A stretch of DNA of 64,000 nt from contig APJY01000002.1 of NCBI GenBank assembly GCA_000389735.1, forward strand, positions 310,001-374,000. The letters run 5' to 3'. The notes below the pieces were generated by a model. That model was not told the DNA's origin and made no database searches. It saw nothing but the letters and a program-made list of their open reading frames with translations. The number at the start of each line of letters is the position of its first letter. Position 1 is the first letter of the stretch. The position numbers and the translations under genes were made by a program. This stretch comes from Sulfolobales archaeon Acd1 (GTDB lineage Archaea; Thermoproteota; Thermoprotei_A; Sulfolobales; Sulfolobaceae). Of the stretch, positions 1 through 64,000 are shown piece by piece.

Positions 1-757
1 TCTCCGGGAGTCGTTTAATCACTTCATAGAGTAGCCTCTTTACCTTCTCCGTGTTCTCCGCCATTACCCTAGTGACTTCCTCCGCGGTGACCGGAATTTC
101 CGCGAACACGTCGTAGTCTGTGACCATGGCTATAGTCGCGTAACACAACTGAGCCTCACAGGCCAAATTCACTTCAGGCACTAGGGTCATCCCTATGATG
201 TCGGCTTTGAACACCTCCTTCCAGACTCTGCTCTCAGCCCTCGTGGAGAACCTGGGGCCCTCTATGCATATGTAAGTCCCCCTATCATGGGTGGTTATGT
301 TCAAATCCTTCGAGGCGCTTATGATCACTTTCCTTAAGCTCTCACAGAAAGGCTCAGCCATGGAGACGTGGGCGACAACAGGACCGTCGAAGAACGTGTA
401 ATCCCTCTTTTTCGTCATGTCGATGAACTGGTCCGGAACGACGAAGTCCCCCGGTTTGTAATCTAGCCTCAAGCTTCCCACGGCGCTAACGCTTATCAGG
501 AACTTCACGCCCAGCTCCTTCATGGCCCATATGTTGGCCCTGTAGTTTATCTTATGTGGCGGTATTCTGTGCCCCCTACCATGCCTCGGTAGGAAGGCGA
601 CGCTCCTACCTTCGACCTTTCCCACTATTATGTAATCGCTCGGCTCCCCGTAGGGGGTGTAGACCTTAACTTCCTGCGCGTCCTTTATTATTCCTGGGTC
701 GTAGAGGCCGGAGCCGCCTATGATACCGATCTCCGCCTTTACTTTGGGGGATATCAA
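1..757 (-). CDS. mtnP: S-methyl-5'-thioadenosine phosphorylase, C-terminus cut by window edge
   Basis: Phosphorolysis of methylthioadenosine to adenine and methylthioribose-1-phosphate in polyamine/methionine salvage. Translation of the minus strand gives 252 codons open at the window start, against about 270 in Sulfolobus MTAPs, so roughly the last 18 residues (which in Sulfolobus enzymes carry a CXC motif) are missing. Family motifs are visible: [10 protein letters not shown] near residue 9, LPRHGRGH near 52, SAVGSLR, and GPRFSTRAE around 150. The start is a TTG at 757 followed by [10 protein letters not shown]; a TATA-like GATTTAAA lies about 35 nt upstream. It is divergent from the phosphoribosyltransferase gene, which could reuse the adenine it releases. 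Family assignment is secure. Confidence 0.93.
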
Positions 758-875
758 GAGGGCTCAGGAGAATCCACGAATACCCGTTTAAATCGGCTTA
801 TTGCCCTGAAGAGGGCCCTAAGAGGATCAAAAAATTGATAATTCGAGTCTTACCGATCTAACGGGGGCCCTCGAA

Positions 876-1502
876 ATGCCGAAAATCCCAGTTAGGGTCG
901 TGAGTTGGCAGGAAATAGTCGACTGGAGCTACGGGCTGGCGGAAAGGATCATCGATAGCGGTTACAGGGTCGACGTGATAATCGCCATAGCCAGGGGAGG
1001 CCTCGTCCCCTCGAGGATACTGGCCGACAGGCTCGGTGTGGTAGACGTGATATCCCTAAAGGTAGAGCACTGGGTACAGACGGCCTCCAGGAACCCAGAA
1101 GCCAGGATAAAGTATCCTTACTCGGTCGACCTATCGGGGAAGAACGTCTTAATAGTCGACGATATCGCTGACACCGGTGACAGCCTAATCCTGGCGAAGG
1201 ACTACGCTAAGAGGAACTTCAACCCCAAGGAGATCAGGACGGCCACCCTCCAAGTAATCACCCAGACAACGAAGTACGTGCCCGACTACTATTATTTGGA
1301 GGTGAAAGATTGGGCCTGGTTCATGTATCCGTGGAACTACTGGGAGGACGTGATAAACCTAGTGAAGAAGTTGAAGGACAGTGGAGTCAACATCAAGAAC
1401 TTGGAAGAGCTGAAAAGGGCTTACGTGGACAGCTACGGCTCTCACCCTCCGATCGACCTGAATATCATAATTGATGAGATGAAAAGGAGAGGGGAGTTCT
1501 AA
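876..1502 (+). CDS. Purine phosphoribosyltransferase (gpT-1/APRT-like)
   Basis: Type I phosphoribosyltransferase of 208 residues that transfers a purine base to PRPP. The PRPP-binding signature [13 protein letters not shown] is at residues 91-103, and an [12 protein letters not shown] loop at 39-50. The Trp/Tyr-rich C-terminal segment ([12 protein letters not shown]) matches archaeal 6-oxopurine-type PRTases. In Sulfolobus solfataricus a protein of this group was shown to act on adenine although it looks like a 6-oxopurine enzyme, and I recall it is encoded beside MTA phosphorylase as here; adenine salvage is therefore the best guess, xanthine/guanine the alternative. A TATA-like AT stretch at 828-845 precedes a short leader. 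Its 3' end overlaps the convergent aRF1 gene by 4 nt. Confidence 0.85.
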
Positions 1503-2609
1503 CTTATCTTAAACCTTAACTTTCCTATGGCACCTCCGAAGGTCTTCTTCACCCACTCTGCCTCGGGGACTTCGTCCCCCACGAGGAACACCTTGGTTCC
1601 GAACTTCTCAGCTTCCTGGGCTAAACTCTCCAGCTTCGGGTCCCCGTCGTCGTAAACTATTAGAGAGTCCACGGCTCCCATTTCAATGGCCCTCTTGATT
1701 TCCTCCAGGCCATAAACTACCAGACCGTCGTCCTTGGCCAAGTGGAACTTGATCTCCTCGATGAGCTTGCTTACCTCTATGTACTTATGGTTCTTTAATA
1801 CGTCCTCGGCCTTAAGCACCATCTCCCTGAGCCCCGCCTCACCTTGATAGGCCACGTCTATCAGAGGCGTTAACACCAGCTTCTTTAGCCTGTAGTCCAT
1901 GTAGTCCCCGTCGACGAAGTCCTTCTTGGCGTAGCCTGGGCCTCCCACAAGGACGCCCTTCAGCTTGCCAGTCTCAACGTAGGGGAGCAAGAGGGTGTTG
2001 GCCGCTTCGCCTACCTCCTTCAGGAAGTTCTCGTACATTTCCTCTATGATCCTGTCAATACGTCTCTGGCTCTGTCCTCCCATCATGTGCTTGCCAGGAA
2101 CGAAGCCTTCCAATTCTTCCAACACTTCTATCCTGGATCCCCTGAGGATGCCCACCGTCGCCTGATCTCTCTCCACTATTATCAGGCCGTAAACGTCGCT
2201 CTCCTCCACCATGTCCTCGAGGAACTCGGTGTGGAAGTACTTGTCAGTCCTATAGAAGAACAGCGTTACCTTTTCAGGAGGGGAGAACATGTAACACTTG
2301 AAGTCGTTCGTCTCGAAGTTCTCGCCGCAGAACAGCACCAGCCCTTTGTCAGGGATCTTAGGCACTTGGATCAGTCTGTCTATCGCTCCCGAGATCGCCG
2401 CGGTTACGGCATCCCTAGTTCTCTTCAGCTTAATGTTTTGAGCTATCGACGCCTCCTGTCTCAGCAGGTTGACTACATCGCTCACCGGCCTACCTGGAGG
2501 TATATACAGCGATAGTAGGACAGTCGCGGGGGCCGACCACTTCTTAAGTTCCCTTAAGAGAACCTTCAGCTCCTGCCTCGTCAGCTCGTATTTATTGCTA
2601 AAGACTCAT
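1499..2609 (-). CDS. prf1: Peptide chain release factor aRF1, apparent +1 frameshift at codon 3-4
   Basis: Class I release factor reading all three stop codons, eRF1 family. The frame open from 1499 shows domain 1 with NIK (NIKL, not NIKS), the GGQSQRR peptidyl-hydrolysis motif, and the C-terminal domain. The first in-frame NTG other than CTG is GTG at 2487-2485, but clear aRF1 homology continues upstream ([20 protein letters not shown]) to about 2597, where no ATG/GTG/TTG exists before an in-frame TGA. An ATG at 2609-2607, placed 26 nt after the TATA-like TTTAATAA (2632-2639), is in another frame: ATG AGT CTT TAG C. A +1 slip CTT to TTT joins both frames and yields 369 residues, starting MSLSNKYEL, the usual aRF1 length. 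In that numbering NIKL begins at residue 58 and GGQ is at 177-179. Could also be a real or sequencing indel; the gene identity is certain. Confidence 0.9.
2597..2603 (-). promoter_or_regulatory. Candidate +1 programmed frameshift site CTT TAG C in aRF1
   Basis: On the minus strand the bases 2603-2597 read CTT TAG C in the frame set by the ATG at 2609. The heptamer has the same form as the bacterial prfB site CTT TGA C: a Leu CUU codon able to re-pair on UUU one base downstream, a stop codon of the encoded factor, and a following C, which makes a weak stop context. Reading onward in the shifted frame gives AGC AAT AAA TAC GAG, the start of the conserved aRF1 N-terminus. No upstream Shine-Dalgarno-like stimulator can exist because the predicted mRNA is leaderless and the site is at codon 3. 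Inference only. Confidence 0.6.
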
Positions 2610-2630
2610 CGATCGTAAAGTTATCCCTGG

Positions 2631-2640
2631 CTTATTAAAC
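2631..2640 (-). promoter_or_regulatory. TATA box of the aRF1 gene
   Basis: GTTTAATAAG on the minus strand is a good archaeal TATA element. Its centre (about 2635) is 26 nt upstream of the ATG at 2609, the distance at which Sulfolobus transcription normally starts, so the mRNA should begin at or within a base or two of this ATG. This is why the out-of-frame ATG is taken as the true start rather than the internal GTG at 2487. Confidence 0.6.
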
Positions 2641-2856
2641 ACTATCTTGACCTAGGGATAATACGTCCAAACGTAAAGTAATTGAGCGCTAATATACGCT
2701 CACGATTTTGTCATTGACTCAAAATATTGTTCAGATGAATCGCTTGTATCTGATCCTCGAAGGAAATTGTTGATATCAATTTATCGATGTTTTAATCTGA
2801 AGGCTAGCAAAATTAAAAATCGTTTTTATAAATAACCCTATCGGGTGGCTGGATTA

Positions 2857-3048
2857 ATGAACTACTACCTCCTTGCGCTGGCCGTCTTCGTGGTGGACAT
2901 AATCTTATACGCTATCTTACCCTTATACAACAACGCCAACCCGTCTTTTTTAGGCCTGACCACGTTCTACGCCTATCAAATAATATTGCTGATCGTTAGC
3001 TCCCTACTTTTCCTCATACCCGCATTGCTGTCTAAGGAAAAGAGGTGA
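2857..3048 (+). CDS. Small membrane protein upstream of symporter (DUF3311-like)
   Basis: About 63 residues with two hydrophobic helices (LALAVFVVDIILYAIL near the N-terminus and IILLIVSSLLFLIPALL near the C-terminus) and a basic end. Small two-helix proteins of this sort (DUF3311) are commonly encoded just before sodium:solute symporters, and here the symporter follows within 40 nt. A strong TATA (TTTTTATAAATA, 2822-2833) predicts transcription from about 2853, so ATG 2857 is preferred over the GTG at 2845 that would add four residues. Probably an accessory subunit of the transporter; the function is inferred from context. Confidence 0.75.
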   Translation: MNYYLLALAVFVVDIILYAILPLYNNANPSFLGLTTFYAYQIILLIVSSLLFLIPALLSKEKR

Positions 3049-3087
3049 AGGGCCACGATAGAGGGCTTCAACATCGATAACGCAACT

Positions 3088-4629
3088 TTGGCGGTGTTCA
3101 TAGCTCTCCTGGCCGTATTCACCTTCCTTGGCTTCTACGGCATGAAATGGAGGAAAGGCGACCTCAGGCTACTCCATGAATGGGCCCTGGCCGGAAGAAG
3201 GCTTGGCTGGTTCGTGGTCTGGTTCCTGCTTGGGGCGGACCTCTTTACGGCCTACACGTTCATAGCCGTCCCCTCTGGAATGTTAGCGAGTGGTTCACTG
3301 TACTTCTTCGCGGTTCCCTACGTCGCCTGGGGCTTCGCGGTCGCCCTAATTACCATGCCGAAGTTATGGGAGTACAGCAAGGAGAAGGGTTACGTCACAG
3401 CAGCGGACTTCGTCAAGGACAGGTTCGGGAGCAAGAGCCTCAGCGTTCTGGTGGCTCTGGTCGGGGCGATAGCAGAGCTACCGTACATAGCGTTACAGAT
3501 AGTAGGGATGCAAGCCGTCCTCGCCATGCTTCTGATAGGATTGACAGGTAAGGTGAACACAACAGTCTCCGAAGTGGCGCTAGTGATCTCTTTCATAATC
3601 CTGGCGGCCTTCACGTGGACTAGCGGGCTGAGGGGAGCAACGCTCACGGGAGTTTTCAAGGACGTCCTCATATGGATCACGGTGTTAGGCACCATCGGAT
3701 ACGTAGTGCTGACGGCCGGAGGGTTCTCGCACGCCTTCGAGGTGGCCGGTACAACCAGCCTAACCAACGCCTCTAAGGCGGTCGTCAAGGCGATAGGCGG
3801 GACAGCAGCAATATATGGCTACCTGCCTCCTAACGAGGCGCTGATAGCGGCGTACTTCTCCTTAGCTTTGGGCAGTGCCTTCGCACTTTACCTCTACCCG
3901 CACGCAATCAACGCCTCCCTCAGCTCCGACTCCTCGAGGAACCTCAAGGTGAGCACCGCCTTGATGCCCATTTACGGTATAGGTCTCGCCCTGATCGCGC
4001 TTTTCGCGGTGCTGCTCTATGACTACCCACAGGCCGTCGCCCTGATAGAGCACGCTAAGAGCGGAGCCTTAGCCGTTCCTGCCTTGATTGGGGCTGCTAT
4101 GCCCGACTGGTTCGTGGGCCTCGCCTTCGCCGCCATCTTCATAGGCGGACTAGTGCCGGCCGCGGTGATGGCGATAGCCGTTGGCAACCTCGTTGCAAGG
4201 AACATAGCAAAAGAGCTGAAGCCCCTCTCTCCGGCGGGTGAGCTGAAGGTCGCAAAATGGGTGTCCTTCTGGATAAAGTTCGTAGCGCTTGCCTTCGTCT
4301 TCGCCGTGCCACCGACATACGCCATATCGTTACAGCTTCTTGGAGGAATACTCATAGCGCAAACGTTGCCCGCCGTCTTCATCGCCCTGTTCACAAGGAA
4401 GCTTAACCCCCACGCCACTCTCGCCGGCCTAGTCGCTGGGCTTGCCAGCGGAATCTACATGGTGTTGGCAGCCAACAACTTCGGGCTTATTAAGACTACC
4501 CTATTCCATGTAGGCGGCTACTTGATCTTCATCGCTCTCCTAGCGTTAGGGATCAACTTAGCTATTGTAGCGATAGGCACTGCTATAGCCTACGGATTAG
4601 GTTGGAGGCCGGAAAAGGTCAAGGAGTGA
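3088..4629 (+). CDS. Sodium:solute symporter (SSS family)
   Basis: A 513-residue polytopic membrane protein with about 13 hydrophobic helices. The N-terminal helix is followed by a typical SSS segment ([27 protein letters not shown], shown here only in part as WALAGRRLG at residue 31), and the helix containing [18 protein letters not shown] is characteristic of the family (substrates include organic acids, proline, sugars). Substrate cannot be told from sequence. The TTG at 3088 is the first standard start; no NTG lies between it and the TGA of the preceding small gene, with which it is surely co-transcribed. A T-rich stretch after the stop (4679-4690) is a likely terminator. Confidence 0.88.
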
Positions 4630-4678
4630 TGAGGCTAGAGGCCCGACCGGTGACGAAGGTCTTGAGCCCTGACCTCAT

Positions 4679-4691
4679 CATTTTTCTTTTT
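4679..4691 (+). terminator. T-rich terminator after the symporter
   Basis: The run CATTTTTCTTTTT on the plus strand, about 50 nt after the symporter stop codon, fits the oligo-T termination signals of Sulfolobales. No hairpin is needed in archaea. The next gene begins 20 nt further on. Confidence 0.4.
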
Positions 4692-4710
4692 CCCATTTTC
4701 TCAATCCTTT

Positions 4711-5469
4711 TTGAGTAACGTGATTGACAAGGAAAAGGCGCTGTCTAGGGCTAAGGAGATAATCGATAACGCCAGGAAAAGGGGATTTCACCTTAGGCTA
4801 ATTGGAGGAGCGGCAGTGGCTATCCTGGCGCCGAGGGGCTCCTCGATCTTCTATAGGCAGTATAAGGATCTCGACCTAGTAGGGTACTCTAAGGACCGAA
4901 GGGGAATTGAGGACTTGGCTCAGGAGATGGGGCTAGAGCCCAACAAGAGGTTTAACGCGCTGTATGGTCACATGAGGCTGATGCTCTACGACCCAGTCCT
5001 CGACGCGCCGATAGATGTCCTCTTGGACAAGTTCGAGATGTGTCACGCCATAGACCTGAGGGGCAGGTTAGAGCTCTTGCCGTACACTATACCTCCTTCA
5101 GATCTCCTGCTCACGAAGCTCCAGATATGCAAGATAACGCCTAGCGACATCCTAGACGTGAAGGCCCTTCTGACGGACCTAAACCTGGGGGATAGGGACT
5201 CGGAGACCATCATAGACGTTGGTAGGATAGTATCCATCCTTAGCGACGACTGGGGTTTCTACACTACGGTCACGGACAACCTGAAGACGTTAATCGAGCA
5301 TGGAGAAGGGGCGATCAGGGAGAAACTCGAGAGCCTGCTTAAGGCGATTGAGGAGTCCCCGAAGTCGCTGAAGTGGAAGGCCAGGGCCAAAATAGGAAGG
5401 AAGATGAAGTGGTACAAGGAGCCTGAGGAAGTCGAGAATTATCAGGGTAGTGCGGGGGGTGGGACTTGA
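4711..5469 (+). CDS. Nucleotidyltransferase-fold protein
   Basis: Protein of up to 252 residues. The N-terminal half has the DNA polymerase beta-like nucleotidyltransferase pattern: IGGAAVAI at residues 31-38 (the GG motif), then KDLDLV at 52-57 with two acidic residues spaced D-x-D, and a third candidate acidic strand APIDVLLDKFE near 94-104. Later residues are helical and charged. Such stand-alone proteins are often antitoxin-like or nucleotide-modifying enzymes (AbiEii/MNT-like), but no toxin partner is next to it. Start TTG 4711 or GTG 4720. The last 19 nt overlap the antisense tRNA-Leu gene, so the C-terminal residues (GSAGGGT) are read from tRNA complement. Confidence 0.7.
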   Translation: MSNVIDKEKALSRAKEIIDNARKRGFHLRLIGGAAVAILAPRGSSIFYRQYKDLDLVGYSKDRRGIEDLAQEMGLEPNKRFNALYGHMRLMLYDPVLDAPIDVLLDKFEMCHAIDLRGRLELLPYTIPPSDLLLTKLQICKITPSDILDVKALLTDLNLGDRDSETIIDVGRIVSILSDDWGFYTTVTDNLKTLIEHGEGAIREKLESLLKAIEESPKSLKWKARAKIGRKMKWYKEPEEVENYQGSAGGGT

Positions 5470-5553
5470 ACCCACGCAGGCCTACGCCAACGGGGCTCTT
5501 ACCCCTGGAGGGTCCTAAGCCCGTCCCCTTTGACCATGCTCGGGCACCCCCGC
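5451..5553 (-). tRNA. tRNA-Leu (anticodon UAG) with 18-nt BHB intron
   Basis: The minus strand folds as a class II tRNA: acceptor GCGGGGG/CCCCCGC, T arm GTGGG-TTCAAGT-CCCAC, and a long variable arm (GGCGTAGGCC). The anticodon TAG is at 5515-5517 in loop CTTAGG. The 3' half of the anticodon stem (CCCGT, complement of ACGGG) is displaced by an 18-nt intron at 5496-5513, located at the canonical 37/38 site. The intron forms a textbook bulge-helix-bulge: outer helix ACGGG/CCCGT, bulge GGA, 4-bp helix CTTA/TAAG, bulge AGC, inner hairpin CCCT/AGGG. The spliced tRNA is 85 nt. CCA is not encoded. Confidence 0.95.
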
Positions 5554-5587
5554 AGGTTTCATCTTAATTTTCTAGCTCTAAAAAACG

Positions 5588-5854
5588 TTAGTCCCTGACA
5601 GTCTCGAGTATGGACACGATGTTCCAAATGGCCGTCCTGGTGTGCGAGGGCATGTTGGGATCTTGACTGATCTCCTCGAGTATGCCTATCGCGTTCGCCG
5701 CCCTCACTCCAGGGCTTAGGCTCTGCACCTGGAGCTGCCTTATCGCGTCCGTGGCGGCCCTCCTTATGTTCCTGGGCACGGCGGCGTCGTTCACGATCTT
5801 CTGGAGCATTATAATGGCTTGTTTGATTTTGGCCTCATTATCGTAGAGGCTCAT
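5588..5854 (-). CDS. UPF0147 family protein
   Basis: An 88-residue all-helical protein conserved across archaea (UPF0147), with the family pattern [18 protein letters not shown] near the N-terminus and the [15 protein letters not shown] ending. Function unknown. The start is ATG 5854, not the GTG nine bases upstream: that GTG is part of the Shine-Dalgarno sequence GAGGAGGTGA that sits five bases before the ATG. It lies between the tRNA-Leu and a divergently transcribed zinc-ribbon gene. Confidence 0.9.
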
Positions 5855-5918
5855 TCGGCTCACCTCCTCAAAACTTAAGGAGAGACGACGACTGATTTAT
5901 AGTGGGTGTGGAATAAAA

Positions 5919-6281
5919 ATGAGCATCAACAAGGACGAGGGGATCAAGCGGGCGGCTGAACTGCTCAAGCAGGGCGCCACCATGCTCGATATGTCCTGTC
6001 CAATGGACGGGTTGCCCCTGTTCAGGTTGAGGAGCGGGGAGATCGTGTGTCCCATTCACGGCAGGGTTTACGTGATTGAGAACGAGAGCCAAATGAAACA
6101 GATCCAAACGCAGTCAACGCTCGAGAGGGCCGAGGAGGTCGTGGTTAAAAGCATAGGCGTCATGACGGACAAGCTCAAGGAGGATCCTTCGGACAGTGAC
6201 GCCGCGGTTCAGCTCATCAGGCTCCTTGACGTCCTCGAGAGGATCAGGAAGTTGAGAGGCGCGACTCAACAAGAGAAATGA
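5919..6281 (+). CDS. Zinc-ribbon protein, Sjogren's/scleroderma autoantigen 1 (p27) family
   Basis: 120 residues. An N-terminal helix (IKRAAELLKQGATML) is followed by a compact metal-binding ribbon CPMDG (residues 27-31) and CPIHG (44-48), the hallmark of the archaeal autoantigen p27 family; the remaining C-terminal half is helical and charged. Function in archaea is unknown. A TATA-like TTTATAG lies shortly upstream. The 3' end overlaps the convergent thymidylate kinase gene by 38 nt. Confidence 0.85.
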   Translation: MSINKDEGIKRAAELLKQGATMLDMSCPMDGLPLFRLRSGEIVCPIHGRVYVIENESQMKQIQTQSTLERAEEVVVKSIGVMTDKLKEDPSDSDAAVQLIRLLDVLERIRKLRGATQQEK

Positions 6282-6813
6282 CGTCAGCAATCACGTCTTC
6301 GAGCGGTCTCTCAGCGTTGACTACCACGCCGTTACACTCGTCCTTGATCTTAAGGTAGACTTCCCTGACTTTCCGCAGGGATTCGTACTTTCGTGAGAAT
6401 GCCAGGGTGTCATTCTTCAACCGCTTGAGCGCGGTATCGACGCTCAGGTCGAGTATAACGGTGAGCCAGGGTCTGGGGAACTTGGAGGATATCGAGAAGA
6501 GCCAGGCCAGGTCTAGACCTAAGGCCCCCTGATAGGCCACGGTGGAGCAGTAATACCTGTCGAAGACGTAGAAGTCCGCCTCCTTGGAGAGGACCTCGCT
6601 GAGGTGTAGAGCCCTGTCGGCTGAGAACAGTAACGAAAGGGCCACAGGATCCTTCCAGCGCGTTAGCTCCAGAAGCTCTATCAAGCCCTCGTTGTAGGGT
6701 TCATGGGTCAAGACCACTTTATGGCCTTTTTTGATGAGGTAGGTCGCCAGCGCCCTGGATACGGTGCTCTTCCCGCTCCCGTCTATACCCTCTATCGCTA
6801 TTATCCTTTGCAT
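6244..6813 (-). CDS. tmk: Thymidylate kinase
   Basis: dTMP kinase of 189 residues, phosphorylating dTMP to dTDP for DNA synthesis. P-loop EGIDGSGKS at residues 8-16, the dTMP-binding HEPYNEG at 37-43, and the DRYYCSTVAYQ motif at 85-95. Slightly short compared with bacterial TMKs (about 205-215) but usual for Sulfolobales. Last gene of a minus-strand run in which the upstream RNA-kinase gene overlaps its start by 13 nt, so the genes are co-transcribed and probably translationally coupled. Confidence 0.93.
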   Translation of the reverse strand: MQRIIAIEGIDGSGKSTVSRALATYLIKKGHKVVLTHEPYNEGLIELLELTRWKDPVALSLLFSADRALHLSEVLSKEADFYVFDRYYCSTVAYQGALGLDLAWLFSISSKFPRPWLTVILDLSVDTALKRLKNDTLAFSRKYESLRKVREVYLKIKDECNGVVVNAERPLEDVIADVISLVESRLSTS

Positions 6814-7829
6814 CTCCTCAAAGTGACGGGTTGCTCCTCATAAAATTCGTTGAGCCTAAAGGAGCCCAACATTATCCCGTCGAATTTCTCCACCGGGGTC
6901 TCCACTGATAGCTCTTCCCCTCTAAGGCTAAGGAGTCCCGCTCCTATCACCTCGCCCTTCAAGGTTAGGCCCACGTATACCCTATCGGGAACGAACGAGA
7001 AGCTCGCAAGACACTCATCTGAGGTCTCGACTGTTTCTCCCAAGGCCTCGAAAAGCGACTCCGCCACTCGTGTCCCCATTATTACCTCGGGACTCACAGC
7101 TACCTGCCTAGAGCCCATGAAGTAGGCCCTGTAGGCGGAGGCCCTAAAGGCCCTCCTCCTCTCCCTATCCCTCTTGGTAATTCCCTCCGGTTGCCTCAGC
7201 TCTACGACCCTCTTACCTAGGGCCCGGAGGCTCCTCGCTATTTCCCGCGTAGTGGTTATTATGTAGTCCGGGTCTACCAGCTCTATCAGCTCGATTTTGT
7301 GCCTGAACGCCATGAAACCGTGGGTCCACCCGTCAAGGTCGACTATCGAGTTCTTAACGACCAGGGAAGCGACCTGCTCCATATGAAGCTTAGGGTTAGA
7401 GGAGGGGGTTATGGACCCGAAGAACTTCAGCCTATCGAAAGCTAGTTGGTGAAACCTGAAAGGTCTCAGTTTCTTAATCGACGCTGACGCGATGAAGCCG
7501 GGGAGGAAAAGGGAGTTCTGGCCTACATCAGCGTCCACTAAAGTCTCAGCCGCCTTAAGGTTGACCAGCGTTCTGGAGAAGTAGGACTTTCCCGTGTCCC
7601 CAGGGCCTACAATTAGGTACTTCCCGGAAGTGCTCGCTATCTCCCTAGCTATTTCGTCCCAACACTGCGGCTCACTGGGTATTACCTCGCAGTTATGGCT
7701 GAGGTTACCCTCGTAGCAGATCGTGTACGTACCTTCCGGTAACGTTATCTCCTCGAACTCCACGCCCATGACGGAGGCCTTGCCTTCCGACTTCACGGTG
7801 CAAGGGCCCTTTACGAGTAAGCCTCGCAT
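6801..7829 (-). CDS. Polynucleotide 5'-hydroxyl kinase (Clp1/Grc3-like)
   Basis: GTP/ATP-dependent RNA 5'-kinase related to eukaryotic Clp1 and Grc3. With the start chosen at ATG 7829 (342 residues) it has an N-terminal beta-rich domain (1-65), P-loop VGPGDTGKS at 74-82 and the family-specific Walker B-like DADVGQNS at 99-106, then a C-terminal beta domain (LKGEVIGAGLLSL). An open frame continues 40 codons upstream to 7949, but those residues lie entirely inside the preceding gene and the ATG overlaps its TGA by one base, a typical coupled start. May act in tRNA splicing or ribosomal RNA processing; an intron-containing tRNA lies 1.2 kb away, which is only coincidental support. Confidence 0.88.
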   Translation of the reverse strand: MRGLLVKGPCTVKSEGKASVMGVEFEEITLPEGTYTICYEGNLSHNCEVIPSEPQCWDEIAREIASTSGKYLIVGPGDTGKSYFSRTLVNLKAAETLVDADVGQNSLFLPGFIASASIKKLRPFRFHQLAFDRLKFFGSITPSSNPKLHMEQVASLVVKNSIVDLDGWTHGFMAFRHKIELIELVDPDYIITTTREIARSLRALGKRVVELRQPEGITKRDRERRRAFRASAYRAYFMGSRQVAVSPEVIMGTRVAESLFEALGETVETSDECLASFSFVPDRVYVGLTLKGEVIGAGLLSLRGEELSVETPVEKFDGIMLGSFRLNEFYEEQPVTLRRCKG

Positions 7830-8371
7830 CAGAGTGCCCTCATGGCTATGTTGTAACCAGCTATAACGTCCTCCGGGTAGTTCCCGTTCAAGAAGACGTT
7901 CCTTCTGCTGGTCCTCGATTCGTTGACTAGTTTCACCTCCTTCAAACACGGGTGAAGCCTCTCGAAAACCGCGAGGCCCAGTACGTTACCGGCCCCTATC
8001 CCCACCACGTGCTTCTTATGAGGGTAAATCTTAAGCGCCGTTCTCACGTAGTCGCACACGCTTTCCAAGTCCGTCCTAGCCCACTCGAGTATCTCACCGT
8101 CGCCCACTATAACGGCGGTTAGCCTATTGGAAGTATTGGTATCGATGCCCACGGAGATCTCCTCGAAGTAACGTTTGCCTAGGCTAAGGGCTACTAGTCC
8201 CCCTATAGCGGAGAGCAGGTCCTCCCCCAGGTCCTGGTCCCTAACTACAATTCCGTGCTTGTCCGATAAGGGAACGCCCCTTTTCCTCAGCTCCCTTACC
8301 AGCTCAGAGTACTTCTTGGGGTTAGTAATCAATAGCCTCAGGGGCGTCCTTCCCAACGAATAAAACCTCAA
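7829..8371 (-). CDS. Conserved archaeal protein with RNase H-like pattern
   Basis: 180 residues, not recognised as a named family. The middle has EISVGIDTNTSNRLTAVIV (residues 90-107 region), a hydrophobic strand ending in Asp followed by a turn and a second strand, as in RNase H-fold nucleases and ATPases; a later strand HVVGIGAGNVLGLAVF would fit the third strand. This is an inference from pattern only. Start TTG 8371, 14 bp from the divergent RecA-like gene, so its promoter overlaps that gene. It heads the operon with the RNA 5'-kinase and thymidylate kinase. Confidence 0.65.
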   Translation of the reverse strand: MRFYSLGRTPLRLLITNPKKYSELVRELRKRGVPLSDKHGIVVRDQDLGEDLLSAIGGLVALSLGKRYFEEISVGIDTNTSNRLTAVIVGDGEILEWARTDLESVCDYVRTALKIYPHKKHVVGIGAGNVLGLAVFERLHPCLKEVKLVNESRTSRRNVFLNGNYPEDVIAGYNIAMRAL

Positions 8372-8385
8372 GCTTGGGCTTTTAA

Positions 8386-8925
8386 GTGCAGTTGAGGCTG
8401 AGCGAGTTCGTCTTCAAAGGGGGTGCTAGGTGCGTATCACTCTACGGCTTGGAAGGTAAGGGGAAGAGCGCGATAGCTCTTCAGGTCGCCAAGGACTTCG
8501 ACTTGACGGTTTATATATCCACTGAGGGTCAGTTGGAACCTCGGATGACCTCCCTCGGCATGGGAGAAAGGTTGACTTACGTCACGACCCCAACCAGGGA
8601 GGCGCTCCTAGTAGCCTTGGCCGGACTGACCAAGCTTCCCAGAAGGCCCGACTTAGTGATCCTCGACTCCGCCAACGCCATTTACAGGCAGACGTGGAAC
8701 CTGAAGGACTTAGCCTGGAATATGGCGTTCTTGGCAGACCTCTCGTATCACGGCGTAAAGGTACTTACCGTGTGGGAGATGTCAGCTAACAATAGGGTCG
8801 CAGGGGAGAAGGTAATGAGGGCTTATTGCGATAGGGTCTTAAGGGCGACAGGAAGCTTTTTGCTGGGGAAAAACGAGTACTGTAAATACAAGGTTACGAA
8901 GGAGGAAGTTCTGGGTTGCCTTTGA
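8386..8925 (+). CDS. RecA/RadA-like ATPase paralog
   Basis: 179 residues with a single RecA-fold ATPase core: Walker A GLEGKGKS at 21-28 and Walker B DLVILDSANA near 98-107. It lacks the helix-hairpin-helix N-terminal domain of RadA and is much shorter, like the archaeal RadA paralogs (aRadC/RadB type) that modulate recombination. Start GTG 8386. The gene overlaps the start of carS by 10 nt. Distinguishing recombination mediator from a KaiC-like regulator needs homology search. Confidence 0.78.
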   Translation: MQLRLSEFVFKGGARCVSLYGLEGKGKSAIALQVAKDFDLTVYISTEGQLEPRMTSLGMGERLTYVTTPTREALLVALAGLTKLPRRPDLVILDSANAIYRQTWNLKDLAWNMAFLADLSYHGVKVLTVWEMSANNRVAGEKVMRAYCDRVLRATGSFLLGKNEYCKYKVTKEEVLGCL

Positions 8926-9419
8926 GCGTGTGGGACTTGTTTCTGGCTTTCCTGGTCTACTTTCCAGCCTTCGCTGCCAATGGTTCCGCGGTTTTCGTTA
9001 GGAAGGGGACTCCGGTCGATTTCAACAGGAGGGCGTGGGATGGGAGGAGGGTATTGGGGGACGGGAAGACCTTCGAGGGGCTTCTCGTATCAATTACGTT
9101 AGGCACAACGGTGGGGGTGATCTTAGCCAGTTTCTTGGGACCGGAGCTGATTCTGTATGGTTTCGTGGGCTCACTCTTCGGTATGTTGGGCGACATGTGC
9201 GGGGCTTTCATAAAGAGGAGGATGGGTCTAGAAAGGGGGGCGAAGGCTCCCATACTAGATCAGCTCGACTTCGTGGTATGCGCGACCCTTGGGCTCTACC
9301 TAGTTGGGTACCACGTTAACTTGCTCGGTTTCCTCTTCGTCGCGGTTATGGCTTTCGTTATGCACGTCCTTACCAACAGGGTAGCGTATAGACTTAAATT
9401 GAAATCAGTACCTTGGTGA
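8916..9419 (+). CDS. carS: CDP-archaeol synthase
   Basis: Integral membrane CTP-transferase that activates unsaturated archaetidic acid to CDP-archaeol in ether-lipid synthesis. 167 residues, five hydrophobic segments, the DUF46/CarS signature LGDGKTFEG at 47-55, and the conserved cytosolic loop GDMCGAFIKRR followed by GAKAPILDQLDF near 99-125. Length matches the family. Start TTG at 8916, overlapping the previous gene. Confidence 0.93.
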   Translation: MPLSVWDLFLAFLVYFPAFAANGSAVFVRKGTPVDFNRRAWDGRRVLGDGKTFEGLLVSITLGTTVGVILASFLGPELILYGFVGSLFGMLGDMCGAFIKRRMGLERGAKAPILDQLDFVVCATLGLYLVGYHVNLLGFLFVAVMAFVMHVLTNRVAYRLKLKSVPW

Positions 9420-9422
9420 GTT

Positions 9423-9758
9423 GTGGCCAGGAAGGGCAAGTCTGGCGCGGCTTACGGTAGCGTTAACTACTCAGTGCTCCAGGTGGTCCTGCTCGTTATG
9501 ATGTTAATGGTTATTCTGGGAGTTATGGCTTTTCCCTATTACGTCTCACCCATAACCTCTTCCGGCGCCGCGAATCAGCTGCCCTACGCCATCCTTAACC
9601 TAATTCTAGTGATAGTGTTCCTGATGGGAGTCTATCTACTGGAGGAGAGAAATACTGAACTAGGTTCGACAGTCATAATCTTGGGACTCGTCCTGGCCGT
9701 TATAATGGTTTGGATCTACTACGGAGCTACCGCCCTGAAAGCTTTATTAGGGTCGTGA
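9423..9758 (+). CDS. Small membrane protein of unknown function
   Basis: 111 residues: a basic, polar N-terminus (ARKGKSGAAYGSVNYS) and three hydrophobic segments around residues 18-42, 56-75 and 83-105, the middle one followed by LEERN. No family recognised. Start GTG 9423, three bases after the carS stop, so it belongs to the same transcript and may act in the membrane with lipid metabolism; that is inference. Confidence 0.6.
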   Translation: MARKGKSGAAYGSVNYSVLQVVLLVMMLMVILGVMAFPYYVSPITSSGAANQLPYAILNLILVIVFLMGVYLLEERNTELGSTVIILGLVLAVIMVWIYYGATALKALLGS

Positions 9759-9773
9759 AGTTTTAGGGCTCCT

Positions 9774-9992
9774 ATGGACGTTCAGAAGATAGTCCTAAGT
9801 ACGGGCAGGGAGGTCGTACTTGACGAACACGCGATTAGGGTATTGAACAAGTACGTGAGGACCCAAATGACTTTAGAGGAACTGGCCAAGGAACTGGGCC
9901 TCGCGAGTTGGGAAGAGGCGTATGAGCTCGTGCTCAAAATGCCCAGTTACGTGATGTGGATTCCCTACGTGATGCAAAAGCATTTGGCGTGA
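9774..9992 (+). CDS. Small conserved protein, possible helix-turn-helix
   Basis: 72 residues. An N-terminal beta strand (VQKIVLSTGREVVLDE) is followed by helices RVLNKYVRTQ and TLEELAKELGLASWEEAYELV, the latter spaced like a small helix-turn-helix. Start ATG 9774, 15 nt after the preceding membrane gene; the frame ends just before the convergent mcm gene. No function can be assigned. Confidence 0.6.
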   Translation: MDVQKIVLSTGREVVLDEHAIRVLNKYVRTQMTLEELAKELGLASWEEAYELVLKMPSYVMWIPYVMQKHLA

Positions 9993-9997
9993 AATGA

Positions 9998-12076
9998 TTA
10001 GGCCTTTTTGAAGCACTCAGGCTGAACCTCGTAGATTAAGCCGTTCCTCTTGAGCTCGGCTATGTACTTATTCGTCGTTACGTCATCGATCCCCTGACCC
10101 TTGGCTTCCTTGGCGATTTCCTTAATCTTCGCGCACCCACCCGAGGAAGTCAACTCGGATATTATGTCCAGGATCTTCGAGAGCTTGGCGGTCGCGCTCT
10201 TCGGTCTTCCAACCATAATGGTGTCTATATCTATCTTGCCGGACTCCACATCGAGACCTACGCTCTCCAAGAAGATCCTCATGATGTTTATCGCCCTCTG
10301 GGCCTCGTCTGCTTCCACCGTCTCCTTAAGTGCCATTCTGGCGTAGGCTTCAGAGATTCTTATGAGGGCTTCCAGCTGCCTCGGCGTTATAAGGATCGGA
10401 CTGTCTGGGGTTTCGGCCGACCTCTTCCTCAGCTGGACGAAGAAGTCCATGAGTATCCTCTTAGCCTCATCGGTGAGCTTTGGCTGAACGTATTTTCTGG
10501 CGTAAGCTACGTACTTCTTCAGGAACTCGGGATCAAGTGCGCCTAGTCTCTTTGGGGACTGATGCACTGACAGGATGTGAGAGGCGAGCCTTTGATCCTC
10601 TTCTCCCGGAGTGTCTAAGACTATGAAGATGAGGTCGAACCTCGAGAGGATGGTTGGGGGCAGATTGATGTTATCGCTTAGGCTCCTCTCCATTATGTAT
10701 CTGCCGAGCTTGGGGTTGCCCGCAGCTATCACTGTGGCCCTGGCGTTAAGCTTCGCGACTATTCCCGCCTTAGCTATGGATACGGTTTGTTGCTCCATGG
10801 CCTCGTGAATCGCTACCCTGTCTTCCTCCCTCATCTTATCGATCTCATCTATCACGGCCACTCCACCGTCAGCGAGAACTAGGGCTCCCGCTTCCAGGTA
10901 GAAGTCGCCGGTCTGTTTGTCCCTAGTCACTGTGGCGGTTAAACCAGCAGCTGTGGAGCCCTTGCCAGTAGTATAGACCGCCCTCGGGGCTATCCTCGCA
11001 ACGAACTGCAACAGCTGAGACTTAGCGGTTCCTGGATCTCCAACTATCAGGACGTGGATGTCTCCCCTTATCCTAGTTCCGTCAGGCAAGGTCTTGGGCA
11101 CTCCGCCGAAGAGGGCCAGGGCAAGCGCTTCCTTTATCTCCCAATGACCGTAAATGGATGGAGCTATTGAGGTTATTATCTTCTCCTTAATCCATTGGTC
11201 TTTGGCGGTTTCGAGTATTTTTCTCCTATCCTCTTCGGTAATTTTCACCTCATCCAATATCTTTTGGGAGACCTCCACGCTGTTGGCCCTCAGGTAGAGG
11301 TCGAAAACCGCCCTCGAGCCCTTCTTGGGTGTCGACTCTTGTTTCAGCTCTAAGATACCCACAATCTTCACCCTGTCCCCTGGCCTCGCTGAGTCGACCA
11401 GGTCGTCCTCAAGGATGACTTCAATTTGACGTGGTAACTGGCCGGCGGGGATCTCCTCTGGCCTCTCCTGAAGTACCGCCTTTTGCCAGTCAACGATCTT
11501 GGACTTCTCCGGTAGGAACTTGAACTGTCCCCCTTTCCCGTGCTCGGGGCACTCGGTGGGAGCGTCGAGGACTTCGCCCATCTCCTCATCTCCTGGAGGC
11601 CATTCTATCTCGTGTTCTATCAATTCCCCTGACTCCTTGTCGAACAATGTGTGTTGGAATACCGCCTTCTTGATCCTCTGTTTAATAGGGGTCTGCTTGA
11701 CAAGGATCCCCTCTATAGCGATCAGCTTCCCCACGTCAGTATGGCGGATCTTCCTGAGCTCGACCACTCTAGGGATGTTCACTAACCTGAGGTTGACCTT
11801 TTCTACGTCATCCCTGAAGGAAGGATCGCGCTGGACGATAAGGTCGTACAGAACCTTTTCGAGTTGCGGGATGAGTAGCCTCGGGTTGTTGAGTAGTTCC
11901 GAAGCCAGGGTCTGTTCGAAAACCGAGAGGTGAGCGAAGTCTATCACGAAGCTCCTCTTTCTATAAGCAAGGATCTCGTTGATTTGAGCCTCGTAGACCT
12001 TCTTGCCGCTCTCGTCCTTAAAGCTGAGGATGAAGTCCTCGAACTTCTCGTTGAGCGAGACGGCCTGTTGTGCCAT
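9998..12076 (-). CDS. mcm: Replicative DNA helicase MCM
   Basis: Homohexameric 3'-5' replicative helicase of 692 residues. N-terminal DNA-binding domain with OB fold (residues 1-265), AAA+ domain with Walker A GDPGTAKS at 346-353, Walker B GVAVIDEIDKM at 405-415, and the arginine-finger strand LSRFDLIF near 485, then a C-terminal winged helix (from about 615). The N-terminal zinc site is unusual: only one cysteine (C176 in CPEHGKGG) with histidines at 142, 155 and 179, where most archaeal MCMs use three or four Cys. Co-transcribed with gins23 five bases upstream, as in other Sulfolobales. Confidence 0.97.
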   Translation of the reverse strand: MAQQAVSLNEKFEDFILSFKDESGKKVYEAQINEILAYRKRSFVIDFAHLSVFEQTLASELLNNPRLLIPQLEKVLYDLIVQRDPSFRDDVEKVNLRLVNIPRVVELRKIRHTDVGKLIAIEGILVKQTPIKQRIKKAVFQHTLFDKESGELIEHEIEWPPGDEEMGEVLDAPTECPEHGKGGQFKFLPEKSKIVDWQKAVLQERPEEIPAGQLPRQIEVILEDDLVDSARPGDRVKIVGILELKQESTPKKGSRAVFDLYLRANSVEVSQKILDEVKITEEDRRKILETAKDQWIKEKIITSIAPSIYGHWEIKEALALALFGGVPKTLPDGTRIRGDIHVLIVGDPGTAKSQLLQFVARIAPRAVYTTGKGSTAAGLTATVTRDKQTGDFYLEAGALVLADGGVAVIDEIDKMREEDRVAIHEAMEQQTVSIAKAGIVAKLNARATVIAAGNPKLGRYIMERSLSDNINLPPTILSRFDLIFIVLDTPGEEDQRLASHILSVHQSPKRLGALDPEFLKKYVAYARKYVQPKLTDEAKRILMDFFVQLRKRSAETPDSPILITPRQLEALIRISEAYARMALKETVEADEAQRAINIMRIFLESVGLDVESGKIDIDTIMVGRPKSATAKLSKILDIISELTSSGGCAKIKEIAKEAKGQGIDDVTTNKYIAELKRNGLIYEVQPECFKKA

Positions 12077-12081
12077 TTATT

Positions 12082-12594
12082 CTACCCCAGGGTCTCAAGG
12101 AGTTCCCTTATCTTGAAGAAACCTAATAACTCTTCATACGTAAAGTTGTCCAAGATCTTGGGGTCCTCGACGCCTAGTAATGCCAGGTTAAGTATCTTCC
12201 TCAATCTGAGCTTCTTTATCTCGGAGATTAAAAGTTCGGATTTTTTCTTCGTTTCCATGTCTTCAAAACGGTTGCTTAGGCTCAACTTTTCTACGTTGTA
12301 TTTTGATTTGACGTAAAAGTCTCTGGACAACTTAATGAGGGATCCAGGAACGTTCGATTTCTCTCTCTCTTGGAAAACCACTCTGCTCAGGTCCTCTATC
12401 CCGGCTAAGTTCAGGGTCTTAACTATCCCCTTCTTTTCCAGCTCGATAGCCAACCAGAAGGGTATTTCGTCCTCCGACCCCTTCATAAGAGTGATTGTCT
12501 CGAACCCGCTGTCGAAAGGTCCCCAGCTCTCTAGGACCATCACTCTGACCTTGCCGGCGTAGGATAGAGCTTTACTTATCTCATCAACTTTCAT
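12082..12594 (-). CDS. gins23: GINS complex subunit Gins23
   Basis: Subunit of the archaeal GINS complex, which joins MCM and the Cdc45/RecJ-like protein in the CMG-type replisome. About 170 residues: an N-terminal beta-rich B domain (KVRVMVLESWGPFDSGFETITLMKG region, residues 15-40, with the typical IPFWLAIELEKKGIVK patch that follows) and a helical A domain at the C-terminus, the order of the Psf2/Psf3 (Gins23) group. Position directly upstream of mcm is the known Sulfolobus arrangement. ATG 12594 is preferred to GTG 12600; a TATA-like TTTTTTATCC near 12625 predicts a leaderless message. Confidence 0.85.
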   Translation of the reverse strand: MKVDEISKALSYAGKVRVMVLESWGPFDSGFETITLMKGSEDEIPFWLAIELEKKGIVKTLNLAGIEDLSRVVFQEREKSNVPGSLIKLSRDFYVKSKYNVEKLSLSNRFEDMETKKKSELLISEIKKLRLRKILNLALLGVEDPKILDNFTYEELLGFFKIRELLETLG

Positions 12595-12634
12595 AATCAC
12601 TAACTAAGCGTTTTTCCGTTTCAACGGATAAAAA

Positions 12635-13147
12635 ATGAGGGCCTTGGGTCAGGCCTTGCTCACGGCGTGGACGGGGAAGGAGCACAGGTGTGTCGAGGAC
12701 GTACTTAACGCGTTGTTACCTTATGACCAAGCGGTGGAGGTCAGGCAACTGACAAAGGCTTCGTTCCTGATTTCATCGAGCAAGCTCGGTGCCGATACCA
12801 TAGTCTCGTTCATTAGGAGGACCCCTCCCAGCTGTGCGGCACGCGTTTTCCCCGTGCACGCCTCGGCCAGGAGCGACATAATCGAAATAACCAACGTCGT
12901 CAAGAACTTAGTTGAGACGGACGAAAGGCTGAGAGGTAAGAGGTTTTACGCTGATTGTAGAGTGAGAAGCGGGGAGTTCGAGTGTAGGGCGGTTGAAATA
13001 GCAATAGGAACCGCCTTAAGGGGCCTAGCTACTGTAGATTTCAAGTCGCCCGACTTCGTGATCCTGGTTAACGTCTTCAAGGACTTAGCACTAATCTCGA
13101 TCCTGAAAGAGGTTGACAAAAACTTTCGGAAAGGTCTCTCGGTTTGA
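12635..13147 (+). CDS. THUMP-domain protein
   Basis: 170 residues with a THUMP-like arrangement: N-terminal domain, then the fold's RVFPVHASARSDIIEITNVVKNLV segment and the characteristic strand-helix ending FKSPDFVILVNVFKDLALISIL, which resembles RNA-binding THUMP domains of tRNA-modifying enzymes. No catalytic domain is attached, so it may be an adaptor of tRNA acetylation or thiolation (compare Tan1-type THUMP proteins, which assist the TmcA-family enzyme; a tmcA gene is at 56-58 kb). Divergent from gins23; cdc6-2 follows after 27 nt. Confidence 0.7.
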   Translation: MRALGQALLTAWTGKEHRCVEDVLNALLPYDQAVEVRQLTKASFLISSSKLGADTIVSFIRRTPPSCAARVFPVHASARSDIIEITNVVKNLVETDERLRGKRFYADCRVRSGEFECRAVEIAIGTALRGLATVDFKSPDFVILVNVFKDLALISILKEVDKNFRKGLSV

Positions 13148-13174
13148 ATAAATAGTAATACTACGGGAATACAC

Positions 13175-14437
13175 GTGCAGGTGAAAGTTTTGAGCGATCG
13201 AGCCATCGACAAGATCATGGAGGACATACTGGCTGGGAAAAACAGACTGATCCAGAGGCCTGAGGTGCTGGATCCAGAGTATATACCGAAGAATCTCCCG
13301 CATAGGGAGCAGAAGATAGCCGACCTAACGATGATCTTCAGGGACGCTCTAACCATGCCGGGCAAGTTCTCGATTAGGGCGGTAGTGTTCGGCAGGACGG
13401 GCACAGGGAAGACCGTGACGACGATGACCTTCGGGAAGAAGCTCGAACAGAAGGCGATGGAGACCAGGGGCATGAGGATAAAGTACATTCACGTGAACTG
13501 TCACAAACACAGGACTCTCTTCCTGATACTGAACTACTTGATAGAGAAGATGATGTTGCCCGTATCGTCCAGGGGCCTCTCGTCACAGGAGATGTTCAAG
13601 ATAATCCACGAGTACTTGGAGAAGCGTAACATGTACCTCATATTGGCCCTAGACGAGTTCGACTATTTCGTGAATACGGCGTCCCAGGACGACGTGTACT
13701 TCCTGGCTAGGGTCTATGACGAGCTTAACTTCCTCGAGAAGAGGATACACTACGTTTTCATAGCCAGGGACTTCTCGTCATTGGCAGGGCTGGACAAGAG
13801 CATTAGGGATCACGTGCTAATGAATACCGTAGAGTTCGAACCGTACACATCGGCGCAGTTAAGGGACATCCTGAAGGACAGGGCGGAGGAAGCGTTCGTA
13901 CCAGGGAGCGTGTTGGACGAGGCGATAGACTTCATAGCTGACGTCTACGGAGCCGACAAGGGAGGCTTGGGCAACGCGAGACTCGCGATAGAGACGTTGG
14001 CCCAGGCCGGGATAATAGCGGAAAAGGAGGGCTCCCTGGTCGTCACGAGGGAGCACGCGAAGTTAGCTAACGCCAGGCTAAACCCTTACGTCGCTCAAAT
14101 AAGGGACGACATTCAGGCCTTAGACTTACACCAGATCTTGCTGCTCAAGGCCATCATAAACTTAACGAAGGGGGGCAAGGAGGACTTCTTCTCCATGGGA
14201 AGGGTAGAGGAGGAGTACCAGAGGGTCTGCCAGATCTACAATCAACAGCCACGCAGGCACACCCAGGTCTTCGAGTACGTGAAGAAGCTGAGGCATTTAG
14301 GTATCCTCAACACTAGGGCCAGCGGCAAGGGAATGAGGGGAAGGACGACGTTAATATCGCTGGCCCTCCCCGCCTCCATGGAGCTCGAGGCCGCCGTCGA
14401 GGATGTCCTGAATGCGAGGCTTTCTGGAAAGGTTTGA
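13175..14437 (+). CDS. cdc6-2: Orc1/Cdc6 replication protein, Cdc6-2 type
   Basis: AAA+ initiator family protein of 420 residues: Walker A GRTGTGKT at 73-80, Walker B LILALDEFD at 155-163, sensor region VFIARDFSSL, and a C-terminal winged helix with GRTTLISLAL near 388. In S. solfataricus the cdc6-2 gene sits beside gins23 and mcm, so this is assigned to that paralog by neighbourhood; that protein binds origins in late growth and is thought to act negatively. I saw no ORB-like origin repeats next to it. Start GTG 13175 (GTG CAG GTG AAA). Confidence 0.9.
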   Translation: MQVKVLSDRAIDKIMEDILAGKNRLIQRPEVLDPEYIPKNLPHREQKIADLTMIFRDALTMPGKFSIRAVVFGRTGTGKTVTTMTFGKKLEQKAMETRGMRIKYIHVNCHKHRTLFLILNYLIEKMMLPVSSRGLSSQEMFKIIHEYLEKRNMYLILALDEFDYFVNTASQDDVYFLARVYDELNFLEKRIHYVFIARDFSSLAGLDKSIRDHVLMNTVEFEPYTSAQLRDILKDRAEEAFVPGSVLDEAIDFIADVYGADKGGLGNARLAIETLAQAGIIAEKEGSLVVTREHAKLANARLNPYVAQIRDDIQALDLHQILLLKAIINLTKGGKEDFFSMGRVEEEYQRVCQIYNQQPRRHTQVFEYVKKLRHLGILNTRASGKGMRGRTTLISLALPASMELEAAVEDVLNARLSGKV

Positions 14438-14666
14438 CGAGCGGAAGTTAGAAGCCCTAATTTTGGCGTTAAAGGAGGGAAAGATATCCGTCACGGACCT
14501 GTCTTACAGGGCTAAGGTAAAGCCCGACGTCGCTGCGTCGGTTTTGGAGGACCTGTTCAGGAGGGGCCTACTCGTGAGGGTCTCAAACGACGTTTTCGAA
14601 CCCAACTACGCCTCTCCGGTGATCTCCTGCCTCGCCCAACTGCTAGAGATCATCTTCAGGAGTTAA
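14412..14666 (+). CDS. Small winged-helix protein overlapping cdc6-2
   Basis: 84 residues forming a compact winged helix: helix ERKLEALILALKEGK, helix SVTDLSYRAKV, recognition helix KPDVAASVLEDLFRRG, then a short beta wing LLVRVSNDVFEPN. The start ATG 14412 is 26 nt inside the end of cdc6-2 in another frame, so translation is probably coupled. Not recognised as a named family; its linkage with an initiator gene suggests a DNA-binding helper or regulator, which is inference. Confidence 0.65.
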   Translation: MRGFLERFDERKLEALILALKEGKISVTDLSYRAKVKPDVAASVLEDLFRRGLLVRVSNDVFEPNYASPVISCLAQLLEIIFRS

Positions 14667-14680
14667 CGACAGCTAACCTT

Positions 14681-14702
14681 AGAGTAGCTAAAGAGTAGCT
14701 AA
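14681..14702 (+). repeat. Tandem 11-bp repeat before the moaC TATA box
   Basis: AGAGTAGCTAA occurs twice head to tail (14681-14691 and 14692-14702). The second copy runs into the TATA-like TAAAATATAT (14700-14709), which is about 30-38 nt before the moaC ATG. The position just upstream of and over the BRE/TATA is that of an archaeal activator or repressor site. Confidence 0.6.
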
Positions 14703-14737
14703 AATATATCTGCTCAGAAAGTTTTGAGGATTGGGGA

Positions 14738-15181
14738 ATGAGCGTCAGGCAGGTAGACATCTCCGAAAAAGACGTGGTTCTCAGGGAGGCCGAGGCGGAG
14801 GGCTTCCTGAGGCTGAGAGAAGGAACGATAAGATTGATCAAGGAGGGTAAAGTGGAGAAGGGTGACGTGATTTCCGTCGCTAAGGTGGCTGGGATAATGG
14901 CGGCCAAGAACACTTATCAAATAATCCCCCTGTGTCACCAGATCCCTCTGGAAGCTGTAGAGGTTAACGTGGAGGTCGAGGACAGCGGCGTGAGGGTGAG
15001 GTCCTACGTGAAGGCACACTACAAAACTGGCGTAGAGATGGAGGCGTTGGTGGCTACAACCACCGCGTTGCTAACCGTTTGGGACATGGTGAAGAAGTAC
15101 GAGAAGGACGAGAGGGGTCAATACCCTGAGACTAGGATAGAGTACGTCAGGGTCATTGAGAAGAGGAAGACGAGACAATGA
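14738..15181 (+). CDS. moaC: Cyclic pyranopterin monophosphate synthase
   Basis: Second step of molybdenum cofactor synthesis, converting 3',8-cyclo-GTP to cPMP. 147 residues with family signatures: DVISVAKVAGIMAAKNT at 43-59 leading to IPLCHQIPL at 63-71, and KTGVEMEALV near 96-105, which carry the active-site Lys/His/Glu residues. Length is normal. The gene stands alone on the plus strand and ends one base before the convergent rfcL gene. Two molybdopterin enzymes in the window (36.5 and 49 kb) need the cofactor. Confidence 0.95.
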   Translation: MSVRQVDISEKDVVLREAEAEGFLRLREGTIRLIKEGKVEKGDVISVAKVAGIMAAKNTYQIIPLCHQIPLEAVEVNVEVEDSGVRVRSYVKAHYKTGVEMEALVATTTALLTVWDMVKKYEKDERGQYPETRIEYVRVIEKRKTRQ

Positions 15182-16540
15182 TCACCTTTTACGACCGAAG
15201 GACCTGTACGCTCTCTTACTGCTGGCTCTCTCGCCCTTACTTTCCTCAGCCCTTTCTTCAAGCTTCTTCTCAGGCGTCCCGACCTCCATACCTCCATAGA
15301 GGTCAGCCAGGGCTCGTATCACTTCCTCCTCCCTATCCGTCATTTCAAGGGCTTTCTTGAGGGCCTGCCTGTACTTGGACGATCCATAGATAATGACGAA
15401 GAACGGGAGTACGTCGTTGAGCGTTTTCTCCCTTGAGGCATGAATGTGGTTCCCTATCTTATCCAGAACGGTCTTCAGTCTATCCCTCATGTCTTTGGAT
15501 CTGGCGAGCATCTGGATGTAGGAGGGGAACTGGAACTTCTTCCACTTAGGCTTGTAGGCACCAGTCCACTTAGCTCTCTCTGCGAACGAAACCCCTGGAC
15601 CCATCAGTTCGAAAGCGTAATTAAGTAAGTCCCACCCGACGAGTTTGGCCCTCGTTAAGAACAGAGAGGCCCTGCTTAGGGCGTCGTACGCCCTATAAAT
15701 GTCTTCAACGTTCTCATATTGGTTGGGAATGTTTTCGTCGATCCACCTCATAAGGAGCTCGTAGTCGATCTGAGTGTTGGTCACCGCGTTCTTCGCCTGC
15801 CAGAAGTATCTAGCCCAGAAGATGTTCCTCAAGGCCTCGAAGGGGTCGAGCTCCCTGTCCTTCCTTCTGCCCAGCGTCTTTACCATCGAAGTCGTTACCT
15901 TCCCGTAACCCTCAGCTATCCCCTGGAGCGTGTTTATTGCGTACCTGGCGTCACCCTCGCTCAGCTCTATTATCTCATCCAAGGCCTCATCCTCACACTG
16001 AATCTTCTCCCCTTCACAGATCCTCTTAAGGATCCTCTTCAGTGGGTACTTCGTGAGCCGGGGGACTTCTATCATTTTGACCTTTTCCCTTATTGGCCTA
16101 AGCTGAGGGTCCCAGGGGTCGTTGGCGGTCAGTATTATGGGCTGTCTGGTCCTATCTATGAGCTCGAGCACCGCTTCTATTATGCCTGTGTCAGCCTTCG
16201 TGTTTATCCCGTCCATCTCGTCGAGCAGGATCAACTTTCCCCTCACGCCAAAGAGGCTACCGTAAAGAGAGGCCTTCTCCGCGACGTTCTTTATATCGCT
16301 TAGTTTTCGTGAATCACTAGCGTTTATTTCTAAAAGTTCTAGTTTATAATCTCTAGCTAGCGCTTCAGCTAACGTTGTCTTTCCCGTCCCTGGGGGACCG
16401 TAAAGGAGAACAGCCTTATATTGAGGCTTACCGCTAAGCCAGCTCTCTATCCACGCCCTTAGCTCCTTCTTCACGTCTTCCTGATCCTCGACCTCCTCGA
16501 GGCTTCTCGGCCTGTACTTCAGGAACCATTGTAGGGGCAA
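15182..16540 (-). CDS. rfcL: Replication factor C large subunit
   Basis: Clamp-loader large subunit, 452 residues: Walker A GPPGTGKT at 48-55, Walker [11 protein letters not shown] near 105-114, collar domain to about 400, then a highly charged tail rich in Glu/Lys/Ser. The tail ends [10 protein letters not shown], which has aromatic residues but not a canonical QxxLxxFF PCNA-interacting box. It follows rfcS with a 2-nt gap, so both subunits are made from one message. Confidence 0.96.
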
Positions 16541-16542
16541 CG

Positions 16543-17550
16543 TTATTCCCCTTTCTTTAAGTACTTCTCACCGTACATGGCGAGCCTCGCCAGCATCGCC
16601 GAGAGCTGAATCTCGTCGTCCGCCCCCTCCATTATTCTGAACTCAACCTCCCCGATGTAATCCGCCAACAGGACCCTTAGCTCTTCAGGTATCTGAAGTT
16701 CCCCTCCGGTTATCTCCCTGTGAACTTGCTTCACTACGTCTTCCCCTGACAAACCGTAGTTGACCAGTAGCTCCCTGAGCTTCGCCCTAGCCTCGTTGAA
16801 CTTCCCGCTCAACGCTGAGTTTATCATCTCCCTCACCTCCTTCGGCTGGGCAAGCCCTAGGACCTTGTAAACCGCTTCGACCGTCACTTTCCCGTAGGCA
16901 GAGGCGGCCTGTAGGATGTTTATGGACTTCCTCATGTCCCCCTGGGTTATGTCGTAAATGGTCTCTAGGGCCTTCTCGTCGTACTCCACACCCTCGTTCT
17001 TGGCTATGTAGGCCAGCCTGTTCACTACGTCCTCCTTCTTCAGCGGGTAAAACCTGAACAAGGCCGTTCTAGATTGAATGGGCTCGATTATCTTGCTGAG
17101 GTAGTTACAAGCTAAAACGAACCTAGTCGTCTGAGTATAGAGTTCCATCGTCCTCCTCAGGGCCTGCTGGGCGTCCGCGGTCATGTTATCGGCCTCGTCC
17201 AGGAGCACTACTTTAAACGGAACGTCTCCAGGAGGTACGGTTCTCGCGAACTCCTTGACCTTGTTCCTTATCACGTCGATTCCCCTTTCGTCGCTCGCGT
17301 TCAGTTCGAGGAAGTACTGCCTGTAATTATCGCCGTAAAGGTCGTGAACTAGGGCCAAAGCGGCCGTCGTCTTCCCTGTACCAGGAGGGCCGGCGAATAG
17401 TAAGTGAGGCATGTTCTTCTCGGCAACGAACTTCTTCAGCCTCTCAACTATCTCCTTCTGGTTCACTATATCGTCGAGGCTTCTCGGCCTGTACTTCTCT
17501 ACCCAAAGAACTTCCTCTTGAGCTACGGCCACGGTTAACTCACTTCTCAT
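16543..17550 (-). CDS. rfcS: Replication factor C small subunit
   Basis: Clamp-loader small subunit (four copies per complex), 335 residues: Walker A GPPGTGKT at 54-61, Walker [10 protein letters not shown] near 113-121, and the arginine-finger region [14 protein letters not shown], in which the usual SRC reads SRT. Starts with a short non-conserved extension ([13 protein letters not shown]) before [14 protein letters not shown]-like signals lie before 17550; the PEBP gene ends 19 nt upstream on the same strand. Confidence 0.97.
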
Positions 17551-17569
17551 TACGCGTAATTATAAGGAA

Positions 17570-18019
17570 TTACCTCCTCTTGTACTTCCCCATCACGAAG
17601 CCCTCGTCGATCACGTGACCCTCCATAAGCCTCCTGAGCTCGTCGGCATCCATATTGGTCCTCTCAGGGAGCAGGGTATCGAGGGCGTAAACCCTGAAGT
17701 AGTACCTATGGGCAGGGTGAGTTTTCGGAGGACAGGGGCCGCCGTAACCCGTCCTGCCGAAGTCGTTCGTGCCCTGGATGCCGTACTCCGTCTTGGCCGT
17801 CTTCTTCACGCCCTCAGGTAAATGGGTGGTGGTGATATTGTACATGACCCAGTGGATGAACGTTCCTCCCGGCGCGTCGGGGTCCTCAACGATCAGTGCG
17901 TATGACTTGGCGTTGGGTACAGGATCCCATTCTAAGGGAGGCGAAACGTCCATCCCGTCGCATGTGTACTTCTCGGGGATGAAGTCCTCGTTCTTGAAGG
18001 CGGGAGAGCTGACCTTCAT
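17570..18019 (-). CDS. YbhB/YbcL family (PEBP-like) protein
   Basis: 149 residues of the phosphatidylethanolamine-binding protein superfamily: EDPDAPGGTFIHWVMYN at about 46-62 and GPCPPKTHPAHRYYFRVYAL near 94-113, which form the anion-binding pocket. Cellular role in archaea is unknown. It sits in a minus-strand run between psmB and rfcS. Confidence 0.92.
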   Translation of the reverse strand: MKVSSPAFKNEDFIPEKYTCDGMDVSPPLEWDPVPNAKSYALIVEDPDAPGGTFIHWVMYNITTTHLPEGVKKTAKTEYGIQGTNDFGRTGYGGPCPPKTHPAHRYYFRVYALDTLLPERTNMDADELRRLMEGHVIDEGFVMGKYKRR

Positions 18020-18051
18020 AATGGAAGTTAAGGAGAACCGAAATAATAGTT

Positions 18052-18684
18052 TTAGTAGCTCTTCCTCTGAGGAACGAACTCGTACTCCACGTGACCCTCA
18101 GGGGTGATCTTCGACACTATAACGCTAGTACCGGTGAACGAGTCCCACTTTATGGCCGAGAATATCGCCCTTTTGGCCACCTCAACCGCCTCATCTCCTG
18201 TCATGTCCTCCCTATACTCGTCCGCCAGTACTCCTATCGCGTTGGGCGAACCGGATCCGGTCGCGATGTACCTTTTCTCCTCCGTGACCGAGCCGTAGAG
18301 GTCCAAGTAATAAAGGCTGGGACCGTTGGAGTCGTAACCTCCCATGATGAGCTGAACCTCGTACGGGAAGTACTTGTTCATCGAAAGTAGCAGCCCCAGG
18401 TAATTGGCCAGGGCCTTCACGGTAATTGGCCTGTTAGTCATCTTGTTGTAATGGTAGATCTCCTTCGCTAAGTTGTACAGGAACTGAAGGTCGGCCACGC
18501 TACCTGCGGTCGTCATCGCTATGGTGTCCGTGATGTAAACGACCTTCCTCACGAACTTATGTGCCACGTAGAACCCAGCGCTTGCCCTTCTGTCAGCGGC
18601 TAGAACTACAGCGTCTTTAGCGACGATCCCAACCGTTGTGGTTCCAGTCTTGAGCTTCAGGTCTTCAACGAATTTAGAGGACAT
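18052..18684 (-). CDS. psmB: Proteasome beta subunit (catalytic)
   Basis: 210-residue precursor of the 20S proteasome beta subunit. Autocleavage before Thr15 (KTG|TTTVG) would give the catalytic N-terminal threonine. Numbered from that Thr1, Asp17 and Lys33 are present (AADRRAS and VRKVV), so this is an active subunit, unlike the inactive beta paralog that Sulfolobales also carry. Other signatures: [10 protein letters not shown] and the GSG region. The amidase gene ends 8 nt before its start. Confidence 0.96.
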
Positions 18685-18692
18685 GCCGTCAA

Positions 18693-19874
18693 CTACCTTC
18701 CGACTATCCTTATTATTTCTTCGCTGATCGACAACAGCCTCAGGTCGTCATATAGCGCTCCCGTCACCATCAGACCTACAGGTAAGCCGTTATAGCTCCC
18801 CAACGGGAGCGAAACGCTGGGGGCTCCGAGCAGGTTGAAGAGCTCCGTATTACTGATAAGGGTCTCCCTATACTCCTGTTCCCTCCCCACGACGTCGCTG
18901 ATCCTCGGAGCTACTATCTTGGTCGTCGGAGTCAGCAGGAAGTCCACGCTCTTCATCACCTTAACGAACTCCCTAATCGCGTCCTTCCTAACCCTAAATG
19001 CGTTTACGTAGTCCACGCCGCTCAGGCTCATCCCGAACTCTATAGCCCTCCTCACGTCTGGGAAGTAGAGGTGCTTGTAGGCCTCGTATAAGGGCTTATG
19101 AAAGGCGGCCCCCTCGACTGAGGCTATCACCCTCCTGGCCCCGTTCCCCCTCTGGTCGAGTACAGGTAGCTTCACCTCGGTGACGTCGAAATGGCTGGAG
19201 ATTTTATCCACGACCTTCCTTACGCCCTTTGATCCCTCGTCGTCTCCTAGTCTGAACACTCCTAGGACTAACCTCTTGGAAACGCTCGTCGTCCTGTTCT
19301 CTAGCCGCTTATTCGAGATGACCTCGAACGTCAACCTCACGAGGCTCAAGTCCCTGGCCAAGACTCCTATCGTGTCGAGCGACCAACTGAACGGGATAAC
19401 GCCGTCCGTGGGGATCAGCCCGAGGGTCGGCTTGAAGCCTATAACGCCACAGAGTGAGGCTGGGATCCTCACGCTCCCTCCTGTATCAGTACCTATGCCC
19501 ACGTCCGCCATTCCCAGAGCGACCGCGAGGGCTGAACCGGAGCTACTCCCTCCGGTTATCCTCTCGTTATCTACCGGGTTCTTGGGGATCCCGTAAGCTG
19601 AGGAAGTCCCGGTCGCCCCTATGGCGAACTCGTGGGTGTTGGCCTTCCCGACGACGGTTCCTCCCTCATCCAAGATCCTTTCGACCACCGTGGCGTTCCT
19701 CTCAGGCACGAAGTCGGCTAGTATTTTGCTCCCTGCTGTGGTCCTAACTCCCTTAACGAAAATCACGTCCTTAACGGCGAACCTTAATCCCTTCAGTCTC
19801 CCCTCAGGTTTCCCCCTGACTTCCTTCAGCGTTATGAAGGCCCTGTACCTCTCGTTCAAGCCTTCCAAGCTCAT
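18693..19874 (-). CDS. Amidase signature family enzyme
   Basis: 393 residues, Ser-cisSer-Lys hydrolase: catalytic Lys35 in [11 protein letters not shown], the Gly/Ser loop GGSSSGSA at 108-115, and [13 protein letters not shown] at 128-140 holding the nucleophilic serine. It resembles GatA but is shorter than the usual 470-480 residues, and no gatB/gatC partner is adjacent, so a general amidase is more likely than the glutamyl-tRNA amidotransferase subunit. Substrate unknown. Confidence 0.88.
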
Positions 19875-19903
19875 CCTCGCTCACGCAGAACAGTGGAGGG
19901 TCG

Positions 19904-20335
19904 TCACCTGTACAGATGTAGCTCCTCAAGTCTGTCGAGGACTTCATTCACCAGCTTCTCTATCTCCTCCCTTTTAACTCCCCTCCTCTCCGCCAAGGTG
20001 AGGACCAGCCTCTCGACCTTCCAGTAGGCCTTCATCTCCTCGTTCAGCTTCCTCCAGTCTATCCCCTTCAGGGCTTCGGCGATCCTCTCGTCGTAAGGCA
20101 ACTGCCCCAAGATCATTAGGGCCGCGATGATGGGATATCCCACGTACCCTTTGTAAACCGTCCCGTTGTCTGTGCTGTCCACCTTTGCCCCCTCTATGAC
20201 GACCTTGTAGACCCTATCACCCTCTGAAGAGACCACCTCGAACTCCTTATCCGACACCCTCCTGACCCTTCCATCGGCTATGGCCCCTAAGGCCTCCAGC
20301 ACCTTAATCCTCGGAGGCTTCGCGAGGAGTTGCAC
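19904..20335 (-). CDS. Conserved protein of unknown function
   Basis: 143 residues: beta-rich first half (RVRRVSDKEFEVVSSEGDRVYKVV, residues 24-47, listed as a pattern of strands), a hydrophobic helix GYPIIAALMILGQLP, and a long charged helical C-terminus. No family recognised. Start ATG 20335, just after a TATA-like AT stretch shared with the divergent acryloyl-CoA reductase gene, 33 bp away. First gene of the minus-strand run that continues into amidase and psmB. Confidence 0.6.
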   Translation of the reverse strand: MQLLAKPPRIKVLEALGAIADGRVRRVSDKEFEVVSSEGDRVYKVVIEGAKVDSTDNGTVYKGYVGYPIIAALMILGQLPYDERIAEALKGIDWRKLNEEMKAYWKVERLVLTLAERRGVKREEIEKLVNEVLDRLEELHLYR

Positions 20336-20368
20336 ATTGTTTAAAATCTTTTAACAGCTTTAAACCCC

Positions 20369-21367
20369 GTGAAGGCGGCTGTCGTCCCTGGCCCTAAGCA
20401 GGGCCTAGTGGTTACCGAAGTCCCAGATCCTAAACCCGGGAAAGGCGAGGTAGTGATACGCGTCAACAGGGCAGCGCTCTGTTACAGGGATCTGCTCCAG
20501 TTACAGGGATACTACCCAAGGATGAAGTATCCAGTTATCCTGGGCCACGAGGTCGTCGGAACGATCGAGGAGGTAGGCGAGGGGGTCACGGGCTTCGAGC
20601 CAGGGGAGAGGGTGATCTCACTGTTATACGCTCCAGACGGCACCTGCGACTACTGCCTTTCGGGCGACGAGGCCTACTGCCATTCGAGGCAGGGCTACTC
20701 TGAGGAGTTGGACGGCTTCTTCGCCGAGAAGGCCAGGGTGAAGGTCACGAGCCTAGTGAAGGTGCCCAAGGAGGTAAGCGACGAGGCGGCGGTTCTGGTT
20801 CCGTGCGTTACGGGAATGATTTATAGGGGGATTAGGAGGTCCGGAGGGATAAGGCCCGGCGAGTTGGTTCTCGTCACCGGAGCCAGCGGAGGCGTGGGAA
20901 TCCACGCCATCCAAGTCGCCAAGGCTCTGGGAGCTAAGGTGATAGGGGTAACGACTTCAGAGTCCAAGGCCCCAATAGTGAAGAAGTACGCGGACTACGT
21001 CATAGTAGGAAGGAAGTTTTCCGAGGAGGCCAAGAAGATAGGCGACGTGACGCTGGTTATAGACACCGTGGGCACCCCAACGATAGAGGAGAGCCTGAAG
21101 TCGCTCTGGATGGGAGGTAGGCTCTTGCAGATCGGTAATGTCGATCCGAGCCAGGCGTATCAGCTCAGGTTGGGCTACGTGATCCTTAAGGACATCAAGA
21201 TAGTGGCGCACGCCTCAGCCACAAAAAGGGACGCGTTGGAGACGTTGAAGCTGAGCACCAAAATAGAGCCGGTAATAGCCGCCACGGTTAGTTTAGATCG
21301 TATAAACGAGGGTTACGAGCTCCTGAAGAGCGGCAACAAGGTAGGGAAAGTACTCGTCAAGCCGTAA
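20369..21367 (+). CDS. acr: Acryloyl-CoA reductase (NADPH), MDR family
   Basis: 332-residue medium-chain dehydrogenase/reductase. It closely follows the Sulfolobus tokodaii/Metallosphaera acryloyl-CoA reductase as I remember it: [20 protein letters not shown] near 33-52, [13 protein letters not shown], a cysteine pair in [21 protein letters not shown], the Rossmann motif [10 protein letters not shown], and [17 protein letters not shown]. The enzyme makes propionyl-CoA in the 3-hydroxypropionate/4-hydroxybutyrate CO2-fixation cycle. Start GTG 20369, about 26 nt after a TATA-like TTTAAAA (20339-20346), so leaderless. No other cycle gene is in the window; in Sulfolobales these genes are scattered. 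Confidence 0.85.
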
Positions 21368-21450
21368 TATCCGCGTTTTTCGCCTCACAGTATTATCCTC
21401 CGAGACCCCCTTATTCAAATTAAACCGCTGGGAGAAACGGACCTTCGACT

Positions 21451-22035
21451 TTGAAGATCAAGCTCCACGAGCTTACTATCAGCGGGGATATGTTCCCGCA
21501 CTCAGAGAGCGAGGAGGACCAATTCTACGAGCTTTCTGCGCTGGTGCTCGACGAGCTCTTCACGTCTCAGCCCAGGGAAGTGGAAGTGACCGAAGGGTCG
21601 ATCCTCCTGGGGAGCGTCCTCGCCTCGAAGAACGTCTTCGGCGTTTTGGAGAATGTTAGCCTCTTCCCCTTCCAGCCCAGACACAGGTACTCCAGCGGGG
21701 ACGTGACGTCGGTGGTGAGCGAGTCACTCACCATGGCCCTCCTTAAGGACGTGTTTAAGGTCGACCTTAGGAAAGTGGTGCCCGGGAGGACGGCCAAGTT
21801 CGTCGGGGCTTTCACGGATCTCTACGTTCCCCCTGAGTCGTTGGGCGAGCTAGAGCGGGTCTTCGAGGGCAGGAGGGCCCTCTTCGTAGAGATAAGGGGT
21901 TCCGCCACTGGGAGAGGGATGTACGAGAAGGCGGAGAGGGCCTTCAGGACCCTTGAGGCGGTTAGGTACCCGAGGGCCTTCGGGATGGTGAGCTTCGTGA
22001 CGAGGGGTTCCATAGGGTTGGTCTACGTGAGGTGA
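21451..22035 (+). CDS. Protein of unknown function, first of three-gene cluster
   Basis: 194 residues, start TTG 21451 preceded by a TATA-like TTCAAATTAAA about 35 nt upstream. No signal peptide or membrane segment. Features: an acidic N-terminal region (SESEEDQFYE), hydrophobic strands (ALFVEIRGS, FGMVSFVTRGSIGLVYV) and a basic middle. I do not recognise it. Its stop overlaps the next frame by 4 nt, so the two are translated from one message. Confidence 0.55.
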   Translation: MKIKLHELTISGDMFPHSESEEDQFYELSALVLDELFTSQPREVEVTEGSILLGSVLASKNVFGVLENVSLFPFQPRHRYSSGDVTSVVSESLTMALLKDVFKVDLRKVVPGRTAKFVGAFTDLYVPPESLGELERVFEGRRALFVEIRGSATGRGMYEKAERAFRTLEAVRYPRAFGMVSFVTRGSIGLVYVR

Positions 22036-22520
22036 CGCGAATGCCCTGCGAGGACTTCTCGTACTCCCTGATGAAAGCGATGGCCGGCTCTGAGGATGGC
22101 CTCGAGGAAATCAAGGACTGCCGTAGCTTCCTGAGGGAGGAAGTGACGGAACTCAAGGAGAGGCTGACCCTGGCGAAGGCCTCTATCAAGGAGCTCCACG
22201 CGTTACCTGTTGCCATTCGAAAGCACGGCCTCGACGAGGTCGACCTGGTCAAGCTCGCCATGTTCGAGGTCTCCAGGAGGGCCGAGAGGGCTTTCCCCAC
22301 GGGCGAGGAAATCAGAGGTAAGAGGCTCCTCGGGAGGGCTTTAGGGACGGAAAGGACGTTCCTGCTCATAGCTTACTGCGAGGGCTGTAGAGGCGAGAGG
22401 CAGGGATCCCTGAGGAACTCCATGGGGTACTTCGTCCAGCTGGACGAGGTAATCATAGCCGAGATAACGCTTGGCGACAGGGCGAAAGTTATTGCCGAGC
22501 TCGAGGAGTTGATCAGGTAG
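22032..22520 (+). CDS. Protein of unknown function with Cys pairs
   Basis: 162 residues (GTG 22032; ATG 22041 is an equally good start). Largely helical, with long charged helices (REEVTELKERLTLAKASIKEL) and an isolated CEGC at about residues 117-120 plus one N-terminal Cys (PCED), possibly a metal or disulfide site. Overlaps the preceding unknown gene by 4 nt. Not recognised. Confidence 0.55.
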   Translation: MTRMPCEDFSYSLMKAMAGSEDGLEEIKDCRSFLREEVTELKERLTLAKASIKELHALPVAIRKHGLDEVDLVKLAMFEVSRRAERAFPTGEEIRGKRLLGRALGTERTFLLIAYCEGCRGERQGSLRNSMGYFVQLDEVIIAEITLGDRAKVIAELEELIR

Positions 22521-22568
22521 GGTTTCGAAGAAACGTTACGAAATTTAGATAACCGTGTTTATAAAATC

Positions 22569-23219
22569 GTGAAATCTCAGCTCAGAGAGGAGCGGTTGCC
22601 AGAAGCCTCGTTCAGAATGAGCGTTAAGGAGACCGAACTAAGCCTAGACTTCAATTACGGGACTCTCGCCCTGAAGTACGTCTGCGACTCGAGGGGCGTT
22701 TATGTCCAGTACTTCGACGGGGAGAGGAGGCTTTCGATACATAACGACAAGCTCATGGACATGAGGCGGTTGAGGGTCGTAAAGGGCGACGAAGCCCTGA
22801 GGGAGACGAAGGAGATATTGAGCTCCGCAGAGAGCCTCGTGAACGAGGGCATTACCGAGGCCCAGACCTTCTTCTCGGTGGATCTCAATTTGGTCAGGAG
22901 GGCTTATAGCGCGATAGCCGCGAACGTGAAGGTAGATCCCAGGGCCTTCCTCGACATCAAGGTGTCCCAGGTCTCAATAGACGTGAACAGGGAGTTCAGG
23001 AGGGACGCTCCTGGTCTGGTTTCGGCAAGGAGGATGACGGTTAGTCTCGTTCTGGTTGGCGAGAGCGAGCCTTTGACGGTCAAAGTCCTGGAGGACGTAA
23101 GGAGGGAGTATTACGTCAACGGCGTAGTGGATCCAGAGACCTTCCTTAGGAAGGTGAAGGAGTGCTCGATAGTGACGAGCGATTACTTAGCCCTCATAAA
23201 GTCTCTCATAACGATCTAG
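22569..23219 (+). CDS. Protein of unknown function, third of cluster
   Basis: 216 residues if started at GTG 22569. A TATA-like GTTTATAAAAT at 22557-22567 is too near that GTG and predicts initiation near 22590, so ATG 22617 (RMSVKETE) may be the real start, giving 200 residues. Beta-rich, no membrane segments, one conserved-looking patch VSQVSIDVNREFRRDAPGL. Function unknown. It ends the plus-strand cluster that starts after acr and borders the accessory island. Confidence 0.5.
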   Translation: MKSQLREERLPEASFRMSVKETELSLDFNYGTLALKYVCDSRGVYVQYFDGERRLSIHNDKLMDMRRLRVVKGDEALRETKEILSSAESLVNEGITEAQTFFSVDLNLVRRAYSAIAANVKVDPRAFLDIKVSQVSIDVNREFRRDAPGLVSARRMTVSLVLVGESEPLTVKVLEDVRREYYVNGVVDPETFLRKVKECSIVTSDYLALIKSLITI

Positions 23220-23221
23220 GG

Positions 23222-23325
23222 CTTTTCAGTTCCGAAGCCCAGCGGTTCGACCTGAGAACTACTATTGATTCCATGCTAGATCCGTCTTCTTAGAGGAGGA
23301 GCAGTGACGATAGCCTAGGTTCTTT
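23222..23325 (+). repeat. Left copy of a ~100-bp intergenic element flanking the island
   Basis: Begins at the stop of the preceding gene. It shares with a second copy at 28497-28602 the blocks TTCAGTTCC (start), ATTG-ATTCC, CTTC-TAGAGG and GCAGTGA-GA followed by CCTAGG, in the same order and with similar spacing (78 against 83 bp between CAGTTCC and GTGA). The CTTCT/AGGAG arms form a hairpin whose counterpart in the other copy is CTTCC/GGAAG; the closing pair changes from U-A to C-G, which keeps the pairing. No ORF crosses it. Confidence 0.5.
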
Positions 23326-23401
23326 ATCGCCTGGGTGTTTGTCGTTAATGAAAAGTTGTCCTCAGTCTGGTTTACTGCAATATATAGATTTTCCCCTCGG
23401 A

Positions 23402-23456
23402 CTGTTTTAGCATAGTAAAACAGTAAAACACTTTACTTTTAGGTCAGGTAAAAGTA
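23402..23456. repeat. Cluster of three nested inverted repeats
   Basis: CTGTTTTA/TAAAACAG (23402-23409 and 23416-23423), AGTAAA/TTTACT (23422-23427 and 23432-23437) and TACTTTTA/TAAAAGTA (23434-23441 and 23449-23456). All arms are perfect. They fill the space between the end of the unknown gene cluster and the 3' end of the convergent DUF973 gene. Could be a bidirectional terminator or protein-binding array. Confidence 0.6.
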
Positions 23457-23502
23457 CACTTTATGAAAGTTGCAGAGTTAGTGACTGTGGTTAGGCCTAA
23501 CC

Positions 23503-24378
23503 CTAGCCGCCATGACCGCCGCCACCGTCACCGTCACCGTCGTGACCACCACCGTCACCATGGTGATGACCATGGTCTGAGCCAGTATCGTGCCAGCCGA
23601 AGTCGACCGACACTTCTGAGTGAGCTTCCGGCTCTGTATGGCCTAATTTTTCGTAAGAAACATAGGAATAGTACTTCTTAAGGATTGAATACACCTCATT
23701 GTAGGCTATACTTGGCCCTGTGATAGTCGCCAAGAGCAAGAGCAAGATAAATGTTATCAAGGGCGGGAGTCCAATCGGCATTTCGATGACGAGCCCCAGA
23801 AGCGGGAACGGGATGGCAGTCATAATCCCTCCGACCTTCAGCTTGACGCTCTTGTACTTGGACCCGACGAAGAAGAGCGAGATCCCCAACAGTATGTTCC
23901 CAATCGGAATCAAGGGTGGGATCAAGTAGAGGACTGCCCCAGCCTTACCTAACCCCGCGTGAGGCACGTACCTGCTAAGGTAGGAGAATCCCTTATACGT
24001 CCTGTAGACTCCGTAGAATAGGCTGAGGACTCCGGCTAACAAAATGAGGCTCATTATTATGAGCGCTACGTCGTTTTTCAGTAAGAAAGCGAAAGCCTGT
24101 TCGTACGCGGCTAAGAGCGTCTGTATAGACGAGGCCGTCGGGATTAAGCGAGATTCCGCCGGTAAAGACTTCGAGTGCGACAAAGCCACAGCTAAACTGA
24201 GTATGAAGGCGAAAAAGCCCACAGCAACGAAGAAAAAGGTTATAGACCACATACCGTACGTTAGGTTCCCGAGGCCTCTTATCTCGGGGTTAAGGTCCTT
24301 AAGGGCCCGACGAATGGTCTCCCTCATCTCTTTATAATACTTATTCCCTCTGTTTGGGTATGGAACGGTCTCCCTCAT
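23503..24378 (-). CDS. DUF973 family membrane protein with His/Gly/Asp-rich tail
   Basis: 291 residues with about six hydrophobic helices between residues 42 and 235, the layout of the Sulfolobales-specific DUF973 family (function unknown). The C-terminus (from about 262) is a low-complexity tail of His, Gly and Asp (DHGHHHGDGGGHDGDGDGG), likely to bind metal. Start ATG 24378, about 27 nt after TTTATATA (24403-24410), so leaderless. The first 17 codons carry an in-frame duplication of the start segment: MRET occurs at residues 1 and 18. First gene on the accessory island. Confidence 0.8.
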   Translation of the reverse strand: MRETVPYPNRGNKYYKEMRETIRRALKDLNPEIRGLGNLTYGMWSITFFFVAVGFFAFILSLAVALSHSKSLPAESRLIPTASSIQTLLAAYEQAFAFLLKNDVALIIMSLILLAGVLSLFYGVYRTYKGFSYLSRYVPHAGLGKAGAVLYLIPPLIPIGNILLGISLFFVGSKYKSVKLKVGGIMTAIPFPLLGLVIEMPIGLPPLITFILLLLLATITGPSIAYNEVYSILKKYYSYVSYEKLGHTEPEAHSEVSVDFGWHDTGSDHGHHHGDGGGHDGDGDGGGGHGG

Positions 24379-24557
24379 CTCTTTACTTTTTTCTGGGTAT
24401 AATGGTATATAAACGGTCCAGGCGGTATAGGTAGTATGGTCGGAGGCTCATCACTCAAGGACTAGAACCTTCGTGAAACTTAATATTTCGTCTAATTATA
24501 AGGTATATTCTCAACTACTTGGCTAACTCTTCTAAGTTTCTTTTATACTGTAAAGTT

Positions 24558-24740
24558 TCACTCTCCATTTTGTCTCACCTGACTGACCAAGTAGTCCACT
24601 AGAGACTCCTTTGCTTCGGAGAGCATTTCAAACGCCTTAGGGTCGTATGTTTCCGCAATCTTCATAGCCTCATCAATGTAGTAAATTGCGCTCATGATCC
24701 CGACTAAGTTCTCCGAAGAAACTTGGACTGTATTAGCCAT
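24558..24740 (-). CDS. Small helical protein, unknown
   Basis: 60 residues, predicted as two amphipathic helices (ENLVGIMSAIYYIDEAMKIAE and AFEMLSEAKESLVDYLVSQV). A Shine-Dalgarno sequence (GAGGGTGA) lies seven bases before ATG 24740, and the upstream zinc-finger-like gene ends 10 nt away, so the two form an operon. No function recognised; typical of small genes on Sulfolobales mobile islands. Confidence 0.6.
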   Translation of the reverse strand: MANTVQVSSENLVGIMSAIYYIDEAMKIAETYDPKAFEMLSEAKESLVDYLVSQVRQNGE

Positions 24741-24750
24741 ACTTTCACCC

Positions 24751-25011
24751 TCAGCTCGCTATGTCCTCTTCTGTCCTCATCAGCTCCTCCTTCGCTTTCA
24801 TTACCTCCTCTCTAACCCTCTCATCAGAAACTACTAACTGCTTTAGTGTTTCGATATACCAGCAGTGCCCTCTGAAGGTATAACCCTCACAGTCGCAGGA
24901 AGCCATAGTAATCTTCATTATTGGAGGATCCAGAACAATTCTAGTATATTGCAATAGCCCCTTCCTACTCTTGCTCCGAATGTCTGCCGAAACTGCAATT
25001 CCTTCTCCCAA
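24751..25011 (-). CDS. SWIM-like zinc-binding small protein
   Basis: 86 residues. The segment CDCEGYTFRGHCWYIETL at about 39-56 resembles a SWIM domain (CxC-xn-CxH), although the final His position is Tyr (CWY) and a His directly precedes the third Cys, so the metal set may be shifted. The C-terminus is a charged helix (REEVMKAKEELMRTEEDI). SWIM domains bind nucleic acid or protein in mobile-element and recombination contexts. Heads the two-gene minus operon. Confidence 0.55.
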   Translation of the reverse strand: MGEGIAVSADIRSKSRKGLLQYTRIVLDPPIMKITMASCDCEGYTFRGHCWYIETLKQLVVSDERVREEVMKAKEELMRTEEDIAS

Positions 25012-25079
25012 GGTGTTAAAAAACTGAGGTTCTCCTTACGTAACTTTTGGGGGTTTGTGCGGAAACCATGTTTGCTCTA

Positions 25080-25098
25080 TGTGATATTACATATCACA
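25080..25098. promoter_or_regulatory. 19-bp perfect palindrome between divergent island genes
   Basis: TGTGATAT-TAC-ATATCACA, arms of 8 bp. It lies about 70 bp upstream of the SWIM-like gene start (25011, minus) and about 66 bp upstream of the 71-residue gene (25164, plus), whose TATA-like AAATATATTTTAA is at 25116-25128. Position and symmetry suit a dimeric repressor controlling both. Confidence 0.55.
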
Positions 25099-25163
25099 AG
25101 GCCTATAATATAGCATAAATATATTTTAAGTAGTTCAACAGTACAGTTAATAGGGAATTCGAA

Positions 25164-25379
25164 ATGGTAATAGCTCATAAGTTAACCGATGAGCAGAGAA
25201 AGATTTTAGAAAGAATGCATAGTAGAGTAGATTATATTTTCGAGACCTATAGAGAATACTTTGACGCGTTAGCTGAATTTGACAGAACGGGAGTGTTGAA
25301 AATTCACGGAAAAGTCCTCTATGTAAGGAAATATGAGAATGAAAAAGATAACGAGGATAAATATCTCAATCTCCAATAA
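25164..25379 (+). CDS. Small basic/acidic protein, unknown
   Basis: 71 residues: helices TDEQRKILERMHSRVDYIFETYREYFDALAEF (residues 8-38, described as a pair of helices) and a beta end KIHGKVLYVRKYE. AT-rich codons unlike the core genes. Start ATG 25164 after a TATA at 25116-25128. Its 3' end overlaps the convergent Doc gene by 14 nt. Not recognised; an antitoxin role is possible only by proximity. Confidence 0.5.
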   Translation: MVIAHKLTDEQRKILERMHSRVDYIFETYREYFDALAEFDRTGVLKIHGKVLYVRKYENEKDNEDKYLNLQ

Positions 25380-25830
25380 TCCGTTGTATAATTCCTCTTA
25401 TCTTGTTTATTGCATGCTCGTCTTCCTCTGGCGGGTTGTCAGCAACCTCAGTCATTGTCTTTATAAGTAAATCTAGTAAATCTGGCGATATTGATATTTT
25501 ATCATTAAATAACTCATGTAAAATAAGTAATAACAACCCTAAAGCAGTTCTCTTATTGCCGTCAACGAAAGGATGAGAAGTTGTTAAGTGGTACATTAAT
25601 ACTGCTAGACTCCTGCTAATATCATTACTACGCATGAGGTCTTCTATAGCAGAATATATTGCGATGCTCACATCGCCTAAGTTAATTACTCCCTGTTCCG
25701 TGTAAGGATCGTTACTAACAACCTTATCATGTATCTCAATTATAAGAGGTTCTTTATCACTTTCTCTTCTCTTCCACTCTTCAAACTCGTTCAGTAGTCC
25801 TGCTAAGATCCGCATTAACTTACTTTCCAT
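25366..25830 (-). CDS. Fic/Doc family protein (Doc-type toxin)
   Basis: 154 residues with the active-site motif HPFVDGNKRT at 86-95. Canonical AMP-transferring Fic proteins have HPFxxGNGRxxR; the NKRT ending is that of Doc, which phosphorylates elongation factor Tu and stops translation. A Doc-type toxin is therefore likely, but the target in archaea is not known. In minus-strand order it follows, after 12 nt, the C-terminal fragment of a winged-helix gene (25843-25989), probably its former regulator or antitoxin. AT-rich, clearly accessory. Confidence 0.8.
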   Translation of the reverse strand: MESKLMRILAGLLNEFEEWKRRESDKEPLIIEIHDKVVSNDPYTEQGVINLGDVSIAIYSAIEDLMRSNDISRSLAVLMYHLTTSHPFVDGNKRTALGLLLLILHELFNDKISISPDLLDLLIKTMTEVADNPPEEDEHAINKIRGIIQRIIGD

Positions 25831-25842
25831 GGAAAGTCGACC

Positions 25843-25989
25843 TTAACTACTGGCTTCTATTAAACTATATAATTCTTTAAGTTTTTCAACTATCCTTTTA
25901 CCCTTTTCTGTCAATTTAATGTACCTCCTTTTAGGAAAGCTTCCAGTTTTTTCGATCTCTCCTACTAATCCCCACTCCTTTACAGATAG
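25843..25989 (-). pseudogene. Truncated winged-helix regulator upstream of Doc
   Basis: The minus strand reads LLSVKEWGLVGEIEKTG, then FPKRRYIKLTEKGKRIVEKL and ends SLIEASS-stop at 25843. This is the recognition helix, wing and last helix of a MarR/ArsR-like winged helix. The first helices are missing: the frame meets TGA just upstream (about 25998) where unrelated sequence begins. It lies 12 nt before doc on the same strand, so the pair looks like a regulator-toxin operon cut at its 5' end. Confidence 0.6.
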
Positions 25990-26000
25990 TAAACACGTTC

Positions 26001-26188
26001 AACGAGAAGGGTTTCTTCGAAATCCCGGAAAGATCGATAATAGCCAGGATAGGGGTTAGGCTTTACGTAATTAACGAAGACGCATTGAGGGATTTGGAAC
26101 AGGTAAATCGGAAAGATGGAACGAACTGGTAAACCTCCTCTCTAAAGTGGGTCTAATAGTCCCTGCGAGAACGGGATCTATACCGTAA
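26001..26188 (+). pseudogene. Remnant of an unknown coding sequence, one frameshift
   Basis: Reads NEKGFFEIPERSIIARIG and VRLYVINEDALRDLEQ in one frame to a stop at 26130, while the next frame continues NELVNLLSKVGLIVPARTG to a stop at 26186. Together they look like the end of a single protein broken by one indel near 26115. No start is visible upstream. It abuts the XPD-like remnant. Product unknown. Confidence 0.45.
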
Positions 26189-26201
26189 TGTGGAGGTTAC
26201 C

Positions 26202-27130
26202 ATGCAAATGTCAGTGACTTTAAGGGAATGGCAGAAGGAATATCTGAGAACTGCAATAAAACACCTCAGAAAAGATAAAACTTTACTACTCCAGTTACCT
26301 ACGGGATCTGGGAAAACACTCTTCGCGATAAACACCGCTTTAAGCGCAGGAGGGACTATAATCTACCTAGCCAGGACGCATAACGAGTCCAACTCGGTAG
26401 AGAGGGAAGCCGATAAGTTGGGCTTAAAAATAGCTTTCATATTCGGCAGAGCGTCGGTTTGTCCTTTTGCCCAGGGTAACGAAGATCCGGAAGAGACAGA
26501 CTGCAAGAGTTGTAAATTAATAATGGTAAGGTTAAGGACATGGGTAACCTTTCACCTTCGCAGATAATTGTAAAGGCTAAGAAGGCCAGCGATTATTGTC
26601 CCAGCCAGTCATTAAAGGCTAAGATAGGCAATACCAATATTATAGCGTCATCATACCTTTACTTCTTTCTGCCGAACTAGAGAATATCTATGCTGAAAGA
26701 GATAAAGGATAAGAACATAGTAGTTCTAATAAATGAAGCTCATAACCTGTTATTCTCCAATTAGTAGTTTAAGAGGAGGGTAGGAAAGAAAACTCTTAAG
26801 AACGCCCTCTAGAAGCTGGAAATTGTAAGAAAGGAAAGTAGGATAAGCGTGGATAAGGCTAAGGAATACTTAACAAGGCTTTACGACTTCACGACCAAAC
26901 TCGATGAGGTATCCGGGTGTAAGCAGTTACCCTTATTCCCACAGCCCAGTAAGGAGGCTTTAGGCCAATTGGTTAAGGCTATGAACACCTACGTTAACTT
27001 AATAAAAGGCCCTATTAAGAGGAGCAGTTTGAGGAGTACAGTGAACTTCTTCAGTGAGGAGGGGGTCAGACTTTCATTGAGGTTTCATGAATTCGTATTC
27101 AACCTCTCGCCCTCATACCCCTTATTTCCC
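26202..27130 (+). pseudogene. Decayed XPD/Rad3-like helicase
   Basis: The first 120 codons (ATG 26202) are XPD-like: REWQKEYLRTAI, Walker A LPTGSGKTLF, ARTHNESN (motif Ia) and an FeS-type cysteine set (C at VCPFAQ, then CKSC). The frame then shifts near 26530; further pieces include CPSQSLKAK, a broken Walker B VVLINEAHNL (DEAH changed to NEAH) near 26720-26750, stops at 26680 and 26760, and a last open piece from 26849 with the XPD-like EEGVRLSLRFHEFV. Multiple frame breaks make this a pseudogene. A functional xpd should exist elsewhere in the genome. Confidence 0.75.
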
Positions 27131-27350
27131 TCCCCACGCCTAGGAACCTTGAGGCGTCAGCGTGTAGACGGGTTAGCGAACGACAACTGACTCAAGTTGC
27201 TATTCGCTAGGGGTAGCTTTAGATTTATAAGGCTTAAAACTTCCGGTTCCGAAACCATTCCGGTGGCGAAAGATTCTTTTTGACACGAGACCCAAAACGG
27301 AAAAGAAGGACTTCTTTGATAGAGAGAGGGAAATCGAGGAACTAAAAGAC

Positions 27351-28445
27351 GTGATTAGGCATAAGGACTTCGCAGCGGTTCTGGGGATCAGGAGGATAGG
27401 TAAGACCAGCCTCGTGAAAGTGACGCTTAATGAACTTCCGGACTACGTTACCTTAACATTAAATTTAGGTAGGCTAGGAAGTAAGAAGTCCTATCCTATG
27501 GAAACATTCTCGAAACTGTTTTTAGAAGGAGCGGCGGAATTCTTGAGGAAGTACACTTTTGCCGGAAAGGTTTCGAAGATTATCGCAAATAGACTAGGTG
27601 TAAATCCGGAAGATATTTTAGAATTAAATTGGCTTAAAATTAGTGTAAAACTCAGAGAGTTTAAGACTGAAGACGTCAACGAGATCACTAGAGCCTTGGA
27701 CTCGATCGCTAGGGATAACAAGAAAGGTTTGGTGATATTCATAGATGAAGTACAAAACCTTAAGAAGGTTAATGGGTTTGATATAGGTTCGTTCTTTCAT
27801 GACATTTATGAGTGGTGTGAAAACACGGTCATAGTAGTCTCCGGCAGTGTTGTCGGGGTGACTGAGGAAATTTTGAATCAAGTCGAGGAAGATAAGCCGT
27901 TCTACGGTAGGAAGTTCTTTAGGATAAAACTCGAGAGGTTCGATGAAACCGAGTCTGAGGAGTTCTTAAGGAGGGGCTTTGAGGAGGAGGGAATCAAAGT
28001 CAAGGAAGAGATTATTGATGAGGCTGTAAGACTTTTCGACGGGATCCCGGGATGGCTAGCCCTTTTCGGAAGGAGTTACTCCTATTCTGTGAAGCATTCC
28101 CACCCTATCGACATTAGAGTTGTAGTGAAGGAGGCGGCGAAACAAGTCTCCAAGGAGTTCACTGGATTCTTAAGCAACTCTAATTCACCCAGACGTTATG
28201 CCGAAATCATCCTCTCGCTGTCGAGGTTGGGTAATAAAGGGACTCTCAGTGAGATAAGGGATGTCATGAACTCCTTATATAAAGAGAACATCGGGGACTC
28301 AAGGCTTCACGAACTGTTAAGAACATTAGTCGCTTACGGCTTCGTAATAAAGTCTGGTAAGGGGAAATACTCTTTACCTATCGATTTGCCAAGCAGGTTG
28401 GGGTTGAAGCATTCCGCAAAGATGTGGTTGAAGAGAATGCCGTGA
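27351..28445 (+). CDS. Archaeal AAA ATPase (pfam ATPase_2 type)
   Basis: STAND-like archaeal ATPase common on Sulfolobales mobile regions. From GTG 27351 it has 364 residues with P-loop GIRRIGKTS at 12-20 and Walker B LVIFIDEVQN near 127-136, then a winged-helix C-terminal part. Family members begin with an FDxR..DFFDREREIEEL segment; that sequence is encoded here upstream of the GTG (27273-27350: ILFDTRPKTEKKDFFDRE) in frame, but no ATG/GTG/TTG precedes it, so the natural start may be lost or an unusual ATT at 27273. Possibly an N-terminally damaged gene. Confidence 0.78.
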   Translation: MIRHKDFAAVLGIRRIGKTSLVKVTLNELPDYVTLTLNLGRLGSKKSYPMETFSKLFLEGAAEFLRKYTFAGKVSKIIANRLGVNPEDILELNWLKISVKLREFKTEDVNEITRALDSIARDNKKGLVIFIDEVQNLKKVNGFDIGSFFHDIYEWCENTVIVVSGSVVGVTEEILNQVEEDKPFYGRKFFRIKLERFDETESEEFLRRGFEEEGIKVKEEIIDEAVRLFDGIPGWLALFGRSYSYSVKHSHPIDIRVVVKEAAKQVSKEFTGFLSNSNSPRRYAEIILSLSRLGNKGTLSEIRDVMNSLYKENIGDSRLHELLRTLVAYGFVIKSGKGKYSLPIDLPSRLGLKHSAKMWLKRMP

Positions 28446-28496
28446 CTTCAGATCGACTCTTCGACCGAGTCTGTACGTAATCGAGCTCCTCTCATC

Positions 28497-28632
28497 GCTT
28501 CAGTTCCTAGGACGCAAACCCTAGCTTGGTCAACGATGAAGATTGTTAATTCCGCACCGAGCTATCTTCCTAGAGGGGAAGCAGTGATGACAACCTAGGC
28601 TTCCGAGCAGTGAGGAGGCTCTTCAGCACTGA
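28497..28632 (+). ncRNA. Right copy of flanking element; C/D-box sRNA-like
   Basis: Second copy of the element at 23222-23325. On the plus strand its 3' part matches a C/D guide RNA layout: C box GTGATGA (28584-28590), 12-nt spacer, CCGA as an imperfect D' (28603-28606), 3 nt, GTGAGGA as imperfect C' (28610-28616), 12-nt spacer, D box CTGA (28629-28632). The two spacers would be the guides. The left copy keeps the C box only as GTGACGA and lacks a D box. The guide targets were not checked, so this is tentative. Confidence 0.35.
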
Positions 28633-28671
28633 GCTAAGTTAAAATCCTCCGCTTTCGAGGGTCTATCGGGG

Positions 28672-28989
28672 ATGAACAAGGCCTTTTACCTCGGTTTGGC
28701 CCTACTACTCATCGGGTTAGCCCTAGTCATGACCTCCCTGATCGCTCCAATGTCCTCACAACAAGGAGGAACCCCTTATGTTCAGAGCCAACAGGCCTCA
28801 GGCCAGGTCAGTGAGGGAGGCGTTCAGGGAGGGGCGGTCGCGGTTATCATGATCGGACCGATCCCGATCATAATAGGGGGAGGAAACCCCGGAGTTGTTC
28901 AGCTGGGGATGGAGATAGCGGCCGTTCTGATCGTAGCTTATCTCATTATATCAGCTATAGGACTTCTAAGGGCTAAGAGAAGGACCTGA
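28672..28989 (+). CDS. DUF131 family small membrane protein
   Basis: 105 residues: N-terminal hydrophobic helix (LALLLIGLALVMTSLI), a Gln/Gly/Ser-rich linker (residues 33-55), the conserved strand AVIMIGPIPIIIGGGNP at 59-74, and a final helix AAVLIVAYLIISAIGLL with a basic end. The GPIPIIIG pattern is typical of the DUF131/TIGR00304 archaeal family, whose function is unknown. First core-type gene after the island. Its end overlaps the convergent MFS gene by 24 nt. Confidence 0.85.
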   Translation: MNKAFYLGLALLLIGLALVMTSLIAPMSSQQGGTPYVQSQQASGQVSEGGVQGGAVAVIMIGPIPIIIGGGNPGVVQLGMEIAAVLIVAYLIISAIGLLRAKRRT

Positions 28990-30111
28990 ACGCGTCTCTT
29001 TAATTAACAGAACGTAAAGCGTGGAGCTCACGAACCTCAGGGTAGCGATAACGATCATTGCGACGTCCACGTATGACACCATGGTTTGAGCATTCAATCC
29101 CTTCGTTAAAGCCCACACCACTGTCGAGGACGTAACGCTGCCCAACAGGGAGGCGATCCCCTGCCAGAAGTACACTTGGGCCAAAGAGCGTTTAACGTCT
29201 TGGGACCTATTGTAAACCACCGCCAGCAACGCGGGTTGTGTCGTTGAGGTTAGGGCCATGGCCAGGTAGGCTAAGTAGACCTCGTAAACGTTCGTGGACA
29301 GGGCGTAAGCCAGGGGATAGATCGCTAGGGCTGACCTGCCCAAGAAGAGCGCTAGCACCGGTCTCGTGTTGATGAGCTTGTTCGCCCAACGTTGTCCGAC
29401 TATCCCCGAGAGCCCTCCTATGGTGGAGATTATCGCCAGGTTCGTCTCGTTCATGTGGAACTTGTAGACCTCAAGGAGAGGGAAGAGGGGCCACGCCAAC
29501 GACCAGACGTAAAAGAAGACGGAGTTGGCCAAAACCAACCTGAAGTCTACCCTCTCCGTCCTCGTCACGGCCCCGCTTACCTTGATGTTTAGCGTCTGAA
29601 CTCCGGAAGCTAAGTAAAGCAGCCCGGTTAGGGTAGCGAAAATCCTGTTGAGGTCGTAATTGCCTCCAACGATGAATCCGGTAACTAAAGTGGCCGTGAG
29701 GCTCCCCAGCCTGGAGTATTGCGTGATCCCTCCCAGAACGTCACCTCTCCTACCCCTGCTCACGGGTTCTAGCATCACTTGGATGGCGTAGCTCGCCATC
29801 CCTAAGCCCGCCAAGGAGGCCAGGTAGAGGTTCAAGGAGACGCCGTTCACGGAAACGAGCGCTATGCCGAGCCACGCGATGCCTGCGACGATGAACCCGA
29901 AGGACGGATACAAGGACTTCAGGTTCCTTAACGCGTAAGGCACGACGTCCATAATCACAACGGATGCGGAGCTGACAACTCCGAGCAACGGGCCGGTTAC
30001 GCCGTTAATCACGCTCAAGAAGGAGTAGTAAGGCTGAACTAACCCGCCGGCCACGGACTCGAGGAAGTAAACGGACTTGATCCTCGTCAGGATGCCAGAG
30101 CTTCCCGCCAA
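28966..30111 (-). CDS. MFS transporter
   Basis: 381 residues with 11-12 hydrophobic helices and short loops, major facilitator superfamily by topology; the N-terminal signature between helices 2 and 3 is weak. It has a mid-protein cytosolic loop (NIKVSGAVTRTERVDF) dividing two six-helix halves. Substrate unknown. No operon partners. ATG at 30111 has no obvious TATA within 30 nt, so transcription start is unclear. Confidence 0.72.
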   Translation of the reverse strand: MAGSSGILTRIKSVYFLESVAGGLVQPYYSFLSVINGVTGPLLGVVSSASVVIMDVVPYALRNLKSLYPSFGFIVAGIAWLGIALVSVNGVSLNLYLASLAGLGMASYAIQVMLEPVSRGRRGDVLGGITQYSRLGSLTATLVTGFIVGGNYDLNRIFATLTGLLYLASGVQTLNIKVSGAVTRTERVDFRLVLANSVFFYVWSLAWPLFPLLEVYKFHMNETNLAIISTIGGLSGIVGQRWANKLINTRPVLALFLGRSALAIYPLAYALSTNVYEVYLAYLAMALTSTTQPALLAVVYNRSQDVKRSLAQVYFWQGIASLLGSVTSSTVVWALTKGLNAQTMVSYVDVAMIVIATLRFVSSTLYVLLIKETRSGPSLSP

Positions 30112-30248
30112 GACCTGGAGATAAGGACGGCGTTCGTCGAATTAAAGCTGAGCAGTCCTTTCAGCTTCCAAGAACGGTTACCCGAACTAGCGATGGTATA
30201 GATTGATAAAGCTTTTGAACTGATTGGCGTAACACATCAAAGAGACCG

Positions 30249-30776
30249 ATGCTCTTACGGACCCATTACGTTTTCTCGACGGGCATACTAACGTTTCTAG
30301 GCAGCCTGATCACTCGGGATCCCTTCGACGCTCTGATTTTCGCAGGCATCGTTTCGGTTCTAGCGAATTCGTTAATAGATCGGTTGGGACACGAAATGGT
30401 TTGGGTCGAGGGCAAGTACTTGCCCAGAAGAACGCCGCTGACTCACACGTGGTTCAGGTCAATCCTGTGGGGGTCTCTGGTCACCGCAGCTGTAACGCTA
30501 CTCGCTTACTTCGCCTTACATGACTCCTATTACCACTACCACTACAGCTATTACCAACCAGGAGAGCTGTTTACGTTGGCCGTAATCTACGGAGTCCTGG
30601 TAGGCCCGACCCACATGCTCCTGGACGTCTTCACGGAGAGGGGGATTTACGTTAAGAGGAACGGTAGGTGGGTGAGATACGCTCTGGCCCACTTCAGGTA
30701 CAACGATCCCCTCGCCAACGGCCTAGCAGTACTGGGCGGGATGGTACTGTTGTTTACGGCCTTCAGCGTAATCTGA
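30249..30776 (+). CDS. DUF1286-like membrane protein
   Basis: 175 residues with four hydrophobic segments. The N-terminal RTHYVFSTGI, a central NSLIDRLGHE and TPLTHTWFRS carry the His/Asp residues typical of membrane metal-dependent hydrolase-like proteins (YdjM/DUF1286). Sulfolobales chromosomes and plasmids commonly encode this family; role unknown. A Tyr/His-rich periplasmic loop (DSYYHYHYSYYQPG) stands out. Start ATG 30249. Confidence 0.75.
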   Translation: MLLRTHYVFSTGILTFLGSLITRDPFDALIFAGIVSVLANSLIDRLGHEMVWVEGKYLPRRTPLTHTWFRSILWGSLVTAAVTLLAYFALHDSYYHYHYSYYQPGELFTLAVIYGVLVGPTHMLLDVFTERGIYVKRNGRWVRYALAHFRYNDPLANGLAVLGGMVLLFTAFSVI

Positions 30777-30944
30777 GCGGACGGCTTTGGGAACGTCAGT
30801 AGTTCTAGTTGTGGGAGTAACCGTTGATATGACGTTCCTCTTAGGGCATTCACTTATGATGAGATAGGGAAGGGCTAGAATATCGAAAAGAATACAGTAA
30901 GTTTTTATAAGTATGTACTAATTCAACGAAAATCCTAAATACCG

Positions 30945-30962
30945 AGTGAGTAAGTACTCACT
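30945..30962. promoter_or_regulatory. 18-bp palindromic operator before/at MFS start
   Basis: AGTGAGTA-AG-TACTCACT, 8-bp perfect arms. TATA TTTTTATAAG at 30902-30911 predicts initiation at about 30933, so the palindrome lies directly downstream of the transcription start and overlaps the GTG start candidate at 30946. A repressor bound here would block the polymerase. Confidence 0.55.
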
Positions 30963-32334
30963 TGTCATGAACGGCAAGCTAAGCCTCAGGTCGGTCATGG
31001 TCTCAGGCCTAGGAGTCTTCTCCGACGGCTATAACCTGTACTCGATAGCCCTCGTCACCTACTCCTTGGTCGAAATACTCAAGCTCAACCAATTGGAGGA
31101 AGGGCTTCTCGTCGCCTCATCGCTTTACGGTGCCGCCTTATCAGCCCTCCTGTTCGGCCTCCTCTCAGACATAGAGGGCAGGAAGAGGATGTACGGCTTC
31201 GACGTCCTACTAATGACGATTGGTGCGATAGCCCAGGCCATCGCGACTAGCTTCCCCATGCTGGTGGCCTCAAGGTTCATTCTAGGCATGGGCATAGGGG
31301 CGGACTACGTGCTCTCCCCGATAATAGTCGCGGAGAACGTAGAGGCGAGGAGGAGGGGGATGGCCATGATACTGACCTTCGCGTTCCTTTGGGGCTGGGG
31401 GGCCATAGTCGCTGCCTTCGTGGATCAGGTAACGCAAATGCTGAACTTGAGCCCTGACGTGGCCTGGAGGGTGGTGCTGGGAGCGGGGGCTATCCCGGCG
31501 GCTTCAGTGTTCTACTTCAGGAGGAAGATAGCGGAGACCGTCTTCTTCTTGGCCAGGGTCAAGCCTGTGGAGAAGGAGTTAGAGACGCTGAGGAAGGAGT
31601 TCGGGCTTAACCTGAAGCCCTCCGTCGACAGGTCACCGTTCATGAAGAAGTTAATGACCAGCGCCCTGATGATAGTGGTGGGCACCGTTCTCTGGATGCT
31701 TTACGACATGTACTCGTCCACCTTCGCCATTTACGGCCCGATCACGATAGCCTACAACTTGGGCATGACCGCCATAACCTTCACCTACGTCGCTCAGTTG
31801 GGGGCGGGGATCCCTGGACAGATCGTGAGCATGTACTTAGTGGACAGGGTCGGCAGGAAGAAGCTGATAGTCGTCGGTTACATAGGAGTGGCCTTTTGGC
31901 TGGCGATGTACGGCCTCCTCTTAACGCACCCAGAGATTTTTGGTTTCAACTTCCAGGTGAAAAGCGTTCTAACCGCCGCCCAATCGCTTCACGGAGGTGC
32001 CGCGGAGCTGGCCTTCGCTTTCTACATGCTGAATTACTTCTTCTCCGCCTTAGGGCCCGCCTCGATAATAGGCTCCGCTATGGTGACGCCCGAAATAGTA
32101 CCGACGAAAGTGAGGGGTACCTCCCAGGCCATTTCCGTGGCTGTGGATAGGCTGTTCACGGGCTTAGTGGTGAACGGCTTCCCGAGCCTCGTCTCCACGC
32201 TGGGATTAGCCGCTATGCTAGGCGTTTACTCAGCCGTAGCTTTGGCCTCAGCGTTAGTGACGATCTACCTGCTCCCCGAGATGAGGGGTAGGGATTTGGA
32301 GGAGGTCAACGTGAGTTCCGCCAGCTCCTCGTAG
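30946..32334 (+). CDS. MFS transporter (sugar/organic-acid:H+ symporter type)
   Basis: 462 residues, 12 predicted helices. Signature GLLSDIEGRKRM in the helix 2-3 loop (residues 68-79) and its counterpart VDRVGRKKLIVVGY in the helix 8-9 loop, both typical of the sugar porter/metabolite:H+ symporter families. Start GTG 30946 or ATG 30967; the palindrome at 30945-30962 and the TATA at 30902 favour the later ATG with a short leader. Substrate not predictable. GC-rich, core-like codon use. Confidence 0.85.
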   Translation: MSKYSLVMNGKLSLRSVMVSGLGVFSDGYNLYSIALVTYSLVEILKLNQLEEGLLVASSLYGAALSALLFGLLSDIEGRKRMYGFDVLLMTIGAIAQAIATSFPMLVASRFILGMGIGADYVLSPIIVAENVEARRRGMAMILTFAFLWGWGAIVAAFVDQVTQMLNLSPDVAWRVVLGAGAIPAASVFYFRRKIAETVFFLARVKPVEKELETLRKEFGLNLKPSVDRSPFMKKLMTSALMIVVGTVLWMLYDMYSSTFAIYGPITIAYNLGMTAITFTYVAQLGAGIPGQIVSMYLVDRVGRKKLIVVGYIGVAFWLAMYGLLLTHPEIFGFNFQVKSVLTAAQSLHGGAAELAFAFYMLNYFFSALGPASIIGSAMVTPEIVPTKVRGTSQAISVAVDRLFTGLVVNGFPSLVSTLGLAAMLGVYSAVALASALVTIYLLPEMRGRDLEEVNVSSASSS

Positions 32335-32411
32335 GTCAAGAACTCCTCGAGCTCCCAGCACTCGCCTTTCTTCTCGCAAAGGTACTTCAAGTACTCGACG
32401 TAGGCGTTCAT
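32265..32411 (-). CDS. Possible small protein gene, antisense end of MFS gene
   Basis: ATG 32411 opens 48 codons (MNAYVEYLKYLCEKKGECW..., then EFLTYEELAEL) ending at 32265. The first half lies in the non-coding gap; the second half overlaps the MFS 3' end on the other strand. The coding-like acidic helices and a TATA TTTTATATAA just upstream (32423-32432) argue for a real small gene; the TATA-ATG distance (about 15 nt) is short, which argues against. Confidence 0.3.
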   Translation of the reverse strand: MNAYVEYLKYLCEKKGECWELEEFLTYEELAELTLTSSKSLPLISGSR

Positions 32412-32498
32412 CACATAGTTATATAAAAGTAGGTCACTTTAATGAAAACCTATAGTATCTATATAGTTTACCGATAAGAATAAATAAAAATGTTGTTT

Positions 32499-33164
32499 TC
32501 ACTTTTGGTCAGCTTGGGAGTTTCCGCTGACGTGCTTCATGTGGTACTTGCCTATGTGTTTCAGCACCGCAACAGCTACGCCCAGCCCTATCTGAACTTC
32601 GGGGTCCTTGAAGAGCTTGAGCATGTCGAATACGCTCTTGATCGGCTTGATCTCTCTCGTCTTTATGGCCTCACCGGTCTCGTTGACGAGTAATGTGTAG
32701 TACTTGAAGTTCGTCCAGTCCAGCTTTCCTAAGTCATCAACGATCTGCTTGAAGTTCACGAGGAAGTTCATCACGAAGTCGCTGGAGACCAGGTTGCCTA
32801 TAGCGCTCATGAAGTCATCATCCGAAAGCATACCCTTGACGGGGTCCAGTAGGCCGGTGCTCCTCAGGGTCTTCACCAGGTCAAGGACGTCCTTAAGCGC
32901 GAGGACGGTGTCCTCTCTTGTGAGGTAATCAACGAGGTCAATTACGTTGTCCAGCCTATCGCTCAGTCCCAGAACCTTATCGCTCGTCAGCGTGTTAACT
33001 AACTTGGCAACGGTCTCCTCGTCCTCCAAGATACCGTTAACCACATCGAGAAGACCGTACTTGTTATTGGCGACCCTTAGGATGTCCATAACTCTTGATA
33101 GCGTGAGCAAATTGTCCTCGGTCAACACCCTTTCTAGGTCCAGCGTCTCGCTGACTACTGCCAT
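32499..33164 (-). CDS. DUF1641 protein, SQR partner
   Basis: 221 residues, entirely helical, with repeated short units in which DN or D is followed by a hydrophobic run (DNVIDLVDYL, LKDVLDLVKTL, DVVNGILEDEE). The C-terminal part (GLGVAVAVLKHIGKYHMK) is the DUF1641 signature. Genes of this family follow sulfide:quinone oxidoreductase in Acidianus and relatives; here it lies 7 nt after sqr on the same strand. It is proposed to help SQR at the membrane; unproven. Confidence 0.85.
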   Translation of the reverse strand: MAVVSETLDLERVLTEDNLLTLSRVMDILRVANNKYGLLDVVNGILEDEETVAKLVNTLTSDKVLGLSDRLDNVIDLVDYLTREDTVLALKDVLDLVKTLRSTGLLDPVKGMLSDDDFMSAIGNLVSSDFVMNFLVNFKQIVDDLGKLDWTNFKYYTLLVNETGEAIKTREIKPIKSVFDMLKLFKDPEVQIGLGVAVAVLKHIGKYHMKHVSGNSQADQK

Positions 33165-33171
33165 AAGGCAT

Positions 33172-34464
<1,293 letters not shown>

Positions 34465-34526
34465 TTATTCATCGGTTATATATAATAAGTTAAATAAGTA
34501 TTAAAAAATGTAAACTAAAAGCTGAA

Positions 34527-34589
34527 TTTACTTGGTCAAGTAAAATACGAACGAACTTAAGGAGGTAACATTGCATTGGTCAAGGAAAA
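34527..34589. promoter_or_regulatory. Palindrome and repeated motif upstream of APC permease
   Basis: TTTACTTG-GT-CAAGTAAA at 34527-34544 is an 18-bp perfect palindrome. Its right half lies in TTGGTCAAGTAAAA (34532-34545), repeated 44 bp later as TTGGTCAAGGAAAA (34576-34589, 13 of 14 identical), which ends at the TATA-like ATTAAATAC of the permease. The region lies between divergent sqr and permease genes. Confidence 0.6.
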
Positions 34590-34620
34590 CATTAAATACT
34601 GTAAAAGACCTCTGTAAGCC

Positions 34621-36165
34621 GTGACGAGCTCAGCTAAAGGTCCTTTCGTAAGAGAGTCCTCCGGTCTAGTGAAGCAAGTATCGATGACGGACGCGGTAAT
34701 GATAAACTTAGGCAACATGTCCGCGGGCGTCGCATTGTACACAGGTATAACGCCGTACGTTATGCCGGGCTCGGACCTGGTCTTGGCGTCCATCATCGCC
34801 TTCCTCGCGTCACTGCCCCAGGCGTACGTGTATACACACTTCATAACGAAGGTTCCGAGGACGGGCGGGGACTACGTCTGGCTCAGCAGGTTCCTTAACG
34901 GTTACATCGGTTCCATCATGGCCATTCTCCTCCTGGTGGAGTCCACCGCTTACTTCGCCCTCACCGCCTTCTTCGCTTCTACCGCGATCAACAACGTCCT
35001 GACGGAGATGGGAGTGCTATATAACAACCAGGCCATGGTGAACTTGGCGAATCAAGTGAACCCGTACACGGATCCCTTGATCGCCTTCGCGATAGGCGCG
35101 CTCGTCTTCGGGATCATAATAGCCCTAAACATACTGAGGGCCAGATGGGGGTTCAAGCTCATCACTGCCTTCGGCGTGCTGAGCGCGATCGGCACCCTAT
35201 TGGCCTTCGTAGTGCTCTTAGCTGATCTGAACAACTTCTCGGCCAGCCTCCCCTCCATAGAGAACTTAATGAACGTAACCGTCACGAATCAACAGTACTC
35301 CCCCAACCTCTCGGACACGCTCTTCATGATACCCTTCCTAGCCCTCTTCACTTACCCGTGGATGCAGGCGGGGCCCGCTATAGCGGCCGAGATCAGGGGC
35401 AGGAACGCCGTTAAGTACAACGTGATAATTGCCCTGTTAATCACGCTCGTCGTGGTCACAGGTGGCTTCGCCGTAGTGTACGCCCTCGGCGGTTACAGCC
35501 TGATCACTCAGCTCTACATGAACGCCGGCTTCGGCAATCCGCCGTACTTTATACCCTTCACCTTCTGGACGGTAGCCATGCTGTTAGCTAAAAACGAGTT
35601 ACTATCCCTGATAATAGGCCTGGGCCTCATATCCTGGGAGTTCTTCATATTGGCTTACGGCGTAGTGGTGTTCAGCAGGTACGTCTTCGCCTTGGCGTTC
35701 GACAGGGTTCTGCCAGACAAGCTGGCTGAGGTTAACCCGAGGACGGGAAGCCCTGTGTACACTCACCTACTCGATTTAATCCTGACCGTGTTGCTGTTGG
35801 GCTACATCACCTTCATAGGCGCGGATAACGCCCTGGCCCTGTACGGCATGACCTTCCTGGCGGCGCTGTATTTCGCCCTGGTGGGGATAGCTGGAGTAGT
35901 TCACTCAGTCAAGTCAGAGAAGAACCCGATCCTGCTGATAGCCAGTATAATTATGGTCGGCTACTTCGCCTACCTGACTTACGTATCAGCCACTAACCCC
36001 GACTTCGGCTTCATGCAGCCTAACGGCACGCCCAACCAGCTGACCCTGGATTTCGTGATCGGGTCGCTGATATTCTCGGTGGGGCTGATCTTAGCGATGT
36101 ACTTCTACAGGAAGAGACAGGGAATAGACATAAGCCTAGCCTACAAGTACATTCCTCCCGAGTGA
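34621..36165 (+). CDS. APC-family amino acid permease
   Basis: 514 residues with 12-14 hydrophobic helices; the first helix and following segment (TDAVMINLGNMSAGVALYTG near 23-42) and the PRTGGDYVW motif at about 79-87 are characteristic of the amino acid-polyamine-organocation superfamily. C-terminal tail is short and polar. Start GTG 34621, about 28 nt after TATA ATTAAATAC (34587-34596), so leaderless. Likely regulated through the palindromic sites just upstream. Substrate unknown. Confidence 0.87.
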   Translation: MTSSAKGPFVRESSGLVKQVSMTDAVMINLGNMSAGVALYTGITPYVMPGSDLVLASIIAFLASLPQAYVYTHFITKVPRTGGDYVWLSRFLNGYIGSIMAILLLVESTAYFALTAFFASTAINNVLTEMGVLYNNQAMVNLANQVNPYTDPLIAFAIGALVFGIIIALNILRARWGFKLITAFGVLSAIGTLLAFVVLLADLNNFSASLPSIENLMNVTVTNQQYSPNLSDTLFMIPFLALFTYPWMQAGPAIAAEIRGRNAVKYNVIIALLITLVVVTGGFAVVYALGGYSLITQLYMNAGFGNPPYFIPFTFWTVAMLLAKNELLSLIIGLGLISWEFFILAYGVVVFSRYVFALAFDRVLPDKLAEVNPRTGSPVYTHLLDLILTVLLLGYITFIGADNALALYGMTFLAALYFALVGIAGVVHSVKSEKNPILLIASIIMVGYFAYLTYVSATNPDFGFMQPNGTPNQLTLDFVIGSLIFSVGLILAMYFYRKRQGIDISLAYKYIPPE

Positions 36166-36217
36166 GTTTCTTTCTATTCAAAACCCTTTGTTCTCTCTTT
36201 AACTTTAAACTCTTTTT

Positions 36218-36478
36218 TCACATAGGAGAACTTTCCTTCCACCTTTTCCAAACGTAACTGTCCCCCTTCTTCAAGCCCACTACCCTATGCAGGGGGATTA
36301 CAGTCCCGTCCTTCAGGTAAATGTAGTTAGCGTCGAAGCTCTCTATTTCGTTAACGCTGATCTCGGCCGTTCCGGTCGGGGACAAACGATCGAGTATAAC
36401 GACCCTGTAATTCGGCAGTTCGGAACGCTTGGCCCAAAAAAGCCACGAGAGGGCTTCCTTTATGGTCCTGAAACTCAA
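36218..36478 (-). CDS. DUF504 (UPF0248) protein
   Basis: 86 residues with the family pattern: N-terminal helix TIKEALSWLFW, strands PNYRVVILDRL, a patch EISVNEIESFDANYIYLKDGTVIPLHRVVGL (residues 40-70) rich in strands with the IPLHRV core. DUF504 proteins are small archaeal proteins often linked to RNA-ligase/tRNA-type genes; here it overlaps the upstream molybdoenzyme stop by 4 nt. Function unknown. Confidence 0.88.
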   Translation of the reverse strand: MSFRTIKEALSWLFWAKRSELPNYRVVILDRLSPTGTAEISVNEIESFDANYIYLKDGTVIPLHRVVGLKKGDSYVWKRWKESSPM

Positions 36479-38664
36479 GCCAGGTCTTCCATCCTCACGG
36501 GGAGCCTGGTCAGCCTCTTGCCCACTGCCTTCTCCAAGGCCCTAATTATCGCGGGAGGCCCCCCTATGGTCGCTCCCTCCCCTATCCCTTTAGCCGGCAG
36601 CGGGGCGTCGCTCTTGCCTTCCTCCATGTACTCCCACTTCATGTTGAAGGACTCGACCGCCGTCGGTATCGCGTACTCGGCGAACCCTTGGGTCAGAGGA
36701 ACGCCGTTCTTGTCGTATATTACCTCCTCCAGCACCGCCTCCCCGAAGCTCTGAATGGTTCCACCGTGCACCTGACCCTCCGCCAACATGGGGTTGACCA
36801 CTACCCCGATGTCGTCTATGGCGTAGTAGTCGAGGACCCTCACCTTTCCCTCCTCCGTAACCTCGATCAACGCCACGTGAGACCCGTACGGGAAGGTGTA
36901 GTTGTCGAATCCGAAGGACGCCGAGGCTTCCAGTAGCGGCTCGGCTCTGTACCTCCAGACCCCTCCCAGGTTCCTCGTGGCCTTCTCGGCTACTTCCCTG
37001 AGGGTCATGACCTGGTTCGTCTTGGGGTTTATCACCTTGCCGTCCTTGTACATGAGCTCCTGAACGTCGCTCCTCATGAAGCCCGAGGCCAGCTTCATTA
37101 TGTTCTCCTTGAGTCTCCTAGCCGCCAGGATAGCGGCGTTACCGGCAAGGGTCAGCGACCTGGAGCCGTAGGTCCCGAAGGCGTTGGAGATCAGGGCAGT
37201 ATCTCCCCAAACCACGTCGACGTCGTCCAAGCTTATTCCAAGCTCGTCAGCCACTACCTGAGCTATTCCCGTGGCCGTCCCCTGGCCGTGGGGTGCGGCG
37301 CCTATTACGACCTGAACCCTGCCGTTGCTCAGGAGCCTGACTATGGCAGACTCCCAAGGACCGAAGTTGTTCTGTTCTACGTAGAACGACAGACCCGCTC
37401 CCACCCTCCTCCCTTGCTTCCTCAGCTCCTCCGCCCTCCTCTCGAAATCCCTATAGACCTTCTCCGCCTTCTCCAGGAGGGCCAGGTAGTTCCCGGAGTC
37501 GTACTTAATCCCCAAGGGGTTCTTGTACGGTAGGTTCCTTATCAGGTTCCTCTTCCTGACCTCTATTGGGTCCATCTTGAGCTCGTCCGCTATCACGTCC
37601 ATGTACCTCTCGTAAACGAACGCCGCTTCAGGCCTCCCTGCCCCCCTGTACTGGTCTAGGGGAGTCTTGTTAGTCAGCACTCCCTTGACGTTAACCAACG
37701 CGTTGGGAATGTCGTAGGGGCCGGTGACTAGAGTCGCCGCTATGTCAGCCAGATAAGTTCCGTGCCAGCCGGCCCCGAGGTCAATGATTAAGTCGTCGAT
37801 CACGGCGTTCACTCTGCCGTCCTTGTTGAAGCCGACCTTGACGTTGTGAGTTTGCCCCCTAGCGTGATAGGTAGATAGGAAGTCCTCCCTCCTGGTGTTG
37901 GCCCACTTGACTGAGGTCCTGTAGGTCAGGGCGGCGTGGACGGCAATGAACTCCTCAGGGTAGGGGAAGAGCTTCGACCCGAAAGCCCCTCCCACGTCAG
38001 CCATCACTACCCTGATGTCGCTAACTCTGTCCCCGAACGCCTTGAGGAGGAAGGACCTCATGTAATGCGGGGACTGGGTAGAGGCGTAAACGGTCAGCCT
38101 GTTCCCATTATACTCGACGATCCCTCCCCTCGGCTCCATCGCGGAGGGAGCGACCCTGGATATCTCGAGCTTAACCTCAACCGTTCTGTCGCTCTTCCTC
38201 AGTGCCTCCTCAGGGTCGCAGCCCTTATAGGTCTGGGCGTACGCGATGTTCGACCTCCCCTCTACCGCCTTCACTTCGTCCTTGAGGGCCTCCTCCGGGT
38301 CGACTACGGCGGGGAGCTCCTCGTACTCCACGGTTATGTAGTCCAAAGCGTCGTAAGCCAGATACCTGTCCTCAGCCAGCACGGCAGCTATGGGTTGCCC
38401 TACGTAGAGGATCTCGTCCTTGGCCATCGGGAAGTTCCTCGGCCTCCCCTCGAGGGGTAGGTTGAGGCCCACTATCACTCCCTTGACGCCCTTCAGCTTC
38501 AGGGCGTCGGAGTAATCTATCCTCTTTATCCTCGCGTGGGGCACCTCGCTCCTCTCGATCGCGAGGAAGAGCTGGTTCGGGAGGTCTATGTCATCGACGT
38601 ACCTGGCGTTGCCGGTGAGTATCCTGTAATCCTCTTTCCTCCTCACCTTTTGCCCGACGTACAA
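36475..38664 (-). CDS. Molybdopterin-binding large subunit, xanthine dehydrogenase/aldehyde oxidoreductase family
   Basis: 729 residues, the catalytic subunit of a molybdenum hydroxylase. N-terminal domain with GQKVRRKEDYRILTGNARYVDD-type start (residues 4-25), then GGAFGSKL near 223-230, GAGRPEA near 340, GQGTATG near 460 and the C-terminal GEGATIGGPPAI holding the catalytic Glu (residues 698-709). In Sulfolobales such subunits form glyceraldehyde oxidoreductase or related aldehyde enzymes with separate FAD and 2Fe-2S subunits, neither of which is next to it here. An XdhC-like chaperone gene lies at 50.7 kb. Exact substrate unknown. Confidence 0.88.
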   Translation of the reverse strand: MYVGQKVRRKEDYRILTGNARYVDDIDLPNQLFLAIERSEVPHARIKRIDYSDALKLKGVKGVIVGLNLPLEGRPRNFPMAKDEILYVGQPIAAVLAEDRYLAYDALDYITVEYEELPAVVDPEEALKDEVKAVEGRSNIAYAQTYKGCDPEEALRKSDRTVEVKLEISRVAPSAMEPRGGIVEYNGNRLTVYASTQSPHYMRSFLLKAFGDRVSDIRVVMADVGGAFGSKLFPYPEEFIAVHAALTYRTSVKWANTRREDFLSTYHARGQTHNVKVGFNKDGRVNAVIDDLIIDLGAGWHGTYLADIAATLVTGPYDIPNALVNVKGVLTNKTPLDQYRGAGRPEAAFVYERYMDVIADELKMDPIEVRKRNLIRNLPYKNPLGIKYDSGNYLALLEKAEKVYRDFERRAEELRKQGRRVGAGLSFYVEQNNFGPWESAIVRLLSNGRVQVVIGAAPHGQGTATGIAQVVADELGISLDDVDVVWGDTALISNAFGTYGSRSLTLAGNAAILAARRLKENIMKLASGFMRSDVQELMYKDGKVINPKTNQVMTLREVAEKATRNLGGVWRYRAEPLLEASASFGFDNYTFPYGSHVALIEVTEEGKVRVLDYYAIDDIGVVVNPMLAEGQVHGGTIQSFGEAVLEEVIYDKNGVPLTQGFAEYAIPTAVESFNMKWEYMEEGKSDAPLPAKGIGEGATIGGPPAIIRALEKAVGKRLTRLPVRMEDLA

Positions 38665-38715
38665 AAGGGATCGGTGAGATTTACTTCAGGGAATTATAAT
38701 AATGTTGCAAGCGGT

Positions 38716-39567
38716 TCAGCAGACGTTTATCGGCTTAACCTCGAGGCTCATGTCCTTGGCCCTAACGCTGTGGGTCAGGTAGCCTGAGGATATCACGTCG
38801 GGGCCGGCCAGGGCGTAGTCAACTACATTATCCGGCGTAATGCCCCCGGAGACCTCTACTATCACTCTGCCGTTAACCCTCCTGACCTCTTCTATGACCT
38901 CCTTAGCTTCCTTGGGACTCACGTTATCGAGGAGTATGGCGTGGGCGCCGGCCTCAACGGCCTCAAGGGCGGACTTGAGGTCGGATACCTCCACCTCGAT
39001 GATCTTAGTGAAGCTCGCGACCTTCCTTGCCCTCATCACCGCTTCCCTTACGCTTCCCAGGAGGGCTATGTGGTTGTCTTTAATCAGGACGGCGTCGTAG
39101 AGCCCGAACCTGTGGGGATCTCCCCCTCCGACCTCGATGGCGTACTTCTCGAACGCCCTCAGGCCCGGAGTGGTCTTCCTGGTGCCCGTTATCCTCACAT
39201 TCGGGTTCACCGCCTTCGCTTTCTCCACCATTTCCCTCGTGGCTGACGCTATGCCGCTGAGCCTCATCAGGAGGTTCAGGACGGTCCTCTCGACGCTGAG
39301 CAGGAGCTCGCCGTCGCCCCTTATCACAGCTATCTCCTGTCCCTTCGAGAACCTCTCGCTGTCGTTCAAGTTGGCCTGAACCGTGAAGCCCAGCCTGGTC
39401 AGGAAAGGCACGACGAACCTTAAACCGGCTAAAACCCCCTCGCTTTTGGCCAACAGGATCCCTTCTGCCTTTACGCCCCTGACTATCCTGCTCGTCAGAT
39501 CCTCAGGGTAAGCGTCCTCCCTGAGGAACTCCCAGAGCTTCTGAACGGCGAACTCCACGTCCAGCAT
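38716..39567 (-). CDS. nadC: Nicotinate-nucleotide pyrophosphorylase (carboxylating)
   Basis: 283-residue quinolinate phosphoribosyltransferase, converting quinolinate and PRPP to nicotinate mononucleotide. Visible motifs: TRKTTPGLRAFEKYA near 132-146 (quinolinate-binding Arg/Lys), GGGDPHRFGLYDAVLIKDNH near 148-167, and VEVSGGITPDNV near 244-255. Divergent from nadB 93 bp away, so the NAD pathway genes share a promoter region. Confidence 0.96.
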   Translation of the reverse strand: MLDVEFAVQKLWEFLREDAYPEDLTSRIVRGVKAEGILLAKSEGVLAGLRFVVPFLTRLGFTVQANLNDSERFSKGQEIAVIRGDGELLLSVERTVLNLLMRLSGIASATREMVEKAKAVNPNVRITGTRKTTPGLRAFEKYAIEVGGGDPHRFGLYDAVLIKDNHIALLGSVREAVMRARKVASFTKIIEVEVSDLKSALEAVEAGAHAILLDNVSPKEAKEVIEEVRRVNGRVIVEVSGGITPDNVVDYALAGPDVISSGYLTHSVRAKDMSLEVKPINVC

Positions 39568-39660
39568 CGTTCCGTATCTATAACTCCCAAGCTTTTAGAT
39601 GAACGCCGGGTTTTTGAAAAAAGATTTTTCTTTTTATATTAAATTTTCACGGAAGGGGCC

Positions 39661-41064
39661 TTGATCGTCGTTATCGGCTCGGGAGTGGCCGGCCTCTCGG
39701 CCGCCCTTTCCTTGGCCAGGGCGAGGTACGACGTGAAGGTGATAACCAAGAGCGTGACCGGCGGGTCGACTCCGATAGCTAAGGGAGGGATAGCCGTGCC
39801 CGTTGGGAGGGACGACAGCCCGGAGATCCACGCTCATGACACCCTGAAGGCTGGGGCGGGGTTATGCGACGAGGGCGCAGTGAGGTACTTCACCCACCAG
39901 GCCGTTAAGGTCTACTACCAGCTCCAGGAGATGGGCTTCAAGTTCGACCCGGAGCTCTGGCTGGAAGGAGGGCACTCCAGAAGGAGAATAGCCCACAGGA
40001 CCGACGAGACGGGGGCGCAGTTGCACAGGTTCCTGTACCATAGGGCCGTCGAGATGGACGTTAAGATAGTGGAGGCCCAGCTGATCTCGCTGAAAGCCTC
40101 CAACGGCAGGGTCAAGGGAGTTATTACCGACAAGGGGGAGATGGAGGCCGAGAAGGTGGTATTAGCCACAGGCGGTTACAACTCCACCTTCAAGTTCGCA
40201 ACCTCAAAAGGCAACCTCGGAGAGGGGATAGCGTCTGCCTTCCTGGCCGGGGCGGCGGTGGCTGACATGGAGTTCGTGCAGTTCCATCCCACGGTCACCG
40301 AGGACGGCTTCCTCATGACCGAAACGCTCAGGGGGGAAGGGGCTAAGTTGATTAACGATAAGGGCGAGAGGTTCGCCTTCGCTTACGACCAGAGGGGCGA
40401 GCTAGCCCCGAGGGACGTGTTAGCTAGGGCGGTTTACACGGAGTACCTCAAGGGCAACGAGGTGTTCCTCGACCTGAGCGACGTGAGGGAGTTGGACAAG
40501 AGGTTCCCCGTCGTTTCGGATTACCTCAGGAAAAGGGGGTTAGGCAGTAGGGTGAAGATAGTCACGGCGGCCCACTTCACGATAGGGGGAGTTTTGACGA
40601 ACGTGAAGGGTCAGACCACGCTGGAGAACCTCTTCGCGATAGGCGAGGCGGCCGACACCGGCCTTCACGGTGCGAATAGGCTAGCTAGCAACTCCCTCCT
40701 TGAGGGGTTGGTGATGGGGCTTAACATTAGCGACTTCATCGAAGACGACTGGACAGGGCCTAAGCTCAATGGTAACGACCTGATAGAGCTTGAAGTCAGA
40801 CAGGCGGAAGGCCTTGACTTGGACTCCGTGAAGGAGGGCAACTGGAGGCACCTAGGCGTCATAAGGGAGGGGAAGAGCCTGGAGGAGTGGCTCAACGTCC
40901 TTAAGGATAGGCACGGGAACGCGTGGAGCCTGGTCTCGTATTTGGCCACGTACTCAGCCCTCATGAGGAGGGAGAGCAGGGGGTCCCACTACAGGAGCGA
41001 TTACCCGCAACAGGACGATAGCTTCAGGAAGAGGTTCGTCCTCGTGAGGAAAGGGAGCGTTTGA
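39661..41064 (+). CDS. nadB: L-aspartate oxidase
   Basis: 467-residue FAD flavoprotein oxidising aspartate to iminoaspartate for quinolinate. N-terminal GSGVAGLSAALSLARA at 6-21, the substrate loop GGIAVPVG, HRTDETGAQLH near 116-126, and the FAD-binding GANRLASNSLLEGLVMG near 337-353. Shorter at the C-terminus than bacterial NadB, as usual in Sulfolobales. TTG 39661 is the start: TATA TTTTTATATTAAA (39630-39642) predicts initiation at that codon. Confidence 0.95.
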   Translation: MIVVIGSGVAGLSAALSLARARYDVKVITKSVTGGSTPIAKGGIAVPVGRDDSPEIHAHDTLKAGAGLCDEGAVRYFTHQAVKVYYQLQEMGFKFDPELWLEGGHSRRRIAHRTDETGAQLHRFLYHRAVEMDVKIVEAQLISLKASNGRVKGVITDKGEMEAEKVVLATGGYNSTFKFATSKGNLGEGIASAFLAGAAVADMEFVQFHPTVTEDGFLMTETLRGEGAKLINDKGERFAFAYDQRGELAPRDVLARAVYTEYLKGNEVFLDLSDVRELDKRFPVVSDYLRKRGLGSRVKIVTAAHFTIGGVLTNVKGQTTLENLFAIGEAADTGLHGANRLASNSLLEGLVMGLNISDFIEDDWTGPKLNGNDLIELEVRQAEGLDLDSVKEGNWRHLGVIREGKSLEEWLNVLKDRHGNAWSLVSYLATYSALMRRESRGSHYRSDYPQQDDSFRKRFVLVRKGSV

Positions 41065-41094
41065 TTCTTTGTAAAGACACGAAAACTAAACCCC

Positions 41095-42051
41095 TCACCT
41101 GTCGGAGAAGACGGGCTTCACGTTCAGCGACTCCAACAGCTTCACGGTGTTCTCGAACGCCTGCCTGGCCCTCTCAGCGACTTTGGGGTCGACCTTGACC
41201 TCATAGACCATATCCTTCAGGGAGTTGTAGATCTTCTCCAGGGTTATCATCGCCATGTAGGGGCACCTGGCGCAGGCGCAGCTCTCCAGGCTGACCAGCG
41301 GGTAGAACTTCTTACCCGGGACCTTGAGCTCTAAGGCGTTCAGCATCCCCAGCTCGGTGGCCACCACGAACTCCTTCGCCCCGCTCTTGCTGGCGAACTC
41401 TATCATTTGGTTGGTGGAACCCACGAAGTCGGCCTCCTCGAGGATCTCCAGGGGGGCCTCGGGGTGGGCCATCAGCACCGCGTTGGGGTGGGCCTTCCTC
41501 GCCAGGGCTATCATCTGCTTAGTGTAGTTAGCGTGAACGATACACCTCCCGTCCTCCGGGACCTTGATGAGCCTCTTCCCGGTCTTACTCTCGACGTACC
41601 TCGCCAGATTGACGTCAGGCCCGAAGATGATCTCCTTGGCGTTCAGGGCGCTCACGACCTTAACGGCGGTGGAGGAGGTGACTATGTAGTCCGCCAACGC
41701 CTTCGCATCGATGCTCGTGTTCACGTAGAGGACGACGGGGGCATCAGGGTGTTCCTCTTTCACCTTCCTCAGGAGGTCAGCCGGCAGGGCGTCGGAGAGG
41801 CTACAGCCCGCGTTGGGGTCAGGGCTGAGCACGACCTTGTCCATGTTCAGCGCCTTAGCCTGCTCGGCCATGAAGTACACTCCTGCGAAAACTATGACGT
41901 CCGCGTTTGTCTTCTGGGCCTTCAAAGAGAGGTCGTAAGAGTCACCCGTGAAGTCGGAGACTAGCTGAACCGAGTAATCCATGTAGTTGTGGCCCAAAAT
42001 AATCGCGTTCCTCTCCTTTTTGAGCCTCTTTATTTCCTCGAAGAGGTTCAT
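41095..42051 (-). CDS. nadA: Quinolinate synthase
   Basis: 318-residue 4Fe-4S enzyme that condenses iminoaspartate with dihydroxyacetone phosphate. Three conserved cysteines: C83 in PNAGCSLSD, one in DGRCIVHANY, and the C-terminal set in SLESCACARCPYM. HNYM at 21-24 is part of the substrate site. Convergent with nadB with 30 bp between; a TTAATATA box about 25 nt upstream of the ATG fits a leaderless message. Confidence 0.96.
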   Translation of the reverse strand: MNLFEEIKRLKKERNAIILGHNYMDYSVQLVSDFTGDSYDLSLKAQKTNADVIVFAGVYFMAEQAKALNMDKVVLSPDPNAGCSLSDALPADLLRKVKEEHPDAPVVLYVNTSIDAKALADYIVTSSTAVKVVSALNAKEIIFGPDVNLARYVESKTGKRLIKVPEDGRCIVHANYTKQMIALARKAHPNAVLMAHPEAPLEILEEADFVGSTNQMIEFASKSGAKEFVVATELGMLNALELKVPGKKFYPLVSLESCACARCPYMAMITLEKIYNSLKDMVYEVKVDPKVAERARQAFENTVKLLESLNVKPVFSDR

Positions 42052-42447
42052 AGGTTAAGCTGACCCCACACGTATATTAATTTTAATAAAATTTGTTTAA
42101 ATCTTTTTAAATAAAAAATTACTGATGCTGGCAAAAACTGTAGTTACAGATTTCCAACGGTTGTTACGGCCTCGGTTGAGGGCGCTCAACGCGAAAGCCG
42201 TTATTTTTCCAGAGCTAACCGATAATTGAATTAAAGTCGAATAGGTCGGAGAAAACGCTTTCCGAGCCTCCAGGAGCGTTGTATGTAAGACCGCAGACGG
42301 AAATTAAGAGGGCTCAAGACTCGTCAAAACATCACGAGACCGCGGGGGAAATCCCAAGCTACCTGGACTCGTTGACGAAACAACACCGCTATCCTCTCCC
42401 TTCAGCAGGAGACGGTCTAAACCGCACGTCATCGCTCTTATCCGTTT
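42052..42447. other. 396-bp intergenic region
   Basis: Contains the AT-rich nadA promoter at its left side (42060-42120, several overlapping TTTAAA/ATTAAAAT boxes) and about 320 bp of mixed composition after it. A weak plus-strand open frame from 42279 (QTEIKRAQDSSKHHETAGE) runs into the antisense strand of the surface-protein gene and has no promoter or ribosome site; it may be a gene remnant. Nothing else seen. Confidence 0.5.
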
Positions 42448-44301
42448 TCACCTCCTCCTCAAGGCCAGGGTTAACCCGCTCAGGACCAGCGAGGCTATGA
42501 ATGTGAACCCTGTCAGTGCGTACTGATAGTTGACCTGCGTCACGAGGGTCTCGTTCAACGGCGAGTTGACCGTGACGATTTGGCCGTTCTGAGCGCTGAG
42601 GGTTCCCACCCAGAGTCCGGTCTCGTAGAAGGGGATCGGCTGGTAGAGCGTTATCTGAGCTCCCTGGTTCACCCACTGAACGTTACCGTTGAGCGTCACC
42701 GCGAACTGCTTCTCGCCCTCTATCGGTATGGGGGGAACGTAGTGCTCCACCGTTAGCTCAAAGGGCTCGACCTGATACCTAACCCCTTGCGAGACTTGAA
42801 CGTAAGGGTTGACCTTCACTATTGCACCAACGGGAACCCACAGGGACTGAGTCAAACAGGTCGAGTTGTTCACCGTCACGTTAACGGGGAAGCTGGTGTT
42901 GAAGGCGATGAGGTACTCGGGCGACCACCTCGCCACGTAACTAGTCGGTTCAGTAACTCTGATGGCCTCTGGGTTCAGGAGCTCCAGCCTGTAAGTCGAA
43001 TTGACGTAGTAGTACTGAGGCGGTACGGTGACGTTCGAGCCAGCCATCACCCACTGGGACTTCAGGGTAACCTCGTAACCGTTCATGAAGGCCTTAAGTG
43101 GGAAGCTCGTGCTCACGTTCAGGTAGTAGTAAACTAGCTTCGTTACCTCGACGGACTTGGGCGAGTCGACGTATATTACGCTCAAGCTCGGTTCCAAGAC
43201 GATTTCCGTGCCGTTGGGGTAGACGGCTACCGTCTCGTTGAGCACTATCAGGGTGCCCCTCTTGTACCAGCCCGAGTAAACGGTTCCCGGCACGCCGTTC
43301 ACCGTCCCGTTCAAGGGAGAGGTCAGGTTGACGAAGTACATGTAGTAGCCTGAGACCTTCACGTAGACGTAAGAGTCGACCGTGAAAGAGGTAGGGTTGG
43401 CGTTAGTAATGTAGAACTGGACCCCCTTCGATACGTTGCTCGGGCCCGCCGTTATCTCTATCTGGGTTCCCTGGTCGAACCAACCCGTCGACAAGTACGA
43501 GGGCTTTCCGTCAACCAACGCGGGCACGGTGACGTTCTGCGAGAGCTCAACCAGGAACTGATACGTGATTCTAGGGGCGTAATTCAGGGGGGAGTCAAGC
43601 GTCAGGTTAAGCACAGGCGAAAGCGCTACCCTTTCGAAGGGCGTCAGGTAGTAGTAGGGGTTGATCTGGACGATCTTCGTCCCTCCTGGGAGCCAGCCCG
43701 AAGTCAAGGTCTGCAGCGTGCCGTTTACGTAAACCAAAACGGGATAGGGTGAGGAGACGTTAACGTAGTACTGCAGCTGCCAGTTCGCCTTGTACGTCCT
43801 TGGGGCGTTCACGACGAAGGAGCTTGGATTTAACAGCACGGCCCTCTCCCCGTTACCCAAGAGAGAGGCTTGGGGAGGCACGACCACCTGTGCGGAAGCG
43901 TTAACCCACAGGGGACCACTCACACTGACGTTACTCCCGTTAATTAGGACCGTTAACGGGTAGGCCGTTGAGACGTTCAGGAGGTATTGGGGCTGAACCT
44001 TAACGAAGATCGACACGTTGGACTTCAGGTAAACGAAGGTGACGTTGGGGATCAGGAGCAGCCTATTGCCGGGCGACAAGTAAGTATAGTTCTCCCTAGG
44101 CAGAGTTATCACGGTCCCAGCCGGGTAAAAGCCGGATTTCACGAGAGTCGGGGTGCCGTTAACCTCGCCCCACACGGGGTAGTTGATGGAAACGTAATAC
44201 TGCGGGACGCCGCTCGAGGACTGCGCGTGGCCCTCGGAACCCAACACAGCTAGGGCGGCGAGAAGAAGCGTTATCCCCAGTAATAGGATGCCTCGTCTCA
44301 A
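42448..44301 (-). CDS. Secreted repeat-rich surface protein with C-terminal anchor
   Basis: 617 residues. N-terminal signal peptide (basic RR, then ILLLGITLLLAALAVLG, ending near HAQS at 24-28) and a single C-terminal transmembrane helix followed by RRR. The body consists of seven to eight repeats of about 70-80 residues, each of the form Y-hydrophobic-V-N-V-S-P-V-VNGT...SGW-GT-I, starting near residues 35, 106, 182, 256, 324, 390 and 465 with a partial one near 540. At least fifteen N-x-S/T sequons predict heavy glycosylation. Probably a cell-surface stalk or adhesion protein. Single cysteine (C in NSTCLTQS). Confidence 0.8.
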   Translation of the reverse strand: MRRGILLLGITLLLAALAVLGSEGHAQSSSGVPQYYVSINYPVWGEVNGTPTLVKSGFYPAGTVITLPRENYTYLSPGNRLLLIPNVTFVYLKSNVSIFVKVQPQYLLNVSTAYPLTVLINGSNVSVSGPLWVNASAQVVVPPQASLLGNGERAVLLNPSSFVVNAPRTYKANWQLQYYVNVSSPYPVLVYVNGTLQTLTSGWLPGGTKIVQINPYYYLTPFERVALSPVLNLTLDSPLNYAPRITYQFLVELSQNVTVPALVDGKPSYLSTGWFDQGTQIEITAGPSNVSKGVQFYITNANPTSFTVDSYVYVKVSGYYMYFVNLTSPLNGTVNGVPGTVYSGWYKRGTLIVLNETVAVYPNGTEIVLEPSLSVIYVDSPKSVEVTKLVYYYLNVSTSFPLKAFMNGYEVTLKSQWVMAGSNVTVPPQYYYVNSTYRLELLNPEAIRVTEPTSYVARWSPEYLIAFNTSFPVNVTVNNSTCLTQSLWVPVGAIVKVNPYVQVSQGVRYQVEPFELTVEHYVPPIPIEGEKQFAVTLNGNVQWVNQGAQITLYQPIPFYETGLWVGTLSAQNGQIVTVNSPLNETLVTQVNYQYALTGFTFIASLVLSGLTLALRRR

Positions 44302-44499
44302 GGCCGTTTAGTTCAAAGGGCGAATACTCTCTATTTAGGTTTGCTCAACAGGCCAGTCGCGTCACGGCGTTACTCCAAATATCCTTCCTGGATAGCTCAG
44401 TTCTATCTCCTGGACCAGCCTGGTTAGAAACGTTACACGTGCCTTATAATCTCCAAAAAATTTAAATAGATTAATTATAGTTATTTCAGTGGGACAGTT

Positions 44500-45333
44500 A
44501 TGTCTTTTTATTCACACGAAGTTACGATCCAAGCCCCTAAGGACAGAGTAGTAAGCTTGCTGACGGATCCCTTCCTTCTCTCTGGCGTCTTCGGTCACGT
44601 CAATATACTAAGAGTATATGACAAGAAACAAGGAAAATACGTGGATTTATCTTCCCTTTCAAGCTTCTCTGACAGATTTTTGGTAGTGTACGTCTTCGGC
44701 ACCCCAGACACGAAGATGAACCTCTTTGAAGGGGAAATGGAGGGGCCAATATTTGAGGCGGGTAGTATAGTATACAGAGGATGGACGAAAGATCAAAAGT
44801 TCACATGGGGAGTTAGATTCGAAGCGAAGGCGATTAAGCCTATGGAGACGCTCGTAAGGATCTTTGTAAACGCTGACTACTATGTTTCAGGTCTGGATAG
44901 ACTACTAGGGAGGACGCCTTTCGCCTTAGCTCAACACATTGTAGAAGAGCACATAATACCGTACGTCAAATACTACTTTAAGACCGAGAGCGGAATCGGA
45001 TTGGAGGGTATAACACCGACGAAACTACTGGACGAACAAGGCCTATTCAGTCAAATAATACCGAAGATAACGAAAATGAGCGGAGACGTGGAATACGGAG
45101 TCGCGGTTATAAAAGGAGAAAACGTAAGCGGGAAAATGTGGATTAAAAACGGAAAAATTGCGGGAATAGAGGTGAACCACAAGGGCCAAACACTACAGGG
45201 ACAGGACGCTATGCTCGAGCTGGTAAGTCTACTCACTCCAGTCAGAGTAACACTTTACGCGGTAAATTTGGATGAAGCCTTGATGTTCAATCTCGAAAAA
45301 TACGTACTCGCTAATGCTACTCAAGGATACTGA
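44500..45333 (+). CDS. Unknown protein, SRPBCC-like N-terminal domain
   Basis: 277 residues. The N-terminal half has the pattern of a START/polyketide-cyclase-like lipid-binding fold: HEVTIQAPKDRVVSLLTDP at the start, the strand YRGWTKDQKFTWGVRFEAKAI near 93-113, and a final long helix LAQHIVEEHIIPYVKYYF. The second half (from about 175: GLFSQIIPKITKMSGDVEYGVAVIKGE, then a beta part) is a separate domain. AT-richer than its neighbours. TATA ATTTAAATAG (44459-44468). No family assigned with confidence. Confidence 0.55.
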   Translation: MSFYSHEVTIQAPKDRVVSLLTDPFLLSGVFGHVNILRVYDKKQGKYVDLSSLSSFSDRFLVVYVFGTPDTKMNLFEGEMEGPIFEAGSIVYRGWTKDQKFTWGVRFEAKAIKPMETLVRIFVNADYYVSGLDRLLGRTPFALAQHIVEEHIIPYVKYYFKTESGIGLEGITPTKLLDEQGLFSQIIPKITKMSGDVEYGVAVIKGENVSGKMWIKNGKIAGIEVNHKGQTLQGQDAMLELVSLLTPVRVTLYAVNLDEALMFNLEKYVLANATQGY

Positions 45334-45474
45334 TTTCCTTTTCGCCCTCGAGAGCTGAGGCCTTTATTCCCTTAACTCAATTTTTGTAAACGTTTGTAGT
45401 TCAGCGATCTGAAACTTCAGCGAGTGCGGAACAGTCAGTTTTAAATAATTTAGGGTGGCCCTAATATTGCTCAG

Positions 45475-46401
45475 GTGATACCGATGCTGAACCTCAGCGA
45501 GATCCTGAACCCGTCCTCTGGCCTACCCCTTCCTACAATACTAGCCGTGTCCTTCATTCTTGGGCTTCTTCACGGCGCCACTCCGGACGAACATACGTGG
45601 CCCATAACGTTCAGTTACGCTGTCGGGAAGTACAGCACTAGGGGAGGGATGAAGGCTGGGTTCCTCTTCTCGTCGGGCTTCACGATTCAGAGGGCTTTCC
45701 TGACTACCTTAGGTTATTTGGGTTTGGCCAGCTTCTACCAACAGTACGACCTCGACGGGCCGGTTTACGTCGTTGTGGGCATAGCGATGACAGTTGCTGG
45801 AGCTTACGTTCTCAAGGGGAGGTACTTGCACCTACCGGTTGACGTTCTCCTGAGAGGGAAAGAGCATCATACCTCCGAGGTCGGATCCACGAAGTTCCAC
45901 GAGACGGAGCTACACGACGTACCCCTGGGGATGACGGTAGTTCACGGCCTCATAGCGGGGTTCGGCTTCGGGGCCTACGCCTCGATAATAACGTTCGTCC
46001 TGGCCCCCCAGGTAGGTAGCCTTTGGTTGGCTCCCCTTCCCGGAGTGATGTTCGGTCTCGGAACTATGCTGATGCAGATAATCTTCGGTGCGATCTTCGG
46101 AAACCTGATGAGGTTGAAAAGGCTCACGGAGCAACAGATCACTAAAATAGCCAGGAAGGTCGCGGGTACCACCCTCTTCTACGGCGGTTGGCTGTTCGTG
46201 GTCGCAGGCTTATTGATATTGGCCCTCCCGATCGTAGATCAGTGGGGCATCAGCACGGGAAATCCGGTGCCTAACCTGGATCAGATAAACGTCGGAACCG
46301 TCCTGGTTCTCAGCGTCGTGGGGGTGATCGGAATAGGCTCTATGGTTAGGGAGATACTAAGGGCCTCCCCTGCGTCACAACAGCCCTTTAGCGGCCGTTG
46401 A
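45475..46401 (+). CDS. Nickel/cobalt-type membrane transporter (NicO/UreH-like)
   Basis: 308 residues, six to seven hydrophobic helices, with histidine motifs typical of metal permeases: LGLLHGATPDEHTW at about 29-42 and VVHGLIAGFGFGAY at about 154-167. A His-rich cytosolic loop (EHHTSEVGSTKFHETELHD) separates the halves. Related to HoxN/NicO/RcnA and UreH families. Start GTG 45475 (TATA TTTTAAATAATTT at 45440-45452 predicts initiation there), ATG 45484 possible. Confidence 0.8.
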   Translation: MIPMLNLSEILNPSSGLPLPTILAVSFILGLLHGATPDEHTWPITFSYAVGKYSTRGGMKAGFLFSSGFTIQRAFLTTLGYLGLASFYQQYDLDGPVYVVVGIAMTVAGAYVLKGRYLHLPVDVLLRGKEHHTSEVGSTKFHETELHDVPLGMTVVHGLIAGFGFGAYASIITFVLAPQVGSLWLAPLPGVMFGLGTMLMQIIFGAIFGNLMRLKRLTEQQITKIARKVAGTTLFYGGWLFVVAGLLILALPIVDQWGISTGNPVPNLDQINVGTVLVLSVVGVIGIGSMVREILRASPASQQPFSGR

Positions 46402-46494
46402 TAATCAGCCGTAAGTTTTTTGTAAATAACGTCAACTCTACGTAGGTAAGCAAATATTAAACACGAGGGTATAGAGAGGTCTTTGAGGATAGAA

Positions 46495-46662
46495 ATGGAC
46501 CTGTTGAAGTTCCTCCTGAAGCTCCTGACCTTCCTCCTCTATCTCAAGCCGATCGTGGGAAGCGTGATAGTCCTGCTATTCTTCCTAGCCTTAAACTTCG
46601 CCTTCCTCTTCGCCCTGGGAGCTTTAGCGTTTGCCCTTCAGGTAGCCCGCGGCGTAAGTTAG
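46495..46662 (+). CDS. Small transmembrane protein (55 aa)
   Basis: Too short for most gene callers. ATG 46495 opens MDLLKFLLKLLTFLLYLKP, then VGSVIVLLFFLALNFAFLF and ALGALAFALQV, ending RGVS. Two hydrophobic helices. A Shine-Dalgarno GAGG lies about 9 nt upstream and a TATA (AAATATTAAAC, 46451-46461) about 40 nt upstream. The end overlaps by 39 nt the convergent membrane-protein gene 46624-47163. The combination of signals makes it a likely real gene; function unknown. Confidence 0.6.
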   Translation: MDLLKFLLKLLTFLLYLKPIVGSVIVLLFFLALNFAFLFALGALAFALQVARGVS

Positions 46663-47163
46663 CACGCCTAGGAGAGTTAACGCGAATCCCAAGGCCTTAA
46701 AGGCTTCAGGGTTACCGACCGCGTAGGCCTGGAGCACCCTGAGCTCCGCGGTGGCGTTGATCACTGCCTTAGTCGAGTTCACTACTTCGGGTACCTTGAT
46801 CACCTTCTGCGTAGTGACGTTGGTGCAGTTGGTGGATACCGTGTAATTAACGACCTCAAACCTCTCCGTAACGTACCTCTCGTAAAGCAGCTTCAACGTC
46901 CAGTTGCCTGGATGGAGGTAAAGCACGACTGGAAGTTCACTGACGTGGCTCAGGCCGTCTGGCTCGATCACCTCAACGTAGCCCGTCACGTTGGTCGAGT
47001 TAATGTAGACTTTCAACTCCGAGAGCTGTACGAAGCTCGGAACGTCAACGGTGAGCGTGTTGCTGAAAGAATACGTGTAAGAGTAGGGCACGCTGAAGGT
47101 CACAAGCGAGATGCCGAGGAAGGCCACGCCTATCGCTAAGAGGAGCGAGCCCAGCCACCTCAT
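46624..47163 (-). CDS. Membrane protein with extracytoplasmic beta domain
   Basis: 179 residues. N-terminal hydrophobic helix (LGSLLLAIGVAFLGISLVTF), an outside-facing beta-rich part (residues 27-140) with N-glycosylation sequons (NSTN, NCTN, NSTK, NATA) and two cysteines close together (NCTN), and a C-terminal helix (ALGFALTLLGVLTYAAGYL) ending in KGKR. Its start overlaps the stop of the upstream ABC-2 permease gene by 4 nt, so it is a component of that export system. Likely a substrate-binding or accessory subunit; not a recognised family. Confidence 0.65.
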   Translation of the reverse strand: MRWLGSLLLAIGVAFLGISLVTFSVPYSYTYSFSNTLTVDVPSFVQLSELKVYINSTNVTGYVEVIEPDGLSHVSELPVVLYLHPGNWTLKLLYERYVTERFEVVNYTVSTNCTNVTTQKVIKVPEVVNSTKAVINATAELRVLQAYAVGNPEAFKALGFALTLLGVLTYAAGYLKGKR

Positions 47164-47915
47164 AGATCCATCCTCCTGAAGTTCAGCAGGGTTATAACGT
47201 AGAGGAGTGCCCCAAGGATGAGGTCTATCAGGACGCCGAGGGTTAGGGCGTCAGCCAGGGCGCCGAAGTACCTGGAGGGTAACAGCGTTTCGGCCACGGC
47301 TATCACGTAAGGGTTAGTCCACGAGATGAGGGGGAGGAAGTTCAGGTTCTTAGATATAATGAGCCCGAACTCACCGACTCCTCCCCCAACGAAGATGGCG
47401 GAGAGAAGGAATATCGAGGTAAGCACGCTCGCTCCTGGCGACTTCAGCAGGAATGTGGTCAGGTAAATGACACCCGTGCTGAAGAGGTAGCCTGCAGAGA
47501 AGATGACCAGCATAGAGGAAGAATAGGGGTTCAGGATTCCGGCCAAATCGAGATAAACTGTCTCTATCGCCAAGAAAGTAAACAAAGGTATAACGACGTC
47601 AGAGACCATGGCCATGAGAAAGAAGGAAGTCCTCGAGACGGGCATGGTCAGGTATGAGGACACGAAGCCCTGATAGACGTGCTCGCCCGTCACGAAAATC
47701 ACGTTCCTAAGCGCTAAGGCGATCGCGGCGGTCTCGCTCACGTTTATCATAGGTATGAACGACAGGACTAGCCCGTAAGGCTGGAACCCTCCCCTTATCA
47801 GGAAGGCGGGTATCATAACGTTGCCCGCTATCATTGCTGGAACTATCAGCTCGAGGGTGGGGCTCTTGTACCGCTCCTTCAGCACTACCCTGAAGACCTT
47901 AAGGGCGGAGGACAC
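47160..47915 (-). CDS. ABC-2 type transporter permease
   Basis: 251 residues with six predicted helices and the general ABC-2 permease layout; the N-terminus SSALKVFRVVLKERYKS is a cytosolic amphipathic helix. Between the ATPase gene (2 nt upstream) and the small membrane protein gene (4-nt overlap), so the three form a transporter operon. Exporter of unknown substrate. Confidence 0.8.
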   Translation of the reverse strand: MSSALKVFRVVLKERYKSPTLELIVPAMIAGNVMIPAFLIRGGFQPYGLVLSFIPMINVSETAAIALALRNVIFVTGEHVYQGFVSSYLTMPVSRTSFFLMAMVSDVVIPLFTFLAIETVYLDLAGILNPYSSSMLVIFSAGYLFSTGVIYLTTFLLKSPGASVLTSIFLLSAIFVGGGVGEFGLIISKNLNFLPLISWTNPYVIAVAETLLPSRYFGALADALTLGVLIDLILGALLYVITLLNFRRMDL

Positions 47916-47917
47916 GG

Positions 47918-48778
47918 TTACCCCCCTAGGTTCGTGTACTTCTTGAAGGCCTCGTCGAGGCTGGACCTCCTGGCTATCAGCACTCTGACCCCGGCCTTCT
48001 CTAGAGAGCTGATCGCCTCAGCCATGTCGACCCTAACGACCAAGTAGGCCCCGTCCTTCCTCACGTCCCTGCCCGAAAGCACAGAAAGGGCCTTCTCGAC
48101 GTTATCCACCAGGAGATAGATCTCCTCTCCCCTATCAAGGGCCTCCCCCAGGGGTCCCTCGAAGGTTACTCTCCCGTCGCTTATGAACACCACCCTATCT
48201 ATCACCCTCTCGAGCTCGGAGAGCACGTGAGAGGAGATCAGGAACGTGACCCCCTTCCTGTTCAACTCCTTTATCCTCTCGTAGAGCTCGTTCCTGGCAG
48301 GTGGGTCTAGGTTGGCTGCAGGTTCATCAGCGATTATCAGCTTAGGGGACTTGAGCAACGCCGCGGCGAGCTGAACCCTTTGGGCCAAACCGGAGGACAG
48401 CTCGGAAAGCTTCTTCTTGAGGTGAACCTTGAGATCGAACTCCTCGATCGCTTTCTTAACGTCTCCCCCGAAGACCGCGGCCTGATCCTCCAAGTACTCG
48501 AGGACGGTGTCGGTAGGAGGGTACATCAGCCTCGTGAAGACGAACGACACCTCGTTCATCACCTCCACGTCCTCGAAGGGGTCCCTCCCCAGTAGCCTCA
48601 CTTCACCGGAATCAGGCCTCACGAGGCCCGCCATTACCTTGATTGTAGTAGTCTTCCCCGCTCCGTTGGGGCCTACGAAGCCCGTCACGCTACCCTCCTG
48701 GACGTTGAAGCTGACCCCCTTGAGCGCCTGATACCTCCCGAAGCTCTTCCTGACGTCTTTGAGAGAGATGGCCGTCAT
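47918..48778 (-). CDS. ABC transporter ATP-binding protein
   Basis: 286 residues: Walker A GPNGAGKTTT at 36-45, signature LSSGLAQRVQLA near 137-148, Walker B LIIADEPAANLDPP near 155-168, and the H-loop ISSHVLSELERV near 187. The C-terminal DUF4162-like region (VDNVEKALSVL...) is that of ABC-2 exporter ATPases. First gene of the operon with the permease. Confidence 0.93.
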   Translation of the reverse strand: MTAISLKDVRKSFGRYQALKGVSFNVQEGSVTGFVGPNGAGKTTTIKVMAGLVRPDSGEVRLLGRDPFEDVEVMNEVSFVFTRLMYPPTDTVLEYLEDQAAVFGGDVKKAIEEFDLKVHLKKKLSELSSGLAQRVQLAAALLKSPKLIIADEPAANLDPPARNELYERIKELNRKGVTFLISSHVLSELERVIDRVVFISDGRVTFEGPLGEALDRGEEIYLLVDNVEKALSVLSGRDVRKDGAYLVVRVDMAEAISSLEKAGVRVLIARRSSLDEAFKKYTNLGG

Positions 48779-48873
48779 TAATCGGCTTCGGGATTCGAGA
48801 CGTTCCCTTAAAATCGTTATTCCAACCCTATGCTTAAGCGAAGCCTATAAGGGTAATGGGAACTCTACTCCGA

Positions 48874-50604
48874 ATGATAGCCTGCACGAGGGACTGTTAC
48901 GACACCTGCGTCTTCGACGACAACTTCAGGCCGATAAAGAGCGAGCCGACCTTCGGCTTCACCTGCTCCAGAGGAAACGCGGACCTGAGGAGGAACGAGT
49001 CTAACAGGCTTTTGAGCCCAATCGTATACGGCCGCGAGGCGAGCTTAGAGGAGGCCGTGAGGGAAATAGTGAGGACGGTAAAGTCGTTGAGGCCGGAAGA
49101 GATCCTCCACGTGGAGTACGACGGTAACCAGGGGCTACTGACCTGGTATTACCCCGCCAGGTTCTGGAACGCCGTAGGTTCCGCCTCCACGGACTACTCC
49201 ATATGCAGCTCCGAGGGGCACGCCGCCCTCAAGGAAGCCTGGGGGTGCAGCTGCGGGGCTGGGGTGGAGGAATTCAAGAGGGCTAGGGCCTTCGCCTTGT
49301 GGGGTTCCAACGCGAGCGTCTCCTTCATCCACGGCTGGCACCTCATGAAAGATAAGTACAAGATAGTCATAGACGTTTGGAAGAGCGAGACCGCGAGGAA
49401 GGCCGAGAAGAGCTACATAATTAGGCCCTCCACCGACGGCTGGCTGGCTTTAGGAGTGATTAAGGTCCTCGTCTCAAGGGGCTACGGCGACCTGAGCGAC
49501 GTTGAGGAGCCCGAGAGGCTGAAGGAACTGCTCGACAGGGTCACTGTAACTGACGTGGCCGAGGTCACCGGGCTGAGCGAGGAGGACATAGTCGAGCTGG
49601 CGGAGCTCTATTACTACTATGAGCCTCTGACCGTGATAGGCTTCGCTCTAGGGAGGACCTTCGACGGCTTCAACTCCGTTACGTTGATCTCCCTTATCCC
49701 CGCGGTGTTGGGACTGGGGAGGTGGTTCTACTACTCCAACACTTACTCCTTAGGCGTCGACTTCGACTACCTTAGGGGCTTACACTTAGCGAGGCCGTCG
49801 AGGGTAGTGGGCATGGCCGAGGTGGGCGAGGAAGTGGAGAAGGGCAAAATAAAGGCCCTCTTCGTGTGGAACTCCAACCCCATTCTCACCCTCCCCTTAG
49901 GGAATAGGATAGCTGAGGCCGCTCAGGAGGGCAGGCTCTTCCTGGCGGTCCACGACCCATTCGTGACTGAAACCGTTAAGGCGGCGAGCGTCGCGGTCCC
50001 CGCCCCCACTTACCTCGAGAAGCACGACGTGGTCTACAGCTACTGGCACGATTACCTGGTCTACAACGAGCCGATTAGGCCGAGGAAAGGGATTACTGAA
50101 CCGGAGCTGATGAGGGCTTTGGCTAAGGAGTACGGCCTCACCCACCCCTTGGTCGAGGAGGACCCCTGGGAAGCCGTCAACGTAGCCTTGAGGGGGACCG
50201 GAGTGACGCTCGAGGAACTCAGGGAGAAGAAGGTAGTTAAGGTGAAGCGAAAGGTGCCGTCAAGCAGGCCAACTGCCAAAAGCGTGTCAATGCCGAAGAG
50301 GCCTAAAGACGGCGTTTACCTGGTGTTCAGCTCCCACCCCACCTCGACCAACACCCAGTTTACAGAAGTTTACGGTTACCCTAAGGATTTGTTGACGAAC
50401 GACTACGAGGGACAGATCACCCTCACGACAGGTTTCGGCGAGGTGACCGTGCGAGTCAGGAGGAGCGAGCTCGTGCCCAAGGGGGTGATAGTGGCTTACA
50501 AGCCCTCGCTGAAGCTGGGGCTCAATGAGATCGTCCCTCCGTTGAAGGGAAGGACGGGAACCCCTCCGATAAACTCGACCCTGGTAGAGTTAAGGAAGCC
50601 CTGA
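48874..50604 (+). CDS. Molybdopterin oxidoreductase (formate dehydrogenase-like)
   Basis: Up to 582 residues (ATG 48856) or 576 (ATG 48874). The N-terminal 4Fe-4S set C-x3-C-x3-C-x18-C (ACTRDCYDTCVF then TCSRG) and the Mo/W-ligand region DYSICSSEGH with a Cys (C117 of the longer form) mark the DMSO-reductase family; a C-terminal beta barrel (ending TGTPPINSTLVEL) binds the pterins. A TATA-like CCTATAAGG at 48844-48852 predicts initiation near 48874, which favours the second ATG. Short for the family (FdhF about 715), without recognisable partner subunits beside it. Confidence 0.8.
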   Translation: MIACTRDCYDTCVFDDNFRPIKSEPTFGFTCSRGNADLRRNESNRLLSPIVYGREASLEEAVREIVRTVKSLRPEEILHVEYDGNQGLLTWYYPARFWNAVGSASTDYSICSSEGHAALKEAWGCSCGAGVEEFKRARAFALWGSNASVSFIHGWHLMKDKYKIVIDVWKSETARKAEKSYIIRPSTDGWLALGVIKVLVSRGYGDLSDVEEPERLKELLDRVTVTDVAEVTGLSEEDIVELAELYYYYEPLTVIGFALGRTFDGFNSVTLISLIPAVLGLGRWFYYSNTYSLGVDFDYLRGLHLARPSRVVGMAEVGEEVEKGKIKALFVWNSNPILTLPLGNRIAEAAQEGRLFLAVHDPFVTETVKAASVAVPAPTYLEKHDVVYSYWHDYLVYNEPIRPRKGITEPELMRALAKEYGLTHPLVEEDPWEAVNVALRGTGVTLEELREKKVVKVKRKVPSSRPTAKSVSMPKRPKDGVYLVFSSHPTSTNTQFTEVYGYPKDLLTNDYEGQITLTTGFGEVTVRVRRSELVPKGVIVAYKPSLKLGLNEIVPPLKGRTGTPPINSTLVELRKP

Positions 50605-50738
50605 CCGATCCCCGTTAACTAAGGGAGGAATAGAGCCACTCCTCAACGAACTTCTAGTCCCGTAAAGGCGGTTCCGAGCCGAAAGAGATATAGCTTACGT
50701 GAGCCTCGACCTTGAATTCCTTTGTGATGATCCCACCC

Positions 50739-51449
50739 TCAGAGCCCTTCGAAGGGCGACCTCACTTCCACCATGGGCCTGAAGCTCGCCCCGTTCTTGA
50801 GCCCGATTATTTCGGCGAGGATAGACACGGCTATCTCACCAGGGGAAGCGGTACCAATGTCGAGGCCAGCGGGGCTCCTCAGTCTTTTCCTTAAATCGTC
50901 CAACTTGTGGCCCCTCCTGAGGAGCTCCCTGATCGAGTCCTGAGCCCTCCTCCTGCTCGCCATCAAGGCTACGTACCAGGCCCCCTTCTTTAACGCTGTG
51001 TCAACTGCGTCAATGTCGTACTCCCTTCCCCCCTCATTCGCTACAACCACCGCGGTCCTCTCGTTAACGACGTTGCCCAGCTCTTCAAGCTTGGCTGTCA
51101 ACACGTCCTTCGGAGGCAGTGGGGAGTCGGTGACGTAAACCACGGCGAAGCCTGAGGCCTGAGCGGTTTCGACTATTTTTCTAGATATTAGCCCGCTACC
51201 GACTACGACTAGAGGGATCGCCGGGTCGTACCTGGTGGCTATTACATAGCCGTCCTCGAAGTCCTTCCTTACCCTCCCCGCCTGAAGGGCCTCCTTATAA
51301 TAGGCCAAGTGCCTGAAGTCCCCGACTATTAGGACCCCGTCCGCGATCAGGCTCCTTACCTCCACGTCGCCCCTCTTCTCGATTACCACCACGGCGGTCT
51401 TACCGTTGGCTATCAGCGAGCTCAGTAGGGGGAAGATGGTACAAGAAGA
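50739..51449 (-). CDS. XdhC/CoxI-like protein
   Basis: A Rossmann-fold protein of the XdhC family, which inserts sulfurated molybdenum cofactor into xanthine dehydrogenase-type enzymes. IPLVVVGSGLISRKIVETAQASG is the dinucleotide-fold start (about residue 80 of the shorter form), followed by VVYVTDSP and the conserved AWYVALMASRRRAQ, and the end RSPAGLDIGTASPGEIAVSILAEIIG is a family hallmark. The open frame extends to 51530, but that part overlaps the divergent nadM start; the GTG at 51449 (VSSCTIFPLLSSL) is the probable start. The likely client is the large molybdenum subunit at 36.5 kb. Confidence 0.85.
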   Translation of the reverse strand, partial: SSCTIFPLLSSLIANGKTAVVVIEKRGDVEVRSLIADGVLIVGDFRHLAYYKEALQAGRVRKDFEDGYVIATRYDPAIPLVVVGSGLISRKIVETAQASGFAVVYVTDSPLPPKDVLTAKLEELGNVVNERTAVVVANEGGREYDIDAVDTALKKGAWYVALMASRRRAQDSIRELLRRGHKLDDLRKRLRSPAGLDIGTASPGEIAVSILAEIIGLKNGASFRPMVEVRSPFEGL

Positions 51450-51482
51450 CACATTATCCTCGACGATAACCGTGGATATAAG

Positions 51483-52004
51483 TTGAGGGCCGTCTTCCCG
51501 GGGAGGTTCCAGCCGTTCCACTACGGCCATTTGGAGGTTGTCAAATGGATACTGTCCAGGTGGGATGAGGTAGTGATCTTAGTGGGTAGCGCCGCGGAGA
51601 GCCACACCCTGGTCAACCCCTTCACCGCGGGTGAGAGAGTGGAGATGATCCACGAGTCCCTCAAGTGGGGCGGGATAGACGCCAGGAAGTACACCATAGT
51701 CCCGCTGCTCGAGAACCTGGAGAGCCTGACTTGGATCTCGCTGGTGAGGGAGATAACGCCTAGCTTCGACGCGATAATAGCAGGTAACCCCCTGGTGAAG
51801 GAGGTGAGTAAGGCGTGGGGGATAAAGGTGGAGGCCCCTCCCCCGTTCAGGAGGGACGTGTGGAACTCCACCAACGTTAGGAGGAAGATGCTGAAGGGGG
51901 AGGAGGACTGGAGGGAGCTGGTCCCACCCCCTGTAGTTAGGATAATCGAAGAGATAAAAGGGCCTATTAGGATAAGGGAGATCGCTCAGAGCGATAGGTC
52001 TTGA
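51483..52004 (+). CDS. nadM: Nicotinamide-nucleotide adenylyltransferase
   Basis: 173 residues, joins NMN and ATP to NAD+. Motifs FPGRFQPFHYGHLEV at 5-19 (nucleotide-binding HxGH variant, HYGH) and NSTNVRRKML near 136-145, the ISSTxxR-type loop. Slightly longer than the 168-residue archaeal NadM; start TTG 51483. It complements the nadA/nadB/nadC genes 10 kb away. The next gene overlaps by 4 nt. Confidence 0.92.
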   Translation: MRAVFPGRFQPFHYGHLEVVKWILSRWDEVVILVGSAAESHTLVNPFTAGERVEMIHESLKWGGIDARKYTIVPLLENLESLTWISLVREITPSFDAIIAGNPLVKEVSKAWGIKVEAPPPFRRDVWNSTNVRRKMLKGEEDWRELVPPPVVRIIEEIKGPIRIREIAQSDRS

Positions 52005-52279
52005 GCCTGGTCGAGCTCGCTAAAAAGGCGAAGGAATTAGGGAGCCAGTACGAGGAGGTCTACAACGCCGTACTCAACGAGCTATTCAACCTGATCCCGG
52101 ACTGTCAGGCCCTCCACTTCGAGGACAGCCTCCTCCCCGTCTACGCCGTTTCCGCCCTCAAGACGAAGGGGCTCCTGGCTTTCCCGTACAAGTGCAAGGG
52201 TCTGGTGGGCTACGTAGTAATAACCGAGGACGGGAAACTGCTCTTCGAGGACGTGGAGGGCGACGTGTATAACCTCTGA
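52001..52279 (+). CDS. Small conserved protein of unknown function
   Basis: 92 residues. A helical first half (VELAKKAKELGSQYEEVYNAV), one cysteine in IPDCQALHFED, another in FPYKCKGLVGYVV, and a beta end. Start TTG 52001 overlaps the nadM stop, so it is co-translated with nadM. No family recognised. Confidence 0.6.
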   Translation: MSLVELAKKAKELGSQYEEVYNAVLNELFNLIPDCQALHFEDSLLPVYAVSALKTKGLLAFPYKCKGLVGYVVITEDGKLLFEDVEGDVYNL

Positions 52280-52319
52280 GGCCTTCGCTTAATACCTCCC
52301 GTTCTAATGGCATAACGCA

Positions 52320-53756
52320 ATGCCTTCAGCCTTAGGAAGGAGAGCGGTGGCCTCCCAGAACTACTTGGCCAGCTACTTCGGTGCCAAGGTGCTCGAGGAA
52401 GGGGGCAACGCCTTCGACGCCGTAATAGCGATGAGCGCCGTGCTCTCCGTAGTGATGCCCCACACCAGCGGCCTGGGAGGCGACGCTTTCCTCTTTGCTA
52501 AGACTCCCGAAGGCTTAGTAGCCTACAACGCTTCAGGCTACTCCCCCAAGAACTTCTTCGTCAGGGAGCTGAGGAACCCGAGGGATCCGAAGACCGTGAT
52601 GGTCCCAGGCTTAGTGGACCTGTGGGCGTGGGTCGAGAGGAGGTTCATGAGGAAGGACTTAGAGGAGGTGCTCAAGCCCGCGGTAAGGCTGGCAAGCGAG
52701 GGCTTCCTTGTTGGAAAAAGCTTGGCTAAGGCGGTGAGCGAGGCCAAGGACATGCCCAGGAGCTGGCAGGAGGTTTACGGGAAGTTGAGGTTCGGGGAGC
52801 AATTGAAGCTGAAGGAAATGGCGGAGGCGTTGAAGGTGATCTCCAAGGACCCCAGGGAGTTCTACAGGGGCGACCTGGCTGTAGACATCGTGAACGGGTT
52901 GGCGGAGCAGGGAGTGCCTGTGGAGCTCTCCGACTTCATGGAGTTCAGGGGCTTCGAGGTTAAGCCGATATCAACGACCTACAAGGACTTCACCCTTTAC
53001 GAGCTTCCGCCCAACAGCCAGGGGGTGATAACCCTCGAGGTCCTCGAGATGGTCGAGGAGTCCAACGTGAACAGTAAGCCCTACAACAGCCTGGAGAGGA
53101 TCAACGAGCACCTACAGATCTACGCCCTGGCTTACGAGGACAGGGACAACTACGTGGCCGACCCCAGGTACGCTGACGGTTTCGAGATCCTTCTTGATAA
53201 GGATTACGTAAGGGAGAGGCTGACTCAGAGAGGCATAGTCCCGCGGGAGCTGGGGAATAAGGACACGACCTTCATGGTGGCCGGGGACGGAGAGAACGAG
53301 GTGGCTTTGATCCAGTCCCTGTTCCACAACTTCGGGTCGGGGATAGTGGTTAAGCAAATCCCGTTCAACAATAGGGGTCTGGGGTTCGGCTGGGGTAAGA
53401 ACAGGCCGGAGCCGAGGAAGAGGCCCTCTCACACGCTCTCCATACTGATGGCCGAGAGAAAGGGCGAGACCGTGATAATAGGTTGTTCAGCGGGGGAGCT
53501 GAGGCCCCAGGTTCAGACCCAGGTCTTCGAGTATTACGCTGATTATATGCTGGAAATAGACGAGGCGGTGTACGCACCCAGGTTCGTCCTGAGGGGGGCG
53601 ACCTTCGTGGTGGAGAGGAGGCTGGGCGGGATATTCACGGCGGGCGATTACATGACTCCTGAGGTGGGAGTAGTCCAGGCGTTGAAGAAGACCGACAACG
53701 GTTACATCGCCGTCGCCGACCCCAGGAGCGAAGGGGTGGCCTTAAGTCTGGCCTGA
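52320..53756 (+). CDS. ggt: Gamma-glutamyltranspeptidase family protein
   Basis: 478 residues of the N-terminal nucleophile hydrolase family. Substrate-binding part MPHTSGLGGDAFLF near residues 46-59, and the autoprocessing site NKDTTFMVAGD (Thr about 318-319), after which the small subunit starts. No signal peptide is present, unlike bacterial secreted Ggt, so it is cytosolic as in other Sulfolobales. Could act on glutathione-like or other gamma-glutamyl compounds. The 3' end overlaps the convergent APC permease gene by 15 nt. Confidence 0.88.
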   Translation: MPSALGRRAVASQNYLASYFGAKVLEEGGNAFDAVIAMSAVLSVVMPHTSGLGGDAFLFAKTPEGLVAYNASGYSPKNFFVRELRNPRDPKTVMVPGLVDLWAWVERRFMRKDLEEVLKPAVRLASEGFLVGKSLAKAVSEAKDMPRSWQEVYGKLRFGEQLKLKEMAEALKVISKDPREFYRGDLAVDIVNGLAEQGVPVELSDFMEFRGFEVKPISTTYKDFTLYELPPNSQGVITLEVLEMVEESNVNSKPYNSLERINEHLQIYALAYEDRDNYVADPRYADGFEILLDKDYVRERLTQRGIVPRELGNKDTTFMVAGDGENEVALIQSLFHNFGSGIVVKQIPFNNRGLGFGWGKNRPEPRKRPSHTLSILMAERKGETVIIGCSAGELRPQVQTQVFEYYADYMLEIDEAVYAPRFVLRGATFVVERRLGGIFTAGDYMTPEVGVVQALKKTDNGYIAVADPRSEGVALSLA

Positions 53757-55169
53757 GGCTTTGGACTTCAGCTTTTGTAAGTATTCCTCTATCGTCATCA
53801 GGTTGTTCTCCTCGTCAACGACCAGCTTGCCCACTTGTCCATACCTCGCCTTCAGGAGGTACCACGCTGTTCCGAAGACTATAGCAGCTAGAGTGAAGGT
53901 TACCTGGAAGAAGTCCGGTGAGGTAAAGCTCAGGAACAGGCCTACGCCGTTCAGGATCCCGGAGCTGATAGCGATAATCGGCTCGTAAACGTTAATCTGG
54001 CCCACCCTCCAGAGCATTATGGGAACGCCGAAGGCGTCCACGATCCTTCCCGCCAGCCAGAACACGCTGACGACAACGCTGATCTCGTCGAAGGCTTTCT
54101 GAACGCCACCGGCGTAACCTAGGGCTATGAGCAGGAACGCCGTGGAAAGGAGGCCAACGGTGAGGGTCGCTATCACCGGTTGACCGCTTTTACTCACCCT
54201 GCTGAAGGCCTTAATGGCCGCGTTTTCCCTGGACAGGTTGAAGAGTATCCTAGCCGCACTCACAGTCGTCCCGATATTAGACGCGAGGAGACTGTTGATT
54301 GAGAGGATAGTGACGATCAGGCCTAACGCGAAGCTCAACCCCAGGGCTTCCTGGAGCAGGGGTTGAGGGGAGCTCACGAAGTCGCTCAGGCTTCCCTGCC
54401 ACAGGGAGACCATAGCGTAAGTGCCCAATAGTATCGATAGCCCTCCGAGGCCTAAGGCCAGCCACATACCGGCGAAGAGGGTCTTGAAGGGCCTCTTTGT
54501 CTCCTCTCCCAAGTAGGTGGTGGCCCCCGCCCCCGAGATGCTCACTATAGTTAAGATCATCGCGTCGCCCAGGTTAGAGAGGGGAACGCTCTTGGGGACT
54601 TGGAAGAGCTGCGGCTGGAAGCCCTTCATTATGACGGAGTAAGCGAAGAGGACGATCAGGAGGGCGACCTCGAGGCTGGCCGAAACGGCGACTATCTTGC
54701 CCATTAGCGACTTTATTTCAATAAAGCTGGCCAAAGTCGGGTAAACTAACGTCAAAGCAACCAAGGCCCAAGGCAACCAGCCCGGAAGGTTAACGCCTGT
54801 AAGCTGAGCGAGCACTTGGACAAGGAGGTAGGCAGCGAGCGCGTTCACGGCGTTAAGGACGGAATAAGCTAGGACTTCGATCAGGGATTCCATGAAGGCG
54901 ACGAACTTGTTCCTGGTGGCGAACGAGCTGTAAGTGTAATAACCTCCGGCGCTCGCGACCCTCCTGGCGTACGAGCTCAGGGTGGCGACCCAAAGGATAC
55001 TCCCCGCGAGTCCGAGAAGGGTCGCGAAGACCACCCCGTTACCCGCGTAAGCCACCGCTGCCGTAGAGGTTGAGACGACGCTTCCCAAAGGGGCGGTGAC
55101 CGCCATGGCCTGGCCGTAGGCCTCCTTAAGCGTGAGCACGCCCTTCCTCAGCTTCGGTAAGTCCTTCAT
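53742..55169 (-). CDS. APC-family amino acid permease
   Basis: 475 residues with 12 helices; N-terminal KEAYGQAMAVTAPLGSVVST near 16-35 and the glycine-rich SAGGYYTYSSF at about 72-82 are APC features; the C-terminal domain is short and cytosolic. Promoter TATA GTTTAAAAAC is bracketed by 11-bp inverted repeats (55191-55201 and 55224-55234). A leader of roughly 13 nt is predicted before ATG 55169. Substrate unknown. Confidence 0.87.
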   Translation of the reverse strand: MKDLPKLRKGVLTLKEAYGQAMAVTAPLGSVVSTSTAAVAYAGNGVVFATLLGLAGSILWVATLSSYARRVASAGGYYTYSSFATRNKFVAFMESLIEVLAYSVLNAVNALAAYLLVQVLAQLTGVNLPGWLPWALVALTLVYPTLASFIEIKSLMGKIVAVSASLEVALLIVLFAYSVIMKGFQPQLFQVPKSVPLSNLGDAMILTIVSISGAGATTYLGEETKRPFKTLFAGMWLALGLGGLSILLGTYAMVSLWQGSLSDFVSSPQPLLQEALGLSFALGLIVTILSINSLLASNIGTTVSAARILFNLSRENAAIKAFSRVSKSGQPVIATLTVGLLSTAFLLIALGYAGGVQKAFDEISVVVSVFWLAGRIVDAFGVPIMLWRVGQINVYEPIIAISSGILNGVGLFLSFTSPDFFQVTFTLAAIVFGTAWYLLKARYGQVGKLVVDEENNLMTIEEYLQKLKSKASGQT

Positions 55170-55190
55170 TTTTATCGCCAGCTGTGAGAA

Positions 55191-55234
55191 ATTTGCCGTT
55201 TATGTTTTTAAACTTGTTCTAACAAACGGCAAAT
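55191..55234. promoter_or_regulatory. Inverted repeat bracketing the permease TATA box
   Basis: Arms ATTTGCCGTTT (55191-55201) and AAACGGCAAAT (55224-55234), perfect 11-bp complements with 22 bp between. The TATA box GTTTAAAAAC (minus strand, 55204-55213) lies in the spacer and transcription should start near 55182. Arm centres are 33 bp apart, three helical turns, so two sites face the same side of the DNA. Confidence 0.65.
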
Positions 55235-55382
55235 ATGGCGGAGCTGTTGAACGAAACCTTTCCATAACGTCACGTGTATAACTGAACGGATTTCAAAGGC
55301 TTAAAGGGAAAATAAGGGAAAGCTGAATCGAATTTCAATTTTAACCCCTAAAACGTAACAATGTTTCAGCGTTCCTGAGGGC

Positions 55383-55838
55383 TCACTTCGGTTCCTGTTG
55401 AGGTGGGGAGGTTCCTTGAGGTTTGGGCTGTTGAGCCGTTTGCCCTGCCTGAGCCGCCTGAGCCTGTTGAGCGGCCTTGGCCTTCTCGGAGAGCCTCTGC
55501 TTTGCCTTCTCGTCCAGTTGCTTCAAGTCCGCCCCCAGCTTGGCCAAGACGTTACTCAACCTCCTCCTCACCTCCTCGTACCTTATCCTCATCTCGGGGG
55601 GCTGGGGCTTCCTGAAGTAAAGGGAGAACAGGGATACGTAGGCCTCGGAGAGCTCGTTTAAATTAGGTCTCCCTGACTCTAGGGCTCTTCTGATTCGTCT
55701 AATGGCGTTCTCGCCCTCCGCCAGGTCGTTATCGTCTAGTAGCTTGTCCACTCTGTAATACTTGAAGTCGTCCTCCAGCAGCGGCAGATCGTTGTCGAGC
55801 AACGCCCAAAGGTCGGGGGAGATCTCCTTAAGGCTCAC
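55383..55838 (-). CDS. Unknown helical protein with Gln/Ala/Pro tail
   Basis: 151 residues. Folded part to about residue 115 is helical and acidic at first (LWALLDNDLPLLEDDFKYY), followed by a basic coiled-coil-like helix RRRLSNVLAKLGADLKQL and a low-complexity tail rich in Gln, Ala and Pro (AAQQAQAAQAGQTAQQ). Last gene of the tmcA run, 37 bp after it. No family recognised. Confidence 0.6.
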   Translation of the reverse strand: MSLKEISPDLWALLDNDLPLLEDDFKYYRVDKLLDDNDLAEGENAIRRIRRALESGRPNLNELSEAYVSLFSLYFRKPQPPEMRIRYEEVRRRLSNVLAKLGADLKQLDEKAKQRLSEKAKAAQQAQAAQAGQTAQQPKPQGTSPPQQEPK

Positions 55839-55875
55839 GGCTTCACAAGGGAGTCAGGGGTTAAAAGCCGTCAGT

Positions 55876-58155
55876 TCAAAGGTCTTCCAGAGTCAGGCCC
55901 ATCGGCGATTCCCTGGTTAAGCCGTAGTACTTCTGTAGTATCTTCTCCACGGCGTCGTAGATTAGCTGCGTCAGCTCAAGCCTCGAGCTACCCAGCGAGG
56001 CCGTCGAGAACCTCCACGGCCTGCCCTGGAGGACCTTAGCGACTAGAGCTATCTCCTCCTCTTCGGAAAGGCTCCAGTCCCTCATGGCGTCCCAGAAGTA
56101 CTTCAAGACCAGGGCGTGGATTGCGTCGGCGCTGGACTCGTAGGGCGAGACGCCCTTAAGGAAGGCCACGGCCTTGTCCAGGAAAACCTTGGAGACGTTG
56201 ACGTCCCTGTGAACTTTGGTTCCCATCAGGATGAGCCTCGCTATCTCCGGAGGCATGCTGAAGTAGACGTCGTGGAGGACGTTGAGCATCTTCTCCTTCA
56301 AGACCTCAGCGGCTATCTGCACAGCCCTCTTCCCCCTTTCGCTTATCGGCCTCATTACGACTATGGGATAGCTGCCAAGCTTCTCGTTCCTCCTCGGAGC
56401 CACGTGGACAGGGACGAAGCCGTTCTTTATCCAGAACTTCAGCACCCTGGGGTCAGCCATGAAGGCTGAGCCCACCCAGTCGAGGCCGTTCTCTTCAGCC
56501 TCCTTGACCAGCATGTTAAGCATTATACTTCCGAGCCCCATGTCCTGAAGCTCCTGAACCACCGCTATCCTCACCACTCTCCAGCCCCTCATCTCGCCGA
56601 ACTCTCTCAGCCTAACGTGCTTGATCAGCCTGTCAGGTATCAGGTCGCCGTCGAAGGTCCCCCCGTTCAGGGCTAGGTCTATCATCTCCTTGGGCAGTCC
56701 CCCCTCGTCGCTGGTCTGTATCACTCCCACAGGTACGTCGCCCGCCATCAACGCCCTGACGCTGTGGTGAACGCCGTCCCCCATTATCATGAGGTCGTTG
56801 GGGTTGTTCCTGTAGTGTGCCGTGACCATTATGCCGTAGACTTCCCTCAGTAGCCTCTCGTTTCCGAAGAGCTCCTCCTTGTCTAACTTGTCGTAGATCA
56901 GCAACCTCAGGTCCTTGAGCGTTTCGGAGGGCTCAGCGTCGAGGAGGAGGGCGTCGTAAAGCCACCTCTCTATGGGGTCCCTCATAGAGTACCTCAGCGG
57001 CGTCGTCATGGAGACCCACTTGGTGGGGATTCTCCTTTCCTCCAGGTTCTTCTTGAGGTACCTCAGGAACGTCTTCCCTGACCCCTCGTAGCCGTGAACC
57101 GTAGTGACCAGGACCACCTTCTTCCATGAGTTGACCGCGTTCTCCACGTAGTTCATGCCTATCGCTGCCGCCTCGTCTACAACGAGGAGGTCGGCCTCGT
57201 CCTCCAGGGTGGTCTCCGGGGGCTCCCAGTAGGCCCTGAACCCTTCACCCCTTATCTCAACTATTACGTTGCTCGCGTTCCTCTTCGCCCTAAACCCTGT
57301 TCCTAAGGCCTTAAGCCCGAGGGTAAGGAACTCGAAGATCTGTGAGGCCCCTATCGCTGAGGGAGAGGTGACGGCGACGCTAAAGCTCTTACCCTCCTCA
57401 AGCCTGTCCCTGATGAGGCCCGCCAACGCCAGACCAGTTACGGCCGATTTCCCCCTGCCCCTCGGCGCGGTGACCGCCAGGACTCTTTTACCCGAGCCGA
57501 CCAGGAACCTGAAGGCCTCGAGGGCGGAGTTCTGGTCGGGGGTCCTGCTCAGCTCGTGGAGCTTGAGCGGCATGAACCTCTTCTCCGGTATCTTCGGCTT
57601 TGGGGGAGGAGGCAACTCTTCCGTGAAAGGTCTGATCTCGGTCTCTCCCTTAATGTGAGCGAACACCGCCTGATGGCTCCTGAACGTCCTCCTGAACCTG
57701 TTCTCGTAATGGGACTCGATCACGCCGTTCCTGACGATCGACTTCCTGAACCTCTTCTCGGGAGAGGTAAGGTCGTCGGTGAAGACAGCCACAAGCCCTC
57801 CTCCTCTTACTAAGTCAACTAGCCTACCCACGAAGTTCGGTTCGAAGTTCTCGAGACAATCGATCACTATCCCGTCGAACGTGTAGCCCAGGAACCTCTC
57901 GCTCTCTAGGTAATCGATGAGCGTGAGGTTGGGGAAAAGCTTCTGGACCTCCTCTAATACGGCCTTGCTCCTCTCGCTCCAGGGGTGATAAGCGTAAGCC
58001 ATAGACGCGTTAGGGTTGACCTGCTGGAAAACCCTCAGGTAATCCAAAAGGAGCTCCGAGTAGTTCGGCTCCTCTATGTAAACCAAGTTCCTGTAGAACC
58101 TCTGCCTGCCGTCCTCAAGGGCCTGCTGGAAAACCCTCATCCCCGAGCACTTCAA
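55876..58155 (-). CDS. tmcA: tRNA(Met) cytidine acetyltransferase
   Basis: 759 residues, RNA helicase/acetyltransferase that makes N4-acetylcytidine (TmcA/NAT10 family). Order: N-terminal DUF1726-like domain; helicase module with Walker A TAPRGRGKSAV near 230-240 and DEAA-type Walker B (LLVVDEAAAIG near 328); GNAT domain with RIAVVQELQDMGLGSIML near 530-547 (acetyl-CoA loop); C-terminal tRNA-binding domain. TTG 58155 or ATG 58140 as start; the TTG overlaps the MazG stop. In Sulfolobales the enzyme acts on more than the Met tRNA. Confidence 0.94.
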   Translation of the reverse strand: MKCSGMRVFQQALEDGRQRFYRNLVYIEEPNYSELLLDYLRVFQQVNPNASMAYAYHPWSERSKAVLEEVQKLFPNLTLIDYLESERFLGYTFDGIVIDCLENFEPNFVGRLVDLVRGGGLVAVFTDDLTSPEKRFRKSIVRNGVIESHYENRFRRTFRSHQAVFAHIKGETEIRPFTEELPPPPKPKIPEKRFMPLKLHELSRTPDQNSALEAFRFLVGSGKRVLAVTAPRGRGKSAVTGLALAGLIRDRLEEGKSFSVAVTSPSAIGASQIFEFLTLGLKALGTGFRAKRNASNVIVEIRGEGFRAYWEPPETTLEDEADLLVVDEAAAIGMNYVENAVNSWKKVVLVTTVHGYEGSGKTFLRYLKKNLEERRIPTKWVSMTTPLRYSMRDPIERWLYDALLLDAEPSETLKDLRLLIYDKLDKEELFGNERLLREVYGIMVTAHYRNNPNDLMIMGDGVHHSVRALMAGDVPVGVIQTSDEGGLPKEMIDLALNGGTFDGDLIPDRLIKHVRLREFGEMRGWRVVRIAVVQELQDMGLGSIMLNMLVKEAEENGLDWVGSAFMADPRVLKFWIKNGFVPVHVAPRRNEKLGSYPIVVMRPISERGKRAVQIAAEVLKEKMLNVLHDVYFSMPPEIARLILMGTKVHRDVNVSKVFLDKAVAFLKGVSPYESSADAIHALVLKYFWDAMRDWSLSEEEEIALVAKVLQGRPWRFSTASLGSSRLELTQLIYDAVEKILQKYYGLTRESPMGLTLEDL

Positions 58156-58397
58156 AGGTTGTACTTCCTCTTAATGGCGTCTTCCACGTCTACTCCTAAT
58201 AAGTTGGCCACCGAAAGCGTCCACGCCACGACGTCGGCTATCTCTTCGGCACAGGCCTCCTTGTTCCCCGAAAGCAGGGCCTCCGCTAGCTCGCCTACCT
58301 CCTCGACTAGCCAAGTGAATGTGGCGTAGAGGCCCCTTCTTGAGTCGTTCTCGAAGTAGAGCTCCTTCATCCTCTCCTGAAGTTCCCTGAGCTCCAC
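58152..58397 (-). CDS. MazG-like nucleotide pyrophosphohydrolase
   Basis: 81 residues, all helical. The pattern FTWLVEEVGELAEALLSGN at 28-46, then CAEEIADVVAWTLSVANLLG at 49-68, contains the EEVGE...EEIADV metal-binding acids of the MazG/dUTPase-like NTP pyrophosphohydrolases. A minimal single domain; house-cleaning of non-canonical nucleotides is inferred. Immediately upstream of tmcA on the same message. Confidence 0.88.
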   Translation of the reverse strand: MELRELQERMKELYFENDSRRGLYATFTWLVEEVGELAEALLSGNKEACAEEIADVVAWTLSVANLLGVDVEDAIKRKYNL

Positions 58398-58415
58398 GTG
58401 GTTTGAGGGCTCATG

Positions 58416-58778
58416 TCAGTAATAAGGTAAACCGGCCTCCCTCCTGAGGAGCCTGACGTCCTCCTTTTCGAGCCTGATGTTCAGCCTCTTCTCCTCCGCG
58501 TAGGACGGGCTGACGAAGATCACCTCTATCTGTCCTGCCTTGGTGATCTCGTCGACGAACTTCTTGTCGACGAAGTACTCTAAAACTAGCGGGTTGTCCG
58601 GGTCATCCTTAATGATGTTCCTCACCACTAGCATCCCGGACTCCCTTTCTATTTCGAGGTCCACTGGAGGCCTGTCCACCTTCGGGTAGTCCTCCGTCAC
58701 GCACACCACGTACCGCTCGCAGCACACGCCGCACTGCCCTTCCTTCACGGTCGACTTGAAGTCCTCCGGGATCTGCAT
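58416..58778 (-). CDS. Small cysteine-rich conserved protein
   Basis: 120 residues. N-terminal cysteine cluster CGVCCERYVVC at about 16-26, which could bind zinc or a cluster, then beta-rich sequence with YFVDKKFVDEITKAGQIEVIF. No family recognised. First gene of the minus run leading to MazG-like and tmcA. Confidence 0.6.
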   Translation of the reverse strand: MQIPEDFKSTVKEGQCGVCCERYVVCVTEDYPKVDRPPVDLEIERESGMLVVRNIIKDDPDNPLVLEYFVDKKFVDEITKAGQIEVIFVSPSYAEEKRLNIRLEKEDVRLLRREAGLPYY

Positions 58779-58809
58779 TCGGTTAAGCCGAGCTCAGACT
58801 TGTTTAGGA

Positions 58810-58842
58810 TGGTATATTAATCATGTCATCAATCTTATACCA
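58810..58842. promoter_or_regulatory. Inverted repeat between divergent genes
   Basis: TGGTATA (58810-58816) and TATACCA (58836-58842), 7-bp perfect arms, 19-bp spacer. Lies between the small Cys-rich gene (start 58778, minus) and the unknown gene at 58895 (plus; TATA-like TATGTAAAA at 58860-58868). Short arms; moderate support for a shared operator. Confidence 0.35.
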
Positions 58843-58894
58843 AATTTAGCAGATAAGGTATGTAAAAGACCGTTAAGAGGCCGAGGTTAGGGGA

Positions 58895-59482
58895 ATGATA
58901 CCCTGCGGCAGGAGCGAGCTGGTAGACGGAGTGTTGGTGTTCAGGGAGGCGGTCCTGCCCGACCTATGTAAGGTGTTCGAGGCCATAGATCAAAGGTGGC
59001 TGATCGAGACGACCAAGATGTTGGGTGTGAGCGCGATATACATGAGGGCTATTAAGGACGCCCAAATATCGGCCTACTACGACGAAGGTAGAGACGCTTT
59101 CGTAATCGACGTGGGGGAGAAAGTGGCTAACCTCTTTCCCCTCCTCACGTATATCGACAAATCGCGCACGATAGTGATAAGCGACGAACAAATAACGGTC
59201 TCAGATTTGACGGAAACGAAGGGAGTTAGCGTCCCAACCCTCCCAGGTTCGCTCGGCTTCGCCTTGGACGTCCTGGAGTTCATAGCTCCCAACGTAAACG
59301 TGGCTCTAAAGGTCTCTGAAGGGACGAAGCTGGAGATAATCCAAAGCCAAGAGGGGATGACCATGGTAAACGTACACATTACCGAAGCGTCTCGAGAGGA
59401 GCTCAAAAATAAGGTGGCCACGCTCAGGGGGCTGCTGAAAGCTCTACAGGACTTTTACGGCGTTACGCTCATCAAGACTTGA
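58895..59482 (+). CDS. Protein of unknown function
   Basis: 195 residues, alpha/beta, soluble. Cysteines at N-terminus (PCGRSE) and at LCKVFEAI. The segment PTLPGSLGFALDVLEFIAPNVNVALKV and the C-terminal helix REELKNKVATLRGLLKALQDF suggest a folded globular protein. Start ATG 58895. Ends three bases before the convergent hexokinase gene. Not recognised. Confidence 0.55.
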   Translation: MIPCGRSELVDGVLVFREAVLPDLCKVFEAIDQRWLIETTKMLGVSAIYMRAIKDAQISAYYDEGRDAFVIDVGEKVANLFPLLTYIDKSRTIVISDEQITVSDLTETKGVSVPTLPGSLGFALDVLEFIAPNVNVALKVSEGTKLEIIQSQEGMTMVNVHITEASREELKNKVATLRGLLKALQDFYGVTLIKT

Positions 59483-59484
59483 AT

Positions 59485-60399
59485 TCAACGCGTTCCAGCT
59501 TTCCTTATAGCCTCTATGACCTTCTGGCAGCCTGCCCTCTTGGCAGCGAGATAGAGAGCCCCTAGCTCGGGAGGGTTACCCCTGTCCAGGATGGTTCCTC
59601 CCGCTCTTTCAATTTCTTCCTTGAAAGCCCCGTAGTAAGTCCCCGACTTGAAGAGGCTTCCCTTCGGCACCACTGTCCTAACGTTGACCCGTCTCATCAT
59701 GACTTTCGCCCTCTCCGCTAGGATCGTCGCCCCGAGCCTGAGGAAGTCCTTGGCCTTCTCTATTCCCCTCTCGGCGGCCTCGTCGAGGTAGGCCGCGAGC
59801 GAGGCGATCCTGTCCTTCCTGCACTGGTTATCGTAGGCCCACCTCACCAGGTCGTCGTGGACTGAGACGTTCATCTTGGCCCTCATGAAGTCGAAGAGCT
59901 CCCCTCCCTCCTCGAGTCCGTCGAACACCTGTTGCATCCACCTGAGCAGGTTCACCGATATCCAGTAGCTGGAGCCCTCGTCAGAGAGGAGCCATCCCCT
60001 ACCTCCGATCCTCCTGAAAGCCTTACCGTCGTAGCCCACGACCACGCTCCCGGTGCCGGCGATCACCACTATCCCGGGCTCGCCGAAGGTCTCGGAGAAT
60101 AGGGCTATAACCGAGTCGTGAACGCTCTCCGTCCTCACGGCTACGTCGGAGAAGAACCTCGAGAACGTAACCTCGTCCTCTGCCGTGTCCATCCCGGCGA
60201 AGCCGATGACCGCGAAGTCCACCCTGGCCCCCTTAGAGGCCTGGAGCAAGGCATCGGTCACGTTCTTCTTCGCCTGGGAGAGGCCTAAATCGTGGGGGTT
60301 CCCTGGGCCTGTGACTCCCTCACCTATCAAGCGGCCGTCGCAGTCGTAGACTACAGCTTTGGTTTTCGTGCTCCCGGCGTCTATACCGGCTATAAGCAC
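59485..60399 (-). CDS. ATP-dependent hexokinase (BadF/BadG ATPase family)
   Basis: 304 residues if started at GTG 60399; an open frame continues 23 codons upstream into the neighbouring gene. Motifs of the ASKHA family: GIDAGSTKTKAVVYD near 5-19 (phosphate 1), VIAGTGSVVVGYDGKAFRRIGGRGWLLSDEGSSYW region 115-150 (split here as VIAGTGSVV and GGRGWLLSDEGS), and ELGALYLAAK near 283. It closely resembles the Sulfolobus tokodaii hexokinase as I remember it, which phosphorylates glucose, mannose and amino sugars. Two bases after the sugar nucleotidyltransferase stop. Confidence 0.87.
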   Translation of the reverse strand: MLIAGIDAGSTKTKAVVYDCDGRLIGEGVTGPGNPHDLGLSQAKKNVTDALLQASKGARVDFAVIGFAGMDTAEDEVTFSRFFSDVAVRTESVHDSVIALFSETFGEPGIVVIAGTGSVVVGYDGKAFRRIGGRGWLLSDEGSSYWISVNLLRWMQQVFDGLEEGGELFDFMRAKMNVSVHDDLVRWAYDNQCRKDRIASLAAYLDEAAERGIEKAKDFLRLGATILAERAKVMMRRVNVRTVVPKGSLFKSGTYYGAFKEEIERAGGTILDRGNPPELGALYLAAKRAGCQKVIEAIRKAGTR

Positions 60400-60401
60400 A
60401 G

Positions 60402-61160
60402 TCAGTAATGATTGTAGGTGTAATTTAATGCGTTGTAATAGCTGTCCGGGTCGCCCACGTTTAGCCATCTCTCCTTCTCCAGTAGTATGCCGTAAACCTC
60501 CCCTCCCTGCTCTATGAGCCTCTGGATACCATAAGTGAGCTCCAGCTCCCCGGAGTCCACCTTCACTTCTCTCAGGGCCTTGAAGATCTTGGGCTTGAAG
60601 ACGTAAACAGCGGAAATGGCTACGTCGCTTTTCGGCTCTGGGGGCTTCTCCTCCGCTCCAGTTACCCTGAACAGCTTGTGGCCCATGAACTCGCCTAGCT
60701 CGACGTAGGTCACTATCCCGTACCTTTTGGGGTTGGATACCTTCCTCAGCAGTAGGATACCGTCAGGCTCGCTCTGCTCGAACAGGCTAGCGGCCTCCAC
60801 GTAACCTCCGGTGAGGACGCCGTCATCCGCGTGGACGAAGAAGGGTTCCGTCCCCGCGAAGTCCTCGGCCCTGAGGACCGCGTCGCCGAAACCCTTCGGC
60901 TCCTCCTGGAAGACGAACGTGACGCCCCGCTCGAAGAGGTAGTCCATGAGCAACTTCCCGTGTTTTCCCACCACCAGGCAGAACTTCTCCACTCCAGCAG
61001 AAGACAAGTTCTCGGCGATCAGGTCTATCACGGGCCTCATGACCTTCTTGCCGTCCTCCGTCCTGAAGAGCGGGATCAGGGCCTTAGGTAGTACTGAGGT
61101 TATGAACTTCATCCTGCTGCCCTTGCCGGCTGCCGTTATCACCGCCTTCCTTACCTTCAT
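60402..61160 (-). CDS. Sugar-phosphate nucleotidyltransferase
   Basis: 252 residues with the nucleotidyltransferase loop AVITAAGKGSRMKFITSVLPKAL near 6-28 (GxGxRMxxxT...PK) and the active-site strand EPFFVHADDGVLTGG near 105-119. C-terminal WLNVGDPDSYYNAL. Similar to UTP/dTTP:glucose-1-phosphate transferases, without an acyltransferase domain. Makes activated sugars for glycosylation, consistent with the neighbouring mannosyltransferase and hexokinase. Overlaps the mannosyltransferase gene by 77 nt. Confidence 0.88.
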   Translation of the reverse strand: MKVRKAVITAAGKGSRMKFITSVLPKALIPLFRTEDGKKVMRPVIDLIAENLSSAGVEKFCLVVGKHGKLLMDYLFERGVTFVFQEEPKGFGDAVLRAEDFAGTEPFFVHADDGVLTGGYVEAASLFEQSEPDGILLLRKVSNPKRYGIVTYVELGEFMGHKLFRVTGAEEKPPEPKSDVAISAVYVFKPKIFKALREVKVDSGELELTYGIQRLIEQGGEVYGILLEKERWLNVGDPDSYYNALNYTYNHY

Positions 61161-62301
61161 GGGAAGTCCTCGCCTTTCTGGATGATATGATGTCTAAAGC
61201 TCTTTTGGAGATGAAGAAGGCTCCAGCAACGGTCGTCACGTCGACGAAGGGCTCGAAGTCGGCGACGTAGAAGCTGAAGAGTGTGCTGTTGCCACCGAAG
61301 TAGACGAGTACGAAAGACAGCCACTCGATCCAGCCGGCTAACGTTATCACGCTGAGCTCGAGCTTCCTGACCAGCGTCAACGCTAAGACGCTGACTATCA
61401 CCCACGCTATCATAATCGGCGGGGAGGTCGAAGCGAAGAGGCTGAGGTGTCCGAAGGTCCCCATGTAGAAGGGATGGACGTTGAGGAACCAGTCCCAGGG
61501 GGTGCTGATCTGGCTCGTGGCGCTCGAGCTTATGTGTCCCGAGGTCAGGTCCCAGCTGATCTCATGGAGGAAAGACTGACGCAGCCATCCGACTGGACCT
61601 CCAAGATAAACCATGATTGGGATGGCCAAAAGGACGTAAACGAGCGTCGGAGTCAGCACGCCCCAGATTAGCCTCTTTAACCTATCGCTGTAGAGGTAGG
61701 TCAGGTAGAAGAGGAAGGGTAGCAGGAGGAAGTAGGACGACTCCTTAGAGCTGAAGGCTAGTCCCAAGAAAATGGACGCAAGCTTCGGCCTCCTGGAAAT
61801 GAGGAAGTAGAAGGCGGCTATGGAGAAGAAGGCGACGTAAATGTCGAGCATCGCTACTCCGTGCATTACCCAGAGGATAGGGTCTAGTGCCGTTACTACT
61901 CCTCCAGCGATCCCGAAGACCGTCGCCCAAGGCTCAAGGCAGACCAGTTTCCTTACGGTCAATGAGACGAAGACCAGGATCAGGTCGCCCAGGATCCAGC
62001 TGGGTGCCCTGAAGGCCACGAACCGGTAGCCGAAGGCCAGCTCGAAGATCCCCATTATGTACTTGCCCAGGGGAGGGTGCTCTGGGTTAACGTAGCCCGT
62101 AACGTTAGCCGGGGTCCAGGGAGAGACGATTTCAGGCTGAACGTGAAAGACGTAGCTGAGGATGTTATAAGCGGAGGCAGGGTAGTACACCTCATCGCTA
62201 ATGTAGCTGTTAATGGGAGCGAAGGTAACCACGGTGAAGTAGGTGTAGAGGGCGACGAGGACTGCGAGGGAAGCCCAAAAAACGGCGTCTAACTTCCTCA
62301 A
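61084..62301 (-). CDS. GT39/dolichyl-phosphate-mannose mannosyltransferase family membrane protein
   Basis: 405 residues with about nine hydrophobic helices. The first outer loop carries SDEVYYPASAYN (residues 35-46) with the Asp-Glu pair typical of GT-C lipid-linked sugar transferases (PMT family), then GYVNPEHPPLGKYIMG. A cytosolic helix-turn-helix-like basic tail follows (SSRKARTSHEGKEGGDNGSRQGQQ). Probably involved in S-layer or surface-protein glycosylation. Its end overlaps the sugar nucleotidyltransferase start by 77 nt in another frame. Confidence 0.8.
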   Translation of the reverse strand: MRKLDAVFWASLAVLVALYTYFTVVTFAPINSYISDEVYYPASAYNILSYVFHVQPEIVSPWTPANVTGYVNPEHPPLGKYIMGIFELAFGYRFVAFRAPSWILGDLILVFVSLTVRKLVCLEPWATVFGIAGGVVTALDPILWVMHGVAMLDIYVAFFSIAAFYFLISRRPKLASIFLGLAFSSKESSYFLLLPFLFYLTYLYSDRLKRLIWGVLTPTLVYVLLAIPIMVYLGGPVGWLRQSFLHEISWDLTSGHISSSATSQISTPWDWFLNVHPFYMGTFGHLSLFASTSPPIMIAWVIVSVLALTLVRKLELSVITLAGWIEWLSFVLVYFGGNSTLFSFYVADFEPFVDVTTVAGAFFISKRALDIISSRKARTSHEGKEGGDNGSRQGQQDEVHNLSTT

Positions 62302-62339
62302 GCGTGCTCACTGTGGGGGTAACAGCGTTCTATTTCAGG

Positions 62340-63161
62340 TTATTCCAAAAGCTTCACGGCCTCCTCGGGGCTCTTTCCCTCGTGGACTACCGCTGAGACC
62401 GCCCTGGCCATCCTCTCAACGTTCTTCGCTCCCCAGACGTTCCTGCCGACGGTCACTCCAGAGGCGCCAGCCTCTATCGCGTCCCTCAGCATCTTCAGGA
62501 ACTCCAGGTCGGTCTTCGTCTTAGGGCCTCCCCTTATCAATATGGGCGCGAAGGCCACCTCAACCACTTCCCTGAAGCTCTCCTTATCGCCCGTGTAATC
62601 GACCTTCAGCAAATCCGCCCCCAGCTCCGAGGCCATCCTCGTGACGTACTTCACGAGCTCCTTCTCCCTGACGCTGTCCGGGTTATCTGGCCTGACGAAC
62701 AGGGGCTCGACGATGAAGGGGATCCCGTAGTCTTCGGCCTCTTTCCTTAAGCTAGCTAGGGCCTCCAGGTTATAGCCCTCCACCCCGTCCTCGCCGTAGC
62801 CAACCACGTAATAGGTGACCACCGCGTCGGCACCGTGGTTAATCGCGTCTTTCAGCTCGTAAAGAACCGAGTAGTAGCCGGAGCCGTAGGGCTTGTAGTT
62901 ACCCCTCCAGACGTTCGCCGTGTCTAGCCTCGCGATTATCATGGGCGAGTTCCTGCTGAAGAAGTTCTCCTTCACCAGTCTCAACATTGCTGGGGTCATC
63001 TGAAGGGCGTCCGGCCCGTTGCCAACTAACTTCCTGACCACCTCGGCTGCCCTTTCAATACCTTTAAGCGGTCCCATGACCAGGCCGTGGTCCAGGGCCA
63101 CTACGAAGGCCTTACCCCTCTCGAGGAGTCTCCGCATCCTGATTTCTTTACCAACGCTCAC
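62340..63161 (-). CDS. Class I aldolase, DhnA/ADH-synthase (FBA class I) family
   Basis: 273 residues, TIM barrel. Schiff-base lysine in ADLLKVDYTGDK near 196-207, earlier strands VVALDHGLVMGPLKG near 20-34 and IIARLDTANVW, and GGPKTKTDLEFLK near 226-238. The family includes archaeal fructose-bisphosphate aldolase, DHNA synthase and LacD. Sulfolobales make FBP with a bifunctional aldolase/phosphatase, so the substrate here is open. GTG 63161 is chosen because TATA GATTTAATG (63185-63193) predicts initiation there; the frame is open 7 codons further. Confidence 0.82.
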   Translation of the reverse strand: MSVGKEIRMRRLLERGKAFVVALDHGLVMGPLKGIERAAEVVRKLVGNGPDALQMTPAMLRLVKENFFSRNSPMIIARLDTANVWRGNYKPYGSGYYSVLYELKDAINHGADAVVTYYVVGYGEDGVEGYNLEALASLRKEAEDYGIPFIVEPLFVRPDNPDSVREKELVKYVTRMASELGADLLKVDYTGDKESFREVVEVAFAPILIRGGPKTKTDLEFLKMLRDAIEAGASGVTVGRNVWGAKNVERMARAVSAVVHEGKSPEEAVKLLE

Positions 63162-63211
63162 GCCCTGAATTCCGGAACCCACATTAAATCGTTTTTAGGG
63201 CCCGGGATCCC

Positions 63212-64000
63212 TCACTCCTCCTCCTTGGCCTGCCTCGCCATGTCGAGGACCTCTACGTATATGAACCCCGCCAGGACCCAGAGGAGGAAGACGTTAATAT
63301 AGTAGGCGGGCACAGAGGACGCCGAAGTCAGGATGATGTAAACGGTCAGGATCGTTCCGGTAAGCGCTATGCTCAGCTCGAACAACCTCTTCCTCAGCCT
63401 CTTGAGGGAGATCTTGAGGAGCGCCAAGTCCGTTATAATGTGGGCCACCAGACCGCCGAGCATGGAGATGTAAGCGAGGACCACGAAAGCGTTGAGGAGG
63501 CCTAGGGTGAGGACGGTCGAGTAGAGTAATATCGCGTAGGCCGCCAGGGTGGCAATGAGGGCGTTTATAGGTCCGACCTTAGGCTTAAAAGCCTTGAACG
63601 CCTGGTGCACGAAGCCGTAGTAGCTCAAGCCGTAGAGGGTCCTGCTCGACGCAATCATGTAACTCATGGTCGCCAGGATACCGTCGTTGATAGCGGCGAA
63701 CAGGGCGAACGCCATGGTTAAGATACCGTACTCGTGGCCAACCAGGTTTATGACGGCATAGTCGGTGGACAAGTTCACTTGCCTATAGTAAAGGTAGTCG
63801 GCGATGCCGTACGTGTCGAAAGCCGCCAGGCCTCCGCCCAATAATATAACAATGATTATCGCCATGGGGATCGTCCTCTTGGGGTTCTTGGCTTCCCCGG
63901 AGACGGGAGCTATGGAGCCGTAGCCCGTGGGGATCCCCGCCCCGAATATTATCGCGGTCGCCAGGTCACTCGTGGGGATTTCCGTTTGAAAGGGATTATA
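63212..64000 (-). CDS. APC-family permease, N-terminal part cut by window edge
   Basis: 263 codons, open at the window end. Reads continuously from 64000 as YNPFQTEIPTSDLATAI and FGAGIPTGYGSIAP, then NPKRTIPMAIIIVIL, a typical APC superfamily middle segment (helices 6-7, conserved E-x-N/K-P-x-R-x-I-P motif GEAKNPKRTIP). Six hydrophobic helices follow, and the end (MARQAKEEE) is polar. About 200 N-terminal residues must lie outside the window. Substrate unknown. Confidence 0.85.
   Translation of the reverse strand, partial: YNPFQTEIPTSDLATAIIFGAGIPTGYGSIAPVSGEAKNPKRTIPMAIIIVILLGGGLAAFDTYGIADYLYYRQVNLSTDYAVINLVGHEYGILTMAFALFAAINDGILATMSYMIASSRTLYGLSYYGFVHQAFKAFKPKVGPINALIATLAAYAILLYSTVLTLGLLNAFVVLAYISMLGGLVAHIITDLALLKISLKRLRKRLFELSIALTGTILTVYIILTSASSVPAYYINVFLLWVLAGFIYVEVLDMARQAKEEE

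Follow-up and report, generated by a model that had tools for sequence, protein, structure and literature searches.

The aRF1 locus

The window—the whole stretch of 64,000 nucleotides analysed here, from Sulfolobales archaeon Acd1—carries on its minus strand the gene of the archaeal release factor aRF1. The encoded protein is of the aRF1/eRF1 type, with a match to PF03463 (the eRF1 N domain) and the motif GGQSQRR; the 26 PDB sequences that match it with E <= 1e-10 are all named aRF1, eRF1 or Pelota, and the closest solved structure, the aRF1 of PDB 3agk, aligns over query residues 6-368. Identity to aRF1s of the same family is 64-78%. This is the only aRF1 found in the window's genome: two proteins there match PF03463, and the second (L001), which we take to be aPelota, was rejected as a paralogue on that ground.

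Read along the minus strand, the start of the gene is TTTAATAAGCCAGGGATAACTTTACGATCG ATG AGT CTT TAG C AATAAATAC, the features of which are collected in Table 1. Beyond a TGA at 2608-2606, the aRF1 frame runs uninterrupted for 368 codons (2605 to 1502) and, as an earlier sequence-only reading of this DNA had claimed, offers no start between that TGA and a GTG far downstream; the GTG itself, which that reading had put at 2487, occupies 2485-2483. It would be residue 42 of the shifted product, and initiation there would presumably cost the protein its helix 1 and first strand. Because the alignment with PDB 3agk begins at query residue 6, the residues before this GTG are part of the conserved N domain. 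The out-of-frame position of the leader ATG is confirmed, and the minus-strand read-out agrees with the proposal that a +1 slip within ATG AGT CTT TAG C would join the upstream ATG to the aRF1 frame: with AGC 2599-2597 read after CTT, the product would have 3 + 366 = 369 residues.

The motif by itself was rejected as evidence, since the bare pattern ATGNNNNTTTRR occurs twice in the window against 4.14 occurrences expected by chance. What lifts the layout beyond chance is that its register is conserved at the start of one gene in 31/31 Sulfolobaceae.

Table 1. Features at the start of the aRF1 gene in the window
Feature	Positions	Strand	Basis or remark
TATA-like box TTTAATA	2633..2639	-	centre to ATG, 27 nt
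ATG opening a leader of three codons, in another frame than aRF1	2607..2609	-	ATG in 31/31 Sulfolobaceae
TGA in the aRF1 frame, overlapping the leader ATG and blocking in-frame starts upstream	2606..2608	-	overlap in 31/31 Sulfolobaceae
AGT, leader codon 2	2604..2606	-	sequence
CTT, shift-prone codon; its tRNA could pair with TTT following a +1 slip	2601..2603	-	CTT in 31/31 Sulfolobaceae; NTT in other families
TAG, leader-frame stop, followed by C 2597	2598..2600	-	stop in 31/31 Sulfolobaceae
Main aRF1 frame, predicted to be entered by a +1 slip and read from AGC 2599-2597; stop 1501-1499	1499..2599	-	same-family identity, PDB 3agk alignment
GTG, earliest ATG/GTG/TTG in the aRF1 frame	2483..2485	-	unlikely start: too far inside

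Conservation within the Sulfolobaceae

The aRF1 gene was matched in 60/60 genomes searched, and in all 31 Sulfolobaceae genomes (family f1, the window's included) it begins with ATG AGT CTT and a stop codon. The leader stop and its following base are TGA C in 19 genomes, TGA T in seven, TGA G in two and TGA A in one, leaving TAG C in the window and TAG T in G001. The alignment of relatives called for by the sequence-only reading thus bears out the conserved arrangement but makes TAG the minority form, with TGA in 29/31. The upstream sequences of M. yellowstonensis, Ca. Aramenus and a Sulfolobaceae MAG are those of G018, G013 and G001, respectively, which places the window in the Sulfolobaceae. 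One locus, L032 (G016), has a TGA inside the aRF1 match; the assembly is fragmented and an error is possible.

An indel, which had been raised as an alternative at the outset, could have come from sequencing or assembly; like gene decay, it was conceivable from the window alone. Both are ruled out by the identical layout in 31/31 species genomes, many of them single-contig, and the remainder of the window's aRF1 gene is intact; the probability left to them is negligible. Nor did any sister genome supply the missing start: in the range where one would be needed, 12-30 codons before the conserved LxxLxxW, 0/31 Sulfolobaceae have a start codon in frame. Among the 30 full genes (G006, with a partial sequence only, was left out of this comparison), the first in-frame ATG, GTG or TTG is scattered from -4 to +30 codons relative to LxxLxxW, so no alternative start is conserved.

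This scatter bears on the idea that the leader serves as a regulatory mini-ORF, with aRF1 arising by re-initiation further downstream at an in-frame codon. In its favour, 16/30 genes have as their first in-frame start a TTG, placed -4 or +3 codons relative to LxxLxxW; yet the in-frame start is not conserved, and in the other 14/30, the window included, it lies at least 12 codons past the start of LxxLxxW, which would delete helix 1. Re-initiation is therefore very unlikely.

Nucleotide-level selection at the putative shift site

Eleven bases, G ATG AGT CTT T at positions -1 to +9, are invariant in 31/31 Sulfolobaceae, and positions -8 to -2 (GATYAGG) are nearly so except at -5, with the window deviating. 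Across the 30 full genes, 138 residue columns are invariant, and in only four of them is the codon fixed as well: the GTC and the TTT, both overlapping the slip site, and two Trp, an amino acid with one codon only. By comparison, each of the 17 invariant Leu columns uses at least five codons and each of the three invariant Ser columns at least four, so constraint on the protein does not account for the invariant AGT and CTT.

The stop is likewise retained while the residue read after the putative slip changes: in the 31 Sulfolobaceae it is D in 26, E in three and S in two, with the leader stop kept throughout. Outside the family it is Ser at 56/57 sites, always encoded by AGY and never by TCN; it is the AGY codon that forms the leader stop TAG. 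Retention of the stop also argues against transcriptional slippage that drops one T. A T run overlaps the site (three in f1, up to six in f10), but runs of three are too short for known cases of transcriptional slippage, and a stop kept while neighbouring bases change would be needless for it, which makes this explanation exceedingly unlikely.

Upstream elements and RNA structure

The 16S rRNA 3′ end, which reads GGATCACCTCA in three genomes, is complementary to short Shine-Dalgarno (SD)-like elements that begin at -10 of the slip codon: AGG in 28/31 f1, 17/26 f10 and 12/14 f3, f4 and f11 genomes, and GGTG in 15/17 genomes of f2, f5 and f13. The gap between element and slip codon is 7-8 nt; a short spacing of the kind seen in prfB was looked for and not found, the element occurring at this other spacing instead. 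In the window's genome there is no AGG or GGTG element (ATCG precedes the ATG). In the Sulfolobaceae a single nucleotide separates the AGG from the ATG, a distance too short for it to serve that ATG, and it may act as an internal SD; across the families, the AGG or GGTG element may have a role in frameshifting.

The best-scoring TATA-like box is centred 33-38 nt before the ATG in 27/31 Sulfolobaceae. The TATA box noted in the sequence-only reading stands as the TATA-like TTTAATA at 2639-2633, although its centre lies 27 rather than 26 nt from the ATG. A control stretch scores equally high in 37/88 cases, which makes single boxes weak evidence; taken at face value, these positions predict transcripts with roughly 8 nt of leader or no leader at all, and the window's aRF1 transcript may be leaderless. 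Downstream of the site, the 60 nt that follow fold no better than shuffled sequences (mean z -0.07 for the 50 of 88 sites folded, with 2/50 below z -2), and a stimulatory RNA structure was rejected on this basis.

Distribution across the order

To follow the arrangement further, we parsed 136 genomes—the 31 Sulfolobaceae plus 104 further members of their order and a single class-mate—and scored the layout as NTT followed by a stop in the +1 register, with a start codon within six codons. It was found in 86/136 genomes, a wider spread than the sequence-only reading had supposed. The layout is present in 31/31 f1, 10/16 f2, 10/10 f3, 3/3 f4, 4/4 f5, 26/26 f10 and 1/3 f11 genomes and in the single f13 genome, which belongs to the same class but stands outside the order; it is absent from f6 (0/27), f7 (0/3) and f8 (0/7). 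One GTT TAA motif match in f9 (G038; 1/5) was dropped from the count, as an in-frame ATG lies upstream. The remaining six f2 genomes comprise two with TAT TAG, a poor slip codon, three with an in-frame GTG and G114 with neither. With about 50/136 genomes lacking it, the layout is dispensable.

The 86 genomes use just six combinations of codon and stop: CTT TGA (29), ATT TAG (26), TTT TAG (18), CTT TAG (10), GTT TAG (2) and ATT TAA (1). In the -1 register, 49 scattered combinations were seen, none above five and without a favoured codon. Outside the Sulfolobaceae, 55/105 parsed genomes have ATT, TTT, CTT or GTT as slip codon (G038 uncounted), and the stop is mostly TAG, which the window's genome and G001 share, whereas TGA prevails in the Sulfolobaceae.

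In the families without the layout, ordinary starts mostly take its place: an in-frame start lies 12-30 codons upstream of LxxLxxW in 27/27 f6, 3/3 f7, 6/7 f8 and 5/5 f9 genomes. Conversely, 67/86 layout genomes have no such start. The other 19/86 (5/10 in f3, 1/4 in f5, 11/26 in f10, 1/1 in f11 and 1/1 in f13) have both, so the frameshift case is weaker there and these genomes alone prove little. One f8 locus, L227 (G047), on a single contig, has no ATG, GTG or TTG in the aRF1 frame until a TTG within helix 1 is reached; a possible leader is a frame that opens with GTG and closes with GGT TGA C.

The comparison between families also bears on non-canonical initiation in the aRF1 frame itself, e.g. 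at GTC, TTT or ATA, which would render the leader ATG irrelevant. Rare non-AUG starts exist, and in f2 and f5 the SD-like GGTG lies about 8 nt before ATTTAG, the usual distance for initiation. The exact start in these two families is doubtful, because the supposed GTG mostly falls inside the GGTG motif, and G114 (f2; L129, L272) retains GGTGA and ATTTAG, but its leader frame contains no start codon and its aRF1 frame has none within range. Against this, the in-frame codon before TTT differs by family (GTC, GTA, GTT, GCA, CTA, GCC), whereas what persists across families is the start outside the aRF1 frame, followed by NTT and a stop, and in f10 the leader start interchanges between ATG and GTG at one place. 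We consider a non-canonical start unlikely.

In a tree of 35 aRF1s, of which 10/32 inner branches are open and which carries a long-branch warning, the rows with the +1 layout are spread across the order with ordinary-start rows in between, and f11 holds both states. A single clade of all +1 rows was rejected by the AU test (p 5.8e-05), as is expected if the ordinary-start rows lost the layout. An old trait with several losses is the simplest reading; separate gains would also be compatible. Within f11, three loci (L229, L042 and L044; G050, G059) have an in-frame TTG TCG CTC AGC where a relative, G040, has ATG AGT GTT TAG C, an arrangement that may represent loss of the frameshift.

In the rest of the phylum, sampled with 40 of 200 genomes, in-frame starts were found in 37/40 (seven of them f23), the remaining three being f31. 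Four class-mates outside the order (L143-L146, read separately) also have in-frame starts; they come from 15 such genomes, of which seven with matches (G060, G063, G065, G067, G069, G070, G072) and three without a match were left out. G149 gave no aRF1 match. In another class, L147 (G278) combines an in-frame ATG with an ATT TGA located in the +1 register; its congener L148 is without the ATT TGA.

A proposed autoregulatory +1 frameshift

Taken together, aRF1 in the Sulfolobaceae and several related families very probably uses programmed +1 frameshifting at the very start of its gene, with the slip expected when aRF1 is scarce. Ribosomes would initiate at the leader ATG and translate a codon or a few more until an NTT codon (CTT here) occupies the P site and a stop (TAG here) the A site. 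With abundant aRF1, termination would release a tiny peptide, MSL; with little aRF1, the ribosome would pause, the peptidyl-tRNA on NTT would move forward by one base onto TTT, and the 366-residue aRF1 frame would then be translated. Codon positions 2 and 3 would remain U after this slip, which would explain the preference for NTT. Since aRF1 reads all three stop codons, any stop can act as the sensor, in line with the exchange between TGA, TAG and TAA.

The programmed frameshift put forward by the sequence-only reading is well supported by the comparative evidence, and is probably autoregulatory. What the sequences establish is the layout, the missing in-frame starts, the constraint at the nucleotide level and the retained stop; the slip is inferred from these, and its dependence on the aRF1 level by analogy with prfB. 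If true, archaeal cellular genes gain a +1 programmed frameshift, and the site offers a ready-made assay of termination efficiency in Sulfolobus. It would also mean that aRF1 is possibly annotated too short in genomes with the layout.

A second archaeal order and a GGQ variant

In f31, which belongs to the order of G254, the aRF1 frame likewise lacks a consistent in-frame start. Here, a leader frame of 2, 5 or 6 codons, [ATG/GTG]...GAA TAA, stands in the -1 register relative to aRF1. The sequence G_GAA_TAA, from which the aRF1 frame would be entered one base back, is present in 16/16 loci examined (L187, L189-L193, L199, L201, L205, L206, L208, L212-L215, L167), in a sample of 16/25 genomes and with a search that required GAA before the stop; L188 (f53) was unparsed. 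The f31 arrangement is an apparent -1 (or +2) counterpart of the proposed Sulfolobales +1 shift. Several f31 loci also hold an in-frame GTG or TTG at other places, and AUA initiation is an alternative to the -1 shift. In f23, the sister family of f31, an in-frame ATG or GTG lies at a near-constant position.

A separate observation concerns the GGQ motif of f2 aRF1, which reads GGW (TGG codon) in 18/19 loci with the motif parsed (L250-L254, L256-L258, L260, L266-L274; the analysis covered 21/30 f2 loci). L249 and L255 have GWSQRR, and G347 (L245) keeps GGQ. No second aRF1 match at E <= 1e-30 was seen in the GGW genomes, and no paper on the variant was found among the matches listed.

Comparison with known frameshifting systems

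The sequence-only reading had held that aRF1 frameshifting is not known to be described in archaea, and no such description was found among the matches listed, coverage of which left out preprints and most subscription papers; the excerpts available of PMC5009743, PMC8211752, PMC12421855, PMC10516650, PMC10653856 and PMC2613156 do not mention it. According to excerpts of a 2021 review, the sole archaeal -1 case counted as reported is the alpha-L-fucosidase gene fucA1 of S. solfataricus, magnesium chelatase and aIF1 are possible further cases of archaeal frameshifting, and an archaeal +1 shift is given for a virus only (PMC8211752). Like aRF1, fucA1 is a Sulfolobaceae gene with programmed frameshifting, but its shift is in the -1 direction on an A-AAA-AAT heptamer, without a stop-codon sensor, and it does not encode a release factor. 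The virus is the haloarchaeal myovirus HSTV-2, for which excerpts of two papers give a predicted +1 shift by archaeal ribosomes (PMC5009743, PMC8211752), in a viral gene rather than one for a release factor.

The closest parallel is bacterial prfB, encoding RF2, whose autoregulatory +1 shift has the consensus CTT_TGA_C or, more broadly, YTT_TRA_C in excerpts of a genome scan (PMC3711429). By the same excerpts, prfB genes shifting less than 50 nt from the start escaped that scan, so the aRF1 shift would be hidden from a search of this type. As in prfB, the Sulfolobales aRF1 gene has an early stop that would be read by the very factor that it encodes, and the proposed shift is in the +1 direction; the motif CTT TGA C is identical in 19/31 Sulfolobaceae. 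Throughout that family the gene continues in the +1 frame, and in-frame starts are missing from the range in question (0/31). An SD-like element is found upstream in most genomes with the layout, and the layout occurs in many relatives and is missing in others, again as in prfB. The YTT directly before the early stop corresponds to the CTT of Sulfolobaceae, whereas the ATT and GTT used elsewhere are not YTT.

Other features set the two apart. The aRF1 slip codon is codon 3 to 6, and its SD-like element, absent in the window's genome, lies 7-8 nt away as opposed to the 3 nt that separate element and slip codon in prfB. The aRF1 leader ends in TAG, TGA or TAA, while in excerpts of a prfB survey the stop is TGA in >99% and otherwise TAA (PMC12421855), and aRF1 is not homologous to the bacterial class-1 factors (excerpts of PMC2613156). 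The aRF1 shift would operate in the manner of prfB without belonging to the prfB type.

On this view, it is reasonably likely that release-factor genes gained stop-sensing frameshift autoregulation several times—in bacterial prfB (+1), in the aRF1 of Sulfolobales (+1, NTT and any stop) and in that of a second archaeal order (-1, G_GAA_TAA)—and that the Sulfolobales case is an old, order-wide homeostatic circuit and the first case of programmed +1 frameshifting in a cellular gene from archaea. If true, the textbook feedback circuit of prfB would have evolved convergently in a non-homologous release factor.
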